DNA of 64,000 bases from Deltaproteobacteria bacterium (GTDB taxonomy: Bacteria; Desulfobacterota; Desulfuromonadia; Desulfuromonadales; Geopsychrobacteraceae), in assembly GCA_024279255.1 (NCBI GenBank), contig JAJRRT010000078.1, forward strand, positions 1 to 64,000, in the 5' to 3' direction. Numbering within the stretch: the first letter of the stretch is position 1; every line of letters begins with the position of its first letter. Both the position numbers and the translations under genes were made by a program. The notes under the pieces were generated by a model that saw nothing but the letters and a program-made list of their open reading frames with translations, made no database searches and was not told the origin of the DNA. Below, piece after piece: positions 1 to 64,000 of the stretch.

Positions 1-231
1 AATACTGTCGATGTTGTCTTGAGCGATATCAATATGCCAAATATGAATGGCCTCGAATTTCTCAAAGCAAAATCCGAAGATGATTCGATTAAAGACATTC
101 CCGTCGTCATGATTTCAACGGAAACAGGCGCCGACATCATCAATCAGGCAAAAGCCCTGGGTGCTAAAGGCGCAGTCAAGAAACCATTCACTCCAGATCT
201 TATCAACGACACGCTCGGACCGCTACTTTAG
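1..231 (+). CDS. CheY-like response regulator receiver domain (5' truncated by window edge)
   Basis: Reading frame open to window start: VVLSDINMPNMNGLEFL phosphoacceptor block, VVMISTE, conserved Lys in VKKPF. Confidence 0.85.
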   Translation, partial: NTVDVVLSDINMPNMNGLEFLKAKSEDDSIKDIPVVMISTETGADIINQAKALGAKGAVKKPFTPDLINDTLGPLL

Positions 232-272
232 AGGCACAGAGTCAATGCAGCAGGTCTTCGTATCCTCGCGCG

Positions 273-770
273 TTGATCAATCTGAAAACCCTTATTCTGC
301 AAGGACTAAACGTGAATCACGCTGAAAAGATAGCAGATGCAACACGTGAAATTTTTTCGAGCATGATTATGCTCGATGTCACGGCCAAGGAAGCGACAAA
401 ACGTACCAGCCCTGACTTTGTAAACAGTATTACCGGCATGGTCGGACTAGCAGGCACCTCAAAGGGAAACTTGCTTATCCACCTGCCTGCACCGGTTGCA
501 ACAGCAGTGACTACCGTTTTTTTGGGGATGGATGTAGACAGCATTGATGATGATGTCTGCGATGCTGTGGGGGAGCTGGCCAACATGCTAGCGGGAACAG
601 TAAAAGCTGCACTTGATCCGGGCGGTGGAGACATAAAACTATCAATGCCTTCAACAGTTTATGGCGATGCATACTGTCTTGATTGTCAGGATTGCGGAAT
701 CAGTGTTCTTGTCCCCTTCGATTTGGATGGTGCTGAATTCAGTGTTGAATTGCAGTTGGTCGATGGTTGA
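273..770 (+). CDS. CheX/CheC-family chemotaxis phosphatase-like protein
   Basis: 165 aa with D-x3-E-x2-N phosphatase signature (DAVGELANMLAG); alternative start possible downstream. Confidence 0.75.
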   Translation: MINLKTLILQGLNVNHAEKIADATREIFSSMIMLDVTAKEATKRTSPDFVNSITGMVGLAGTSKGNLLIHLPAPVATAVTTVFLGMDVDSIDDDVCDAVGELANMLAGTVKAALDPGGGDIKLSMPSTVYGDAYCLDCQDCGISVLVPFDLDGAEFSVELQLVDG

Positions 771-771
771 T

Positions 772-1245
772 ATGTCGGGGGCAGCTTTAGAATTTGCGCA
801 GATCATTACGACAGCAGCAGAAGAAATATTTGCGACCATGATATTTCTGGATTTGACCGCTGGCACTCCGCTCACAGAGGGCAAGGATGACCTCGGTTGC
901 TATGTCACAGCGATGATCGGTCTTTCAGGCGACTTTAATGCCATGCTGGGAGTCCACTGCCCGGCAAGAGTCGGCATGGCCATTGGAGGCGCCATGCTCG
1001 GTATGGACCTCGATGAGGTTGATGCCGACACGAAAGATGCGCTGGGAGAGATCACTAACATGCTCGCCGGCGGACTGAAAGAAGCATTCGCAGAAAAAGA
1101 GGTTGGTCTTCATCTAGCTATTCCTACAACAATCTCTGGAAACTCCTACAAGTTATCCGCACCATCAGGCAGCAATCGAATCCTGATCCCATTCGACATT
1201 GATGCTGGACGTTTTTATGTCGATCTTAAATATTCTCTCACTTAA
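772..1245 (+). CDS. CheX/CheC-family chemotaxis phosphatase-like protein (paralogue of preceding gene)
   Basis: ATG at 772 (MSGAALEFAQ); DALGEITNMLAGG signature; start trimmed relative to ORF at 661. Confidence 0.75.
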   Translation: MSGAALEFAQIITTAAEEIFATMIFLDLTAGTPLTEGKDDLGCYVTAMIGLSGDFNAMLGVHCPARVGMAIGGAMLGMDLDEVDADTKDALGEITNMLAGGLKEAFAEKEVGLHLAIPTTISGNSYKLSAPSGSNRILIPFDIDAGRFYVDLKYSLT

Positions 1246-1324
1246 GATTTTCAAGGTGGCACGATTCACGCAAAATAGGTGTTACGGCAGGAATAAGCCA
1301 TTTTACTGACACCAGGGGATTCTC

Positions 1325-3109
1325 GTGGCTCAACAAGCGATCGTAGAAACTATATTTAATTCGGTCATTGAAGCACTCCCAACCGAACTTGGCGCGTTGC
1401 TTGGTCAGGAACTCAGCTGCAATAATACGAATTGTCAACTCATATCAAAAGACGATCTTTTCTCTGGAGATCCTCGCCCTAAATCAAGTCTTTCCCATCT
1501 CAATGTGGTTGGAGACCATGAAGGTGAAGCCTTCCTGATTCTTCCAACAAAGACATCGATCATCTTTGGTGGCACATTGATTATGCTGCCTCAAAACCAA
1601 ATTGAAGAAAATGTCCAGAACGAAAAACTTGACGGTGAAGTTGCTGATGCCTATGGCGAGGTAGCAAATATTCTCGCCGGAGTTCTGACTCAAGTTTTTT
1701 TAGATAAACATTCAAAAAGTCTACGTTTTGTTAGAACTGAGGTTGAAGAGCTTGATTCATCTTCAGTCGATACTACTTCAGACGCACCTTTCCCTCCTGG
1801 GATATACTTCAGTTGCAGTAGTCAGTTGGCTATGGGCGAACAGTCTCTCGGGACAATTGAAATCATCATCCCTGCAGAACTTCTCGACCTGGCAGATGCC
1901 CCCCAGACTGATCGCACACTTGAAGAATCTGAAGTACCGGCAGCGACCTCTCCTCCTGAGGAGCAAAAACTTACTAAAGAGATCCCTGCCGAAAAAGTAG
2001 CCACACCTGCGCCACCGGCCCGTCCACCTTTTACTGATGCAAAGAAACTTGCCGATGTTGTACTCAAGGCTACGATTGAACAGACATCTGAAGAAGTCGG
2101 TGCCTTACTGGGTCAAACTTTTGCTTGTAGTGACCTCAAAATGGAAATGGTCACTAAGAGTGATTTTTTTGGAACCCATTGTCTCGAAAAATCTATTCTC
2201 ACAACCTTTGAGGTCAGTGGCGACACCAGTGGAAAAAGTTTCCTGCTACAAGGGATAAAGGACTCGATTCTCATGGGGGGGACATTAATTATGCTCCCTG
2301 AAGAAGAGATCGAGACAAGCATGGGAAAAGGTGAATTTGATGGAGAAGTCGCTGATGCTTATGGAGAGGTCGCCAATATAATCTCCGGTGGATTGACTCA
2401 AACCTTCACAGATCGCTTTCCACAGCAACTCAGATTTGTCAAAACGACCGCAGAAACTATAGTTCCGACAAAACTTTCCATGGACGACGACGCACCCTTC
2501 CCTGAGGGTCAATATTACCTGGCTAGTTGCGCTGTAAGCCTGCAAGAAAAAGTGCTTGAGCAGATGCATTTCCTCTTTCCTGCTGAAATTCTTGGACTTG
2601 ATGGGCAGACGACAGAAACAACACAGGTCGCAGAGCAAACAGCTGAACAAAGAGTTGAACAAACGTCAAATCAAAGTGTAGGAAAAACTGAAAGCACGGC
2701 AGCAAATACATCACCACCAACACAACCACCAAAAGATGCGCTACCAGTCATTTTAGTGATTACTGACGCACCTGAAAATGCCGAAGTGATTAGCCACAAT
2801 TTCAAAAACGATAATTGTGATGTGAAAATAATTAGCTATAAAGATGATGTACGAACAGTCTTCAGTTCGCACCCCGTTCTCGGGGTTTTCTTAATGATGT
2901 CGGAAGTTGGTGAAAAAGGATTTTCGGTAGCAATAAAGTTGCAATCTAGCGGCTACAAGCTTCCGCCTGTAATTGCCACCGGCCCGGAGTGGACCCGATC
3001 TGCAGTACTAAAAGCAGTCAAATACGGAGCGCGTGATATTCTTGTCACTCCAGCATCGGCCGATGAAATCCGCAACAAAGTAAGTCAACATATCAGTATT
3101 CCTGCCTGA
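1325..3109 (+). CDS. Tandem CheC/CheX-like domain protein with C-terminal degenerate receiver domain
   Basis: Two repeats each with GTLIMLP...DGEVADAYGEVANI(L/I)(A/S)G; C-terminal REC-like fold lacking phosphoacceptor Asp and conserved Lys. Confidence 0.75.
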   Translation: MAQQAIVETIFNSVIEALPTELGALLGQELSCNNTNCQLISKDDLFSGDPRPKSSLSHLNVVGDHEGEAFLILPTKTSIIFGGTLIMLPQNQIEENVQNEKLDGEVADAYGEVANILAGVLTQVFLDKHSKSLRFVRTEVEELDSSSVDTTSDAPFPPGIYFSCSSQLAMGEQSLGTIEIIIPAELLDLADAPQTDRTLEESEVPAATSPPEEQKLTKEIPAEKVATPAPPARPPFTDAKKLADVVLKATIEQTSEEVGALLGQTFACSDLKMEMVTKSDFFGTHCLEKSILTTFEVSGDTSGKSFLLQGIKDSILMGGTLIMLPEEEIETSMGKGEFDGEVADAYGEVANIISGGLTQTFTDRFPQQLRFVKTTAETIVPTKLSMDDDAPFPEGQYYLASCAVSLQEKVLEQMHFLFPAEILGLDGQTTETTQVAEQTAEQRVEQTSNQSVGKTESTAANTSPPTQPPKDALPVILVITDAPENAEVISHNFKNDNCDVKIISYKDDVRTVFSSHPVLGVFLMMSEVGEKGFSVAIKLQSSGYKLPPVIATGPEWTRSAVLKAVKYGARDILVTPASADEIRNKVSQHISIPA

Positions 3110-3110
3110 T

Positions 3111-3130
3111 CTTTATTTTTCGAAATAAAG
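3111..3130. terminator. Possible bidirectional terminator between convergent genes
   Basis: CTTTATTT-TTCG-AAATAAAG hairpin in AT-rich intergenic region. Confidence 0.45.
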
Positions 3131-3175
3131 AATATTTTACAATTTATGTCTCGAAAATTTATAATTTTACGTAAA

Positions 3176-4363
3176 TTAAATTTCGAGATCTTTCTTCTTA
3201 ATTTTTTCTATCAGGGTGGTCCGTTTGAGATTTAGCAATTTTGCAGCCTCTTTTTTGTTTCCCCCACTCCGCCGGAGAGCGTGCATAATCAGTTGATCTT
3301 CAAAATCACTAATCAACAGATTAAAGTCTAAACCGTTTTCTCCCCACTCTGCAGGCGGTGGTACTGAAACTTCAGTTGATAAAGTAGCAACAACGGGGGC
3401 AGCCTCATTGATGAGACTCGGTTCGCAAAGCGGTTCACAGCGATACTTCTGCGGCAACTCTGCCATCGTAATTGTTTTTCCGCGGTGTAAAATAACCAGA
3501 CGCTGCATCAAATTTTCTAGTTCACGAACATTCCCTGGCCAATCGTACGCGCTCAAACTACGCAAACTAGCCTCCTCAAATCGAGGAGGCTGGTCCCCCT
3601 GACGGCGACAAAAAATTTTGATAAACCGATCAATCAGTAAAGGAATATCCTCGCGTCGCTCACGCAGTGCAGGGGCATCAAGTGGAATGACCGCCAGACG
3701 ATAGTAAAGATCTTCACGAAAACGGCCCTCTGCCACCAGCTTTTCAAGATTCTGGTGTGTTGCCGCAATCACGCGGATATTAATCTTGATCGGCTTAATT
3801 CCGCCAACTTGCTCAACTTCACGCTCTTGTAAAACCCGCAACAATTTCGCCTGCAGGTTTGGCTTCATATCTCCGATTTCGTCCAGAAACAAACTACCAC
3901 CATCAGCATGCTGAATCCTGCCGATTTTTGATTGCTGAGCTCCTGTAAAGGCGCCTTTCACGTAACCAAAAAGCTCACTCTCGAGCAGTTCATCCGGAAT
4001 CGCCGCGCAGTTCACAGGGACAAAATTACCGTTCTTTCGTGGGCCGTTATTATGCACTGCACGAGCGATTAATTCCTTGCCAGTTCCGCTCTCTCCCTGA
4101 ATAAGAATTGTGCTATCGCCCTCTTCTGCGACACGCTCAATCAGCTCAAATAACTCACACATCTGCGGTGAACGTCCGATCATGCCTGAAAACGATTTCA
4201 TCAAATGCAACTTTCTGCTCTCAATCGTCGAGGAAGGTGCTACGTCAATTGCGGCTATCGATGTTAGCAAAATTTGTCTCCAGATAAGAAGGGAATGCTG
4301 ATTTGTTAGATAAACATAATATAAGAAGTATAATGTGTCAATATTTAGACACGCTTTTCCCAA
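3176..4363 (-). CDS. Sigma54-dependent transcriptional activator (AAA+ / Fis-type HTH), no receiver domain
   Basis: GESGTGKE Walker A, GAFTGA motif, C-terminal Fis-like HTH (GGNKKEAAKLLNLKRTTLIEKIKK); true start possibly internal (MKSFSGMIG). Confidence 0.88.
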   Translation of the reverse strand: MGKACLNIDTLYFLYYVYLTNQHSLLIWRQILLTSIAAIDVAPSSTIESRKLHLMKSFSGMIGRSPQMCELFELIERVAEEGDSTILIQGESGTGKELIARAVHNNGPRKNGNFVPVNCAAIPDELLESELFGYVKGAFTGAQQSKIGRIQHADGGSLFLDEIGDMKPNLQAKLLRVLQEREVEQVGGIKPIKINIRVIAATHQNLEKLVAEGRFREDLYYRLAVIPLDAPALRERREDIPLLIDRFIKIFCRRQGDQPPRFEEASLRSLSAYDWPGNVRELENLMQRLVILHRGKTITMAELPQKYRCEPLCEPSLINEAAPVVATLSTEVSVPPPAEWGENGLDFNLLISDFEDQLIMHALRRSGGNKKEAAKLLNLKRTTLIEKIKKKDLEI

Positions 4364-4481
4364 AGTTTTTGCAAACTTAGAAAAAACTTTTCAAATATCA
4401 GTATTCAATACATAAATCTCTACTTGAAGACGTAGTTTTGACTAAAGTTCGTGTTTACGATGGCTCCCTGCCCATCAACAC

Positions 4482-4514
4482 AAAAAGCCCACAGCATTTG
4501 CTGTGGGCTTTTTG
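4482..4514 (-). terminator. Rho-independent terminator downstream of tRNA-Ser
   Basis: AAAAAGCCCACAGCA-TTT-GCTGTGGGCTTTTT hairpin with T tract. Confidence 0.8.
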
Positions 4515-4520
4515 TGTTGA

Positions 4521-4608
4521 TGGCGGAGAGGGGGAGATTCGAACTCCCGGACCCTTGCGGGTCAACAGATTTCGAGTCTGTCACCTTCGACCACTCGGAC
4601 ACCTCTCC
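4521..4608 (-). tRNA. tRNA-Ser(CGA)
   Basis: Reverse complement GGAGAGGTGTCCGAGTGG...ACAGA-CTCGAAA-TCTGT...long variable arm...GTTCGAATCTCCCCCTCTCCGCCA; encoded CCA. Confidence 0.93.
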
Positions 4609-4612
4609 AAAA

Positions 4613-5107
4613 TCATTTATCGAGCTTTTTTATGTCTTTCTTCTGCAATCGTAACCTACGGAAAAAATCACTGAGCTGTTCGCTGCATTCACCCTGCAGA
4701 ACATTCTCTCGAACCTCGACCCGATGGTTGAGTCGTTCATCTTCGGCGAGGTTATAAATCGAACCGACGGCACCCGCCTTGGGATCTCGACAACCGTACA
4801 CCAGAAAAGGTATCCGTGCCAGAATGATTCCACCCATACACATAACACAAGGCTCAAGGGTGACATAGAGCGTACAATCAAGCAAACGCCAGGACCCTAG
4901 TCGATCAGCAGCTTGTCGGATAGCGATCATCTCGGCATGTGCCGTAGGATCCTGCTTTGTTTCACGCAGATTATAACCACGCCCTACAATTTCGCCAGCC
5001 AGAACGCCAACAGCCCCGATAGGAACCTCGGCCAGAGCCTTAGCTCGACCTGCTTCCACCAGGGCCTCTCGCATAAAGACCTGATCCTGTTCATCAGATA
5101 TAATCAT
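4613..5107 (-). CDS. tadA: tRNA(adenine34) deaminase TadA
   Basis: HAEM and PCVMCMGG zinc-deaminase motifs; 164 aa. Confidence 0.92.
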   Translation of the reverse strand: MIISDEQDQVFMREALVEAGRAKALAEVPIGAVGVLAGEIVGRGYNLRETKQDPTAHAEMIAIRQAADRLGSWRLLDCTLYVTLEPCVMCMGGIILARIPFLVYGCRDPKAGAVGSIYNLAEDERLNHRVEVRENVLQGECSEQLSDFFRRLRLQKKDIKKLDK

Positions 5108-5125
5108 GCGGTCCTTGCTTTAAAA

Positions 5126-5170
5126 TGGCGCGCCGCGAGAGATTCGAACCCCCGGTCTTCTGATCCGTAG
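5126..5170 (-). other. 3'-half fragment of tRNA-Arg(ACG); candidate att site remnant
   Basis: Reverse complement CTACGGATCAGAAGACCGGGGGTTCGAATCTCTCGCGGCGCGCCA = anticodon loop through CCA, no 5' half present. Confidence 0.8.
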
Positions 5171-5491
5171 AAAAATGAAGATTCGTTCTTAACGATCACA
5201 GGTTTTTATATCATCAGGCACTCAAAGTCAACCACAATGGAACTCCTGCCCTAAACTGACAGAAACCCTTGATAGCCCTAAAAGTCAGCCACTCCAGCGA
5301 GATAACATAGAGGCAACAAGACAATCCAGAGACAACGCAACTAGCAGGACAAAATCATGAAGAAACGCACCAATACGTCAGGGGTCACTGGCGCATCTGG
5401 CCAGAGGGACTCGATTGCGGCCGAACCCAAGCGAACGCCACAATATTTAATACTTTAAAAGTCGCTCCTGCATCAACCCGAACACCGCCGA

Positions 5492-6886
5492 TCAATTGCG
5501 AAGCGGGATTCTTTTCACGAACCGTCCATGCCCCGGCACACCGACAAACTCGACCCGGTCGTGTCGCCATTCGGCAACCCTCAGCCCCCTGGAGAAGACT
5601 TGCTCCGGCATCCCGGTGACCTCCATGTTCTCGTAAGGATTGTAGTCGACATTCATGTGCAGCTTGCTCTGCGCGATTGTGAATTTACGCGTCGGGTCGA
5701 AAACAACAATATCGGCATCCTTGCCAACCTCGATGGCACCCTTATCGCTGAGTCCAAATATCTTTGCGGTGGCGGTCGACAGCAGATCGACCATCTTCTC
5801 AAGACTGATCCGCTTCTTGACGACCCCCTCGGAGTGGAGGAGCGGCAGCAGGGTTTCGATTCCCGGAGCACCGTTGGGGATCTTTTTATAGTCATCCTTG
5901 CCGAACATATCCTTCTTGCCATTGAGGTCAAACGGACAATGGTCAGTCGACATGACCTGAACATCGCCAGAGTTCAAACCGCCCCATAGCGCCTCGTTAC
6001 TCTCCTTGGTTCGCAGCGGCGGCGACATGACATACTTGGCCCCACCGAAATCGGTCTCTTTGTACCGTTCCTCGTCAAGCAGCAGATATTGAGGACAGGT
6101 TTCGGCATAAATCCCAACCCCCTTGCTCCGAAACTCCTTGACCTTCGCCAGCCCTTCGCGTGAAGAGAGATGGACGATATAGATCTGCGATCCGGTAAAT
6201 TCTGCCAACCGCGCGGCTCGTGCTACCGCCTCTTCTTCGGCAATGTTCGGTCGGCTGACCGCGTGATAATAAGGTGACAGCTTCCCTTCTCGCGCCAATT
6301 TCTCGTTCATATGCTGGATGATGTGAGGATTTTCGGCGTGAACCTGCACCAAGCCACCATGCTTACGGGTCTGCTCGAGCAGCTTGATCATGGTGGCATC
6401 ATCGACACGAAAGTCGTAGACCATGAAGATTTTAAAGCTCGGGGTGCCGTATTCCAGGATCGCTTGTTCGACTTCAGCGATGACCTCGGGACGCGGATCA
6501 GTGATCGCAGGATGCAGCGAATAGTCGACCGCAACCTTCCCTTCGGCAAGCGCCATCTTCCGGTCGAGTCCCTGGCGGATCGATTCCCCCTTCTGCTGAA
6601 TCTGGAAATCAACCACCGTGGTCACACCGCCGCAAGCAGCTGCGATCGTTCCGCTCTTGTAATCATCCTGAGCATAGGTTCCCATAAAAGGCATACAAAG
6701 ATGAGTGTGGGGATCGATCGCTCCGGGCAGAACATACTTGCCGCTGGCATCAATGACCTCGTCCGCCGTGCAACAAAGGTCAGTTCCGATCGTGACGATC
6801 TTGCCGTTTTCAGCCAGAACATCCGCCATATAACTTCCGGTGGAGGTGACGATCAGCCCCCCCTTGATCAATAAACTCATGCTCAT
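5492..6886 (-). CDS. hydA: Dihydropyrimidinase / D-hydantoinase
   Basis: Amidohydrolase DPHTH motif, SFKIFM carboxylysine region, HAEN; linked to preA/preT. Confidence 0.92.
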   Translation of the reverse strand: MSMSLLIKGGLIVTSTGSYMADVLAENGKIVTIGTDLCCTADEVIDASGKYVLPGAIDPHTHLCMPFMGTYAQDDYKSGTIAAACGGVTTVVDFQIQQKGESIRQGLDRKMALAEGKVAVDYSLHPAITDPRPEVIAEVEQAILEYGTPSFKIFMVYDFRVDDATMIKLLEQTRKHGGLVQVHAENPHIIQHMNEKLAREGKLSPYYHAVSRPNIAEEEAVARAARLAEFTGSQIYIVHLSSREGLAKVKEFRSKGVGIYAETCPQYLLLDEERYKETDFGGAKYVMSPPLRTKESNEALWGGLNSGDVQVMSTDHCPFDLNGKKDMFGKDDYKKIPNGAPGIETLLPLLHSEGVVKKRISLEKMVDLLSTATAKIFGLSDKGAIEVGKDADIVVFDPTRKFTIAQSKLHMNVDYNPYENMEVTGMPEQVFSRGLRVAEWRHDRVEFVGVPGHGRFVKRIPLRN

Positions 6887-6898
6887 CTCCCTTACGTC

Positions 6899-8185
6899 TT
6901 ATTTGAATGCTGCCAGCTTAAGCTCAGCTTCCAGCTGTTCTCCCATAACGGCAGTCTCGCGTCGTTGCCAGTCGCTAGGCTGCTGCTTATAGCTAATCAG
7001 CCCGGAGACCGGACAGACAAAACTGCAGACCATGCAACTCAGACACTTATCCTCAATCAGAGTGGGACGCCGCAGCAGCGGATCCCACTCGAGCGCCTGC
7101 CCGGCGGAGTCGTTGCAGACGGTCAGGCATTGCCCGCAACCGACGCAGCGATCAAGATCATAACTGGCGACTCCCTGGCTCTCGAGATCGAATTTGTCGG
7201 TATCTTGCAGGGTGGGCAGGGCCTTGCCGACCAAATCGACTACCCGTTCGATATCACGCTCGACCATGTAGTCGGAAAGCCCTTCGATCATGTCCTCCAC
7301 GATACGATAACCGTAGTGTATAATTCCAGTGGTCACCTGGATGGTGGAGGAGCCAAGTAGAATGTACTCGAGGGCATCGATCCATGTTTCGATGCCGCCC
7401 TGACCGGATAGGGGAAGCCCAAGCCTTTCGCATTTGGCCAAGTCGGCAATGAAGCGCAGCCCGATCGGCTTGACCGCTGGGCCAGAAGTTCCACTAATCG
7501 CGCCGATACCGGCAACCTTTGGGCGCACCGTCCAGTCATCAAGCCCGACCTGGGAGAGCCCCCTGACGGTGTTGATGGCAGCGATGCCATCGGCCCCACC
7601 CTGTTTTGCATAAAGGGCTGGCTCGGTCATGTCGGTGATATTCGGCGTCATTTTTGCCAGCACCGGGATCGAAACCGCCTTCTTGACCGTCTCGGTAAAC
7701 TTCTCAATCAAATGGTTGGCCTGACCAACTTTGTGGCCGGAACCTTCAATTGTCATATGAGGACAGGAGAAGTTGAGCTCAAGCATGTCCGCACCATTGT
7801 CCTCCGAGGCTTTCGCCAGGTAGGCCCACTCCTCGTTCGAGAAACCCATGATGCTTGAGATGATGATTTTGTCCGGATAGTTCTCCTTCAAATAGAGAAA
7901 ATCGAGCAGGTTGTCCTTCAGGGAGCGATCCGATATCTGCTCGACGTTCTGTAGGCCGACCAGCCGCTTGCTGCCGTAATGATACGGGTTCATCCTAGGT
8001 GAAGGATGAACAATGCGCACCCGGTCAGAGTTAAGGGTCTTGAAGGCAACCCCACTCCAGCCCGCCTCGAAAGCCTTGGCGACCATCTCCGCGCTATTGG
8101 AAACGGGTGACGATGAGAGCAGGAAGGGATTCTGAAATTTAACTCCGCAAAAATCGACGGACAGGTCAACTTTTTTTCCGGCCAT
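6899..8185 (-). CDS. preA: NAD-dependent dihydropyrimidine dehydrogenase subunit PreA
   Basis: DHOD-like domain plus C-terminal 4Fe-4S motifs (CVGCGQCLTVCNDSA, CLSCMVCSFVCPV). Confidence 0.93.
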   Translation of the reverse strand: MAGKKVDLSVDFCGVKFQNPFLLSSSPVSNSAEMVAKAFEAGWSGVAFKTLNSDRVRIVHPSPRMNPYHYGSKRLVGLQNVEQISDRSLKDNLLDFLYLKENYPDKIIISSIMGFSNEEWAYLAKASEDNGADMLELNFSCPHMTIEGSGHKVGQANHLIEKFTETVKKAVSIPVLAKMTPNITDMTEPALYAKQGGADGIAAINTVRGLSQVGLDDWTVRPKVAGIGAISGTSGPAVKPIGLRFIADLAKCERLGLPLSGQGGIETWIDALEYILLGSSTIQVTTGIIHYGYRIVEDMIEGLSDYMVERDIERVVDLVGKALPTLQDTDKFDLESQGVASYDLDRCVGCGQCLTVCNDSAGQALEWDPLLRRPTLIEDKCLSCMVCSFVCPVSGLISYKQQPSDWQRRETAVMGEQLEAELKLAAFK

Positions 8186-8187
8186 GA

Positions 8188-9525
8188 TTATGCCTCCTTC
8201 TTCGACAGATATTCGATGATGGCCATGGCCGCCACCTTCCCGTCATTGACAGCATCCACCACCAAGGCGGGCCCTCGAACGATGTCGCCACCGGCAAAGA
8301 TGCCTTCGACCGACGTTGTCAATGTCGCGGCATCCGCCTGAATCAACCCATTCTGATCCACATCGACATTCGGATACCAAGACGGAGAACCGCTCTCAGC
8401 CTGATTACCGATCGCCTCGACAACAATGTCAGCATCCAATACCCACTCGGAACCTGCAATCGCCTTCGGTATCCTGCGACCGGTGCCTTTCGCTTTTTCC
8501 AAGCGGGTCCGAACCAGCCGCAAGCCCTCAATTTTTTGCTGGTGATTAATCACAAAGTCGACAGGCTGATTCAACAGCAGAAAATGTACACCAGTCTCAA
8601 GTGCTTCGATCCGTTCAACCTCTTCGGCCGGCATCTGCACAAAGGAACGGCGATAAACCAGATAAACGTCTTCGGCACCGAGCTTCACGGCCGCTTCAGC
8701 ACAGTCAATTGCCACAGAACCGCCACCGATCACTGCAATGGTACTCCCCTTGATCTTGTTGCGAAGAGCCTCAAACTGCTCATCGCGTAACGAGGCCAGG
8801 TACTCCACAGAAGTCATGAGACCGTCCACATTGCTGACCTCAGGGTGCAATCTCGACGCAGCCCAGAGCCCGGTTGCGAGAAAGACAGCGTCGTAGCCAT
8901 TTTCTAGAAGTTCTTCGACCTGACCCGCCTCTCGGAGCGGGGCGTTGCAGCGAAACTCGACCCCCAGCTCCTTGATCTCCTGCAGTTCGTGCTCGAGAAA
9001 ATCGACATCGTAACGATACGATGGAACCCCGTAGCGGATCACCCCACCTGCCTCGGGGCGCGCTTCGAAGATGGTAGCCTGGCAACCCTGCTTCGCCAGT
9101 TCGGCCGCGCAACTGAGCCCTGCAGGCCCCGACCCGACTACTGCCACTTTCTTCCCATTCGACTCAGAAGCTTCTAAAACCTTGATATTACGCTCCCAGG
9201 AGTGCTCCACCAGAAACCTCTGGATCTTGGCAATCTCGACTGGACGGCTGATTTCGGTCGCGCAGCACTCTTTTTCGCAGAGCCTGTCCGCAGGACAGAG
9301 AACACCGCAAGCCCCGCCGAGGATATTATTTTCCTTGATGGTTCGAATGGCGCCAGTCACATTCTTCAGCCGAAGCTTACGGATAAAGGTCCCAGGATCG
9401 GTATCGGCTGGACATGCCTTGGAACAGGGTGCGTCATGACACAAGAGACAGCGCTCTGATTCGGCAACAGCCTGATCAAGAGAAAATCCCTTGGCCATCC
9501 TTTGGAAATTTTCAGGGTCGTACAC
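8188..9525 (-). CDS. preT: NAD-dependent dihydropyrimidine dehydrogenase subunit PreT
   Basis: N-terminal Cys clusters, FAD motif VVGSGPAGLSCAAEL, second NAD(P) motif VIGGGSVAIDCAEAAVKLG. Confidence 0.92.
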   Translation of the reverse strand: MYDPENFQRMAKGFSLDQAVAESERCLLCHDAPCSKACPADTDPGTFIRKLRLKNVTGAIRTIKENNILGGACGVLCPADRLCEKECCATEISRPVEIAKIQRFLVEHSWERNIKVLEASESNGKKVAVVGSGPAGLSCAAELAKQGCQATIFEARPEAGGVIRYGVPSYRYDVDFLEHELQEIKELGVEFRCNAPLREAGQVEELLENGYDAVFLATGLWAASRLHPEVSNVDGLMTSVEYLASLRDEQFEALRNKIKGSTIAVIGGGSVAIDCAEAAVKLGAEDVYLVYRRSFVQMPAEEVERIEALETGVHFLLLNQPVDFVINHQQKIEGLRLVRTRLEKAKGTGRRIPKAIAGSEWVLDADIVVEAIGNQAESGSPSWYPNVDVDQNGLIQADAATLTTSVEGIFAGGDIVRGPALVVDAVNDGKVAAMAIIEYLSKKEA

Positions 9526-9700
9526 GGCGTAGCCTCCTTGCGTAGAGCGTAATTGTTAGTAATTCTAAATTGGTCATCAGGAACATGGATAGTGTTTGGA
9601 GACCGCCTGGCATCATCCATACAGAGCAGGACAGGAACGCTATTGGCGATGTGAAGAAAGTGGGGCCGAGTCACGGATGACTCGACCCTTTCATCTTAAA

Positions 9701-10468
9701 TTAGAATACCCACTTCACCATGGCCTGAGGAAGGGATTCATCGACTCCATCTATGCCGAATTTGTTGTGCCAATAGATGTATTCCACACCAGCCCAGAGA
9801 CTGTCGGATGCTCCCCAGAAATTTCCAACATCGAGCAGCAGGCGTGGTTGAAAATCGATATTGAACTCGGTCGTCCCTTCCGAACCGGCAATATCGGCAA
9901 ACCCTTCAAAGAGCATTTTTGCAGAACCGACAGTGAAAGGAAGTGCCCATACAGGGGTGATCTGGTAAGTCTGACCACTCTCATTCGGGTTGTCACGCAC
10001 GTAGATGTTGATATCGGCAAATGCGAATTTGGGAAGATCTAGACTGAAGCCTACTCCGTAAAGATAGTTATGGGAATAGATCCCCATCTCTAGGGTTCCC
10101 GCCAGCAAAACATCCTTAACGAAGGCAAAGGAAAGGTCTTTGCCAGAGATTTTACTGATGCTCAGTCGTGGGGAGAATTCAGCATACAGGTCGTTGGTAC
10201 TATCCTGCCCATCCTTCAAAGGATTGATGACGTCAAGAAAGAAAAAGTTATCTCCATACTTCCAGCCGTTAGCATGTTCGAAGGTCAGAGTCGAGCGCGT
10301 GTTATCTCCCAGTTCGTAGCCGTTTCCGTAAAGTAACTGGATGTTACTCGTTTGCCACTGGGCAGCCCCGGCCAAGGCCTCGGTGGTACCACATACCGCC
10401 AACAGGGCGATCATGACAAGAATGGTTGCAATCCGATTCAGGCTCTGGTGGAAAATTGTGAAGTTCAT
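9701..10468 (-). CDS. Tsx-like nucleoside-specific outer-membrane channel
   Basis: Signal peptide, beta-barrel pattern, terminal aromatic (MVKWVF), QTSNIQLLYGNGYELGD...R(S)TLTFEHANGWKYGDNFFFLD as in Tsx-type proteins. Confidence 0.75.
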   Translation of the reverse strand: MNFTIFHQSLNRIATILVMIALLAVCGTTEALAGAAQWQTSNIQLLYGNGYELGDNTRSTLTFEHANGWKYGDNFFFLDVINPLKDGQDSTNDLYAEFSPRLSISKISGKDLSFAFVKDVLLAGTLEMGIYSHNYLYGVGFSLDLPKFAFADINIYVRDNPNESGQTYQITPVWALPFTVGSAKMLFEGFADIAGSEGTTEFNIDFQPRLLLDVGNFWGASDSLWAGVEYIYWHNKFGIDGVDESLPQAMVKWVF

Positions 10469-10543
10469 GACGATCTTACTCCTTAAGTTAAAGTGGTTAG
10501 TGCCAGAGCTGTTAGTGCCCGGCGGATAGATATTCGTCGTTAA

Positions 10544-12055
10544 TCAATCTGTCTTGGGATCTTGTCCTGACCGGGTCAGACCAATTCCCCGACTGGTCAG
10601 TTGCCAATAGAGGATGCCGCCAAGAGCGGAGCCGGTGAACCAGCCGAAATCGTAGAACCACATGAAATGTCCGGTCGTCAATGCCGTCAGAGTCAACGCA
10701 ACCGGAATGAAGAATGCGAGCATCCCGGCGATATTAACGTTGGGATACTCTCCTCCGGTCTTATAGATATCGATGAGGTTTACCTGCTGCTTCCTGGTGA
10801 TGAAGTAATCGACGATCATGATGCCGGCTATCGGCCCGAGCATGCTTGAATAGCCGAGCAGCCAATTGGAATACATGCTCTCCACGCTGACATCGGATTG
10901 TACCCACTGCAGCTTCCGCAGAAGTTCCCAGCCCATCAGCAGGATGCCAACAAAGCCGGTCAGCAGGGTTCCCCGCTTCATGTTGATATATTTGGGGAAG
11001 GCATTCTGGAAATCGTTGGTCGGCGAAACGACATTCGCCGCGATATTTGTCGAGATGGTCGCGATAATGATTATGATCATCGACACGATGACCCAGAAGG
11101 GGCTGTCGATCTTCCCAATAAGGGAGATCGGGTCAGAGACCGACTCGCCGACCAGCGTCGTGGACGCTGCAGTCAAAACCACCACGAGAGTGGCCAAGAG
11201 AAACATGGTCAGTGGCAGGCCGATGATCTGGCCGAGTACCTGGTCTTTTTGCGAACGGACAAAACGACTAAAATCTGGAATATTCAAAGACAGAGTGGCC
11301 CAAAAACCGACCATGGCGGTTAGTCCACCGAAGAAATATTTCCAGAAGGAAGCACCTTCAGGGCGGCTGGGGGGAGCATCAAGCAGCTGCACATAATCGA
11401 TCTGCGGGGAAGCCCAGAAAATCAGGCCGACCCCGACTGCCAGCAGCAGGGGGGCCGCCAAGGTTTCGAGCCACTTGATCGACTCTGATCCCCTGATTGC
11501 GACATAGATATTCAGAGCCCAGAAAATAAAGAAACCGAGAACCTCTCCGGTCCCTCCGAGGCTGGCCCAACCGTCAGATATTGCGGAGAGCAGCAGATGG
11601 ATAGCCATGCCGCCGAACATGGTCTGGATACCGAACCAACCGCAAGCGATCAGAGCCCTGATCAAGGCCGGGACGTTGGAACCGTAAATCCCGAAAGGGG
11701 AACGAAGCAGTACCGGGAAGGGCACACCGAATTTGGTGCCGGGAAAGGCGTTGAGTGTCAACGGAACCAGCACGATGATATTTGCCAGCAAAATCGTGAT
11801 CAGGGCCTCGGTTACGTCGAGCCCAAAGTAGGAGGTCAACACGCCGCCCAGAGTATAGGTGGGCACACAAATAGCCATTCCCACCCACAGAGCAGCAACG
11901 TTCCAGGTTGTCCAAGTTCTCTGCTTGACCTTCGTGGGTGCAATGTCCTCATTGTAGTGGGGGCTATCAAAAACGTCCTGCCCCACCTCCAGCTCAACAA
12001 ACTCCCCCGCTTGAATGATACGCGACTCGTCCTGTCTCAACTTAAGCTCCGACAT
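10544..12055 (-). CDS. NCS1-family nucleobase:cation symporter (uracil/allantoin/hydantoin type)
   Basis: 12-TM NCS1 pattern (LRSPFGIYGSNVPALIRALIACGWFGIQ); start set to MSELKL at 12055. Confidence 0.9.
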   Translation of the reverse strand: MSELKLRQDESRIIQAGEFVELEVGQDVFDSPHYNEDIAPTKVKQRTWTTWNVAALWVGMAICVPTYTLGGVLTSYFGLDVTEALITILLANIIVLVPLTLNAFPGTKFGVPFPVLLRSPFGIYGSNVPALIRALIACGWFGIQTMFGGMAIHLLLSAISDGWASLGGTGEVLGFFIFWALNIYVAIRGSESIKWLETLAAPLLLAVGVGLIFWASPQIDYVQLLDAPPSRPEGASFWKYFFGGLTAMVGFWATLSLNIPDFSRFVRSQKDQVLGQIIGLPLTMFLLATLVVVLTAASTTLVGESVSDPISLIGKIDSPFWVIVSMIIIIIATISTNIAANVVSPTNDFQNAFPKYINMKRGTLLTGFVGILLMGWELLRKLQWVQSDVSVESMYSNWLLGYSSMLGPIAGIMIVDYFITRKQQVNLIDIYKTGGEYPNVNIAGMLAFFIPVALTLTALTTGHFMWFYDFGWFTGSALGGILYWQLTSRGIGLTRSGQDPKTD

Positions 12056-12330
12056 TTTGTTCCTCCTCTGAACTATCTTGCAAAAGCCTATTATCCCCTG
12101 AGAACTGGAACTGTTCTGCTCCTGCAAACGCCTGTGCCGCGAGGCAGCAAGCCCCCGCAATACAGCCTCATGGCCACTCTATTTTTTTCTGCCCCTACGG
12201 CAGAAAAAACATTTAAAAAAAATGTCTAAATAAGAAGATGTTTTGAAGCCTATCTACCCTTAAAAGCTCAGAAATAATCAGACAGCCCCGTTTTTTTTCA
12301 TCATCCAACCAAAAACCACAAACACTGTTT

Positions 12331-12350
12331 GTTTTACCATCTGGTAAAAC
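12331..12350. promoter_or_regulatory. RutR-like operator
   Basis: GTTTTACCA-TC-TGGTAAAAC perfect 9-bp inverted repeat; contains ACCA-N2-TGGT core of the E. coli RutR box. Confidence 0.65.
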
Positions 12351-12392
12351 ATATTGCACACTGCATCGTGCTGTCAAGATTATTTTAACTTC

Positions 12393-12410
12393 TGTTTAAT
12401 TTTTTATACA
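12393..12410. promoter_or_regulatory. Putative cluster operator, site 1 (TGTTTAA-TTTT-TTATACA)
   Basis: One of four 18-bp imperfect palindromes with identical 7-4-7 geometry. Confidence 0.6.
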
Positions 12411-12497
12411 TTCTTCAGGATGAGCCAAGCACATGAAGTGCCTGACAAGCTCTAGCAAGACATCACCCGACAAGCTACAGACAACACAAATGAGCCA

Positions 12498-12521
12498 CAG
12501 CTGACAGGCGCCTGTCAGCTG
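12498..12521. repeat. 24-bp perfect palindrome
   Basis: CAGCTGACAGGC|GCCTGTCAGCTG. Confidence 0.9.
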
Positions 12522-12727
12522 AACGCCTCCAACTGCATTCAACATCACAAACGTTGCAGCGAAGAATCCTTTCAACTCAAAACTGCCATAGGGTGCGAAA
12601 AAAATTGCAAGAACTTGATGTGCATTTGAAAATTGAAAGATTCGTGATCATCTTGACGAGGAGAACTTTTTCAAGCCTCCTAAACTCAAAGCTCTGGAAT
12701 CAGAACACAACTGCAGGCAGGAAGCCG

Positions 12728-12745
12728 TTTAACCATTTGGTAAAA
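12728..12745. promoter_or_regulatory. Second RutR-like operator upstream of rutR-like gene
   Basis: TTTAACCA-TT-TGGTAAAA. Confidence 0.55.
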
Positions 12746-12886
12746 AATGCTATGCTTCGATGGAGCATGGAGGACGAGAATGGGAGAGGGAGTGGGTTCT
12801 TACTTCCGGTCGCTCATGTGCCAGAGTCTCACGGTTGGGTAAAAAAGTAGACAGACAGGACGCTGCATATCCGAAAGGCACATTGA

Positions 12887-13537
12887 ATGAGCAACAACCC
12901 GGCGGAAAAACCGAAACAAACGCAATACTCCCGCAGTCGCCAGAAACATGAAGCCCGAATTTTACAGGTAGCAGAAGAGGTGTTTGCGCAGTTCGGCTAC
13001 AACGGCGCGACCATCGACACCATCGCCGAGCGGGCCGGCCTGTCGAAGCAGAACATGCTTTATTACTTTTCCTCAAAGCACCTGCTGTACCAAAAGGTGC
13101 TGGAAAATATCCTTGGTATCTGGCTGGACAGCATGGCGCTGCTCGATCAGTCCGGAAAAGATCCGGCATCGAAACTCGAAAACTATATTCGGAGAAAAAT
13201 TGAACTCTCACGAACCCGACCGAACGGTTCAAAGGTCTTTGCAACCGAAATTATCAACGGTGCCCCCCATCTTTCCGAGGAGATCAAGACAAAGCTGCTC
13301 TCTCGTTTCGAAGAAGATGTCAGACTGGTGGAAAGCTGGATCTCCGAAGGAATGATGGATCCCATCGAACCCAAACACCTCTTTTTCATGATCTGGTCGA
13401 CCACCCAGACCTATGCAGATTTCTCTGCCCAGATTGAAATCATTCTCGGAAAGAAAAAACTCACCGCCTCTGACTTTGAAGATGCAACCAAGCTAGTCTC
13501 CCGTGTGATCCTCAAGGGGACTGGATTGAGACGATAA
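12887..13537 (+). CDS. rutR: TetR-family regulator, RutR-like
   Basis: TetR HTH (GYNGATIDTIAERAGLSKQNMLYYFSSKHLLYQKVLE) and RutR-like ligand domain (TQTYADFSAQIE); linked to pyrimidine genes. Confidence 0.8.
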   Translation: MSNNPAEKPKQTQYSRSRQKHEARILQVAEEVFAQFGYNGATIDTIAERAGLSKQNMLYYFSSKHLLYQKVLENILGIWLDSMALLDQSGKDPASKLENYIRRKIELSRTRPNGSKVFATEIINGAPHLSEEIKTKLLSRFEEDVRLVESWISEGMMDPIEPKHLFFMIWSTTQTYADFSAQIEIILGKKKLTASDFEDATKLVSRVILKGTGLRR

Positions 13538-13712
13538 AGAGGCTACCCGTCTATAATTTCAAACAATCTTCTTGAGCACCTACCGTAAGTAGCAGCAAAA
13601 AAGATCAACTGCCATCCTCCTTGTTGAATTTTTACATTTTCCCAATCAACTGATGTGTTATCCATGTGAGCAGAATACACAACCTTGGATCTATATAAGT
13701 GAGATTTAGCAG

Positions 13713-13860
13713 GTGGACATCAATATCTGCGAGCGCTTACGCACTATTCGTGAAAGGTATGGTTTTTCTCAACGTTCCTTGGCAAAACGGGCTGATGTCA
13801 CAAATGGTATCACTTCCATGATCGAGGAAAACAGCATGGGTCAACCTTCGATGCCGATTG
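13713..13860 (+). pseudogene. Truncated XRE-family HTH fragment, decayed copy of the 25.3 kb XRE-cupin gene
   Basis: CERLRTIRERYGFSQRSLAKRADVTNGITSMIEEN vs GKRLRTIREMYGFSQRALAKRADVTNGIISMIEQN; cupin domain absent. Confidence 0.75.
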
Positions 13861-13969
13861 ACAGGGCTCTAACAAATCCTCAGGATGTGCACATTTTCCA
13901 GGTTACGATAACACCATGGACAGGGGCAAAAACCCGGCCAGTCATTCAACGATCGGACTCCCCTTCCCC

Positions 13970-14689
13970 CTAATGACCACCAAGGTAGGCCTTACGAACC
14001 TCGGGATCTGCCAGGAGTTCGTCACCAGTGCCGGAGAGGCGGATCTCTCCGTTGACCATCACGTAGCCACGGTCGGCCAATTTAAGGGCATGATTGGCAT
14101 TCTGCTCCACCAGAAAGATCGTCGTACCGCGCGCCGCGATATCTGCCAGATTGTCAAAGATCTGCTTAACGATAATCGGTGCTAATCCCAAGCTCGGTTC
14201 ATCCAGAAGTAACAGCCGCGGACGCCCCATCAGTGCCCGACCGATCGCCAGCATCTGCTGTTCACCTCCAGACATAGTTCCGGCCCGCTGCTTGCGACGT
14301 TCTTTCAGCCGGGGAAACTTTTCATAGGTTTCGGCTAAATCCGCATCGGCATGTTCAAGCCCGATGGGCATCGTTCCCATCAGCAAGTTTTCTTCAACCG
14401 TCATAGCAGGAAAGATGCGCCGCCCCTCCGGGACCTGGGCAATACCGAGGCCAGCGATCTGATGTGTCGGCACGTTGGTGATCTCCTCGCCCAGATATCT
14501 GATCTGACCGCTGGAGGGTCTGGGTTCACCAAAAAGGCTCATCAGCAAGGTCGATTTACCCGCCCCATTGGCTCCGATCAGGGTCACGATCTCACCTTCA
14601 TCGACATGCAAAGAAACTTTCCTTAACGCCTGGATCGGCCCATAAAAGGTGTCAATATCGATTAATTCGAGTAAAGGCTGGTCACTCAT
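13970..14689 (-). CDS. livF: Branched-chain-type ABC transporter ATP-binding protein LivF
   Basis: GANGAGKST, MSGGEQQMLAIGRALM, LLLDEPSLGLAP. Confidence 0.92.
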   Translation of the reverse strand: MSDQPLLELIDIDTFYGPIQALRKVSLHVDEGEIVTLIGANGAGKSTLLMSLFGEPRPSSGQIRYLGEEITNVPTHQIAGLGIAQVPEGRRIFPAMTVEENLLMGTMPIGLEHADADLAETYEKFPRLKERRKQRAGTMSGGEQQMLAIGRALMGRPRLLLLDEPSLGLAPIIVKQIFDNLADIAARGTTIFLVEQNANHALKLADRGYVMVNGEIRLSGTGDELLADPEVRKAYLGGH

Positions 14690-15624
14690 GCGCTTATAGT
14701 CTCCTGCAGGCGACTCTCATCGGTAGCGCTGTCAGGGGCAGCGACGGTATTTGAATAGTCCTCCCCAAGGTAGGCAGCAAGCACCGTGGGAGAGTTTTCG
14801 ATGTCATGCGGCGTTCCCTCGGCGATAATTTCCCCATGATCCAGAACGACGATATGCTCGGAGACATCCATGACCATCCCCATATCATGTTCGATAAGCA
14901 GGACAGTGACCTGATGCTGGTCTCTGAGTAGTCTGATCAGGGTACTCAACTCCTCGGTTTCCTTGGGGTTAAGCCCGGCAGCAGGTTCATCCAGGCAGAT
15001 CAACTTCGGCCCTGTGGACATTGACCGAGCGATTTCCAGGCGGCGCTGGTGCCCATAAGGAAGCTCACCCGCGAGGCGGTTGGCATCATTTTCCAACCCA
15101 ACGACTTTCAGCCAGGCGTGGGCGCGATCAATGGAATTCCGTTCCGAGCGCCGGAAAGCCGGGGTCTGCAGCACACCCGAAATCGGGTTACGGTTGATCT
15201 GCATATGTTGGGCGACGAGTAGATTCTCGATAGCCGTCATCTCGCGAAACAGTCGGATGTTCTGAAAGGTCCGTGCTACCCCGGCCTGGGCAACCAGGTG
15301 AGATCCTCCAAACAGTTTGTAATACAGACATTTGGCCAACTGTGGTGGATTGAGGAAATCCTTGGGATGAAGCTTTTCCCCCAGAACCTGGACAAGGTTG
15401 ATGTCATGGTCGCCACTGTGAAAATGGATGCTACCGCTGGTTGCCCGATAAAAGCCGGTGATGCAGTTGAATACAGTAGTCTTGCCAGCGCCGTTCGGGC
15501 CGATCATAGCGGAGATTGTCCCTTGCCGGATATCAAAGTTGACGTTGGCCAAAGCCTGGATACCGCCAAATCTCATTGCCAGATTTCGTATGGACAGGAG
15601 AGGTTTTCCAGTTTCAGAATTCAT
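14686..15624 (-). CDS. livG: Branched-chain-type ABC transporter ATP-binding protein LivG
   Basis: GPNGAGKTT, LPYGHQRRLEIARSMS, LDEPAAGLNPKE. Confidence 0.92.
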   Translation of the reverse strand: MNSETGKPLLSIRNLAMRFGGIQALANVNFDIRQGTISAMIGPNGAGKTTVFNCITGFYRATSGSIHFHSGDHDINLVQVLGEKLHPKDFLNPPQLAKCLYYKLFGGSHLVAQAGVARTFQNIRLFREMTAIENLLVAQHMQINRNPISGVLQTPAFRRSERNSIDRAHAWLKVVGLENDANRLAGELPYGHQRRLEIARSMSTGPKLICLDEPAAGLNPKETEELSTLIRLLRDQHQVTVLLIEHDMGMVMDVSEHIVVLDHGEIIAEGTPHDIENSPTVLAAYLGEDYSNTVAAPDSATDESRLQETISA

Positions 15625-16898
15625 GATGCCGGTTCTCCTATGTCATAGGCTTTGCGTTTGATCCGGATCAGCCCTCTCGGTTTCCAGACCATCATCAAGA
15701 CCATGGCGACACCGAACATCAGCACACGGTATTCGGCGAAATCCCGGAGCACTTCCGGCAGGATCGTCAGGACCAGAGCGGCGACAATTACGCCCACCGT
15801 TGAGCCGAGTCCACCCAAAACGACAATGGCCAGAATGAGGGCGGATTCAAAGAAAGTAAAAGAGCTGGGATTGATGAAACCTTGGTAGGTGGCGAAGAAC
15901 ACCCCGGCAATGCCGCCGACCATCGCACCCATCATAAAAGCGGACAGCTTAACGGTCACGTGGTTAATGCCCAGTGAACGACAGGCGATCTCATCTTCGC
16001 GTAAGGCCTCCCAAGCCCTGCCCATCGGCATCTGCTTGAGTCGGGTCACAAACAGAATCATCAGGCAGACAACGGCAAACAGAATCAGGTAGATAAAGAT
16101 ATACTTGTAGCTAGGACTATAGGCGATATCAAAATATTCGTGAAACGGGATACCGCCCTGCTTTGCCCTACGCGTAAATTCAAGCCCGAACAAGGTCGGC
16201 GAAGGTGCGGAAGCGCCGTTCGGGCCACCGGTAATCTCGAGCAGGTTGTTCAGTACCAGGCGGATGATCTCGCCAAAGCCGAGGGTCACGATCGCCAGAT
16301 AGTCGCCATGCATCCGCAATACCGGAAAGCCGAGCATAGCGCCGAACAGTGCCGCTCCAAGTGCAGCCACCGGCAGCATGGTCCAAAACCCCATATCGAA
16401 ATATTGTGCTCCCATCGCCAGAGTGTAGGCGCCAACAGCATAGAATGCCACGTAACCGAGATCGAGCATTCCTGCTAATCCGACGACGATATTCAGGCCC
16501 AGTCCGAGGAGGACATAAATCAACGCCAGGATGACGACGGTCAGCCAGTACTTTCCCAGAACGAGGGGGAGGCTCAGACCAGCCAGCACCAGGACAGGGA
16601 TTACCAAGTACTGATACTTACTCTTCGTAAGGCTGGCGACAGTGACCCCGGCGTCTCTTTTTCCGATCAGTTTTCCCAGGTAGTACCGGCCTTTTTCCGT
16701 CTGTATAAGGTAGGAAATCAGAAACCGACCGACGGCAACCACCAGCGCGATCAGCAGCGGCCGCATTAATTCATTTTGAACCGTGTAGCCTTTCAGAACC
16801 AGCCCCGAGATGGGGCCAAAAATGATCAGGGCCAGAATTCCAGACCAGAAACCGTCGATCACGGCCTTGCGTAGTGAAGCTTTTTGTTGCATCGACAT
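15621..16898 (-). CDS. livM: ABC transporter permease LivM
   Basis: GLGLNIVVGLAGMLDLGYVAFYAVGAY; overlapping operon organisation. Confidence 0.92.
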   Translation of the reverse strand: MSMQQKASLRKAVIDGFWSGILALIIFGPISGLVLKGYTVQNELMRPLLIALVVAVGRFLISYLIQTEKGRYYLGKLIGKRDAGVTVASLTKSKYQYLVIPVLVLAGLSLPLVLGKYWLTVVILALIYVLLGLGLNIVVGLAGMLDLGYVAFYAVGAYTLAMGAQYFDMGFWTMLPVAALGAALFGAMLGFPVLRMHGDYLAIVTLGFGEIIRLVLNNLLEITGGPNGASAPSPTLFGLEFTRRAKQGGIPFHEYFDIAYSPSYKYIFIYLILFAVVCLMILFVTRLKQMPMGRAWEALREDEIACRSLGINHVTVKLSAFMMGAMVGGIAGVFFATYQGFINPSSFTFFESALILAIVVLGGLGSTVGVIVAALVLTILPEVLRDFAEYRVLMFGVAMVLMMVWKPRGLIRIKRKAYDIGEPAS

Positions 16899-16901
16899 AA
16901 A

Positions 16902-17837
16902 TCAGACCTTCTCGATTTCAGGTTTTCCCAGTAGACCACTGGGCCGGAAGATTAGGACAAGCACAAGAAGAGCGAATGCAAACACGTCCTTGTAGTCGGA
17001 ACTGACGAAACCAGAAAATAGCCCTTCTGCCATGCCGAGGACGATACCGCCAAGCATAGCTCCGGGAAGCGAGCCTATTCCGCCCAGAACTGCGGCGGTG
17101 AAGGCCTTGATACCAATCACGAAGCCGATGAAGAAATCGAAGGAGCCGTAATTGAGGGTTACCAGTACCCCCGCAAGGGCCGCCATTGAAGAGCCGATGA
17201 CGAATACCGTCGAAATAATCCGGTTAGTATTGATGCCCAGGATTGCCGCCATTTTTCGGTCTTGTTGAGTGGCTCGACACTGACGACCCAAGGAAGTTTT
17301 CAGGATAATGTAGGTCAAGGCCGCCATACCGATAAACGAAGCGATCACGATCAAGATCTGGATATAGGTGATCTGAACGAACTGTTCCTCTCCTCCGAGC
17401 CGCACCACGCCATCGATCAGAATTGGCACCCCTTGATTTCTTGCACCCTGGCTGATCTGAACGTAGCTCTGCAGAACCAGCGACATACCGATTGCCGAGA
17501 TCAGTGGCGCCAGTCGTGTCGATCCGCGCAAGGGGCGATAAGCGACCCGCTCGATTGCCCACCCGTAGGCGCCAGTGATCGCCATGGCCAAAAATAATGT
17601 CACGAGCAGGACAACTGGCAGGGAGGTAATACCTAAAGAGAAGATCAAAGACAGGATTATCGCCGTGAGATAGGCTGAGATCATGTAGATGTCGCCATGG
17701 GCAAAATTGATCATGCCGATGATACCGTACACCATGGTGTAGCCGATGGCGATGAGGCCGTAGATCGATCCCAGGGTCAGGCCGTTCAGAAGTTGTTGAC
17801 CAAGTATGTAAATATCCATCGCGTGCCCTCTGTTCAC
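16902..17837 (-). CDS. livH: ABC transporter permease LivH
   Basis: LNGLTLGSIYGLIAIGYTMVYGIIGMINFAHGD. Confidence 0.93.
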   Translation of the reverse strand: MNRGHAMDIYILGQQLLNGLTLGSIYGLIAIGYTMVYGIIGMINFAHGDIYMISAYLTAIILSLIFSLGITSLPVVLLVTLFLAMAITGAYGWAIERVAYRPLRGSTRLAPLISAIGMSLVLQSYVQISQGARNQGVPILIDGVVRLGGEEQFVQITYIQILIVIASFIGMAALTYIILKTSLGRQCRATQQDRKMAAILGINTNRIISTVFVIGSSMAALAGVLVTLNYGSFDFFIGFVIGIKAFTAAVLGGIGSLPGAMLGGIVLGMAEGLFSGFVSSDYKDVFAFALLVLVLIFRPSGLLGKPEIEKV

Positions 17838-17850
17838 AGTTCGTAAATGG

Positions 17851-17900
17851 TGAAGTCGGTTCGCCGCTTTTGCAATATATTTAACGGCGAACCGACTTCA
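17851..17900. repeat. 16-bp perfect inverted repeat (hairpin) between livK-like and livH genes
   Basis: TGAAGTCGGTTCGCCG-N18-CGGCGAACCGACTTCA. Confidence 0.9.
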
Positions 17901-18018
17901 GATTGGCAAACCTGATGATCGATTTCGGTCCGGAAAAACCTGAGGTCGAGCCACGCATGGCACACAAGCTGGCAGGCACCCGGGAGCCGAAGCAACCGGA
18001 CCCCCGGACCAATTCCAA

Positions 18019-19146
18019 TTAGAGTTGACGGAACTTGCCTTTCGCGTCCCACTGGTACATGACAAAGTCGGAGACTTTCAGGTCGCCCTTACTGTCCCAG
18101 CTCTTTTCCCCCAGTACGGTATTGACGCTGTTGCCATGCAGCCAGTCGGCCATTTTGTCGAGATTGGTGCTGTTGGTGGCATCCATGGCAGATGTCAGAG
18201 CCTGAATAGTCGCATAAGCATAAAGCGTGTAACCTTCTGGCTCATAGCCGCTAGCACGAAACGTCTCAATGACATCGCGACCAGTTTTCAGGGTCAGGGG
18301 GTCCTGGCCGAAGGTCATGTAGACGCCATCGACATATTTCGGGCCGCCTGCAGCAGTGACGAAGTCAGCAGAGTTGATTGCATCGCCCGAGATGAAGTCC
18401 GCGGTAATGCCCTGCTCACGTAGTTGGCGAACCAAAGGGCCGGCCTCGGTATGCAAGCCGCCGAAGAACAATGCATCCGCCTTGACCGACTTGACTTTAG
18501 TGACCAACGAGTTGAAATCTTTTTCGCCGCGAGTCAGACCTTCGTAGAGGACCTCGGTGACTCCCAGTGCCTTCATCCTGTCGATCATTGCATCAGCCAG
18601 ACCCTGCCCATAGGAATCCTTATCGTGGATAACCGCTACCCGCTTGGCTTTCAGGTTGTTGATGATGAAGTTGGCGGCAACAGCACCCTGCTGGTCATCG
18701 CGACCACACATGCGGAAAACACCCTTCATCTGGCGCTCAGTTATTTTCGGGTTGGTCGACCCAGGAGTCATAACAAGAACATCGGCGTCGGCATAAATTT
18801 CAGATGCGGGGATGGTCGAAGAAGAGCAGTAATGACCGGCAACCGCCTGTACACTGTCCACATCCATCAGGCGATTGGCGACCGAGACGGCCTGCTTGGG
18901 CTCACAGGCGTCATCAGCTTTGACCACTTCGATCATCTTACCGTTAATGCCCCCAGCGGTATTGATATCTTTAGCCGCCTGCTCGGCACCCCGCCAGAAC
19001 TGTTCACCGAATGCAGCATAACCCCCAGTGTGGGGACCGGCCACACCGATCTTGATCATGTCCGCAGCGTTTGCTGTTCCAGCAATGGCCAGCCCGCCAA
19101 TCATTACCGCCAACAACAGGGATTTCCAAAATGAACGTTTCAGCAT
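18019..19146 (-). CDS. Periplasmic branched-chain-type substrate-binding protein (LivK-like)
   Basis: Signal peptide MLKRSFWKSLLLAVMIGGLAIAGTANA; type 1 SBP (IKIGVAGPHTGGYAAFGEQ); Shine-Dalgarno AGGAGG upstream. Confidence 0.9.
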   Translation of the reverse strand: MLKRSFWKSLLLAVMIGGLAIAGTANAADMIKIGVAGPHTGGYAAFGEQFWRGAEQAAKDINTAGGINGKMIEVVKADDACEPKQAVSVANRLMDVDSVQAVAGHYCSSSTIPASEIYADADVLVMTPGSTNPKITERQMKGVFRMCGRDDQQGAVAANFIINNLKAKRVAVIHDKDSYGQGLADAMIDRMKALGVTEVLYEGLTRGEKDFNSLVTKVKSVKADALFFGGLHTEAGPLVRQLREQGITADFISGDAINSADFVTAAGGPKYVDGVYMTFGQDPLTLKTGRDVIETFRASGYEPEGYTLYAYATIQALTSAMDATNSTNLDKMADWLHGNSVNTVLGEKSWDSKGDLKVSDFVMYQWDAKGKFRQL

Positions 19147-19512
19147 CTGTTCCTCCTTTGTTTGGTTAATGGTTCTCTGCAAATGCAATAGCCACCTAGC
19201 CAGCCTGCTGGACACTGAAATCAGTCTTGGGGAATGTTCATGAAGGACCGCATCCTTCGGTACAACATTCGTGGTTGAGACTCCACTGTGCCAGAATAGC
19301 TCGTATTTTCAGGAGGATATGAGTCTCCCTTGTTTTTTTGTTCAATCTCTGAGCAGTCGCCGCAAGCGACTACCTACTAAATAACCAGCTGGGCAGTTAT
19401 CGATTCGCCGGATTTCGAAAGCATTGCCGTCCGACTCAGTGAATAACGGGTTTTTAATTTCTGTCATTTGGCCCTTGTACCATCATTTCTAGAGTAGCGC
19501 GCATACTAGCAA

Positions 19513-19530
19513 TGTTTAAATATTTATACA
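19513..19530. promoter_or_regulatory. Putative cluster operator, site 2 (TGTTTAA-ATAT-TTATACA)
   Basis: Same 7-4-7 motif, upstream of the liv operon. Confidence 0.6.
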
Positions 19531-20185
19531 ATCGCAAAACAGAACATGGTTTGATTTTTTTTGCAGGCAGCAAATATCCGACAAGTGAAGATGTAGAAAA
19601 CGACCCCACGACACATGAAGCGTAACAACTCACTAATAAGGCTGGCTTTCGCGGGCAACACGAACCACAGCTGGGGAAAGATGGAATACTTAACAACTCA
19701 AGGAGTAAAAAATAGAGCCGACAGCGATCTGAATTTTAAACATGACGGGGAAAATCGTTTTCATGGTCAAGGCGCAGCAAGTCAGAAAAAAAGGGCGCTG
19801 CTCTGCCCCTTCATCCCTACAGTCCCGACCAGAGTCCGTTACGCGTTATTCGCCGCCAGCATCGGCATCAACGCAAGCAAAAGACGGACGAAGAGAGTAT
19901 GTGCTTGGATTGAATGAGTACTTCCAAAGTTCCGAGCAAAAGAGAGGCTTTAATTCCGGAACAGAAAACTCCAGATCCACACGGCTCCGCTAAAGAATAT
20001 AGTGGTGATCTGCCAACTTCTCACAGACGTTGATGTTCTGCTCGTCAAACCGCATCTGCGGAGGCTTGACCTTCGCGCTCCAGAAAATCTATCCGCTACA
20101 TTTTTGGACCAACTGCACGGCGGTCATGGGCGGTAGTGGGTCATCTTTCATGGACCTCTCACCACGAAAAGTCCGGAACCCGGAG

Positions 20186-21421
20186 CTATCCAGCATTGGC
20201 CCGCTCGATCATCGCACTGAGCAACACGTTGCATCCAGCGACAAGATCGGTACGCTCGGCATTTTCGATTTCGTTATGGCTGATCCCATCTTCACAGGGG
20301 ATAAAGATCATGCTTGCCGGGGCAATATCCGCAATATAGCAGGCATCGTGTCCGGCACCGGCAAAGATATCCATATGACTGTAACCGTGAGCAAGAGCAC
20401 CTTCGCGTACCGCCTTAATACACTCATCGGAGAAAATAACCGGCGCGTAGTACCAGATCGGATCCAGCTTCAGTTCGACACCGTCCGCACCGGACAGCTG
20501 CTCACAAAACCTCTTAAGCTCTCCATCCATCTTGCTCAGAATAGGGTCTTCGGGGTGGCGCAGGTCAACCGACATAGTCACCCGACCGGGAATGGTGTTG
20601 CGCGAGTTGGGATGAATCTGCATGAAACCGACAGTTCCACAAGCGTGAGGCTGGTTGGCATTGGCGATTCGCTCAACCTCGCTGACCAGTTTTGCGGCAG
20701 CTGTCAGAGCGTCGCTGCGTAGTGGCATCGGAGTGGTGCCGGCGTGAGACTCGCGCCCACTGATAGTTACATCATACCAACGCTGTCCCTGTCCCTTATT
20801 GACGACTCCAATGGTCTTGCCTTCGGCCTCCAGATAGGGGCCCTGCTCAATATGCGCTTCGAAAAAGGCTCCGATGGGGCGGGCTTCGGCTGGAACGTCA
20901 CCGGCATAGCCGATACGCCTGAGTTCATCGCCCAAAACCTTTCCGTCGATATCGGTCTTTGCCAGAATCTCTTCAAGGGTGAAGCGGCCAGCAACCACCC
21001 CGGAGCCCATCATTGCCGGGGCGAAACGGGAGCCCTCTTCGTTGGTCCAGACCGAGACCTCTATCGGTGCTGTGGTTTCGATTTTGTGGTCCTGCAGCGT
21101 TCTGAGGATCTCGACACCGGCCAAGACCCCAAAGACACCGTCGAACCTGCCGCCGGTCGGCTGGGTGTCGAGGTGGCTGCCGGTCATGATCGGTGGCAGG
21201 TCATTGTTGTGACCGGGACGGCGAGCAAAGATATTGCCCATTTGATCGACGGTGATCGAACATCCGGCAGCTTCGCACCACTGAACAAACAGGTCGCGTG
21301 CCTCCTTATCGAGTTCAGTCAGCGCCAATCGGCAACAGCCGCCTTTTTCGGTTGCTCCGATCTTCGCCATATCCATCAGCGACTGCCAGAGCCGCTCCCC
21401 GTTTATGGTCACACTCTTCAT
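20186..21421 (-). CDS. N-carbamoyl-beta-alanine amidohydrolase (M20 Zn-hydrolase, carbamoylase family)
   Basis: GSHLDTQPTGGRFDGVFGVLAGVE, TNEEGSRFAPAMMGSG, HIEQGP, SHAGTTPM motifs. Confidence 0.9.
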   Translation of the reverse strand: MKSVTINGERLWQSLMDMAKIGATEKGGCCRLALTELDKEARDLFVQWCEAAGCSITVDQMGNIFARRPGHNNDLPPIMTGSHLDTQPTGGRFDGVFGVLAGVEILRTLQDHKIETTAPIEVSVWTNEEGSRFAPAMMGSGVVAGRFTLEEILAKTDIDGKVLGDELRRIGYAGDVPAEARPIGAFFEAHIEQGPYLEAEGKTIGVVNKGQGQRWYDVTISGRESHAGTTPMPLRSDALTAAAKLVSEVERIANANQPHACGTVGFMQIHPNSRNTIPGRVTMSVDLRHPEDPILSKMDGELKRFCEQLSGADGVELKLDPIWYYAPVIFSDECIKAVREGALAHGYSHMDIFAGAGHDACYIADIAPASMIFIPCEDGISHNEIENAERTDLVAGCNVLLSAMIERANAG

Positions 21422-21596
21422 AATTAATCCACTCCTGTGTAAAAGAGACTGCCGAAGCCTTTTTTATCCGGGCAGCATCCGAGTGCCCTGCCGGATCAGA
21501 GGACCGGTGCACATGCGTCCCCGCGGAACAACAGCTGTCATGCCCAAACCTGTCGGCCCGGACGCCCGAAGGCAGCCGGGCCGCAAACAAACCAGA

Positions 21597-23099
21597 TTAC
21601 TTATTGCTCGGGAAAGAGAACTGGGAGCCTTCCCGGACCCCGGCGGATGGCCAGCGCTGGGTGATCGTCTTACGCCTGGTGTAGAAACGAACGCCATCGG
21701 GACCGTAAGCGAACAGGTCGCCGAACAGCGAGCGCTTCCAGCCACCGAAGCTTTGGTACGCTACCGGCACCGGCAGAGGAACGTTAACGCCGACCATGCC
21801 GACCTTGATATTGTCGGTAAAGTAACGAGCAGCCTCGCCGTCGCGGGTGAAGATGCAGGTCCCGTTACCATATTCATGGGCGTCGATCAGATCCATCGCC
21901 TCTTGCTGAGTATTGACCCTAACAATCGAAAGGACCGGGCCAAAAATCTCGTCCTGGTAGATCTTCATGTTTGGAGTCACTTTATCAAACAGACACCCGC
22001 CGAGGAAATAGCCGTTCTCATGCCCTTCGACCACTAGGTCGCGGCCGTCAACCACCAGTAGCGCGCCTTCTTCGACACCCAAGTCGACATACCCCTTGAC
22101 CTTTTCAAAATGCGGCTTGTTGATCAATGGCCCCATATCGTTGCTGTTGTCGGTCCCTGGCCCGACCTTCAGCACTTCGAGCTGCGCCTTCAGTTTGGCG
22201 ACCAGGGCATCGCCCGTATCCTCACCGACGGCCACAACCACCGGTATTGCCATGCAACGCTCGCCGCAGGAGCCGTAAGCGGCGCCCATCAACGCATTGA
22301 CAGCGTTATCAAGATCGGCATCCGGCATGACAATAGCGTGATTCTTGGCACCGCCCAGAGCCTGGACCCGCTTGCCGTTGGCGGTCCCGGTAGAATAGAT
22401 GTATTCGGCAATCGGGGTCGAGCCGACAAAGCTAACCGCCTGGACACGGGGATCGTTCAGCAAGGTATCGACCGCCTCCTTATCGCCATTGACCACATTC
22501 AGCACTCCTGCGGGCAGACCAGCCTGCTGGGCCAACTCTGCTATATACATAACCGAGGAGGGATCCCGCTCTGATGGCTTGAGGATAAAGGTGTTACCGC
22601 AGACAACCGCCAAGGGCCACATCCAGGCGGGAACCATGGCAGGGAAATTAAACGGAGTAATGCCGGCGACCACCCCCAAAGGCTGGAACTCGCTCCAGGA
22701 ATCGATTGCGGGTCCGACATTCTTGGAGTGCTCGCCCTTAAGCAGTTGCGGCGCACCACACGCAAAGTCGATATTTTCAATAGCGCGACCAAGCTCACCC
22801 ATAGCGTCATTGAGAACTTTTCCGTGTTCGTCGGTAATCAACTGACAGATTTTCTCGGCATTTTGCTCCATGAGCCCTTTGAGCTTAAACATGACCTGCG
22901 CCCGCTTGGTCGGCGGAGTATCGCGCCAAGCCGGATAGGCTGCTTCAGCGGCAGCAATAGCCTCTTCAACGGTACTCTTGGGGGCCAACGCCACCTGCTT
23001 AGTTACCTCGCCGGTCGCCGGATTATAAACATCTGCAACCCGACCGGCAGCGCCGGAGACCATCTTCCCATTAATTAAATGTTCAATTATCTTTGCCAT
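21597..23099 (-). CDS. mmsA: CoA-acylating methylmalonate/malonate-semialdehyde dehydrogenase
   Basis: ALDH family, PFNFPAMVPAWMWPLAV, GERCMAI catalytic Cys; start MAKIIEH with GGAGGT upstream. Confidence 0.92.
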   Translation of the reverse strand: MAKIIEHLINGKMVSGAAGRVADVYNPATGEVTKQVALAPKSTVEEAIAAAEAAYPAWRDTPPTKRAQVMFKLKGLMEQNAEKICQLITDEHGKVLNDAMGELGRAIENIDFACGAPQLLKGEHSKNVGPAIDSWSEFQPLGVVAGITPFNFPAMVPAWMWPLAVVCGNTFILKPSERDPSSVMYIAELAQQAGLPAGVLNVVNGDKEAVDTLLNDPRVQAVSFVGSTPIAEYIYSTGTANGKRVQALGGAKNHAIVMPDADLDNAVNALMGAAYGSCGERCMAIPVVVAVGEDTGDALVAKLKAQLEVLKVGPGTDNSNDMGPLINKPHFEKVKGYVDLGVEEGALLVVDGRDLVVEGHENGYFLGGCLFDKVTPNMKIYQDEIFGPVLSIVRVNTQQEAMDLIDAHEYGNGTCIFTRDGEAARYFTDNIKVGMVGVNVPLPVPVAYQSFGGWKRSLFGDLFAYGPDGVRFYTRRKTITQRWPSAGVREGSQFSFPSNK

Positions 23100-23235
23100 C
23101 TTACTGACCTCCACTTAAGTGATTGCCCGACAACAGATCACCAAGACCAGCCCGGGCTGTATTTATTTGACCTAACTGTGCTTGACCGCATCGTTCAACT
23201 CTAATCTGTCCATTGAACTTAAACCAACCTATCAC

Positions 23236-23253
23236 TGTTTAAAAAATTATACA
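23236..23253. promoter_or_regulatory. Putative cluster operator, site 3 (TGTTTAA-AAAA-TTATACA)
   Basis: Same 7-4-7 motif, upstream of mmsA. Confidence 0.62.
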
Positions 23254-23886
23254 AAGTAAAAAATTATATCCCTTCAAAATGCCTTGCCGACACCAAGAGT
23301 CACCACATGACCAGACAACAGCCGCCCTAGGAGAGCGGTTTGGATGCCGAAGGATATCCAGCCAGGCAACGGACAAGAGCCTCAGCTCGGGGAGTCGTCG
23401 AACTAGGATATTACCTAAAATACTATCCATCGCGACAACTGCTCCATTTTTGCCAAGCCCCTGCCTTTGGTTAGCATTTTAAACACAGTTAGGAAAATCA
23501 GGAAGATTAACGAAAAGAGGGGAGCTGCCGCGAGGCCCTACCATGGAGCAGCCCCAAAGAAACCGGCCAATGGAGCCGAAGAGTGCTGAGAGCTGAGAGC
23601 TGTAGCTTTAAAAGCTCAAGCCGTCCCAAAGTTCAACCTGGAAATGTCGGCCAAGGAACAACAGAAAGAACTGGGCGGCTGCACGACAATAAAGAGCCTA
23701 AGCAAAAACCCAGAAGTTTGAGAACAGATCCTGGTCCACCGGAGAGCTCATGGCCGTAACTAATGGGCCGAAAAGGATCTGAAATATGGGCCAAACAGCT
23801 GGATCTGTAGCCGGTCACGGATTGCCAGACAACCTCTCAGGCCGAAACAGCGCAGCCTTCCCCCCTTCCGACGCCGAGGACTTTCT

Positions 23887-25230
23887 TCACGCCAGCGAGC
23901 GCAAAACCTCCGCCACCGTCCCAAACAACTGATCAACTTCCTTCTTTTCAATAATCAACGGCGGCGAAAGTGCAATGATGTCGCCGGTGGTCCGAATCAA
24001 CACACCCTTTTCGAAACAACTCAAGAAGGCCTCGAAAGCCCGCTCACCCGGACCACCAGGACGTGGTTCCAACTCGATGCCAGCCACCAGCCCGACATTG
24101 CGCAGATCAATCACGTGGGGCAAGCCACGCAGACTATGCACCGCATCCTCCCAGTAATCGTGGAGCTCTGCGGCGCGTGTCATAAGTCCTTCTTTCAGAT
24201 AGACATCAAGGGCAGCATTAGCGGCAGCACAGGCCAGCGGGTGCCCGGAATAAGTGTAGCCATGGAACAGTTCGATACCGCTATCGGAACCCTCCATAAA
24301 GGCGTCATAAATCCCCTTACGCACAAGCACTCCACCCATCGGAACGGTACCATTAGTCATCCCCTTAGCCATGGTAATCATGTCAGGGACGACACCGTAA
24401 TGCTGACTGGCGAAAGAGGCTCCTAGCCGTCCGAATCCGGTAATCACCTCATCAAAAATCAAGAGAATTCCGTACTTGTCACAAATTTCCCGCAGCCGAC
24501 GAAGATAACCCTGTGGCGGCAGCAGCACACCCGTTGAACCGGCAACCGGCTCGACGATCACTGCGGCAATTGTCGAAGCACCATGCAAAGCGACGAGCGA
24601 CTCGAGAGCATCGGCGTGGTGTGCCCCCCACCCCGGCTCCCCACGACTAAAAGCATTGTGCCCCAGATCATGAGTATGCGGAAGGTGATCAACCCCCGGC
24701 AGGAGGCTACCGAAAAACTTCCGGTTATTGACCATGCCACCAACGGATATACCACCAAAACCGACACCATGATAGCCCCGCTCACGGCCAATCAGCCGCT
24801 GCCGTCCGCCTTCGCCCCGCACCACATGGTAAGCCAGAGCAATTTTCAGCGCCGTGTCGACAGCTTCTGATCCCGAATTGGCAAAAAAGACATGATTGAG
24901 ATCGCTAGGCGCAAGATCCGCAAGCCGGCCAGCCAACTCAAATGAATCAGGATGCCCGATTTGAAAGCCCGGGCAATAATCAAGCTTGGCTACTTGCTGC
25001 TGAACAGCCTCTACAATTTGCCTGTGCCCATGCCCGGCATTGACACACCAAAGACCGGCAGTACCGTCCATTATTTTGCTGCCGTCCTTAGCAGTGTAGT
25101 ACATCCCCTCGGCAGCCACTAGCATGCGCGGATTCTTCTTGAACTGCCGATTGGCGGTAAAAGGCATCCAAAGAGCCTGTAAATCCAGATCAGCTATCTG
25201 CCCGGTCTTGACCTCTTCGTCATTCAACAT
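23887..25230 (-). CDS. Class III aminotransferase, beta-alanine/omega-amino acid:pyruvate type
   Basis: LWMPFTANRQFKKNPRMLVAAEGMYY, FDEVITGFGRLG, PLP Lys in MITMAKGMTN. Confidence 0.88.
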   Translation of the reverse strand: MLNDEEVKTGQIADLDLQALWMPFTANRQFKKNPRMLVAAEGMYYTAKDGSKIMDGTAGLWCVNAGHGHRQIVEAVQQQVAKLDYCPGFQIGHPDSFELAGRLADLAPSDLNHVFFANSGSEAVDTALKIALAYHVVRGEGGRQRLIGRERGYHGVGFGGISVGGMVNNRKFFGSLLPGVDHLPHTHDLGHNAFSRGEPGWGAHHADALESLVALHGASTIAAVIVEPVAGSTGVLLPPQGYLRRLREICDKYGILLIFDEVITGFGRLGASFASQHYGVVPDMITMAKGMTNGTVPMGGVLVRKGIYDAFMEGSDSGIELFHGYTYSGHPLACAAANAALDVYLKEGLMTRAAELHDYWEDAVHSLRGLPHVIDLRNVGLVAGIELEPRPGGPGERAFEAFLSCFEKGVLIRTTGDIIALSPPLIIEKKEVDQLFGTVAEVLRSLA

Positions 25231-25278
25231 GCAACACCTTCCTTACTTCTACAACCTGTCCAGAACGTCATTCAACCC

Positions 25279-25839
25279 TTAAACCGTTGGAGGCGAGCAA
25301 CTGCTGATGATTTCACACACCTCATCTCCAACATTACAAAAACGGTGCGGAAGTCGACTGTCAAAGTAATAGGCGTCCCCGGGGCCAAGGCTGTGTACCT
25401 GACCGCCCACTATGAGCTCCAACCGACCACGCAGCACCACACCACCCTCTTCAGATTCGTGACGCAACATCTCTTTACCGCTGTCCGCACCAGGCTCGAT
25501 TCGCTCATGCAGGATCTGCATGGCCTTATCCTTCAGATTCGATCCTACCTGGCGAAACGAGAACCCCCCGCTGCCGATCTCCACCAGCTCATCTGCGGAA
25601 TAGACAATCTGCTCCTTGGCGAGCTGCCCATAGGTAAAGAAATCCGCCAGAGAGAGGGGGAACGCACCCAAAATCTTCTTAAGCGTGGCCACGGATGGGC
25701 TATTCCGATTCTGCTCAATCATCGAGATGATACCGTTGGTCACATCGGCTCGCTTTGCCAGTGCTCGCTGAGAAAAGCCGTACATTTCGCGGATAGTGCG
25801 CAAACGCTTGCCGATATCAAAATCCATGTCCTCCAACAT
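25279..25839 (-). CDS. XRE-family regulator with C-terminal cupin domain
   Basis: N-terminal HTH (GFSQRALAKRADVTNGIISMIEQNRNSPSV), C-terminal cupin (GVVLRGRLELIVGGQVHSLGPGDAYYFDSRLPHRFCN). Confidence 0.88.
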   Translation of the reverse strand: MLEDMDFDIGKRLRTIREMYGFSQRALAKRADVTNGIISMIEQNRNSPSVATLKKILGAFPLSLADFFTYGQLAKEQIVYSADELVEIGSGGFSFRQVGSNLKDKAMQILHERIEPGADSGKEMLRHESEEGGVVLRGRLELIVGGQVHSLGPGDAYYFDSRLPHRFCNVGDEVCEIISSCSPPTV

Positions 25840-26210
25840 CTTAACTCCTTATTTCTGGGCTCCAGGTGCCTTTTCCAACCAGCGAATGAGACATACTCGA
25901 AAGCCCTAGCCGCCATCCAGTGTTTAATATACCAGCACAAACAAACAAAATACAACCAGAAGAACTAGGACATTGCCACTGTCCTTAACTTCAAACCAAG
26001 ACAAACACATGAACCCTAAATATCAACCCGTACCAAAAGACTGGGACGTGGCCACCCGCCACATATTTGTCATATTCCTTATACAAATGCCCTAACCAAA
26101 CCCTCCAAATAAGCCATCCACCTCTGTTTAACATTGCAGCCCAGCACCAACACCAAAAGAGGAAACAATGAAGAAATAACAGTCACAAACACTGAACAAA
26201 ACTTTTTTCT

Positions 26211-26228
26211 TGTATAATTTTTTAAACA
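26211..26228. promoter_or_regulatory. Putative cluster operator, site 4 (TGTATAA-TTTT-TTAAACA)
   Basis: Reverse-complement match to site 3 in flanks; upstream of aminotransferase at 26378. Confidence 0.62.
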
Positions 26229-26377
26229 CTGATAAGTCTCAATAACTGAGAAAAGACTATCTGAGAAGATCCACTCTCGGAGTTACTAATATTACTAGCA
26301 AGAAACACAAAATGTATTGGAGTGATTGACTGGCGAACTTGGCCAGATTACTTCTCACACCTCAGAGGAGCTAAGCA

Positions 26378-27727
26378 ATGAACATGAAATCCGAAAATAC
26401 CATGACCGGACAAGAAATGGTCGCCCTGTGTAAAAAACATACATTATTTTCCTGGTCAGCGACGAATGCGGTCAACCCGATTCCATGGTCAAAAGCTGAG
26501 GGCATCTACTTTTGGGACACAGAAGGCAAACGCTACACTGATCTGAGCTCTCAGCTGGTCTGTACCAACCTAGGATACGGCAATCAGCATGTAATAGACG
26601 CCATCAAAAAACAAGTCGATGGGATCGCTTTTGCCGGCCCGAATATGGCAACGCAAATCCGCGCAGAAGTTTCGGAACTGCTGGCCAAATACACTCCCGG
26701 CGATCTGAATACATTTTTCTACACACCCGCCGGTGCTGAAGCGAACGAAAATGCAATCAAACTCGCCAAGCAGTATACTGGCCGCCAGAAAATTATGGTC
26801 CGCTACCGTTCCTACCATGGTGCTACCGCTGGTGCCGTGACCCTGACTGGCGACCCACGTCGTTGGCCTGCCGAGCCAAGCATTCCTGGCGTTATTCGCG
26901 TTTTCGATCCCTATGAGTACCGCTGTACCTTTAATGCAAATGGCTGCGAAGGCTGTTCTATGCCTTGCGTCGCTCACATCGAAGAAACTATCCAGTATGA
27001 AGGACCAAACAATATTGCCGCCTTCATCATTGAAACCGTTACCGGAACCAACGGCGTCATCATACCACCAACCGGCTACCTGAAAGCAGTGCGTGAACTC
27101 TGCACCAAATACGGAATCATGATGGTCTGCGACGAAGTCATGGTCGGCTTGGGTCGTACCGGCAAATGGTTCACCGTCGATCACTGGGACGTTGTTCCTG
27201 ACATGATCACCATGGCCAAAGGGCTGACCTCTGCGTACTTGCCACTCGGTTGCGTGGCGATGAGTGACAAAATCGCAGCTCACTTTAGTGACAATGTCTT
27301 CGTTGGCGGCCTGACCTACAATGCCCATCCAATGTGTCTCGCTGCGGCAAAGGCCGTACTTGAGGTGCTGGTAGCTGAAGATCTGATCGGCAACTCTGAA
27401 CGCATGGGCAAGGTAATGGCAGGGTTGATGGCTGACCTCAAAGAAAAGCACCCTTCGGTTGGCGATGTACGTTCACTCGGCTTATTTGGCGCCTTCGAAC
27501 TGGTCAAAAATCGTCAAACCAAAGAGATGCTGGCCCCCTTCAACGGGACCAGCGAACCGATGAACAAGCTCGGCGCATACCTGAAGCAGAACGGTATCTC
27601 GACAATGATCCACTGGAACAAGCTGTTCTGCTGTCCGCCGCTGACCATCACCGAAAAACAGTTGCGTGAAACCTTTGCCATTCTTGATGAAGGGCTGAAG
27701 ATCACCGACCAAGCAGTCGAAGGTTAG
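26378..27727 (+). CDS. Class III aminotransferase (taurine/beta-alanine:pyruvate-like)
   Basis: GAEANENAIKLAKQYTGRQKI, CDEVMVGLGRTGKWF, MITMAKGLTSAYLPLG. Confidence 0.85.
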   Translation: MNMKSENTMTGQEMVALCKKHTLFSWSATNAVNPIPWSKAEGIYFWDTEGKRYTDLSSQLVCTNLGYGNQHVIDAIKKQVDGIAFAGPNMATQIRAEVSELLAKYTPGDLNTFFYTPAGAEANENAIKLAKQYTGRQKIMVRYRSYHGATAGAVTLTGDPRRWPAEPSIPGVIRVFDPYEYRCTFNANGCEGCSMPCVAHIEETIQYEGPNNIAAFIIETVTGTNGVIIPPTGYLKAVRELCTKYGIMMVCDEVMVGLGRTGKWFTVDHWDVVPDMITMAKGLTSAYLPLGCVAMSDKIAAHFSDNVFVGGLTYNAHPMCLAAAKAVLEVLVAEDLIGNSERMGKVMAGLMADLKEKHPSVGDVRSLGLFGAFELVKNRQTKEMLAPFNGTSEPMNKLGAYLKQNGISTMIHWNKLFCCPPLTITEKQLRETFAILDEGLKITDQAVEG

Positions 27728-27741
27728 ACCGCAGAACTTCA

Positions 27742-27794
27742 TATAGGCCAAACAGGTGCCCCCTCCCCTCACAGTCGCACCTGCTTGGCCTATG
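27742..27794. repeat. Long imperfect intergenic hairpin between aminotransferase and GDH genes
   Basis: TATAGGCCAAACAGGTGC ... GCACCTGCTTGGCCTATG. Confidence 0.7.
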
Positions 27795-27852
27795 TCAACC
27801 GGTCCATAAGCGTATCGGCAACCACTGACCCTGAAGGTACAGGATTAAACGC

Positions 27853-30800
27853 ATGAGTCCAAAATCAGACCAGCGGACATATCGGGATGCCACGACAAGG
27901 GTCAAGTCAGGCGAAAAAATGACCAAAGAAAACCTGGCCTGGCTCGAGGAGCAGATGCCCCCCTATTTTGCTATTACCATGCAGGATGAAGTGGGAGCGG
28001 TCGGTGACCTTGCCGCCAGGCTTCAGGACTTGAAGAGTAATAAAAGAATAGTCCTGGCAGACCGGGATGACACCTTCATTCTGGCACGCCTGAACCGTCC
28101 CGGCTCCCTTTACGAGACCCTGCAATCGCTAGAAGACAAAGAGATCACCTATTCGCAGACCACTCAGTCACGTGAACCGATCCCTGGCACGGAACACAAA
28201 CTTGAAGTGCTGCGATTCGAGTTCAGACGTAAGACAAACGAAGAAATCAACAATACTTGCGAAGTGATGATTCCCACTGGGATCGAGGAGAGTGTCGCCG
28301 CTGCCCTGAAACAGCACTACCCACGGGACAGTCGGAGCAAACTCGACCGACAGCTGCAACTGCTCTGGCTGAACAATGAGAACTACGTGCGCATCTCACC
28401 TGCCAGAAGAATTGCACAGACCCTCTGGCTCTACGCCAAGGGCAACGACCATGGTGGCATCTATCTCGATATCGAGGAGACCGAAGAGCCAGCCGAAGAG
28501 CGCGAATACCGCATCATGTTTGCCGTCGGCAACCCTCCGCGAAGAGGTTTCCTGCAGCAGATTTTTGAGGTCTTCAATCGTCTCAACATTGGGGTAAACC
28601 GCGCCTACAACCTGAATATCAACAACGGCATCCACCCCTACTTTCTTGGTACCTTTTATGTCAGGATACAAGAGAACAGGTTTCTGGCCAAAGAAACCGA
28701 ACTCTATAACCGGCTAAAAAAAGAGCTCTACAACATCCAGATTCTCCGAAAAGAATCCTTCGCTTACGAGAATTTCGTTACCGAAGGGATAATGACCGGT
28801 GAAGAGGCCTCACTGGTTAACGCCTTTATCGCCTTCTGTCATACCCAGCTCGCACCGGACCCCTATGACTTTGAAGATGTCATGCGCGCCTTCAATTCCC
28901 ATCCCGACATGTCTCTGCAGTTGGTCGAGCTGTTTCGCGTGCGTTTCGATCCAGAGGTGGAAAACCGTGATACGCTATTCCGCCTGACTCTGGAAAAGAC
29001 AGCTGGTCTGATTGAGGAATTCAACACCGGTCGCCGCTACATCGACAGGGTCAGACGGGTAGTTTTCAGATGTTGCCTGACCTTTATTAAGCACACCCTG
29101 AAGACCAACTTTTTCGTCCCCGAAAAACACGCACTCTCCTTCCGCCTCGACCCCGCATATCTTAAGGATCTCGATCCCCAGTGCGTCTCCGATCTGCCCG
29201 AAGAACGTCCCTTTAGGATCACCTTCTTTTTTGCCCGCTACGGTTGCGGTTTCCATATCGGCTTCTCGGATATCGCCCGCGGCGGCTGGCGAACAATCAT
29301 TACCGACGGCCGGGACGACTATGTCACTAACGCCAGCACCCTGTTCAAAGAGGTCTATGTCCTGGCTCACACCCAGCACCTCAAGAACAAAGATATCTAC
29401 GAGGGTGGGTCGAAGATGGGGGCGATCCTGGTCGCAACCGATCTAAACGATAAAGATCTGGTCACCCAACGTCTCTACCGTCTCCAACACGGCTTCATCA
29501 ATGCCTTCTTCGATATCTTCGTGACTGAAAACGGCCAAGCAAAAGACCCTCATGTCATCGATTATTACGGCGAGGATGAAGCGATCGAACTTGGTCCCGA
29601 CGAGAATATGCACAACTCCATGATCGAGCATATTGCCAAGCTATCGACCAAGCGCGGCTACATGCTTGGAGCGGGGGTCATGTCGAGCAAACAGGTGGGC
29701 ATCAATCATAAAGAGTACGGTGTCACCTCTGCTGGCGTCGTCAAATTTGCCGAAATTGCCATGCGTGAGCAAGGGGTGGATATCCACCACGACCCCTTCT
29801 CGGTCAAGTTCACTGGTGGTCCTAACGGCGACGTGGCCGGAAACGCCATGCGTCTACTACTCGAACGTTGCCCCAAAGCACAGATCCGGCTGGTCCTGGA
29901 CGGGACAGGGGCGGTTTATGATCCGCAAGGAGTCGATCACACCGAACTGCAGCGGATTCTGTTGCAGAACGACGTGGAGGATTTTGCCCCGCAGACACTC
30001 AAGACGGGCGGATTCATGCTGTTCCGCAGCGTGCACCGTAAGGAAGGACTACGTAAACTCTACAAAAAAATAGTCCGCACCGATACCAGTCTTGCCGAAG
30101 AGTGGCTAACCCAGGACGAGTTCAATCGCGAGTTCAACAGCCTACCCTTCTGCGTCGAGACAGATCTGTTTATCCCTGCTGGAGGCCGGCCTGAAACAAT
30201 AAATGACGACAACTGGCAAAAGTTTTTTAACGAGAAGAACACGCCCACGGCGCGGGTTATCGTTGAAGGTGCCAATTCTTTTCTCACCCCTGAAGCCCGC
30301 ACCCGCCTACAGCAGAAGGGCATTGTCATCATGCGGGATGCCTCGGCCAACAAGTGCGGCGTCATCTCTTCATCCTACGAGATCATCGCCAACCTGCTGC
30401 TGAGTGATGAGGAGTTTATCGCCGACAAAGAGCGGTATGTATCAGATGTTCTGGACATCCTTGAGCAGCGCGCTGGCGACGAAGCCGAACTGATTTTCCG
30501 GCGTCACCGGGAGACAGGAAACCGCCTCTCTTACACTGAGATATCGGACTCCATCAGCATGGAGATCAACACCCATTACGCCAGACTGTTCAGCTTTTTC
30601 CAGCAGCGTCCTCATCTGTGTGAGCAGTCGTTGTTTGACCAAGTAATGCTTGAACACTTGCCGCGCATCATCAAGGAAAAGAATATCTACCGACAACGGC
30701 TGCAAAATCTGCCAGCAAAATATCAGTACGCCATCCTCGCCAGTGAAATTGCCTCCTCACTGATCTACCGGGGCGACCGGGACGCAGAATTCGAGGAGAT

Positions 30801-30879
30801 GCTGACCGGCCACCTGAAAAGGAGTTTCCCCAGTCCGGATTCGGAAAACATACTACAATCAGTGGCACAATCAGCTTGA
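27853..30879 (+). CDS. Large NAD-dependent glutamate dehydrogenase (about 1000 aa type)
   Basis: 1008 aa; KMGAILVATD-type region, FTGGPNGDVAGNAMRLLLE, VEGANSFLTPEAR, RDASANKCGVISSSYEI. Confidence 0.87.
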   Translation: MSPKSDQRTYRDATTRVKSGEKMTKENLAWLEEQMPPYFAITMQDEVGAVGDLAARLQDLKSNKRIVLADRDDTFILARLNRPGSLYETLQSLEDKEITYSQTTQSREPIPGTEHKLEVLRFEFRRKTNEEINNTCEVMIPTGIEESVAAALKQHYPRDSRSKLDRQLQLLWLNNENYVRISPARRIAQTLWLYAKGNDHGGIYLDIEETEEPAEEREYRIMFAVGNPPRRGFLQQIFEVFNRLNIGVNRAYNLNINNGIHPYFLGTFYVRIQENRFLAKETELYNRLKKELYNIQILRKESFAYENFVTEGIMTGEEASLVNAFIAFCHTQLAPDPYDFEDVMRAFNSHPDMSLQLVELFRVRFDPEVENRDTLFRLTLEKTAGLIEEFNTGRRYIDRVRRVVFRCCLTFIKHTLKTNFFVPEKHALSFRLDPAYLKDLDPQCVSDLPEERPFRITFFFARYGCGFHIGFSDIARGGWRTIITDGRDDYVTNASTLFKEVYVLAHTQHLKNKDIYEGGSKMGAILVATDLNDKDLVTQRLYRLQHGFINAFFDIFVTENGQAKDPHVIDYYGEDEAIELGPDENMHNSMIEHIAKLSTKRGYMLGAGVMSSKQVGINHKEYGVTSAGVVKFAEIAMREQGVDIHHDPFSVKFTGGPNGDVAGNAMRLLLERCPKAQIRLVLDGTGAVYDPQGVDHTELQRILLQNDVEDFAPQTLKTGGFMLFRSVHRKEGLRKLYKKIVRTDTSLAEEWLTQDEFNREFNSLPFCVETDLFIPAGGRPETINDDNWQKFFNEKNTPTARVIVEGANSFLTPEARTRLQQKGIVIMRDASANKCGVISSSYEIIANLLLSDEEFIADKERYVSDVLDILEQRAGDEAELIFRRHRETGNRLSYTEISDSISMEINTHYARLFSFFQQRPHLCEQSLFDQVMLEHLPRIIKEKNIYRQRLQNLPAKYQYAILASEIASSLIYRGDRDAEFEEMLTGHLKRSFPSPDSENILQSVAQSA

Positions 30880-30910
30880 AACAAACGTCTCACCATGGAT
30901 GACGTCGCTT

Positions 30911-31048
30911 ATGAATACAGACAGGATCCAAGGTCTGATCAAGGAAGGTAGCATGTTAAAAGTTGGCAAGGAGGGCACTGCCTACTGGAACAAGGATTGC
31001 GTGATGATACCGACAGAAAATAGCTTTCGGCACAAGGATTATCTATAA
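30911..31048 (+). CDS. Small hypothetical protein (45 aa)
   Basis: MNTDRIQGLIKEGSMLKVGKEGTAYWNKDCVMIPTENSFRHKDYL; ends one base before the next start. Confidence 0.4.
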   Translation: MNTDRIQGLIKEGSMLKVGKEGTAYWNKDCVMIPTENSFRHKDYL

Positions 31049-31510
31049 ATGCCCACAGCCAATGACGTAGCGAGCTATCTCTCCCAGCACCGGATAGAGG
31101 TCTTAAGATTTAGCGAACGGACTCCCGATGCGGTAAGTCAAGCCGCTGCCGTCGGCTGCTCGGTCGCGGAGGTTGCAAAGAGTATCCTGTTGACTGTTGG
31201 GGACAGCTCGGTGCTGATCATCACCTGCGGTGACACTAAATTCAACAGTTCAAAGCTAAAAAAAGCGGCGGGTCTGTCCGGGAAAGTTAGGTTGGCTGCG
31301 GCTGAAACAGTCGAACCGCTGACTGGTTATGCACCAGGCGGTGTCACCCCTTTTCTCCTGCCAAAAGAGCTACCGGTCCTCCTCGACACCTCTATGCGCC
31401 AATTCGACAGGGTCTACCCCGCCGCCGGTAATGACTACTCGGCGGCTCCAGTCACTTTTGAGCAACTCCTGGAGTTGACCGGAGGCAAGGAGGCTGAAAT
31501 CTGTTCTTAG
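31049..31510 (+). CDS. YbaK/EbsC-family aminoacyl-tRNA deacylase
   Basis: VAKSILLTVGDSSVLIITCGDTKFNSSKLKKAAG, GYAPGGVTPF, TFEQLLELTGG. Confidence 0.88.
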   Translation: MPTANDVASYLSQHRIEVLRFSERTPDAVSQAAAVGCSVAEVAKSILLTVGDSSVLIITCGDTKFNSSKLKKAAGLSGKVRLAAAETVEPLTGYAPGGVTPFLLPKELPVLLDTSMRQFDRVYPAAGNDYSAAPVTFEQLLELTGGKEAEICS

Positions 31511-31649
31511 CCGCCCCAGATAGAGCCTGATTCATTAAATGGCCGCGAGCTGGGAAAGTAAAAAAACCGTCCAGAGGACGGGCCATTGAAAGTCGACCGG
31601 AGCGGGCGATACCAGCTACCCCCGTGACTTCTGTCGTTTAATACTAAAA

Positions 31650-31907
31650 TTACTGCTGTTCTTCTATCTTTTCCTCACGTTTCTCTTGATACCGGACATA
31701 GCGCCGTATCATTTCTACGTCCATGCCTACGGTATCCACACAATATCCAGGTGCCCAAAGATAATTTCCCCAATATCGCTTCTTTCGTAGTTCCTTGAAA
31801 CGGCGTAACACCCGTATCGCGGTGCGACCTTTTATACGTCCCATCAACTCTGATATCGACACTTTCGATGCCTGGATAATTGCCGGGAATTCTAGACATC
31901 CCGCCAA
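31650..31907 (-). pseudogene. 3' fragment of IS200/IS605-family TnpA transposase
   Basis: VSISELMGRIKGRTAIRVLRRF..RYWGNYLWAPGYCVDTVGMDVEMIRRYVRYQEKRE; N-terminal HUH half missing. Confidence 0.85.
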
Positions 31908-32821
31908 CAGTTTCTACCAGCCTGTTTGGCGGCATACATGGCCGTGTCGGAAGCTATCTCCAGTTCTCGCGGTTCTGTGCCATTATCAGGAAACAGGCTG
32001 ATGCCGATGCTGGCAGTTATCGTCACTTCAGCTCCGTTGACCTTGAATGGCTGCCGGAATTCATTCAGTACCTTTTCGGCGATTTTCTCCAGTTGCAGAC
32101 GCCCATTGCAGTCGGTAATTATGACACAGAACTCGTCACCACCCTGACGACAGATGGTGTCGAGATCCCTTTTGCAACAGGATTCGATGCGCTTACTAGC
32201 TTCCACCAATACTTGGTCTCCGGCTTCGTGGCCGAAGTTGTCATTTACCTGTTTGAAGTGATCCAGGTCCAGATACAGCAAGCCGAATTCCATTTTATAA
32301 CGGTGTGACTTGCCGATCGCCTGTGACAACCGGTCTTCGAACAGCCTCCGGTTGGGAAGACCGGTAAGCGGGTCATGAAACGCGAGGTCGCAAATTTTCT
32401 TTTGTTCATCCTTTAGTCGCTTCATGTTAGCAATAGTGCCCGCACAGCGCCTTACCGACCAGAGCAATTCCTCTGTCTTGACCGGCTTAAGAATGTAGTC
32501 ATTGAAACCAAGTTCGATTGCCGAAATAAGGCACTCAGTCTCACAATTTACAGAAGTGGCAATAATCTGGACATCGGCATCCCGCTGCCTGATATGCCGT
32601 GCCAGTTCAATACCGTTCATAGCAGGCATATTGATATCAGTCACGACAACGGGGTAGCGGTGCAATTTAATTTTGTTAAACGCTTCATGGCCGTTTACAG
32701 CAGTAGTAACGGTGCAACCATGCTTGGCAAGTATTTGCGTTATGAACATCAATGAGGTGGGATCGTCTTCGACGACAAGGATGTCAAGGCTCTCCAGCTT
32801 GAACGAAGATGTCCTGATCAT
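31892..32821 (-). CDS. Response regulator with GGDEF diguanylate cyclase domain
   Basis: Receiver VVTDINMPAMNG, DPLTGLPNRR, CRQGGDEFCVI. Confidence 0.92.
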   Translation of the reverse strand: MIRTSSFKLESLDILVVEDDPTSLMFITQILAKHGCTVTTAVNGHEAFNKIKLHRYPVVVTDINMPAMNGIELARHIRQRDADVQIIATSVNCETECLISAIELGFNDYILKPVKTEELLWSVRRCAGTIANMKRLKDEQKKICDLAFHDPLTGLPNRRLFEDRLSQAIGKSHRYKMEFGLLYLDLDHFKQVNDNFGHEAGDQVLVEASKRIESCCKRDLDTICRQGGDEFCVIITDCNGRLQLEKIAEKVLNEFRQPFKVNGAEVTITASIGISLFPDNGTEPRELEIASDTAMYAAKQAGRNCWRDV

Positions 32822-35800
32822 GCAGTTTTCTCCACAACTCGCCTCATCTCACCCACTAGAGCCTTGATATCAACCGGCTTTGCCAAATAACCGTCAAAAC
32901 CCATCTGCAGATATTTATCCTTGTCACCCATGAATGCGTATGCTGTTAGTGCTATCACCGGAAGGCGATTTTCGCGACCACTCTCTCGCTCACGGATAAT
33001 CTGTAGCACAGTATCACCGGTCATCTCCGGCATCTGGATATCCATAAACACCAGGTCAAATGTATTTATTTTCAGAGCATCAAGAGCAAGTCTGCCATTT
33101 TTAACCACCGTGACCTGATGCCCCATTTTTTCCAGCAGTATTGTCATATATTTGATATTGATCGGATTGTCTTCTGCTAACAGGATCTTCTGGGCAGGGC
33201 CATCCAAAAGCATTTGAGATCTTTCTTCTTCCACATGCGAAGGTAAGCTGACAACCCTCAATGGCAGTCGCAGATAAAATGTACTACCGACCGCTTCCCG
33301 GCTTTCCACGCGGAGGCTGCCACCCATGAGTTCAGCCAGATGCTGGCTGATAGTCAGCCCCAACCCGGTACCGCCGTAATGCCGGGTGGTGGTGCCGTCA
33401 GCTTGGCTAAATGGTTCAAAGATATGCTCCAGTGTCTCCGGCGGAATGCCGATGCCGCTATCCTGTATCGCTATATCCAGAAGCACTGTGGAATCCCGAT
33501 GTTCGACCATGGATACAGTTAATAGGATGGCACCCTTTTCGGTGAATTTGAGGGCATTATCCAGCAGGTTGAGCAGTATCTGCTTGATCCGCAGTTGGTC
33601 ACCAAGCAGAGTATCGGGCAGATCGGTTGGAATGCTGATATCGTAGGAGATACCCTTGTTGAAAATTCGCGACTTTTGGATATTAAACAGTTCTCTTACA
33701 CATTTACGCAGATCGAAAACATCCAGGGTGATGCCCAGTTTATCGACTTCAATTTTGGAAAGATCAAGGATGTCATTGATCAACGTCAGCAAGTTGTTGC
33801 CTGAAGTGGAGATTGCCTCAAGAAAACCCTGCTGTTCTTCGGTAACTTCGGTCTGCGCCAGCAACTGACTCATCCCGAGGATACCGTTCATGGGGGTACG
33901 GATCTCATGGCTCATGTTGGCCAAAAATTCACTCTTGGCACGATTGGCTGATTCGGCAGCGACTTTTGCCCTGATGAGATCCTCTTCCATCTGCCTCTTT
34001 TCGGTGATGTCTTCTAATAGCCAGATAGTCCCGTTTGTCATGTCATCCGGGGTGACGGCCCTACCAACATATCTCACATGAATGCGGGCACCATCTTTTC
34101 GTACCAATTTCTGCACGGATTCAAATGTCTTCCCTTCTGAAAGAACCGGATAGACTTCTTCCCCAAACAGGTCGTATGCTTCTTGGGAAGGGTACAACAT
34201 TCTGGTGGTCTTTCCTTCCAACTCCTCTTTTAAATATCCAAACATTTCTGCAGTTTTATGATTGACCCACATCAGTTTTCTATCAACAATTTTGGTAATT
34301 CCAAGCGGGGCCGTTTCAAGAATCAGATTCTGCTCTCTGGTGAGTTTGATTATTCGCTCTTTATTTTTCTTGTTCTCGGTAATGTCGCGATGAGAAGACT
34401 GAAATAATATCTTCCCGTCCAGAGTTATCGCATTGGCAGCAACCTCCAAAAAAATGCTATGGCCATCTTTATGATAGTGTTCAGCTTCGAAATTGAGTTT
34501 TTCTCCATCCAGTAGTCGTTTTTTTCTCTCTTGAACGAGTTTTGCTGTTTCTGGGGTATCCAGCTCATGTAGGTTCATTGTGAGCATTTCATCTACGGTG
34601 TATCCGTGTATATGTGCAAAGGATTTGTTTACTGCGATAATTCGGCCATTCGTATCTATAATGAAAATGCCATCAAGAGCCTGGTCAAACAAGGATCGAT
34701 ATTTTTCTTCGCTTTTTCGTAGTATTTCATCCGCTTGCTTGCGTTCGGTGATGTCAAGATGCGTCCCGCTGACCCGTAAAGGTTTGTGATCTTCGGTCCA
34801 TTCCGCCACCCGGCCACGATCAAGTACCCAGATCCATTCTCCGTTCTTGTGGCGCATGCGTGTTTCAACCTCGTAGTAATCCAATTCCCCCTTGAAGTTC
34901 TGTTCCAATAACTCCCCACTGGTCTTTAAATCGTCCGGGTGAGCAAGTCTCTCCCATGTTTCAATTGAAACCGGTGCCAGTTCTTCCAGTGTATAGCCGA
35001 CTATTTCAGCCCAGCGCTCATTGAAGGTCGTTTCACCCGTCTGGACATTCCATTCCCAGGTGCCAGCGTTTGTCCCTTCAATGATATTGACCAATCTTTG
35101 TTGCGATTCCTTGTAAATAAACTCACTTTTACTTAAAGCCGACTGAGCCTGTTTGCGTTCCGTGATGTCGTGAATAATCGAAAAAAGATAATCCTTATCA
35201 TGAAGAGGGACCAGGCTGCAGGACACATCTACATCCTTGATAGAACCGTTTGCCAGTCGATGTTGAAACTCAGATTGAGCTTGTTTTTGCTCACAGGCTT
35301 CTTTCATACTTTTATAAATTTCTTCAGGAGGGAGGGTGTTGATCTCCTGAAGACTCATTTGCTTCAGTGTCTCACGAGACCACCCATAGAAATCTGCTGC
35401 GGCCTGGTTCGCGTTTTCGATCGCACCGCTATCAGGATCAATGACAAGTTTTATGGCAGAATGATTTTCAAACAAGCTTCGAAATGTTGTTTCGCTTTTT
35501 CTCAGCACGTCTTCGTTGCGAATCTGCTCCAGTTCATGAGCGCAACGTGTTGCCACGAGTTGGAGAACAGTTTCTGCGGCTTCCGGGTTATTTAGAACGG
35601 ATTGGCCCATGACTGCAACCAGACCAATCGCTTCACCCTTCGTACTCCAAAGCGGAATCCCTACGTAGCTTTCTGCACTCATATCAACAAGCAACTTGTC
35701 TTCAGGAAATAGATTTTGTACGCCGCTAGGATAGGAACAGAGATTTCCCCCTATAACATTTTCACATGGAGTGCCTTTGAGTGAATATTCAATGTCGGGA

Positions 35801-36015
35801 ATGATTTCCCCCGCAGCGTAGACACCAATAGTTCTGGCAGTGATTTTGTCTGGAAGGAGTTCATCAACCAGGGCGTATTCAACCCCAAGTTTCTGACCAA
35901 GAAAGGTAACGAGAGCAGTGAAAAACTCTTGGCGTGTCTCATCCCACCCAAGCTGTGCCATAAATCGAAGAGTTTCACTAGTCAGTTCCTGGAGATCCAA
36001 ACGATTATCAGTCAT
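32818..36015 (-). CDS. Hybrid sensor histidine kinase (GAF, multiple PAS, HisKA, HATPase, REC)
   Basis: H-box MSHEIRTPMNGILG, GTGLGLTIS, C-terminal receiver FMDIQMPEMTG. Confidence 0.93.
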   Translation of the reverse strand: MTDNRLDLQELTSETLRFMAQLGWDETRQEFFTALVTFLGQKLGVEYALVDELLPDKITARTIGVYAAGEIIPDIEYSLKGTPCENVIGGNLCSYPSGVQNLFPEDKLLVDMSAESYVGIPLWSTKGEAIGLVAVMGQSVLNNPEAAETVLQLVATRCAHELEQIRNEDVLRKSETTFRSLFENHSAIKLVIDPDSGAIENANQAAADFYGWSRETLKQMSLQEINTLPPEEIYKSMKEACEQKQAQSEFQHRLANGSIKDVDVSCSLVPLHDKDYLFSIIHDITERKQAQSALSKSEFIYKESQQRLVNIIEGTNAGTWEWNVQTGETTFNERWAEIVGYTLEELAPVSIETWERLAHPDDLKTSGELLEQNFKGELDYYEVETRMRHKNGEWIWVLDRGRVAEWTEDHKPLRVSGTHLDITERKQADEILRKSEEKYRSLFDQALDGIFIIDTNGRIIAVNKSFAHIHGYTVDEMLTMNLHELDTPETAKLVQERKKRLLDGEKLNFEAEHYHKDGHSIFLEVAANAITLDGKILFQSSHRDITENKKNKERIIKLTREQNLILETAPLGITKIVDRKLMWVNHKTAEMFGYLKEELEGKTTRMLYPSQEAYDLFGEEVYPVLSEGKTFESVQKLVRKDGARIHVRYVGRAVTPDDMTNGTIWLLEDITEKRQMEEDLIRAKVAAESANRAKSEFLANMSHEIRTPMNGILGMSQLLAQTEVTEEQQGFLEAISTSGNNLLTLINDILDLSKIEVDKLGITLDVFDLRKCVRELFNIQKSRIFNKGISYDISIPTDLPDTLLGDQLRIKQILLNLLDNALKFTEKGAILLTVSMVEHRDSTVLLDIAIQDSGIGIPPETLEHIFEPFSQADGTTTRHYGGTGLGLTISQHLAELMGGSLRVESREAVGSTFYLRLPLRVVSLPSHVEEERSQMLLDGPAQKILLAEDNPINIKYMTILLEKMGHQVTVVKNGRLALDALKINTFDLVFMDIQMPEMTGDTVLQIIRERESGRENRLPVIALTAYAFMGDKDKYLQMGFDGYLAKPVDIKALVGEMRRVVEKTA

Positions 36016-36045
36016 GGGATATACCTCTCACCATCTTCGGCATGG

Positions 36046-36696
36046 TTAAGTCGAGGATGCATCACGTTTCTTCTTGTGCAACTCATCGCGTTTTTTTTCC
36101 AGGCAGTGCGGGCATATACCATGACTGAACAGGGCATCAGAATGTTTTGTGATGTACAATTCCAACTGATGCCAGGCGTTGCCATCATCACGAATCTGCT
36201 TGCAGTACATGCAGATTTGGAGAAGACCTTCCAAATGCTTATTTCTGGCAATTGATGCTTCAAGGTCAGCTTTTTGGCTGGTCAGCAGGTCACGTTGAGA
36301 ACATATCTCGTCCTTGGCCCGCACCACTTCGATGTGATTTTTTACCCGCAACCGTATCAGATCAATATTAACCGGCTTGACAATGTAATCGATGGCACCT
36401 GCTTCCAACCCCTTTGACTCCCCTTCTTTAGTATTCAGGGCAGTTAGAAATATGATCGGGATATGGGCTAGTCTTTCTTCTGCCTTGATGATGGCGCAAA
36501 CGTCGGCACCGTTCAGGTCCGGCATCATCATATCCAGCAGAATCAGATCTGGCACGCATTCTTTAACCTTCAGGATGGCTTGCTTGCCATCAAGGGCGCT
36601 GTCAATCTCATAATCCCCCTTAAGCGCTCCCGTCATTATCTGAATGTTGATCTCTTCATCGTCGACGATCAGTATGCGGGGTTTTTCTCTCATCAT
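36046..36696 (-). CDS. Response regulator with C-terminal Cys-rich (CxxC...CxxC) domain
   Basis: LLDMMMPDLNG; C-terminal CMYCKQIRDD...HGICPHCLEKK. Confidence 0.88.
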   Translation of the reverse strand: MMREKPRILIVDDEEINIQIMTGALKGDYEIDSALDGKQAILKVKECVPDLILLDMMMPDLNGADVCAIIKAEERLAHIPIIFLTALNTKEGESKGLEAGAIDYIVKPVNIDLIRLRVKNHIEVVRAKDEICSQRDLLTSQKADLEASIARNKHLEGLLQICMYCKQIRDDGNAWHQLELYITKHSDALFSHGICPHCLEKKRDELHKKKRDASST

Positions 36697-36851
36697 CTGG
36701 ACCTCGCTCTGGGGAGTGGAGGGATACTGGCGCTACTTCACAAGTATTTCCACGCTAATAGTATTTATACAGGAAAAGAGATTGGAGTTTTCTTACATTT
36801 TCTTGCAGGTGGGGATAGAACTGACTGATTTGCCGGTGTTAGGGAGATTAA

Positions 36852-37580
36852 TTAGACACTAGATGGCAACTCGACGAGAAAGATGTAGCCGATATTTCGT
36901 CGTGCCTTGATTGGGATCATACTGTTTGGATCTGCATTCTGTACTTTTGCTCGCAGTCGGCTGATGAGGACTCCGAGACGCGCCCTTGCATAAATATCGT
37001 TTTCTTGGCCCAGCACATCGAAAATTTCCTGATATGTTACATTTTTCCCCTGAGTAGTTATGAGAAGGTGCAGAAAAATGGATTCGGACATCGTAAGCGT
37101 AACCGCCACGCCATTCGGGGTAAACAATTTGGATGCCGTTTCAATAAATCGCCAAGAGGACCGTTCGTTATGAGACCGATTGTGGCGTTTTGCTGAAAAT
37201 TGCCTGTTTGCTTTTAAGTGGTTTTTTACCCGTAACCTGACCAGGTCAATATTCAAGGGCTTGGTGAGATAGTCAATACCTCCTGCCTCAAGACCTTTCG
37301 TCTCACATTCGACGCTATCCATCGCTGTGAGGAAAATAATTGGAATGTGGGTCAGGGTTTCATCCGCCTTGAGAGTTTTACAGACCTCAAACCCATCAAT
37401 ATCTGACATCGCCACATCCAGCAGAATCAGATCCGGGAGACATTCTTTGGCCTTCCGAATAGCTTCAAAACCACAACAGGCGGTGTCGATATCATACGCA
37501 TGGCTGAGAGCCGCCTCCATAACCTGAATGTTGACCTCTTCATCATCGACAATCAATATGCGAGCTTTTTTGTCAGTCAT
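36852..37580 (-). CDS. Response regulator with winged-helix DNA-binding domain
   Basis: LLDVAMSDIDGF receiver; C-terminal OmpR-like wHTH ending RRNIGYIF. Confidence 0.85.
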   Translation of the reverse strand: MTDKKARILIVDDEEVNIQVMEAALSHAYDIDTACCGFEAIRKAKECLPDLILLDVAMSDIDGFEVCKTLKADETLTHIPIIFLTAMDSVECETKGLEAGGIDYLTKPLNIDLVRLRVKNHLKANRQFSAKRHNRSHNERSSWRFIETASKLFTPNGVAVTLTMSESIFLHLLITTQGKNVTYQEIFDVLGQENDIYARARLGVLISRLRAKVQNADPNSMIPIKARRNIGYIFLVELPSSV

Positions 37581-37933
37581 GATTTCCTCAAGGGTTCAAT
37601 GACTGAAGCATATCATATCGGGGTTTATATTAAGTGGATCTATAATTCATGATCTGTAGCACAAAGAACGGCCTACCCGAAAGCTAGGCCGGGCCGTTCA
37701 TATTAGTTATCTCATAATGTCGTTCCCGAATTATCTTAGGACTAATAGCACACTCATCATCGAGCGAGATTTATCTCAAAATTCCTAAAAAGAAAGAATC
37801 CACAGCATACGCGTATGCCTAGTAGCCCCTCTCACCCCCTCTAAAGCCCTTCAAATGAAAACTCCGAACGGGCCACATCCCTGACCGCTGACTCATGTCA
37901 GTTAGCGGCAGCCTTGGCACTAGAACCAAATCG

Positions 37934-37973
37934 GCGGGAATGCGTGGGAATGCGCGGGCGCCCGTGGGATTAG
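37934..37973. repeat. Period-10 direct repeat near the presumed prophage left boundary
   Basis: GCGGGAATGC GTGGGAATGC GCGGGCGCCC GTGGGATTAG. Confidence 0.65.
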
Positions 37974-38044
37974 TAGTGTTTATGCGGCTTTGAATGGATG
38001 TTAAAAGTGTGGGTATGAAAAATCAGTGCCAAAACGACCATAAG

Positions 38045-38731
38045 CTATTTAGGGCTGTTTTTGTTTGTTTTAACGGTAGATTTGGCACCAGCTTTTTGTT
38101 TTGCAATATGTTTCTCAAGCATTATTCTACTTCGGCGCATCCTGGACTCCCAATCACCATGCCAACCCTGGCTGTTTGCTTTGATTGACAAATCGACTAC
38201 ATCATACGGCCTGTTCTGTTTATGTCTGATAATACAAAGTTGTTCGTACCCTTTGTGAGATGGGATGGAACCTTTGCCTTTAAAATATTTTGCCGCTTGC
38301 TCAGATATAGCGATTTGTTGTTCACAAGCAGTTATTGCCATATCGAATGATTTAACGTTGTCTCTGTCCTTGTAATAAATTTCAATTTTGTTCTGAAAAA
38401 GAAAATGCTTAATATCTATTCTATCGTTTTGCGGTAGGAGTTCTTCTGCTTTGTTTATTATTTTTATAGCTAAGCGGATATCTTTTTTTGTATTAAACCA
38501 TCCTGACAAATCACATAACAACCCTGAATGACTTCTTTGTATGTTAATGATTTTACCTTTTGTTAATGTTTCACCGGAACCATCTAGTGGGTTGAATTTA
38601 TTCTCCATATATTTTCTTTGTTTTTCAGGGAACGTTTCAAACCACCAATCAGACAGCCCCATATAGCCAATGTATCCACCAACCTTTGGCGTTTTACATA
38701 TAGATTCAACAATTTTATTAAAGAAAGACAT
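38045..38731 (-). CDS. Hypothetical protein, candidate prophage accessory (moron) gene
   Basis: 228 aa, leftward, AT-rich compared with phage core, next to repressor. Confidence 0.65.
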   Translation of the reverse strand: MSFFNKIVESICKTPKVGGYIGYMGLSDWWFETFPEKQRKYMENKFNPLDGSGETLTKGKIINIQRSHSGLLCDLSGWFNTKKDIRLAIKIINKAEELLPQNDRIDIKHFLFQNKIEIYYKDRDNVKSFDMAITACEQQIAISEQAAKYFKGKGSIPSHKGYEQLCIIRHKQNRPYDVVDLSIKANSQGWHGDWESRMRRSRIMLEKHIAKQKAGAKSTVKTNKNSPK

Positions 38732-38758
38732 ATTTTCGCCCCCACTTTGTTTGTGTAT

Positions 38759-39256
38759 TTATTCAGGCAAAGCCAGCTTAACCAAGCTCTCAATATTTTG
38801 TTCCATCGTGTCACGCCTGAACTTAGCGCTATCAATGAAATTACGACTATAGAAGCGATGTAATGTTGTAATTAACTTCATCATTCTATCTGCATTTATT
38901 TCACTTCTGCGTTCACCCAGCTTTTCTTCCAGAATTTCTTTAATCAATTCAAGAGTGTCTTCACTGACAACCAGTTCACCTTTCGCCCCCAGGCTTTCGG
39001 GCGCGATCGGTGCGGGGCTCTCGCTGGCAGTAAAGCCTTTCATCGGACCTTTCCCGGTTAGGAGCCAGGATGGATTTATATCTGAATGCAGATCTAATAT
39101 TTTTATAAGAAAATCATGTGGTGGAGGGGTAATCCCTTTTTCATAATTAACAAGCGTGTTTCGACTAACACCAAGAAGTGGAGCATATTTTTCCCGTGAG
39201 GTGCCCCCTCTTATGCCCAGCAGTCTTTCACCAATATTTTGCATATAAGAGCCCAC
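38759..39256 (-). CDS. Prophage repressor (HTH, CI-like)
   Basis: XRE HTH (YAPLLGVSRNTLVNYEKGITPPPHDFLIKILDLHSDINPSWLLTGKGPM); divergent from early genes. Confidence 0.82.
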   Translation of the reverse strand: MGSYMQNIGERLLGIRGGTSREKYAPLLGVSRNTLVNYEKGITPPPHDFLIKILDLHSDINPSWLLTGKGPMKGFTASESPAPIAPESLGAKGELVVSEDTLELIKEILEEKLGERRSEINADRMMKLITTLHRFYSRNFIDSAKFRRDTMEQNIESLVKLALPE

Positions 39257-39262
39257 TATTCA

Positions 39263-39431
39263 GGTTGCGATTACATTCACACTAAGTCGCAACCTCGACC
39301 CTCTCTTTTCAGAGCGGTTGCATGTGTCTATAAGTATCTATAATTACTCAGACTTATAAAAATTGCGCAGCAAAAGAGTCGCAACCCAAGTTGCAACCAA
39401 AATTATAGTTGACAACCGAAATATTGGTTGC
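39263..39431. promoter_or_regulatory. Divergent early/repressor operator region with six GGTTGC-type half sites
   Basis: GGTTGCGA 39263, TCGCAACC 39287, GGTTGC 39316, TCGCAACC 39379, TTGCAACC 39391, CAACC...GGTTGC 39413-39431. Confidence 0.6.
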
Positions 39432-39444
39432 TACATTTGTACAC

Positions 39445-39720
39445 ATGAAGACACAGCGACCCCCAAAAAATCCCACTCAAACGTGGGCATGGATCATCTA
39501 CCAGTTGTCACTGCGTGGATCGAACCTGTCAGCTATCGCCCGCACCGAAGGCGTCACTCGCTATGCGGTGTATAAGGCGTCTTTTCGCCATTACATCCGG
39601 ATGGAAAAAGCTATTGCCAAGGCGCTTGATTTAACCCCATGCCAGTTGTGGCCAAACCGCTATCCAGAATGCGCCAGAAACTGCATCCATCATAGCGAAC
39701 AGACCAAGGCTGTGCAATGA
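39445..39720 (+). CDS. Ner/Nlp-like phage DNA-binding protein
   Basis: MKTQRPPKNPTQTWAWIIYQLSLRGSNLSAIARTEGVTRYAV..KALDLTPCQLWPNRY. Confidence 0.8.
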   Translation: MKTQRPPKNPTQTWAWIIYQLSLRGSNLSAIARTEGVTRYAVYKASFRHYIRMEKAIAKALDLTPCQLWPNRYPECARNCIHHSEQTKAVQ

Positions 39721-40184
39721 CAAAGCCGCGCAAAAGAATCGTCACTGATCCGAACCAGCTGAGCCTGTTCGATCTGTTGCAGCAAGAGCGCGACGAGCGG
39801 CTACAAACTACGCCGGGGCGCATGTGCTGCAGCAGTCGGTTAAAGGTTGCAGTTCTTGCCGCGATCAAGGCGGCGCCAAAGAGCCGCGAAACCATCGCTG
39901 ATGACATGAGTGGACTCACCGGCCAGGCAGTCACAGTGAATAATATTAACAGCTGGATCGCCGAAAGCCACCCGCACCGTATACCGGCCGAGCTGGTCCC
40001 GGCGCTGTGCGAAGCGACGGGGAGTATCGAGCCGATTAGAGTGCTGGCCGAAACGGCGGGGGTGTTTACATTGCCAGGGGTCGATGCCCTGCGTAGCGAG
40101 GTGCAAAAGCTGCGCGAAGAAGAACGCAAGATCAGCGCTGAACGCCGACGTCGTGAACTCTTTCTCCGTGAAATCGAGGGTTGA
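39717..40184 (+). CDS. Hypothetical phage early protein
   Basis: 155 aa ORF overlapping by ATGA. Confidence 0.65.
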   Translation: MTKPRKRIVTDPNQLSLFDLLQQERDERLQTTPGRMCCSSRLKVAVLAAIKAAPKSRETIADDMSGLTGQAVTVNNINSWIAESHPHRIPAELVPALCEATGSIEPIRVLAETAGVFTLPGVDALRSEVQKLREEERKISAERRRRELFLREIEG

Positions 40185-40185
40185 T

Positions 40186-40662
40186 ATGAATGATCTGATG
40201 ACGATTGCCGGTCGAATAAAAGAAGTGCGTGCCAACAAAACCCAACAGGCATTCGCTGCCCCAATGAAGGCCCACCTTAATACTATTGGCCGCTGGGAGC
40301 GCGGCGAAAGGGTACCAGATCATAGGGACTTGCTTAAGATCCTGGAATCTAATCCCGACATCTCCCCCGCCTGGCTGCTGGCCGGTGAAGGGCCCATGTA
40401 TCGACTGCACCGCGCTGATTCTGGCGCAGAAAAAGCCATTGACTGGATTTTATTGCAACTCTGCGAACTAAAACAGATGACACTCGCATTTTCCGAGGCT
40501 GTCAGGCAAGGAGATGAGTCCGGTAAACCCAAACTCGACAATTATCGGCTCTACGGGGTCTTGCTGCAAAAAATCGAAGAGATCACCACGGCGGTCGATA
40601 GCGTTCAAAAGAACGTCAGCGGCGAGCAAAACGCATCCAGGAATGAAGGAGGTCACTCATGA
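40186..40662 (+). CDS. XRE-type HTH phage protein
   Basis: TQQAFAAPMKAHLNTIGRWERGERVPDHRDLLKILESNPDISPAWLLAGEGPM; start MNDLM at 40186. Confidence 0.75.
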   Translation: MNDLMTIAGRIKEVRANKTQQAFAAPMKAHLNTIGRWERGERVPDHRDLLKILESNPDISPAWLLAGEGPMYRLHRADSGAEKAIDWILLQLCELKQMTLAFSEAVRQGDESGKPKLDNYRLYGVLLQKIEEITTAVDSVQKNVSGEQNASRNEGGHS

Positions 40663-42767
40663 TCGTCAGCGTCGCTGATATCGCCAAGGCCCTGAGCGTC
40701 TCCGGCCAAGCCATCCGCAAGCGGCTGACCAAAGATGAATGGCAGCCAGAGACCGAGCGCGGCAAGGGTGGCTCTCACCTTTTTAAGCTGGATAAATTGC
40801 CGATGAGGGATGGCGACCGGCTGAAAATCAAAAATTATCTACTCGATCAGCAGATAGCCGCACTGCCAGAAACCTGCTGCCCGCTCCCGGCGATCAAAAC
40901 AAACAACGCCCTGGTGGTTGCCGAGGATCTCCCCGCTCCGGCATCTCTTGCCAAGTGGCAACGCGACACCATGGACGCACGTTTCCAAATATTGATGATT
41001 GTTGACCAGTTGGCCCAGACTACCAGCCTCAACAAGGCCATCGATCGGGTTATCGATCAGTCTAAGAATGGACTACTCCCCGAGAATGTCGCGGCGCTGA
41101 TCCAGATCGCCAATGCTCGCAGCGGCAAAGGCGAAGGTGAAGGCAAGCGCACACTCAGCCGCCGTACCCTGTTTCGCTGGCGTGAACTGCGTGCGATCGG
41201 CACCACCGCGGTGGCCCCGGTTGAATTGAAAAAACGTCCAATCCCCGCTTGGGCTCCATTGTTTCTTAAGTGTTACCAGCGCCCGCAAAAGCCATCTGTG
41301 CCGATGGCGCTTGAAACCTTAGAAACCGTCATCACCGCCGATATCCCAATGCCGAGCGAATCACAGGCGCGGCGTTTTTTGAACAAAATGAGCAAGGTCG
41401 ACCGTGAAAAAGGGCGCCGCAGCCATAAAGAAATGCGCGCCCTCAAGCCCTACCGCCAACGCGACACCAGCGATCTGTTACCGCTCGATGTTTGCCAGTG
41501 CGACGGGCACAGCTTTAAGGCCCGCATCGCCCACCCGGTGCATGGTAAGCCCTTTCACCCGGAGGTTTGCGCGGTGATCGACGCCGCCACTCGCGTGGTG
41601 ATCGGCTGGTCGGCTGGCTTGGCCGAAAGTGCGCAGACCGTCGCCGACGCCCTGCGTCACGCCATCGACGTCAACCCCAACAACGAGCGCGGCGGCATCC
41701 CCGCGATCTTCTACACCGATCCCGGCAGCGGCAATAAAGCCAAGGTCAACGCAAACCCAGTGTTCGGGCGTTATGCGCGGCTTGGTATCACCTTTAAGAC
41801 TGGCATTGTCGGCAACAGTCAGGCGCGTGGTCTGGTTGAGCGCCTTCAGCAATCGCTCTGGATCAAGGCTGCCAAGCAGCTACCCACCTTCACCGGCAAA
41901 GATATGGACAGCAGCGTTGAGCACAAGACCTACAAGCTGCTTATGTCCGACGTGCGCGGCACGACCAACAGCAACAAGCTGCCCAGCTGGCCTCAGTTTC
42001 TCGACCTGTGTCAGCAGGCGGTCGACCGTTACAACAACACTCCACATAGCAGCTTGCCGAAGATCACCGACCAAAACGGCAAGCGCCGCTACATGACACC
42101 TAACGAAATGTACGACAGCTTTACCGCCACCGGTTGGCTACCCTCCACCGTCGATCAGCAAGAACTCGCCGACCTATTTCGCCCACGGGTGCAGGTTAAA
42201 ACCTTTCGCGGCAACGTGCGGCTGTTCGGCAACATCTACAGCAACAGCGCATTGCAACACCACAACCGCGAGCAGGTGTTTGTCGAGTATGAGCCACAGA
42301 ATGGCCAGTTTGTTTACGTGCGCGATATGGATGACAGGCTGATCTGCAAGGCCGAATTCGAAGCCAATAAATCCAGCATGTTCCCAGTCAGCGCCATTGA
42401 GGACGCGACTGAAAAAAGAACATCCGGTCAGCTCAAACGCCTGGCCTACAAACAAGACAATGTACTGGATGAACGACGCGGCGTGACCGAGATTTTCCAA
42501 AGCCCGTTGCTTATCGCCGAGGCACAAGCCCAGGCCACCGCCGAGCTGATGCAACTCGAAGCCGAAGACGCCAACGTCACCAAGCTACCGACCGACAATG
42601 CCGGACGGTTCAATTTGTACCGCAAGCTGACGGGCTTAAAGACCGCAGGCGAAGAGCTAGATCCAGACGAAGCCGAATGGTTGACCAAATATCTACAGAG
42701 TTCAGAAGGCAAATCAATGGTGGAGTTTGATCATGACTTTGGGTTGGACACCGCTAAAAACAACTAA
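40659..42767 (+). CDS. Mu-type DDE transposase A
   Basis: N-terminal Mu HTH domain, rve core with candidate D/D/E (VCQCDGH, YTDPGSGN, GLVERLQ), C-terminal Mu domain. Confidence 0.93.
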   Translation: MIVSVADIAKALSVSGQAIRKRLTKDEWQPETERGKGGSHLFKLDKLPMRDGDRLKIKNYLLDQQIAALPETCCPLPAIKTNNALVVAEDLPAPASLAKWQRDTMDARFQILMIVDQLAQTTSLNKAIDRVIDQSKNGLLPENVAALIQIANARSGKGEGEGKRTLSRRTLFRWRELRAIGTTAVAPVELKKRPIPAWAPLFLKCYQRPQKPSVPMALETLETVITADIPMPSESQARRFLNKMSKVDREKGRRSHKEMRALKPYRQRDTSDLLPLDVCQCDGHSFKARIAHPVHGKPFHPEVCAVIDAATRVVIGWSAGLAESAQTVADALRHAIDVNPNNERGGIPAIFYTDPGSGNKAKVNANPVFGRYARLGITFKTGIVGNSQARGLVERLQQSLWIKAAKQLPTFTGKDMDSSVEHKTYKLLMSDVRGTTNSNKLPSWPQFLDLCQQAVDRYNNTPHSSLPKITDQNGKRRYMTPNEMYDSFTATGWLPSTVDQQELADLFRPRVQVKTFRGNVRLFGNIYSNSALQHHNREQVFVEYEPQNGQFVYVRDMDDRLICKAEFEANKSSMFPVSAIEDATEKRTSGQLKRLAYKQDNVLDERRGVTEIFQSPLLIAEAQAQATAELMQLEAEDANVTKLPTDNAGRFNLYRKLTGLKTAGEELDPDEAEWLTKYLQSSEGKSMVEFDHDFGLDTAKNN

Positions 42768-42828
42768 AGCGGCGCTGCAACGCCGCTTCAACTGCCCATA
42801 AACGGGCCATTCCTTAGGAGGATTTATC

Positions 42829-43566
42829 GTGCCACACAATCACCAGATCGTCAACAGCATCGCCCCGTTAACCAACGTGGCCATGCTCCACGCCGCGACC
42901 AAGCGGGCGCAGACCTACTGCCGCGAGAACGGCGGCATGTTTGTGGTCTTTCACGGTCACGCCGGGTACGGCAAGACCACCGCTTGTAACTATGTACGAG
43001 GCAAAGAGCGTGGATACCGTGTTGAGTGCTGCGACCACTGGGGCCGCAAAGCAGTATTGCAAGCCATTCTTTATGAAATGAGCATACCGGCGGCACACAA
43101 TATCAACGACATGTTTAACCAGGTTGTCGACCAGTTGCGCAACTCAGGCCGCACCCTGTTTCTGGATGAAGCCGACCATCTGGCCAAGAACAGCTGTATC
43201 GAGATGGTGCGCGGCATCATGGACAAATCCCGCATCGTCGTTGTGCTGTCTGGCGAAGAGATGCTGCCCCGCAAGCTAGAGCGCTGGGAGCGCATCCACA
43301 GCCGCATTCTTGAGCCCGTCGCCGCCCTGCCTTCGAGCCTTGAGGATCTCGGCCACCTTGCCCGCCTTTATTGCCCAGGGATAGAGATCGCCAACGACTG
43401 GCTCACAGAGCTGCACATCCAGACAGGTGGCAACACCAGGCGCGTTGTCGTCAACCTGAACCGTGCTCGCAATGAAGCCGAAGTTATTGGAGATATCAAC
43501 CTGAAAGGCTGGGGCAATCGCGGCTGGTACACCGGCAAAAGCCCTTCCCCCAGAAGGGCGGTGTGA
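42829..43566 (+). CDS. MuB-type transposition ATPase
   Basis: FHGHAGYGKTTA Walker A, LFLDEADHL Walker B. Confidence 0.92.
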   Translation: MPHNHQIVNSIAPLTNVAMLHAATKRAQTYCRENGGMFVVFHGHAGYGKTTACNYVRGKERGYRVECCDHWGRKAVLQAILYEMSIPAAHNINDMFNQVVDQLRNSGRTLFLDEADHLAKNSCIEMVRGIMDKSRIVVVLSGEEMLPRKLERWERIHSRILEPVAALPSSLEDLGHLARLYCPGIEIANDWLTELHIQTGGNTRRVVVNLNRARNEAEVIGDINLKGWGNRGWYTGKSPSPRRAV

Positions 43567-43568
43567 GC

Positions 43569-44150
43569 ATGGCGCGCAAACCTGCAAATACCATTTCACC
43601 GCTTGAAACACGCGATGCGCTCTGGGCCAGTATCCGTGCATTTGAACGCCCCTTCACCAGCCGTGAACTGCGTTACGAAACCCGCTGCAGCACGAGTCAA
43701 ACCGGTGATTTTTTAAAAGGGCTGACTGCAGCCGGGTATCTAACGACAGAGAAAGATCCAACCTATAACGGACCGATCGCGCGAAACATCTACACGTTGA
43801 TCTGGGATTGTGGCGTTGACGCGCCCCGTGTCCGCCGCGATGGCAGCGAAGTAACTCAGGGTCGAGGCCGCGAACAGATGTGGGAAACCATGCGCACATT
43901 GAACAGATTTACGGCCAGAGATATCCACATTTTCGGAAGTACCGATGATCACCAGATCAAGCTGAGCGAAGCCAAAGACTACTGTTTTCATCTGGCAAAA
44001 GCCGGGTACTTAAAAGGAGACGTCAAAGGATACCTCCTGGTTAAACGGACAGGCCCGAAACCGCCAATGATCCAGCGCACTAAACAGGTTTTTGACCCAA
44101 ACTTAAATGAGATCGTCTGGCGCGAAGGAGTCACAAATGACAACAAGTGA
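43569..44150 (+). CDS. Hypothetical phage protein
   Basis: ATG at 43569 (MARKPANT), about 193 aa. Confidence 0.65.
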   Translation: MARKPANTISPLETRDALWASIRAFERPFTSRELRYETRCSTSQTGDFLKGLTAAGYLTTEKDPTYNGPIARNIYTLIWDCGVDAPRVRRDGSEVTQGRGREQMWETMRTLNRFTARDIHIFGSTDDHQIKLSEAKDYCFHLAKAGYLKGDVKGYLLVKRTGPKPPMIQRTKQVFDPNLNEIVWREGVTNDNK

Positions 44151-44460
44151 TCGTTTAGAAATGGCCCGCAAAGCGGTTGAAGACCATGGCCAGTCCGAAG
44201 TTGCACGGCGCATAGGTCGCAGCCCCAGTGCCCTGTCTCAAGTGCTATCCGGCAAGTATGGCGGCAATCCAGAGATCATCCTTGAGCTGATCGAAGCTGA
44301 GTTCTCGGCAACAACAATTCTCTGCCCCGTCATGGGCGAGGTTCACCTGTCTGACTGCCTAGAAGCCAGACGCCGCGCAGAGATGCCTTTTTTCCCTAGT
44401 AGCAGTCAAGCAGCAGAGCTTCACCGGCTCTGCCCACACTGCAAAGGAGTCAACAAATGA
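44137..44460 (+). CDS. Small HTH DNA-binding phage protein
   Basis: GQSEVARRIGRSPSALSQVLSGKYGGNPEI. Confidence 0.65.
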   Translation: MTTSDRLEMARKAVEDHGQSEVARRIGRSPSALSQVLSGKYGGNPEIILELIEAEFSATTILCPVMGEVHLSDCLEARRRAEMPFFPSSSQAAELHRLCPHCKGVNK

Positions 44461-44594
44461 TCCACCTTTTCAGCCTGTTTGTCGGTGCCGTTTTCGGGGC
44501 CCTACTCACCGTCATCGTCATGAGTCTCGCACTCATTCGCCAGGACAACCGCCATCTCGAACAGCTCAGGGAGGCCAACAATGAGAATCGCTGA
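44457..44594 (+). CDS. Small membrane protein (45 aa)
   Basis: MIHLFSLFVGAVFGALLTVIVMSLALIRQDN...; ATGA coupling with upstream gene. Confidence 0.5.
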   Translation: MIHLFSLFVGAVFGALLTVIVMSLALIRQDNRHLEQLREANNENR

Positions 44595-44775
44595 GGAAAC
44601 CCTTAACCATCTAGCGGACACCTATCTCAAAGCCGATCTCGGTCGCGTCTTGAAGGTCAGCTTCTACCACTACGCCCAGCGGCCGCAGCACTATAACGAC
44701 CTGCACCGCGCCCTGCAAAAAGGCGAAGGCATCAACATCACCAACGGCCAGCCCCGGCTCGCAATCGTCCATTAA
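44581..44775 (+). CDS. Hypothetical phage protein
   Basis: 64 aa, tight spacing. Confidence 0.5.
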   Translation: MRIAEETLNHLADTYLKADLGRVLKVSFYHYAQRPQHYNDLHRALQKGEGINITNGQPRLAIVH

Positions 44776-44800
44776 ACCGAGATTCAAGGAGAGTTGAATC

Positions 44801-45406
44801 ATGACAGTACCAGCCGAATTAAAAGAAAACGCCCAGGGCGCATGGGTACCAGTCAGCAAGATCAAGCCGGTCGATCTGCTGCGCGATGAAGTCGTCGTCG
44901 AGCTGACCAGTAAAGCCAAAGACATGCACCAGCTACTCGCCCACTTTAAGCAAGAAGCCCTCGACAGTGTGCAAACCTTCGTCGAGATCTCCGCCGAACG
45001 CTACGGCGCCAAGCTCGGCGGTAAGAAGGGAAACATTACCTTGCGCAGCTTCGACGGCAAAGCCCGTGTCGCCCTAGCCATCGCAGATCGCATCGTCTTC
45101 GACGAACGGCTGCATGTCGCCAAGAACCTGATCGACGAGTGCATTCACACCTGGAGCGAAGGCGGCAACGACAACATCCGCGTCCTCGTCAACGACGCCT
45201 TCCAGGTTGATCGCCAGGGCAACATCAATACCGCCCGCATCCTCGGCCTGCGCCGCCTCGATATCAAAGACGCCAAATGGCACGAAGCCATGCGCGCCAT
45301 CAGCGACAGCGTCACTACCGCCAGCACCAAGGAATATATTCGATTTTATGTCACCGACAACGATGGTACCGAGTACCAGATCGCCCTCGATCTGGCTGCG
45401 GTTTAA
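44801..45406 (+). CDS. DUF3164-family phage protein
   Basis: WVPVSKIKP...YGAKLGGKKGNITLRSFDGKARV. Confidence 0.85.
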   Translation: MTVPAELKENAQGAWVPVSKIKPVDLLRDEVVVELTSKAKDMHQLLAHFKQEALDSVQTFVEISAERYGAKLGGKKGNITLRSFDGKARVALAIADRIVFDERLHVAKNLIDECIHTWSEGGNDNIRVLVNDAFQVDRQGNINTARILGLRRLDIKDAKWHEAMRAISDSVTTASTKEYIRFYVTDNDGTEYQIALDLAAV

Positions 45407-45418
45407 GGAGGCGACCTA

Positions 45419-45640
45419 ATGTTTCTCGGCAAAACATACCGCAAGCCAAGCGCATGGGACGGCATCCTCAAGATCGGTGTCGCCAAAACTGAGGATGGCC
45501 AGTTTGCCCCGCACTGGCAGACCAGCTTCGGCAACACCGGACAGCTGCACAATGAGTTGCTGCCGGAGGTCGCAGACCCACAAACCGCTCAATTGTTGCT
45601 AGATACCTGGGCCAGCGAAAAGCAACTGGAGGCCGCGTGA
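45419..45640 (+). CDS. Hypothetical phage protein
   Basis: 73 aa, Mu early region. Confidence 0.5.
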   Translation: MFLGKTYRKPSAWDGILKIGVAKTEDGQFAPHWQTSFGNTGQLHNELLPEVADPQTAQLLLDTWASEKQLEAA

Positions 45641-45936
45641 TCCGGCTGGCCTTAACCCTTGTCCTGGTGCTGATAGCGGCCAACAGTCTGGCTGCTATCA
45701 GGCCGGTGTGGCCACCAGGCCGCGACACCCTGTATGCGGTGCATTGCGTCTGTACCGTCGAAGAGGTGACCACGAGCTGGGTTGAGCAACGCAGCAGCAA
45801 GGTGGTGTGGTTGGGCCGCAGAACCAGAATGCCAGAGCGCACCGTGCGCCCGGTCTGCCCGCTTGGCGGCTGGGCCGAGGTCACCAAAATCGAAACCTGG
45901 GCCGCATACCTCAAAGCACAGGAGCCCGCCGAATGA
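45637..45936 (+). CDS. Hypothetical phage protein with N-terminal signal/TM
   Basis: MIRLALTLVLVLIAANSLA. Confidence 0.5.
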   Translation: MIRLALTLVLVLIAANSLAAIRPVWPPGRDTLYAVHCVCTVEEVTTSWVEQRSSKVVWLGRRTRMPERTVRPVCPLGGWAEVTKIETWAAYLKAQEPAE

Positions 45937-46127
45937 TCGAAATTTTAACACAGCACCTGTCGCCATCGGTAGCCGAGGCAGTACAGGACGACTACCAGGC
46001 GATCACGCGCCTGCTGGTACGGGGAGCCATCACCGGCGATGAGGCGGCGGTGGCCAGAGAACGGTTAACCGAAAAGGTCAAGGACATGTTGGGCAACGTC
46101 CCGGCCAAACTGAAGGAGGTTGCATGA
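45933..46127 (+). CDS. Hypothetical phage protein
   Basis: MIEILTQHLSPSVAEAVQDDYQAITRLLVRGAITGDEAAVARERL. Confidence 0.5.
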   Translation: MIEILTQHLSPSVAEAVQDDYQAITRLLVRGAITGDEAAVARERLTEKVKDMLGNVPAKLKEVA

Positions 46128-46279
46128 AAGCTAGTGAATTCCTCGAAGAACTGCAAAGCCAGATCGCTGAACACGGCGACAAAGAGATGGCCGTAGAGGT
46201 TGGACTTTTCCTCTGTGATGTCACCGAAGTTGACCTTGTCCCAGAAGAGGATCGTATCGTTATCTGGTTCAAAGAATAA
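46124..46279 (+). CDS. Small acidic phage protein (51 aa)
   Basis: MKASEFLEELQSQIAEHGDKEMAVEVGLFLCDVTEVDLVPEEDRIVIWFKE. Confidence 0.5.
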   Translation: MKASEFLEELQSQIAEHGDKEMAVEVGLFLCDVTEVDLVPEEDRIVIWFKE

Positions 46280-46547
46280 CCCGCGAAACCGGCTTCGGCC
46301 GGTCGTCCAGGGGCGGCGCCCTGGACCTGATGAGCAGCCACTGAAAAAAGGAGCATAACCATGAAACGTAAAAGATGCACCGCCAGCTGCAAGCACCTGC
46401 GCAGCTTCCGTTACGGCTTCGACAGCACGCGCATCGAAGCCCCCTACAACGGCCGCGACCAGCACGCCGGTTGTGCCATTACGCCAGGCAGCACCATCAA
46501 TATGCGCGGTCTGCCCGCCTGCCTACATCAGCCGGAGGCTTAAACAG

Positions 46548-46781
46548 ATGGGAACCATTAATCACGCCAGCATTGAAACCAGCGACCGCCTGCAACGTAC
46601 CCTCCAACTTTTGCAAACCGGCCGTTGGTACAGCACCCGCGAGATCGTACGCACCGCCGACGTCTGCGCGGTCAATAGCATCATCACCGAGCTGCGCTGC
46701 AACGGCTTCGATATTATCTCGCGCTGCGTCGGTCGCGGTCGCTACGAATACCAACTCCAAGATACGGAAGGGCTGAACTGA
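46548..46781 (+). CDS. Small winged-helix-like phage protein
   Basis: LQTGRWYSTREIVRTADVCAVNSIITELRCNGFDIISRC. Confidence 0.55.
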   Translation: MGTINHASIETSDRLQRTLQLLQTGRWYSTREIVRTADVCAVNSIITELRCNGFDIISRCVGRGRYEYQLQDTEGLN

Positions 46782-47197
46782 TGGCTGAAAAGACTTTGAC
46801 AAAAGAAGAGTGGGAGCAGGTCGCCAAGGCGCTGTCTGGCTATACCGGCGCGGTTGCTTTGGTGGTCGATGGCCGCAAAGTCTCCTTCGCACGCGGGCTG
46901 GTCAAGAAAAACCAGTTGGGCATCATGACCTACATCGACGGCACGTTCGAGGGTGCCTGGCTTTCCCATAAAGAACCGACACCTGAGACGGCTTTTTTGA
47001 AGGTCATTTCCAAGTTCGTCTGGAAAGAATCAGCCAGATCAAAATTTAAAAAGATGAGCAAGCGGCAGCTCAAACAACTCGATATCGACCCAGATGAAAA
47101 ACATTATGGCCGCACCCCGATATGGGCCAGCGCTTCACAGATCCGCCGCCACTACGAAAAGACCTTCAACTCGATCGAACTGCTGGAGGCCATCTGA
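46781..47197 (+). CDS. Hypothetical phage protein
   Basis: 138 aa, ATGA coupling. Confidence 0.6.
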   Translation: MAEKTLTKEEWEQVAKALSGYTGAVALVVDGRKVSFARGLVKKNQLGIMTYIDGTFEGAWLSHKEPTPETAFLKVISKFVWKESARSKFKKMSKRQLKQLDIDPDEKHYGRTPIWASASQIRRHYEKTFNSIELLEAI

Positions 47198-47643
47198 TGG
47201 CTCGATACAAGTTCACCCCAAAAATCAGCGGCACCCAGATCAAGATCATCCACATCGCCAAGGGTCAGATCGGCATGACAGATGAAGACTATCGCGGTTT
47301 GCTCGCCGACATGTTCAAGGTCGAAAGCTCCAAGCAGCTCAGCGCCGATCAGGCCGCACAGCTGATCGATGAACTCAAGACCAAAGGCTTCGAGCTAAAG
47401 ACCAAAGGTCGTCCAGCCAGGCTGAAAAAACCGACCCGTGTCAGCCGTGACAAGCAGCTGCAAAAGGTCGAAGCGCTGCTCACGGTCGGCGGCAAGAGCT
47501 GGGCCTACGCCGACGGCATGGCCAAGCGCATCTGCAAGGTCGACTCAATCAGCTTCGTGCCAGACGATCAGCTTTACAAGATCATCACCGCCCTGCGTAA
47601 ACAAGCCCAGCGCGAAGGCTGGGATCTCTCAGGCGAAAACTAA
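47197..47643 (+). CDS. GemA-family (Mu gp16-like) regulatory protein
   Basis: IKIIHIAKGQIGMTDEDYRGLLADMF...QLYKIITALRKQAQREGW. Confidence 0.85.
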   Translation: MARYKFTPKISGTQIKIIHIAKGQIGMTDEDYRGLLADMFKVESSKQLSADQAAQLIDELKTKGFELKTKGRPARLKKPTRVSRDKQLQKVEALLTVGGKSWAYADGMAKRICKVDSISFVPDDQLYKIITALRKQAQREGWDLSGEN

Positions 47644-47915
47644 CCACAGTTCACGGCGCCAAACATTGCCCCGCGTCTCCGGTCTTGCACCAGGGGAGTG
47701 ACCGGGCGGCCTAGAAATACGGTCACATCCTTTCGGGATAGACGTGGCAGCGGTTGCCACCCCTAAGCAGCAACAAAGAAAGGCCGGATACACCGCGAAC
47801 TTTTAAGGAGTTTAACCATGAAACTAATCGTCTGCCTCATCGTCGCCATGTTCCTGATCGGCGCTGGCATCCCGCATAAACATGAACAATTTATTGTGAA
47901 ATCGGATCTCTTTAA

Positions 47916-48698
47916 ATGAACTTGACTTGCCCCTGCTGCCACGCATCAACAAGCTTAGAGACCATCACACAAGACGAAGCCGCGCGCCAACTGCTGGCCC
48001 TGCGCGGTCAGCTTGACCCGCAGGTCTGGCCGCAGCTGATCGCCTATCTCGGGCTGTTCCGCTCTGCAGCCCGCGTCCTCGCTTGGGGCCGCGCCCTGCG
48101 TCTCGCACAAGAGGTTGCCGCCATCCAAACCGACCCGGCCAGCCTTGCCGCTGCCCTGTTTGAGACCGTCGAAGCGATGCGCGCTAAACGCGAACAAGGC
48201 GACGTGCGGCCCCTGAAGAATCATAACTACCTGCTGCGGGTGCTTGAATCTGTCGTGATCATCGCCCTTGCCCCAGTCACTCAAAGCACAGCGCCGGTCA
48301 AACAAGGCAAGCGCGCCCAGGCGATCACAGCTTTGCAGCAATGGGCCGGTGACGACTGGCGACGGCGCGCGATCGGCCAGGGGCTGCAAGCGTTGATCGC
48401 TCTATCGCGGCCAGGCACCCCAGGTGCTGACACTATCACCTTAACCGCCGATGTCTGGGATCTGGCTCTGTGCGGCAGCTACCGTCTTGAGGTCGAGCAG
48501 CTCGACGGGCCTCGGCTTTTTAAGGCGTTTAAATCGCTGATTAAACAACCGCTAAAAGAGTGGCCAGAACCGGCGGTTTTGAAGGCGCACATGCCGAAGC
48601 GGCCTCATGTTGACAGCTTGGACGAGCCTGCGCGTAGTGATGACGAGACTGAGCGCGGGGTGAATGCGGCGCGGAAGATTATGGAGGGATTAAAATGA
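47916..48698 (+). CDS. Hypothetical phage protein
   Basis: 260 aa, Mu early region. Confidence 0.65.
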   Translation: MNLTCPCCHASTSLETITQDEAARQLLALRGQLDPQVWPQLIAYLGLFRSAARVLAWGRALRLAQEVAAIQTDPASLAAALFETVEAMRAKREQGDVRPLKNHNYLLRVLESVVIIALAPVTQSTAPVKQGKRAQAITALQQWAGDDWRRRAIGQGLQALIALSRPGTPGADTITLTADVWDLALCGSYRLEVEQLDGPRLFKAFKSLIKQPLKEWPEPAVLKAHMPKRPHVDSLDEPARSDDETERGVNAARKIMEGLK

Positions 48699-48949
48699 GA
48701 ATATACATAGTTGCTCTATGTGTTTTTGTGCTGTCTGGTTGCGCGTCATTGACCAGCAATAGAGACATTATTGAATGGTCTGATGGGTCAATTACCAAGA
48801 TTACTGTTTCTGCTGATGGTGTACTAACAGTAAAAAAAGCAGGCATTGAAATTACGGCCGACCATCGGGGTCGGCCGTCGGTTATTGAACAAATTCTTGG
48901 TGTTGCCGCATCATCGGTGGCAACCAAAGCGCCAAAACTGAGTAAGTAA
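48695..48949 (+). CDS. Small phage lipoprotein
   Basis: MRIYIVALCVFVLSGCASL lipobox. Confidence 0.6.
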   Translation: MRIYIVALCVFVLSGCASLTSNRDIIEWSDGSITKITVSADGVLTVKKAGIEITADHRGRPSVIEQILGVAASSVATKAPKLSK

Positions 48950-49039
48950 TTGATAAATACAGTATCCCAGACCACGCGTATTGACGCGGAGATCAGCCAG
49001 GGCATCAACGCCGTACGTAAAATAAAGGAGGGATTATAA

Positions 49040-49396
49040 ATGCAAGAACACGCCGACAAGCGCGGGGTCCAGGCCCTGCTCGATATCGCCACCACCGTCA
49101 GTGAAGCCCTGGTCAAGTTCGGCACCGCCGCCGCTCGCGCCGAAGATATCGGCCTGCTCACCGCAGCCGCCCTGCGCGATACCTATGGCGGTGAGCAGCT
49201 CTACATCCCCAAAGCCCTCGGGCTGGCCATCAGCGATCGCGATCGTGAGATCTACTCGAAGTACGACGGCAACAACACCTTCGCCCTCAGCAAAGAGTAC
49301 GGACTCACCGAACGGCAGATCTACATCTGCATCGGCCGGATCCGTGAAGAAGAAACTGTCAAGCGTCAGATGCGCCTATTCGAGAAGGATGTCTGA
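49040..49396 (+). CDS. mor: Mor-family middle transcription activator
   Basis: GEQLYIPKALGLAISDRDREIYSKYDGNNTFALSKEYGLTERQIYICIGRIREEE. Confidence 0.88.
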   Translation: MQEHADKRGVQALLDIATTVSEALVKFGTAAARAEDIGLLTAAALRDTYGGEQLYIPKALGLAISDRDREIYSKYDGNNTFALSKEYGLTERQIYICIGRIREEETVKRQMRLFEKDV

Positions 49397-49551
49397 TGGA
49401 TAAACAATTCATAGAATGCTGTGGCTGCGGACAGACGTTCAGCACGCCAACCCGCTGCCTAAACCACGTTGTCAAATGTGTAGCTATCGACAGGAAGATT
49501 GCGTCAGAAAAACATCGCCGCGCGCGCCTATTAACCCAGGAGGCAAAATGA
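49396..49551 (+). CDS. Small Cys-rich protein
   Basis: MDKQFIECCGCGQTFSTPTRCLNHVVKC: CxxC...CxxHxxxC zinc-finger-like. Confidence 0.5.
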   Translation: MDKQFIECCGCGQTFSTPTRCLNHVVKCVAIDRKIASEKHRRARLLTQEAK

Positions 49552-49850
49552 AGAAGCTCAAGATCTACCTCGCCGGACCCATGACCGGCCTGCCAGAGTT
49601 CAACTATTCGGCCTTCAATACCGAGGCTGCGCGCCTGCGCGCAGCAGGCTACAGCGTCGAGAACCCCGCCGAAGTCGAAGCCCCAGCCCCCAGCAAGTGG
49701 ACTGACTACATGCGTCGCTCCATCACCAAGATGATGCGCTGCAACTGCGTCGCCAAGCTCCCAGGCTGGAAAAGATCACGCGGTGCCCGCATCGAAGTAT
49801 GGCTCGGTCGGCTGCTCGGTTTTAAGGTCGTCCAGGTTGAATGCCTTTAG
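49548..49850 (+). CDS. DUF4406 / nucleoside 2-deoxyribosyltransferase-like protein
   Basis: KIYLAGPMTGLPEFNYSAFNTEAARLRAAGYSVENPAE. Confidence 0.8.
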   Translation: MKKLKIYLAGPMTGLPEFNYSAFNTEAARLRAAGYSVENPAEVEAPAPSKWTDYMRRSITKMMRCNCVAKLPGWKRSRGARIEVWLGRLLGFKVVQVECL

Positions 49851-49851
49851 C

Positions 49852-49957
49852 GCATAACGTAACCGGATAAGCGGCGTGGAACTGCTTTACGAGCGACACT
49901 GAGCTTATCAAATTTAAAACAACTGCCTCGCACGTCCGCTTGATTTTCTGGTTGTAT
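49852..49957 (+). repeat. attC-like site 1
   Basis: GCATAAC-GTAACCG-GATAAGCGG ... CCGCTTGAT-TTTCTG-GTTGTAT. Confidence 0.45.
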
Positions 49958-49985
49958 TGCGTGGCTGAAAGAAAAGGAAAATGTA

Positions 49986-50153
49986 ATGAGAGAGGTAACT
50001 GTTGAACTTGTAACAAAAGTGCCATGCGAAGCAACTGATGCACAGGTTGAAGAGTGGGTAAAATACCAAACTGGCGTATATGGGGGGATGAACAAAGATA
50101 ACCCATTAGCCGAATATGATCTTGACGGGATAGACGCAACAGTTTTGTGCTGA
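49986..50153 (+). CDS. Small hypothetical protein (55 aa), cassette-like
   Basis: MREVTVELVTKVPCEATDAQVEEWVKYQTGVYGGMNKDNPLAEYDLDGIDATVLC; stop codon 3 nt before attC-like site 2. Confidence 0.5.
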   Translation: MREVTVELVTKVPCEATDAQVEEWVKYQTGVYGGMNKDNPLAEYDLDGIDATVLC

Positions 50154-50156
50154 GCA

Positions 50157-50205
50157 ATACAACACCGAGATAGGCGGGGTCTCCCCGCTTATCGACTGGT
50201 TATGC
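50157..50205 (+). repeat. attC-like site 2
   Basis: ATACAAC-ACCGA-GATAGGCG-GGGTCTCCC-CGCTTATC-GACTG-GTTATGC. Confidence 0.55.
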
Positions 50206-50248
50206 GCGCCCTTATGCTTAACCTTTAACTGATGGAGGAATGAAATAG

Positions 50249-50527
50249 ATGAAATCTTTAAACATGAAAGTAGCCTGCCTGTTCTTGTTCTCTTTGATTA
50301 GCTTGCTATCTGGGTGTACTGCCCTGGAAATAGCTGACATGATCTTTGACGACGACTGCCGCTACCGTGGAACTGTGGAGCAAGTTGACCACCGTGACAG
50401 CCAAACGTTCGTAAAATTCGACGATAGTAATACCGTGTACCAATGTGCCACCGCCGAATGGGTAGCCGTAGGCGGCTGGATTGAGGTTAGAGATATGCAA
50501 AATAATGGCTGTATTTTCTCCAGATAA
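50249..50527 (+). CDS. Small lipoprotein, cassette-like
   Basis: MKVACLFLFSLISLLSGCTA lipobox. Confidence 0.6.
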   Translation: MKSLNMKVACLFLFSLISLLSGCTALEIADMIFDDDCRYRGTVEQVDHRDSQTFVKFDDSNTVYQCATAEWVAVGGWIEVRDMQNNGCIFSR

Positions 50528-50573
50528 CAACCATGATCAGCGCGTGACAACGCTAACAAGGAGGACAAACGAA

Positions 50574-50834
50574 ATGGACTGTGGCCAATTTTGCCCAAAT
50601 GATAGTTTCCCGGTGCCCTGCTCAACGTGTGACCGCGCATGGATGAACAAGCCAGCAGCACAGCAAGTTTCATCCGCTGGATCTATTCGGCAGGATCAGA
50701 TGAAACCGCCAAGTTCAAACCGAAAATACCGTTGCGCCCAGTGTGAAGAGTTGTGCGACCCAGAGCGGCATGACGGAGCCTACGCATCCGAAACGATGAA
50801 GCCCGTTTGCCCTAGCTGTGAATCGAGTTGGTGA
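50574..50834 (+). CDS. Cys-rich zinc-ribbon-like small protein
   Basis: CGQFC..CSTCD and YRCAQCEELCDPE...PVCPSCESSW. Confidence 0.45.
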   Translation: MDCGQFCPNDSFPVPCSTCDRAWMNKPAAQQVSSAGSIRQDQMKPPSSNRKYRCAQCEELCDPERHDGAYASETMKPVCPSCESSW

Positions 50835-50889
50835 TAAGAATAGAACGAAAAACGAGAACCGGCAGCGATGCTGAAAAAAGGAGACAGAA

Positions 50890-51069
50890 ATGAAGTATAT
50901 CGTAGAATACTCTTATGAATTTAAGGGATCGACAGAAATCGAAATTGATGCAGACTCAAGGGAAGAAGCAGAGAAGAAGGCGCTTAAACTAGCGGAAGAT
51001 GACGCCGACGCCAAACGTCTGTCGTCGCGATTCGATTGTGAAATTGATGGAATATACGAGGCCGAATAA
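50890..51069 (+). CDS. Small acidic hypothetical protein (59 aa)
   Basis: MKYIVEYSYEFKGSTEIEIDADSREEAEKKALKLAEDDA...; stop followed immediately by attC-like site 3. Confidence 0.5.
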   Translation: MKYIVEYSYEFKGSTEIEIDADSREEAEKKALKLAEDDADAKRLSSRFDCEIDGIYEAE

Positions 51070-51072
51070 GAA

Positions 51073-51122
51073 ATACAACACCAGGTTAACTGGCCATCAA
51101 CAGGTTCATCCCTTGGTTATGC
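51073..51122 (+). repeat. attC-like site 3
   Basis: ATACAAC-ACCAG-GTTAACTGG...GGTTCATC-CCTTG-GTTATGC. Confidence 0.45.
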
Positions 51123-51178
51123 GAGCCCTTTATGATTGACATTTAAAACCGCCACGGCGTATATCTGAAACCTTAGAC

Positions 51179-51214
51179 AAAAGCCCCTTGAGCCCAGCGC
51201 CCAAGGGGCTTTTC
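51179..51214 (+). terminator. Rho-independent terminator
   Basis: AAAAGCCCCTTG-AGCCCAGCGC-CCAAGGGGCTTTT. Confidence 0.85.
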
Positions 51215-51319
51215 TTGTGAAACGCTTCCTATCACAAAACCCGCCAAGCTCCACTATTCTGCACCCCTGTTGAACAACGCGCCGGTCATCTTGATCGGCT
51301 ACTCGTACACGGGGAACCC

Positions 51320-51892
51320 ATGAAAAATAAAACTCGCATCCTGATCGATCCAGGTCATCCGGCCAAAGACAACCCCGGCGCGATTCACGCCGGAGTTCAC
51401 GAAGCCGCCATCAATTTGCAGGTCGCTATCCGTCTCGGTGATCTACTCGAAGCTGCTGGCTTCGCACCACGCTACACCCGCAAGACCAGCCTGCCGGTTG
51501 AGCTCTACGACCGGGTCCACATCGAGCACCTGACCGAGCCAGACCTGTTCGTCTCACTGCACTGCAACAGCTTCAGCTCACCCGGTGTCAACGGTATCGA
51601 GGTCTTCACCAGCATCGGCCACACCAAGGCCGACCACGCCGCCGAGTGCGCCTGCCAAGCGCTCAAAGGCATCTTCCCTGACAGCCGCTTCCGCGCCGAT
51701 ATCTCAGACGGAGACCTCGACAAAGAGGCCGACTTCTACGTGCTCAACAACACCCTCTGCCCGGCCTACCTGGTCGAAATGGGCTATCTCAGCAATGACG
51801 CAGAACGCGCCAAGCTGACCGACCCGGCCTACCAGGACCAGATCGCCGCCGCACTGTGCAGCGGTATCATCGACTGGAGTGAGACCAAATGA
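51320..51892 (+). CDS. N-acetylmuramoyl-L-alanine amidase (phage endolysin)
   Basis: ILIDPGHPAKDNPGA, SLHCNSF, YLVEMGYLSN amidase_3 motifs. Confidence 0.9.
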   Translation: MKNKTRILIDPGHPAKDNPGAIHAGVHEAAINLQVAIRLGDLLEAAGFAPRYTRKTSLPVELYDRVHIEHLTEPDLFVSLHCNSFSSPGVNGIEVFTSIGHTKADHAAECACQALKGIFPDSRFRADISDGDLDKEADFYVLNNTLCPAYLVEMGYLSNDAERAKLTDPAYQDQIAAALCSGIIDWSETK

Positions 51893-52317
51893 ATAAGGGT
51901 GCCAGTCACGCCAACCTCTTTGCACCGCAAGGCTATATCAACGCCTCGCCATTGCTTCGCTCGCGGGTCGTTAACGGCTGCGGCACCGACGGCTGGAAAG
52001 GCCAGCTGGTGCCGGAGAAGATCTGGGGCCTGCCGGTTACCGCTGCCTGCAATATTCACGATTGGATGTATTCCGCCGGTTTTGATATCGCAGATAAGCG
52101 CGAAGCTGACCGCGCATTTCTCAATAACATGCTGCGGCTGATCGACGCCGCTGGCGGGATTGGCCTTCTGCGCTGGCTGCGCCGCAAGCGGGCGCTCAAA
52201 TATTACCAGGCCGTCGCTGAGTTCGGTGGAGCGGCGTTCTGGGACAGTAAAAATGAAATCATCAACACTATATCCGCCGTCAAGGCACTGGAGATCTCAA
52301 ATGAAGAGTCCATTTAA
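51889..52317 (+). CDS. Phospholipase A2-like phage protein
   Basis: CNIHDWMY matches the C-x2-H-D-x2-Y catalytic pattern of PLA2; adjacent to endolysin. Confidence 0.55.
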   Translation: MNKGASHANLFAPQGYINASPLLRSRVVNGCGTDGWKGQLVPEKIWGLPVTAACNIHDWMYSAGFDIADKREADRAFLNNMLRLIDAAGGIGLLRWLRRKRALKYYQAVAEFGGAAFWDSKNEIINTISAVKALEISNEESI

Positions 52318-52963
52318 ATCAAAAACCTTGTGGGTCAACATAATCGGAATACTCGCCATGCTGGGGCAGAGCCAATTCGGGTTTGTCGTGGCTGCCGAAG
52401 ACCAGGCCGTGGCCCTGGGTGCCATTAACCTGATCCTACGTTTGATTACCCGTGAGCAGATCGACTGGTCAACGCCGATCAACAATATACGGGGATCAGC
52501 CCGGCGCTACTTGGTGGCGTCCATGCTCTGTTTTTCGCTGGCCGGGCTGGTGGCGCTGCCGCTGTTGTCAGGATGCAGCATGGCTGGCCGTATCGCAAAC
52601 GATGACATCGCGGCCCAGCTGGTGGTGCGTGCCGCCGCAGGCAGGGTGCTTGATCAGCGTCCAGACTGGACCGAGGCCACTTACCGCATTACCGGTGAGC
52701 TGATCGAGCTGGTGCGCAGCGAGCCGCACGTCAGTTTGGCTGGTCTGGAAGAGGCTGTGATCGACAGAGTCAACTGGAATGAGCTGACCCCGGAAGATCA
52801 AGCCATACTGCAGGTGCTGATCAGTGCGGCCCGCACCGATCTTGAGGTGGCGCTGGAAAAGCGTGGCGTCAGCGAACCGGGCGAAACAAAAATCGCGATG
52901 CAGCGCGTACTAGGTTGGATCAACCAGTCCGCCGAGATCAGGAGAGCGGTCCATGCCGGATGA
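52301..52963 (+). CDS. Phage membrane protein, holin-like N-terminus
   Basis: MKSPFKSKTLWVNIIGILAMLGQSQ... plus internal hydrophobic segment LLSGCSMAG. Confidence 0.6.
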   Translation: MKSPFKSKTLWVNIIGILAMLGQSQFGFVVAAEDQAVALGAINLILRLITREQIDWSTPINNIRGSARRYLVASMLCFSLAGLVALPLLSGCSMAGRIANDDIAAQLVVRAAAGRVLDQRPDWTEATYRITGELIELVRSEPHVSLAGLEEAVIDRVNWNELTPEDQAILQVLISAARTDLEVALEKRGVSEPGETKIAMQRVLGWINQSAEIRRAVHAG

Positions 52964-53165
52964 GATCGATCAGGCTCAACACCATAATGAGTGGCACCAG
53001 CGGCTGGCCCTGAAACAGGCACAAGCGAAAGCGTCAACCCAGCCGAGTCGCCTTGAGTGTCTCGACTGTGAAGAACCGATCCCTGAAGCCAGGCGCCAAG
53101 CCGTACCAGGCTGCAAGCGCTGCATCGACTGTCAGACATTACATGAAAACTGGAGGCCACTTTGA
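52953..53165 (+). CDS. TraR/DksA-type zinc finger protein
   Basis: CLDCEEPIPEARRQAVPGCKRCIDCQ. Confidence 0.88.
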   Translation: MPDEIDQAQHHNEWHQRLALKQAQAKASTQPSRLECLDCEEPIPEARRQAVPGCKRCIDCQTLHENWRPL

Positions 53166-53638
53166 CGCTACCGCAACTTGACTACGCCGCCTGGAAGTTC
53201 TGGATCTCGATTCTACAGCTCATAGGCATCATCGGCCTCGGCGTCTACTCCTGGTGGACCAACCGCGAAAAGGTTAACAACAAGCGCTTCCGCCAACTCA
53301 AGGTCGATATCGATAAGCAGGTCGACAAGCTACAGCTCGAAGTCGACACGAAGATCAGCCGCGAAGAGGCCGACAGTATCGCCGCCGGTCATGGCAATCA
53401 GTGCCACTTGCATCGCCGCAAAACCGACGACCTCACCAGACAGGCCAACCAGATCGAACTGACCGTCAGAGGGCTGCAGACCGAGGTCGGACACCTGCCG
53501 AACCAATCAGATATCGGGCGGGTCCATTCGCGCATGGATGATGTCGCCAAAGAGATCGACCAGGCGGTCGGTGAGCTGCGCGCCACCCGCCGTCAGATGG
53601 ATCTGGTGCTTGAACAACTTTTAAAGGGAGGGAAATAG
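53162..53638 (+). CDS. DUF2730-like phage protein (Mu gp25 position)
   Basis: N-terminal TM followed by coiled coil; syntenic position. Confidence 0.7.
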   Translation: MTLPQLDYAAWKFWISILQLIGIIGLGVYSWWTNREKVNNKRFRQLKVDIDKQVDKLQLEVDTKISREEADSIAAGHGNQCHLHRRKTDDLTRQANQIELTVRGLQTEVGHLPNQSDIGRVHSRMDDVAKEIDQAVGELRATRRQMDLVLEQLLKGGK

Positions 53639-53937
53639 TGAACGCCTTTGCAATCTTAGTTGAAGAAATCCGACGTCGGGAGATCCTGTGCGCCCTGGCC
53701 CAAGATAAAGGTTATGAGCACAACGAAGGCGTGCTGCAAACAGTGTTGCGTCTGCTCGGGTACACCTCCAGCCGCGACCAGGTGCGGACTAGCTTGGGCT
53801 GGCTGGCAGAGCAAGGGTTCATCACCCTGCGCGAAGTCGGTGGTTACAAGGTCGCCACCCTCATCGCACGCGGTGCCGATGTCGCCAGCGGTGCGGCCAT
53901 CGTGCCGGGCGTCAAGCGCCCAGATCCGAAAGGGTAA
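53638..53937 (+). CDS. Mu gp26-like phage protein
   Basis: VLQTVLRLLGYTSSRDQVRTSLGWLAEQGFI. Confidence 0.7.
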   Translation: MNAFAILVEEIRRREILCALAQDKGYEHNEGVLQTVLRLLGYTSSRDQVRTSLGWLAEQGFITLREVGGYKVATLIARGADVASGAAIVPGVKRPDPKG

Positions 53938-53940
53938 GCC

Positions 53941-54501
53941 ATGGGCAAGCGTCAACAATCCAGCATCGACCTGCTGCCCGACGAGGTCCGCGACCAGCTC
54001 AACGAACTGCTGCGCGATCGCAAGGTCACCCAGCTCGATGCGGTCGAACGGATCAATCAGATCCTCGCCGACATGGACAACCCCGAGCGACTCAGCAAGT
54101 CGGCGGTCAACCGTTACGCCGTGCGCATGGAGCATATCGGCAAGCGGATGCGTGAAAGCCGTGAAGTCGCCGACGCGCTGATCGGCAAGCTCGGCAGCCA
54201 GCCCCAGGGACAGATCGGAAGCATGGTCAACGAGATCCTGCGTAGCGTCAGCTTCGAGCTATCGCTGCAGCTGACCGACGGCGAGCTGGATGAAAAGAAC
54301 GCACCGGCTGTTGCTGGCATCCTCAAAGATCTGGCGCTTACCACCATGCGCCTGGAGAAGGCCGCCAACCTGAATGTCGAACGCGAGAAAGAGATCCGCG
54401 CGCAGGCATTGCTTGAGGCCGCAGAGAAGGTCGACACCGCCGCCACCGCAGCCGGAGTCACCAAAGAGGTCATCGCTAAAATCCATGAGGCATTGATGTA
54501 A
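53941..54501 (+). CDS. DUF3486-family protein (Mu gp27-like small terminase)
   Basis: SSIDLLPDEVRDQLNELLRDRKVTQLDAVERIN. Confidence 0.82.
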   Translation: MGKRQQSSIDLLPDEVRDQLNELLRDRKVTQLDAVERINQILADMDNPERLSKSAVNRYAVRMEHIGKRMRESREVADALIGKLGSQPQGQIGSMVNEILRSVSFELSLQLTDGELDEKNAPAVAGILKDLALTTMRLEKAANLNVEREKEIRAQALLEAAEKVDTAATAAGVTKEVIAKIHEALM

Positions 54502-55924
54502 TGGCAAACGGCAACGCCAAAATCATACCGATCAACCCGTCGGGGATCTTTCTGCCCTATCAGGCCAGGTGGATCAAAGACCAGAGCCGCCTCAAGCTGA
54601 TGGAGAAGGGCCGCCAGATCGGTCTCTCCTGGTGTACGGCATGGGCCTGTGATGAGCGCACCGCCATGCAGGGCAACAAGCACGACCAGTGGGTCTCAAG
54701 CCGTGACGACATTCAGGCGCGGCTCTTTATTGAAGACTGTAAGAAGTGGGCGAAGGCTCTGCAGATCGCCGCCGAGAGCCTCGGAGAAATTGCGATCGAC
54801 AAAGAGAAAACCTTTTCGGCCTACGTGCTGGAGTTCGTCAACGGCAAGCGCATCCACTCCATGAGTAGCAACCCCGACGCCCAGGCAGGCAAGCGCGGCG
54901 GACGTGTGCTCGATGAATTCGCGCTGCATCCAGATCCTCGCAAGCTCTGGTCAATCGCTTATCCAGGCATCACCTGGGGCGGCTCGATGGAGATCATCAG
55001 TACCCATCGCGGTAGCAAGAACTTCTTCAACGACCTGGTCCGCGAAGCGCGAGAGCAAGGCAACCCGAAGAAGATCAGCCTGCACCGCGTCACCCTGCAA
55101 GATGCCCTTGATCAGGGTTTCCTCTACAAGCTGCAGCAAAGCCTGCCGCTCGAAGATCAGATCCAGGCGATGGACGAGACCGCCTACTTCGACTTCGTCA
55201 AGTCGGGCTGCGCCGATGCTGAATCATTTCTGCAAGAGTACATGTGCGAACCGGCCGACGATGATGTCGCCTTCTTAGAATATGACCTGATCGCTTCGGC
55301 CGAATACGGCAGCGACATCGACTGGCAAACCCAAGAAGGCGGGCGACTCTTCGCCGGGATCGACATCGGCCGTAAGCAAGACCTCACCGTGCTGTGGCTG
55401 CTCGAACTGCTCGGCGACGTGCTCTACACCCGCGACATCATCTGCTTGCAGAACATGCGCAAGAGTGAGCAAGAGGCCATCCTCTACCCGATCATGGCCA
55501 AGTGCGAACGGGTCTGTATGGATTACACCGGCCTCGGTATCGGCTGGGGTGATGACGCCCAGGACAAGTTCGGCGAGGACCGTGTCGAATGCGTCACCTT
55601 CACCGGGCGCGTCAAAGAGGCGATGGCCTACCCGGTGCGATCGAAAATGGAAGATCGCCTGCTGCGCATCCCTTACGACAAGCACGTCCGCGCCGATCTG
55701 CGTAGCGTCACCAAGCAGACCACCGCTGCGGGCAACATCCGCTTCACCGCTGAACGCACGCCCGACGGTCACGCTGACCGCTTCTGGGCGCTGGGTCTCG
55801 CGGTTGAGGCAGCAAACTCACCGTCGCAGGAATACGCCTACCACCCGGTCGGCAAAACAACGACAACCACGATAGACCGGTGCGCACCACCGCCGGTCTC
55901 GGCATCAAGAAAGGGCTCTGGTAA
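54501..55924 (+). CDS. Large terminase subunit (Mu gp28-like), with probable -1 frameshift near 55854-55857
   Basis: LPYQARWIKDQSRLKLMEKGRQIGLSW, GIDIGRKQDLTVLW; the ORF tail to 56084 overlaps the portal gene and looks out of frame. Confidence 0.82.
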
Positions 55925-57516
55925 TGGCCTTAGTCGATCAATACGGGCGGAAGATCCAGCCCAAAGAATTAGTCCGCGAGATCGCCGGGCCGACCTTGGC
56001 AGGTATCCGCTCGATCTGGAACCAGTCGGTCGCCTCGGGTCTCACCCCGCAGCGCCTCGCCGGATTGCTGACCGCTGCTGCTGATGGTGATCACAACGAG
56101 TACCTGTCACTGGCTGAAGAGATGGAGGAACGTGACCTGCACTACGGCGCTGAACTCGGCAAGCGCAAGCTGGCTGTCTCCCGACTGCCGCTGTCGGTCG
56201 AGTCGTATAGCGACGAAGAGCACGACCTCAAGCTGACCGACGCCGTGCGTGACATGATCCGCAAGCCCGGTTTTCGTGGTCTGCTCAAAGATCAGCTTGA
56301 CGCCCTGGGCAAAGGATACGCCGTTGCAGAGATCATCTGGGACAAGAGCGGTGGCATCTGGACCCCATCCCGCTACGCCTACCGTGATCCGCGCTTCTTT
56401 CAGTTCGATCGCGTCAGCCGTAGCGAACTGCGCCTGCGGGATGAGATGGGTGGTGTGGATGGGCTACCGCTGGAGCCATACAAGTTCATCGTCCACACCC
56501 CGAAGATCAAGAGCGGTCTGCCGATTCGTGGCGGGCTGGCGCGTGTCGCGGCCTGGGCGTTCATGTGCAAGGGCTACACGGTTAAAGACTGGCTGGCGTT
56601 TGCCGAGGTCTTCGGTATGCCGATGCGCCTGGGCAAGTACCGCGCCGGGGCAACGCAGGGCGACATCAACGTCTTGAAGACCGCCGTCGCTAACCTTGGG
56701 TCAGATGCCGCCGCCGTCTTTCCGGAGTCGATGCAGATCGAGCTGGTCGAAGCGGCCAAGGGATCTGGCGCGAACAGTTTTTTTAAGATCCTCGCAGAGT
56801 ATCTGGATGATCAGGTCAGCAAGGGGATTCTGGGCCAGACCGCCTCATCAAGCGGCACACCGGGCAAGCTGGGCAATGACACCCTGCAGTCTGACGTGCG
56901 CGACGACATCCGCGATGACGACGCAGAGCAGTTGGAAGATACCCTCAACCGCGACCTGGTGCGCGCCCTGATCGACCTGAACTATGGCCCGCAGAAGAAC
57001 TATCCCACCATTCAGTTACGTGCCTCGCAGCCCGAAGATATCACTGCCCTGGTGACATCGCTGAAAGAGCTGGTTCCGCTGGGGATGAAGGTCGAGCAGA
57101 GCGTAGTGCGTGATCGCCTTGGCCTGCCAGACCCTGCCAAGAATGCCAAACCAGAAGACTTGCTCGGTGTGCCTGCTGCAGCTGCACCGGTCCCAGCCCT
57201 CAACCGTGAGCAGCCGTGCAGCTGCCCGAGCTGTGCCAGCACCAAGATCGCGCTGAACGCTGAGGCCGCTGCCTTTGTCCCAGACAACCCAAGCCGCCTG
57301 GCAGACAAACTGGCAACCGACGCCGCGCCGCTGATGGACGCGCTGATCAACCAGGCCGCGCAGATCGTCAACACGGCAGGCACGCTGCAAGAGATCCGCA
57401 CCGGCATCGAGCAACTGGCGAAAGATTATGACATCACCGATCTGGGCACGCTGCTCGCGCAAGCCTTCGCGCTGGCCAGCCTGACCGGTAGCGCCGAGGT
57501 GACCGATGAAAATTGA
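55924..57516 (+). CDS. DUF935 portal protein (Mu gp29-like)
   Basis: PTLAGIRSIWNQSVASGLTPQRLAGLL...GKYRAGATQGDINVLKTAVANLGSDAAAVFPE. Confidence 0.9.
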   Translation: MALVDQYGRKIQPKELVREIAGPTLAGIRSIWNQSVASGLTPQRLAGLLTAAADGDHNEYLSLAEEMEERDLHYGAELGKRKLAVSRLPLSVESYSDEEHDLKLTDAVRDMIRKPGFRGLLKDQLDALGKGYAVAEIIWDKSGGIWTPSRYAYRDPRFFQFDRVSRSELRLRDEMGGVDGLPLEPYKFIVHTPKIKSGLPIRGGLARVAAWAFMCKGYTVKDWLAFAEVFGMPMRLGKYRAGATQGDINVLKTAVANLGSDAAAVFPESMQIELVEAAKGSGANSFFKILAEYLDDQVSKGILGQTASSSGTPGKLGNDTLQSDVRDDIRDDDAEQLEDTLNRDLVRALIDLNYGPQKNYPTIQLRASQPEDITALVTSLKELVPLGMKVEQSVVRDRLGLPDPAKNAKPEDLLGVPAAAAPVPALNREQPCSCPSCASTKIALNAEAAAFVPDNPSRLADKLATDAAPLMDALINQAAQIVNTAGTLQEIRTGIEQLAKDYDITDLGTLLAQAFALASLTGSAEVTDEN

Positions 57517-58216
57517 GGCGATCTTCCACCTGCCCTTTGCCGAAGCGGTCGCGGCCCTACGTGACAAGGCCAACGTACCGACTGCGCGCTGGGATGATCT
57601 GTGGAAAGAAGAACACGCCAGCGGATTTATGATTGCCGGAGCGATGAAGGCCGACCTGCTCGCCGATCTGCGCGACTCTGTCGACCGTGCCATCAGCGAA
57701 GGGATTACCCTCGAAACCTTCCGCGCTGAGTTCGCCGCTACAGTCAAAAAGCACGGTTGGTCCTACAACGGCGGCGAAGGATGGCGCAGCCGGGTGATCT
57801 ACGAGACCAACATCCGCACCACGTATCAGGCTGGTCGCTGGCAACAGATGACCGACCCTGATGTGCTCAAGTTTTATCCCTATCTGGAATACCGTCACGC
57901 CGACAGCGCCAACCCACGCTTGCAGCATGTCGCCTGGGATGGCCTGACCCTGCCTGCTGATGATCCCTGGTGGCAGACTCACTATCCACCCAACGGCTGG
58001 GGCTGCAAGTGCAAAGTCTTTTCTGCGGGGAAACGTGATCTGGCCAGAGCAGGCAAGACCACGCCAGACACCGCACCGGCGATTGTCATTGACCAGGAGA
58101 CCGGCGCACCTGAGGGGATCGGTAAGGGCTGGGATTACAACGTCGGCGAAGCCCGCCAACAGGCGCAGAAGCAAGCGCTGGCTGATGCCGAGGCAAGGGT
58201 GAACGGTAATGGCTGA
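57506..58216 (+). CDS. Phage head morphogenesis protein (Mu gp30/F-like)
   Basis: RVIYETNIRTTYQAGRW...ADDPWWQTHYPPNGWGCKCKV. Confidence 0.9.
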   Translation: MKIEAIFHLPFAEAVAALRDKANVPTARWDDLWKEEHASGFMIAGAMKADLLADLRDSVDRAISEGITLETFRAEFAATVKKHGWSYNGGEGWRSRVIYETNIRTTYQAGRWQQMTDPDVLKFYPYLEYRHADSANPRLQHVAWDGLTLPADDPWWQTHYPPNGWGCKCKVFSAGKRDLARAGKTTPDTAPAIVIDQETGAPEGIGKGWDYNVGEARQQAQKQALADAEARVNGNG

Positions 58217-58634
58217 CATTTTCTCGGTCAGCATCGACGACAGCGAAGTCCGCGCCGCGCTGCAGCGGGCCATGACCGCGACCGGAAACTTGCGACCGGT
58301 GATGAAAGCGATCGGCGAACGGCTGCTGCGTTCGACCGAAGACCGTTTCGCCACCGAAACCGCACCGGACGGTAGCGCCTGGAAACCGCTGAAGGACCGG
58401 ACCCAGAGTGGCCGCAAGATCCTGACAAAGAGCCACCAGCTACGTGGCAGTTTCTACCGCCGCGCCACAGCGACCAGCGTCGCGGTCGGTACCGGCAAGA
58501 TCTACGGTGCCACCCATCAGTTTGGTCGTGGCGCAATACCGGCTCGCCCGTTTCTGGGGATCACCGCCGATGATCGGGTTGAGATTATGGATCTGCTCGC
58601 CGAGCACCTGGACCAAGCGCTGACCGGCAACTGA
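58209..58634 (+). CDS. Phage virion morphogenesis protein (Mu gpG-like)
   Basis: LLRSTEDRFATETAPDGSAWKPL...GRGAIPARPFLGI. Confidence 0.88.
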   Translation: MADIFSVSIDDSEVRAALQRAMTATGNLRPVMKAIGERLLRSTEDRFATETAPDGSAWKPLKDRTQSGRKILTKSHQLRGSFYRRATATSVAVGTGKIYGATHQFGRGAIPARPFLGITADDRVEIMDLLAEHLDQALTGN

Positions 58635-58649
58635 ACAAACGGAGGTCAA

Positions 58650-58796
58650 ATGATAACCATCGCCGCCACGTTCCTGATGATCGCTACTTGCAGCACGGGA
58701 AATTTTCCACCACCACCGCCCGCGATCCCGAGTGCGATGACATATCTCAAAAAGAGACGCCGCAGAGGTCAACCCGGCAAAGGTTGGCGGCATTGA
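58650..58796 (+). CDS. Small hypothetical protein (48 aa)
   Basis: MITIAATFLMIATCSTGNFPPPPPAIPSAMTYLKKRRRRGQPGKGWRH; SD-like AAACGGAGG upstream. Confidence 0.4.
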   Translation: MITIAATFLMIATCSTGNFPPPPPAIPSAMTYLKKRRRRGQPGKGWRH

Positions 58797-58875
58797 GAAT
58801 GGCCCCTCTCGCTTGAGATCTGTCCGACACGTTGGCAAGGGTCGCTAAAAATAAAGATCGTTGAACCTCGAAGAC

Positions 58876-58973
58876 GTTAAACGCTAGTTAAACGCGGTTA
58901 GGGATACAGGTTGTGAAGCGCTTCATCTCAGAAGTCTCAAACTAACTTGCTAGGGTGCTGCAAGCGCCCTAGC
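58876..58973. promoter_or_regulatory. Candidate late-gene (gpI) control region
   Basis: GTTAAACGC direct repeats at 58876 and 58887, palindrome TGAAGCGCTTCA 58914-58925, hairpin 58949-58973. Confidence 0.5.
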
Positions 58974-58986
58974 TGAAGGAGCAAAC

Positions 58987-60060
58987 ATGCGCCACGTAAA
59001 CAAGATCGGCATCATCGGCAGTGGTCACATTAGTGGTCAGCTGCTCAAAGCATTGCACCGCACCGCTTTGCCCGATGGCTGCGAGCTGATCGCGCTCAAC
59101 TTCGAGATGCCGCCCGACGGCAGCGTACCCGAGTGGATCGAACTGATCCCAGGTGGTCAGATTATCGGTGGTCGTGATGGCCGCACCTTTATCAACGATA
59201 TGCCGGACGAGGTTGTCGACGCACTGCTGGTCGATGCCAAAGATATCCCGCTCGATTGGGAACATTCGACCGAGTTGTGCGCGCCAGAAGGTAAACCGGC
59301 ACCCGCTGCGGCATGGATCAAAGATCTTGAAGTGCGAGACGGCGGCGCGATCTGGGGCCGGGTCGAATGGACCGAAAAAGGGAGAGCCTCGGTCGCCGGG
59401 AAAGAATACCGCTATATCTCGCCGGTCTTCATCTACGAAAAAGAAACCCTGCGGATCAAGCGCATCACCTCGGCCGGGCTGACCAATCAACCGAACCTTC
59501 GGCTTCAAGCCCTCAATCATCAACAGCACGAATCAAACAAGGAGAACACCATGAACTGGAAGCAACTATTGGCCAAGCTCGGACTCGCCGAGGACGCCAC
59601 CGTCGACCAGGCATTGAATGCGATCGGATCTTTGCAGACCGATCTCGCCACCGCCACCAACCGGGCAGCAACCCCGAGCCTCGATAAGTTCGTGCCCCGT
59701 GCCGACTACGACGCCACCCTGACCCGCGCCGCCAACGCCGAGCAGAAACTGACCGACATCGAGACCGCCACGCTGGAGACCTCGATCAACAGCGAGGTCG
59801 ACGAGGCGCTCAAGGCCGGTAAGATCGCCCCGGTCTCTAAGGATTATTACCTCGGTATGTGTCGCCAGGAAGGTGGCCTCGAGCAGTTCCAGGAATTCAT
59901 CAAGACCGCTCCGGTCATCGCTGCTGATACCAACCTAGACGGCAAACGGCCCGCCGGTGACGGCAAGTCTCTGAACGCCGAAGAGCAGCAGGTCGCTGCC
60001 ATGTTCGGCAACAGCGCCGAAGACATCCAGAAATACTGCGGCGAGGGTTCGAGCAGCTAA
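58987..60060 (+). CDS. Mu gpI-like prohead protease with C-terminal scaffold
   Basis: IPLDWEHSTELCAPEGKPAPAAAWIKDLEVRDGGAIWGRVEWTEKGRASVAGKEYRYISPVF. Confidence 0.88.
   Translation: MRHVNKIGIIGSGHISGQLLKALHRTALPDGCELIALNFEMPPDGSVPEWIELIPGGQIIGGRDGRTFINDMPDEVVDALLVDAKDIPLDWEHSTELCAPEGKPAPAAAWIKDLEVRDGGAIWGRVEWTEKGRASVAGKEYRYISPVFIYEKETLRIKRITSAGLTNQPNLRLQALNHQQHESNKENTMNWKQLLAKLGLAEDATVDQALNAIGSLQTDLATATNRAATPSLDKFVPRADYDATLTRAANAEQKLTDIETATLETSINSEVDEALKAGKIAPVSKDYYLGMCRQEGGLEQFQEFIKTAPVIAADTNLDGKRPAGDGKSLNAEEQQVAAMFGNSAEDIQKYCGEGSSS
59551..60060 (+). CDS. Nested in-frame scaffold protein (Mu gpZ-like)
   Basis: ATG at 59551 (MNWKQLLAKLGL) preceded by AAGGAG, inside gpI frame. Confidence 0.65.
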   Translation: MNWKQLLAKLGLAEDATVDQALNAIGSLQTDLATATNRAATPSLDKFVPRADYDATLTRAANAEQKLTDIETATLETSINSEVDEALKAGKIAPVSKDYYLGMCRQEGGLEQFQEFIKTAPVIAADTNLDGKRPAGDGKSLNAEEQQVAAMFGNSAEDIQKYCGEGSSS

Positions 60061-60124
60061 CTATTACCCAGCGCCGAGAACCGCGCGTTAACGATTTTAA
60101 TATTTAACTCAAGGAGTAAACGTC

Positions 60125-60523
60125 ATGGCTGAAAGAAACACCTTTAGAAAAGACGGCAAGCTGATCGCCTTCCTGGTCGCTGCCGCCACCCTGATCGAGG
60201 CGGACAAGATGGTCGCGGTCAACGCTGCTGGGCACCTGGTCGAAGCTGCAGATGCTGTGGGCATTACTGTCATCGGCGTCGCTGCTGAAACCTGCGACAA
60301 CTTGGTAGGCGTTGCCGGTGATCTGGCTTGTCTGGTTAATCGTAAGCAGGTTTTCAACCTGAAGAACGACGCCACCAACCCGGTCGTGCAAGCCTCGGTC
60401 GGTAGCTCGGTCTACATCACTAACAGCCAAACCGTCGCCGTGATCGCAGGTCCAATCAACAATATTGTCGCGGGCAAGTGCCTGGCAGTTGGTGCTGACG
60501 GAGTCTGGGTCGAGATCGGCTAA
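60125..60523 (+). CDS. Capsid decoration/cement-like protein
   Basis: Small beta-rich Ala/Val-rich protein between protease/scaffold and major head gene. Confidence 0.6.
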   Translation: MAERNTFRKDGKLIAFLVAAATLIEADKMVAVNAAGHLVEAADAVGITVIGVAAETCDNLVGVAGDLACLVNRKQVFNLKNDATNPVVQASVGSSVYITNSQTVAVIAGPINNIVAGKCLAVGADGVWVEIG

Positions 60524-60590
60524 CACCTGTGCCCGCTTCACGCATCTAGCTTAACCATTTATCAACTCTTAAACGGAGGTTAAACCCATC

Positions 60591-61640
60591 ATGAAAAAGA
60601 TTGTAATGCTCTTCAGCCTGGTGATGCTCACCCTGATCACCGTCGCCTGCGCCTTCGCCGATCCAGGCGGGGCAGCTTTCTCCTGGCAGGATCTACTTAA
60701 TGTCAGCGGCATGGCGCTGATCGTCAACGGTTCGACCATCAGCAACATCTTCACCAACATCAAGACCAGCTTTGCCCGCGCCTTCGAGACGACTGAAAGC
60801 ACCTGGGAAAAGATCGCCATGAAGATCCCCTCGACCGGTGCGCAGAACGATTACGCCTGGCTAGAGAACTTTCCCAAGATGCGGATCTGGGTTGGTGAAA
60901 AGGTCATCAAGGCGCTCAAGGCTGGCAAATATGTGCTGATCAACCAGGATTTTGAAGCGACCATCAGCGTCAAGCGCAACGACATTGAAGACGACAACCT
61001 CGGCTTCGTCGGTGTGCAGGCCAACGGTGCAGGCTACTCTGCTAAACAGTGGCCAGATGAGCTGATCAGTGACCAGGTCAACGGTGCATTCGATACTGAG
61101 TGCTATGACGGCCAGTTCTTCTGCGACACCGATCACCCGGTGGTCAACCCGGCAACGGGCGAAGAAGAGAGCGTCAGCAACAAGGGCACCGCACCTTTGA
61201 GTATCGCCAGCCTGGCCTTGGCTCAAGTTGGCTACGGTGCCGCGCGTACCGTCATGGGTAAATTCAAAGACGGCGAAGGCCGCTCGCTACGCATCAAGTC
61301 TAACGTGCTGCTGGTTGGTCCCGGCCTCGCAGATACCGCCAACGCTTTGTTGACTGTCGACAAGTTAGAGGACGGCAAGCCCAACCCCTACAAGGGCACC
61401 GCCGAACTGGTCGTCGACGGCGGCATCACCAGCGACACCGCTTGGTTCTTGCTTGATACCACCAAACCGGTGCGGCCATTCGTTTTCCAGGAGCGCAAAG
61501 CGCCGGTATTCGTCAAGCAGACCACCATGGAGTCTGCAGGCGTATTCAATCGCGGCGAGTTCAACTTCGGCTGTGAAGCTCGCGGCTGCGGTGGCTACGG
61601 TTTTTGGCAGCTCTGCTTTGGCTCAACCGGCCTCGGCTAA
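60591..61640 (+). CDS. Mu gpT-like major head subunit with N-terminal signal-like extension
   Basis: NDYAWLENFPKMRIWVGEKVIKALKAGKYVLINQDFEATISVKRNDIEDDNLG; begins MKKIVMLFSLVMLTLITVACAFA. Confidence 0.88.
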   Translation: MKKIVMLFSLVMLTLITVACAFADPGGAAFSWQDLLNVSGMALIVNGSTISNIFTNIKTSFARAFETTESTWEKIAMKIPSTGAQNDYAWLENFPKMRIWVGEKVIKALKAGKYVLINQDFEATISVKRNDIEDDNLGFVGVQANGAGYSAKQWPDELISDQVNGAFDTECYDGQFFCDTDHPVVNPATGEEESVSNKGTAPLSIASLALAQVGYGAARTVMGKFKDGEGRSLRIKSNVLLVGPGLADTANALLTVDKLEDGKPNPYKGTAELVVDGGITSDTAWFLLDTTKPVRPFVFQERKAPVFVKQTTMESAGVFNRGEFNFGCEARGCGGYGFWQLCFGSTGLG

Positions 61641-61707
61641 GCGATAACATGATCACCGGGGCGGCTTCGGCTGCCCCGGTATTAACTGCAAAAAGCAGGA
61701 GACAATC

Positions 61708-62031
61708 ATGATCAGAATCACCAGTTCGAGAGAAGGCTTTCGCCGGGCCGGTATTGCGCACAGCAAAGAGCCGACCGACTACGCCGACGACCATTTCAAT
61801 AAGGATGAACTCAAGATCCTGCGTGCCGAGAAGATGCTGACCGTCGAGATCGGCGCGGACAAGAAGCAAACCATCAAACCGCCGAACGTCGGTGAGACTG
61901 TCGCCCTGGTCGAGAAGATTGAAACCCTCGCGGACCTCGACATCATGGTCGTAGGTGAAACCCGCAAGGGCGTTATCGAAGCCATCGAGAAAAAGCGTGC
62001 AGAGCTAACACTAAACACTGAAGAGAAGTAA
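61708..62031 (+). CDS. HI1506-like phage protein
   Basis: MIRITSSREGFRRAGIAHSKEPTDYADDHFNKDELKILRAEKML. Confidence 0.75.
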   Translation: MIRITSSREGFRRAGIAHSKEPTDYADDHFNKDELKILRAEKMLTVEIGADKKQTIKPPNVGETVALVEKIETLADLDIMVVGETRKGVIEAIEKKRAELTLNTEEK

Positions 62032-62043
62032 CCAGGAGACACC

Positions 62044-62472
62044 ATGGCCTACATCACCATAGATGACATCTTGCAGCGCATCCCCGAAGAGTCGGTGCTG
62101 CAGCTGACCGACGACAACAACGCCGGGGTGGTGGATCTGGACCATGTGGCGGCGGCGATTGCGCGCGCTGAGCAGGAGATCAACACCTGGTGCGGCAACC
62201 TTTATCTGGTGCCGTTCCCGGTGATTCCTGCGGTGGTGGTTGGCCTCACAGCTGATCTGGCAATCTACTACTTGTATGGCCGCACGGTCGATGAGATCCC
62301 AGAGGCCCGCAAGGATGCCTTCAAAAATGCGCTCAAGCTGCTGGAAAAGATCGCAGCGGGTCAGATCTTGTTCGGCGTGGCACAGCGCACCAGTGGCACA
62401 CCGGCCGCTAGCGCTGAGCTGCTGGGTGGCAACGAACGTCTTTTCACCCGCGACAAATTGCGGGGCATGTAG
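62044..62472 (+). CDS. DUF1320 phage protein (Mu gp36-like)
   Basis: MAYITIDDILQRIPEESVLQLTDD...AEQEINTWCGNLYLVPF. Confidence 0.85.
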   Translation: MAYITIDDILQRIPEESVLQLTDDNNAGVVDLDHVAAAIARAEQEINTWCGNLYLVPFPVIPAVVVGLTADLAIYYLYGRTVDEIPEARKDAFKNALKLLEKIAAGQILFGVAQRTSGTPAASAELLGGNERLFTRDKLRGM

Positions 62473-62907
62473 ATGATTAAAGCAATCGAATCGGCGTTGG
62501 TCGGCCTGGTCGCAACTGTCCTGGGGAATGATGTCAAGACGGTTGAGTCTTACGCGGGGCAGCTAGAAGGTGACATCAGCAAGGTCATCAGCCGCATGCC
62601 TGCGGTGTTCGTCATGTTCAACGGCGACACCATCACCCGCGACGAGTACAGCGACGAGCATCACGCGCTGCGCTTCACCACTCTGGTCGCCTGCAAAGAT
62701 TTACGCGGCAAGAAGAGCGCCCGCACCAAGGAGGGGGGCGCATACGACCTGGTTGAAGCGCTGCAGGCGGGGTTGGTTGACCAGGCTTTAGGTCTTGAGA
62801 TCGACAGCCTGACCGCGACGCGGGTCGATATGGTTTTTGTCAGCGGAACGGCGGTGGTCTACGCCATTGAGTGGGAAACCGGATATACCACAAACCTCGG
62901 GGCCTGA
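62473..62907 (+). CDS. DUF1834 phage protein (Mu gp37-like)
   Basis: Position after gp36-like gene; ALVGLVATVLGNDVKTVESYAGQLEGD. Confidence 0.78.
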   Translation: MIKAIESALVGLVATVLGNDVKTVESYAGQLEGDISKVISRMPAVFVMFNGDTITRDEYSDEHHALRFTTLVACKDLRGKKSARTKEGGAYDLVEALQAGLVDQALGLEIDSLTATRVDMVFVSGTAVVYAIEWETGYTTNLGA

Positions 62908-62937
62908 TCGCAGGTCGCGCAATAAGGAGCACTTATT

Positions 62938-63957
62938 ATGTCTCAAGCAAAAAACGGAATTTTGTACATGGAAGAGGGCTCGACCCCGCAGGGCTACACC
63001 CAGATGGTCGATTCTGGCGATGGCCAGACCTTCGGGATCGACGGCGTTGATATCTTCAGCGGTGATCCGGCCCCGGTCTGTCGTCCGAACGGGATTGTCA
63101 CCGGGTTGAATCTGGGTGGCGTTGCCGTGAGTGGCAGCAATGATGTAATCGACATGTCAGCCTGTACGGCTTATCTGGCAGGCGTTGAAAAAGCCATCGC
63201 AGCAGATCTGGATTTGGCGATCACCCGCCCGGCGACCGATGTCGCCAAGGTTGTCGCGGTCATCATCAATGCAGCCGGAGCCTATGCCGAAGTCGCCGGC
63301 ACCGATTCCGCCGACGCGACCTTCAGCGCGGTGCTCGGTGCAGCGGGTGGCCCACCCTTTATCCCGGTCGACGCAATCAAGGTTCTTGAGCTGCGTCTGA
63401 CCAGTTCGGTCGCGGCACCGATCACCGCTGGCGAGATCTTTCAGAATGGTAATTATACCGAGCGAGCGTTGTCGCCCAGCTTCGATCTTGACGCCACCGG
63501 CCGGGGTGACTACTCGGACGATGCCGCCACCTCCCGCGCGAACGTCAAATTTAGCTCGGCGTTGCCGTTGATCCATACCGGCGATGTGCCGAAACAGATC
63601 CATCTCGATTACGCAGACCCGATCATGGGCCAGGTTAGCAAGTCGAGTGATTTCACCCCGGCCGAAGAGTCTTACAGCACCTCAAGCTCTGAGCATTACG
63701 GCGGCGTTGACGCGGTCGAGACCACCAGCCTCGGCACGGCGGGTTTCTCTGCCAAAATGAATGACGGTGTGACCGACGCGGTGATCGCGGCCAAAGGCAA
63801 GGTTAAGACCTTCAAGTTTTATCCTGACTTAGGCAAGGCACCGCACCTGGTTACCCAGGGCCGGGTCTCAACCGCCCGCAGCTTCGCGGTCGGCGCGAAC
63901 AAACTCGCCAAGGTCACACTGGCCCCATCGAAGGCGACGGTTGAATATTTCAGCTAA
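62938..63957 (+). CDS. Phage structural (probable tail) protein
   Basis: 339 aa, positioned after gp37-like gene; repetitive beta-rich composition. Confidence 0.6.
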   Translation: MSQAKNGILYMEEGSTPQGYTQMVDSGDGQTFGIDGVDIFSGDPAPVCRPNGIVTGLNLGGVAVSGSNDVIDMSACTAYLAGVEKAIAADLDLAITRPATDVAKVVAVIINAAGAYAEVAGTDSADATFSAVLGAAGGPPFIPVDAIKVLELRLTSSVAAPITAGEIFQNGNYTERALSPSFDLDATGRGDYSDDAATSRANVKFSSALPLIHTGDVPKQIHLDYADPIMGQVSKSSDFTPAEESYSTSSSEHYGGVDAVETTSLGTAGFSAKMNDGVTDAVIAAKGKVKTFKFYPDLGKAPHLVTQGRVSTARSFAVGANKLAKVTLAPSKATVEYFS

Positions 63958-64000
63958 TTCGTAGATGAGAGTAATAAGCAAAAGGGCGGCGGTTGATCCC

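Follow-up and report, generated by a model that had tools for sequence, protein, structure and literature searches.

The block that lies between the mor and amidase genes of a Mu-like prophage in the window (the whole stretch of 64,000 nucleotides that was analysed, which belongs to a draft assembly of 108 contigs) is, judging from its sequence, quite probably an integron cassette cluster without an integrase of its own (CALIN) that sits in the accessory slot of the prophage and in which an integron integrase acting in trans would have placed a cassette. Integrons are usually regarded as bacterial devices that phages acquire accidentally.

The Mu-like prophage and its accessory slot

The Mu-like prophage context that had been proposed for the cluster was borne out by the Pfam domains of the surrounding genes. 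The prophage segment extends over positions 39717-60060 on the plus strand, on which transposase A (40659-42767, Mu-transpos_C), the AAA transposition protein B (42829-43566, AAA_22), GemA (47194-47643, GemA), Mor (49040-49396, Mor), an amidase (51320-51892, Amidase_3), a Mu gp27-like protein (53941-54501, Phage_Mu_Gp27), a terminase (54501-55955, Terminase_6), a MuF-like protein (57506-58216, Phage_Mu_F) and a Mu I-like protease (58987-60060, Mu-like_Pro) are encoded. A Mu-type transposase, the ATPase B, GemA, Mor and Mu head genes, by which a Mu-like phage is recognised, are thus all present. The position of the cluster between mor and the lysis genes was also correct, as the block sits between mor and the amidase gene, and the slot is closed before the lysis genes by a terminator-like hairpin (51179-51213, plus strand), which is a 15-nt inverted repeat running into T. 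Such a hairpin precedes the amidase gene in both Mu-like prophages of the genome, in the second one at about 17625-17668 (L168).

A comparison across related Mu-like prophages revealed that the block is not fixed; their mor-amidase slot is variable and holds unrelated genes or nearly none. An empty site was sought in the close relatives of the window prophage, none of which was near enough in DNA, the slot being filled by unrelated genes. This is similar to the accessory (moron) loci of Mu-like phages, in which variable accessory genes likewise lie between the middle and late regions, but in the window prophage attC sites delimit some of the cargo.

The attC-like sites

The three elements of the original prediction are present at positions 49852-49957 (site 1), 50157-50205 (site 2) and 51073-51122 (site 3), each close behind the stop codon of an ORF (1, 3 and 3 nt from stops that end at 49850, 50153 and 51069). 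They are not of equal standing: site 1 is full-length, site 2 is short and has no extrahelical base, and site 3 is decayed at best. Site 1 has the complete R''-L''-L'-R' architecture on the minus strand, with R'' ATACAAC, the spacer CAGAA, L'' AATCAAGCG with an extrahelical C, L' CGCTTATC and R' GTTATGC; its L box, AATCAAGCG/CGCTTATC, is canonical. The top strand of a classical attC has a 5-nt spacer and then L'', in which the extrahelical base is found. Because this base appears in L'' on the minus strand of site 1, the minus strand is its top strand, and the plus-strand ORFs are therefore antisense to the attC; a placement of site 1 on the plus strand was rejected on the same grounds. Site 1 is a genuine attC that reads on the minus strand. 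The pair ATACAAC and GTTATGC, with a gap of 35-96 nt, does not occur again in the 3.5-Mb genome, and no exact copies of the site 1 core were found in IMG/VR.

Two covariance models, both built without any sequence from the window, were used to score the sites. R1 comprised 17 classical attCs (11 from plasmid-borne class 1 integrons and six from the Shewanella M16-3 prophage) and is simplified, in that its arms were shortened and some rows lost one spacer base for column alignment. R2 comprised 41 attCs that were extracted by pattern from the integron arrays of same-class relatives, and is independent of the window in sequence but not in the choice of its members, because the source loci were found by their resemblance to part of site 1. 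An intI gene was on the contig for the R2 arrays G004, G007:C53 and G050; G007:C71 and G115 were left out of this check.

Over the whole genome, R2 gave eight matches, which included site 1 (minus strand, 47.1 bits, E=1.8e-9), whereas R1 gave no match to site 1, which is long, and had a single match at E<2 in the 3.5 Mb, namely site 2, likewise on the minus strand, at 23.4 bits and E=0.2; all E-values of the two models are rough. Site 2 was also the only R1 match in 204 kb (E=0.012), and in 4 kb with the filters off it came first (minus strand, 23.4 bits, E=2.3e-4) and site 3 second (minus strand, 12.2 bits). The covariance models, which had been proposed as a check on the cluster, thus returned matches, R2 at site 1 and R1 at site 2. 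The plus-strand reading of the sites was not supported, as site 1 scored on the minus strand and R1 gave only 4.7 bits to site 2 and 4.3 bits to site 3 on the plus strand. Qi et al. applied a threshold of 20 bits for attCs with a model of their own, and scores from different models are not strictly comparable (PMC9892861). Sites 1 and 2, which lie 199 nt apart, provide the at least two nearby attCs of a CALIN, with site 3 excluded and with site 2 reaching only E=0.2 genome-wide.

It is most improbable that the elements are terminators or other hairpins that follow small ORFs rather than attCs. The location of sites 1-3 close behind stop codons and the GC-rich hairpin of site 2 would agree with terminators, but the hairpins have no following T-run, models free of window sequence pick these positions, and site 1 aligns over its full length to the model of 41 attCs from the integron arrays of relatives. 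For site 1, the terminator reading is largely refuted. An Rfam scan of the region gave only one weak chance match.

In site 2, which is 49 nt long, the predicted R''-L''-L'-R' boxes are present, but the extrahelical base is absent and the strand is minus rather than plus; the site is nearly symmetric, and the minus strand is favoured by the score only. Its fold is better than that of most shuffled sequences (z of -2.1 on the plus strand and -1.4 on the minus strand). Site 3 (minus strand) is a decayed attC or a duplicate of outer boxes; with 12.2 bits and no attC hairpin upon folding (z of about 0.4), it is not supported as the working attC that it had been taken for. The flanks ATACAACACC and GGTTATGCG(C/A)GCCCTT that had been described as common to sites 2 and 3 are real, and these outer flanks, of 14 nt and 17 nt, are 93-94% identical; further exact copies of the outer flank AAGGGCNCGCATAACCA were not found in the bacterial class. 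On this account, sites 2 and 3 might be copies that arose by simple local duplication and not recombination sites, which we consider unlikely. Duplication explains at most the common flanks and not the rest, as the bases between the flanks differ and site 2 alone fits the attC model well (23.4 versus 12.2 bits). Site 3, for its part, could derive from a local duplication.

The 305-bp cassette

One clean cassette of 305 bp, attC site 1 included, is located at positions 49858-50162 on the minus strand. Read on this strand, it starts after the G of G|TTGTATTGC, and its end consists of R'' GCAATACAAC and attC site 1. The two features expected of a cassette, a start behind the G of G|TT and a 5' end complementary to its own R'', are both present, the latter over 10 of 10 bp. 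Complementary ends of 10 bp are what a formerly circular unit should have, and inverted ends alone do not fix its orientation. Similar complementarity between own ends was observed in two cassettes of a prophage in a related genome (G013; 10 and 10 bp), in three cassettes on contig C59 of the same genome as the window (10, 6 and 9 bp) and in two on contig C79 (8 bp, and 9 bp with one G-T pair). When these eight cassettes, which were picked by eye and whose boundaries came from the models, were considered jointly, the true pairing was the only one among 40320 permutations that attained the observed sum of complementarity.

The cassette carries an ORF of 55 aa (49986-50153, plus strand), which has a weak match to phrog_8773 (E=5e-4) and no relatives that could be found in phage records and IMG/VR. 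The sense orientation of a cassette gene relative to its attC is usual, though not strictly defining. The 55-aa ORF departs from it; it lies antisense to its attC, an orientation that prevails in phage-type arrays, and has the same direction as the phage genes. For its reading, the flipped gene would rely on the rightward transcription of the phage and not on an integron promoter.

The prediction that the ORFs of the block are cassette cargo held for the 55-aa ORF, which lies within the clean cassette, but was not borne out for the DUF4406 gene (49548-49850, plus strand; Pfam DUF4406, 90.9 bits), which flanks site 1 on the left and has no cassette boundary visible in the sequence on its own left side. 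To the right of the cassette, whose upstream neighbour is site 2, no matching ends were found in the stretch from 50163 to about 51122, and the start of this second block does not pair with R'' of site 2. The stretch contains, all on the plus strand, a lipoprotein-like ORF of 92 aa (50249-50527), a Cys-rich ORF of 87 aa (50571-50834) and an acidic ORF of 59 aa (50890-51069), the last two in the same possibly decayed cassette block, and may represent fused or older, decayed cassettes. The lipoprotein-like ORF has a paralog of 67% identity beside the integron array on contig C59, and no relatives of it were found in viral contigs.

Integrase and co-resident prophages

The absence of an integrase, which was part of the original prediction, is true of the window prophage (a tblastn search of its contig, C92, with the C59 integrase gave no match) but not of the genome, as an intI gene is found on contig C59. 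The C59 IntI scores 304 bits against TIGR02249, which is above the cut-off, and has all of the catalytic residues (R136, K161, H265, R268, H296 and Y305). The prophage that encodes it differs in kind from that of the window and has tyrosine recombinases, a Mor-family gene and a portal gene, and the 634-aa ORF that follows intI looks like a large terminase, though it has no PHROG match. The opposite strand from intI carries three attCs. In the related prophage of G013, the IntI is 87% identical to that of C59, and the junction beside intI, CTGTTTAGATC(C/T)TG|TT, a putative attI between intI and the first cassette, is conserved between the two. Over 102 nt, site 1 and the attC located 5' of the G013 phage intI are 95% identical, and the match stops at the recombination junctions. 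A further 3.7-kb contig of the window genome carries several tyrosine recombinase genes in tandem (G000:C30:519-3564).

The other Mu-like prophage of the genome, on contig C79, has a comparable order, with Mor followed by two strong attCs (plus strand, 88 and 58 bits) and then the amidase. Its cassette genes are in the sense orientation to the attCs. One of them, a DUF4917 gene, matches the PADLOC candidate family PDC-S21 (367 bits), and a metallophosphoesterase-STAND gene, located in the slot but past both attCs that the model supports, matches PDC-S60 (157 bits); both are candidate defence families.

Phage-type integrases and flipped cassette genes

Relatives of the C59 IntI, 55-61% identical to it, were found on 15 IMG/VR contigs, and a few more came from MAG contigs. 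In a tree of 75 rows, the 16 phage-labelled rows (14 IMG/VR contigs, C59 and G013) and five unlabelled MAG rows formed a single clade (100/100). Its branch measures 1.01 changes per column and separates it from the other IntIs of the host order, from IntI1 and from the IntIs of Shewanella and Vibrio phages; the sampling of IntIs is biased to relatives of C59, because the C59 protein served as the starting query. The phage label alone takes six changes on the tree because of the five MAG rows, whose flanks contain genes similar to those of viral contigs, which suggests that these are prophages as well. A phage transposase, a transposition protein and GemA are encoded upstream of intI in L071, and a phage transposase is present in L029; the clade therefore also occurs in transposable phages. 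The same-class IntIs outside of the clade are about 35-45% identical to the C59 IntI. An integron-integrase-like protein annotated as xerD is encoded by virus Rctr41k from a methane-oxidising enrichment (KX853513.1, 4680-5678); its place is unsure, because it grouped with IntI1 on a long branch.

An analysis of the longest ORF between sites, which is a crude criterion and for which the attI positions were placed by eye, showed that 16 of the 20 decided phage-type cassettes were antisense and four were sense, with one tie, while in the same-class arrays 30 of the 36 cassettes were sense and six antisense (16:4 versus 6:30, Fisher p=6e-6, the cassettes within one array not being independent). 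The four methyltransferase ORFs with Pfam support (one in L017, one in L026 and two in L029) are all antisense, of which the two in L029 overlap an attC and are absent from the automatic count. Adjoining these two methyltransferase cassettes of L029, an IMG/VR transposable-phage integron, are two cassettes (7845-8456 and 9291-9902) whose ORFs are of equal length and have identical first 70 residues, which is probably the result of a cassette duplication.

The chromosomal-type arrays of the same class (L118-L122) share the attC family and the G|TT junctions with site 1 but, unlike the phage-type arrays, are long and have mostly sense-oriented genes. In the integrons of the Treponema type, as in those described here, intI and the cassette genes are read in the same direction; however, in Treponema it is intI that is turned towards attI, whereas here it is the cassette genes that are turned, intI keeping its usual place relative to attC (PMC3607928).

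Origin and significance of the cluster

The cassette of the window prophage would have been placed by an integron integrase in trans, through recombination at the G|TT point of an attC. As its source, the phage-type IntI of the C59 prophage in the same genome, or that of a relative, is the likeliest, because site 1 shares 95% identity with an attC that neighbours such an intI and the gene is flipped as in the phage arrays; a chromosomal IntI of the host clade would be the alternative source. It is also conceivable, albeit rather doubtful, that the block is an immobile relic in which site 1 and perhaps site 2, as genuine attCs, mark an old insertion, possibly by a chromosomal IntI, and the genes are now ordinary accessory genes, with the C59 IntI uninvolved. 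The decay of site 3, the missing extrahelical base of site 2 and the lack of an integrase in cis are consistent with a relic, as are the occurrence of the same attC family in the arrays of same-class relatives and the ordinary sense orientation of the C79 cassettes. However, site 1 is intact and its cassette has matched ends of 10 bp, its closest copy was found in a phage integron, and the flipped orientation agrees with the phage arrays.

Among 10,705 phage genomes, Qi et al. counted three complete integrons, one In0 and 17 CALINs, and they reported that phage attCs were active with IntI1; as in the window prophage, there were attC clusters without an integrase, some of them with DNA methyltransferase cassettes (PMC9892861). 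Temperate phages in that study also had a few complete integrons. According to the part of it considered here, the phage integrons were of class 1 or close to the chromosomal integron of the host genus (PMC9892861), whereas the IntIs described here form a deep clade of their own, most of the cassette genes are flipped, and a single genome has two Mu-like prophages and one intI prophage. Phage CALINs are hence already known, but no description of a phage-dedicated IntI lineage or of flipped phage cassettes was found in searches of open-access papers.

The phages described here may swap cargo genes by machinery that is known for spreading resistance genes. A broader reading, which we advance tentatively as something a little short of an even proposition, is that Geobacter-related bacteria harbour a phage-dedicated integron lineage with its own IntI clade, flipped cassettes that are read by the phage and an exchange between co-resident prophages by IntI in trans; it covers both transposable and other phages and a cargo that includes methyltransferase and candidate defence genes. 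If this were true, integron recombination would be a regular route of cargo exchange for phages, and bacterial cassette pools, candidate defence genes included, would be tied to transposable phages, which reach many genomic sites. It would also be predicted that the IntI from one prophage moves the cassettes of another.

Single attCs were also observed at other loci. In a more distant genome, a Mu-like prophage (L176, 9043-9101; G142:C6) has one attC (R2 E=4.6e-9, R1 26.6 bits) and no intI within the 18 kb that were fetched. In the window genome, single attCs are found at G000:C4:18518-18634, C14:6045-6149 and C18:38168-38279, and the first of these, which lies near the contig end, is preceded by a 453-aa ORF that resembles a KAP-type NTPase.
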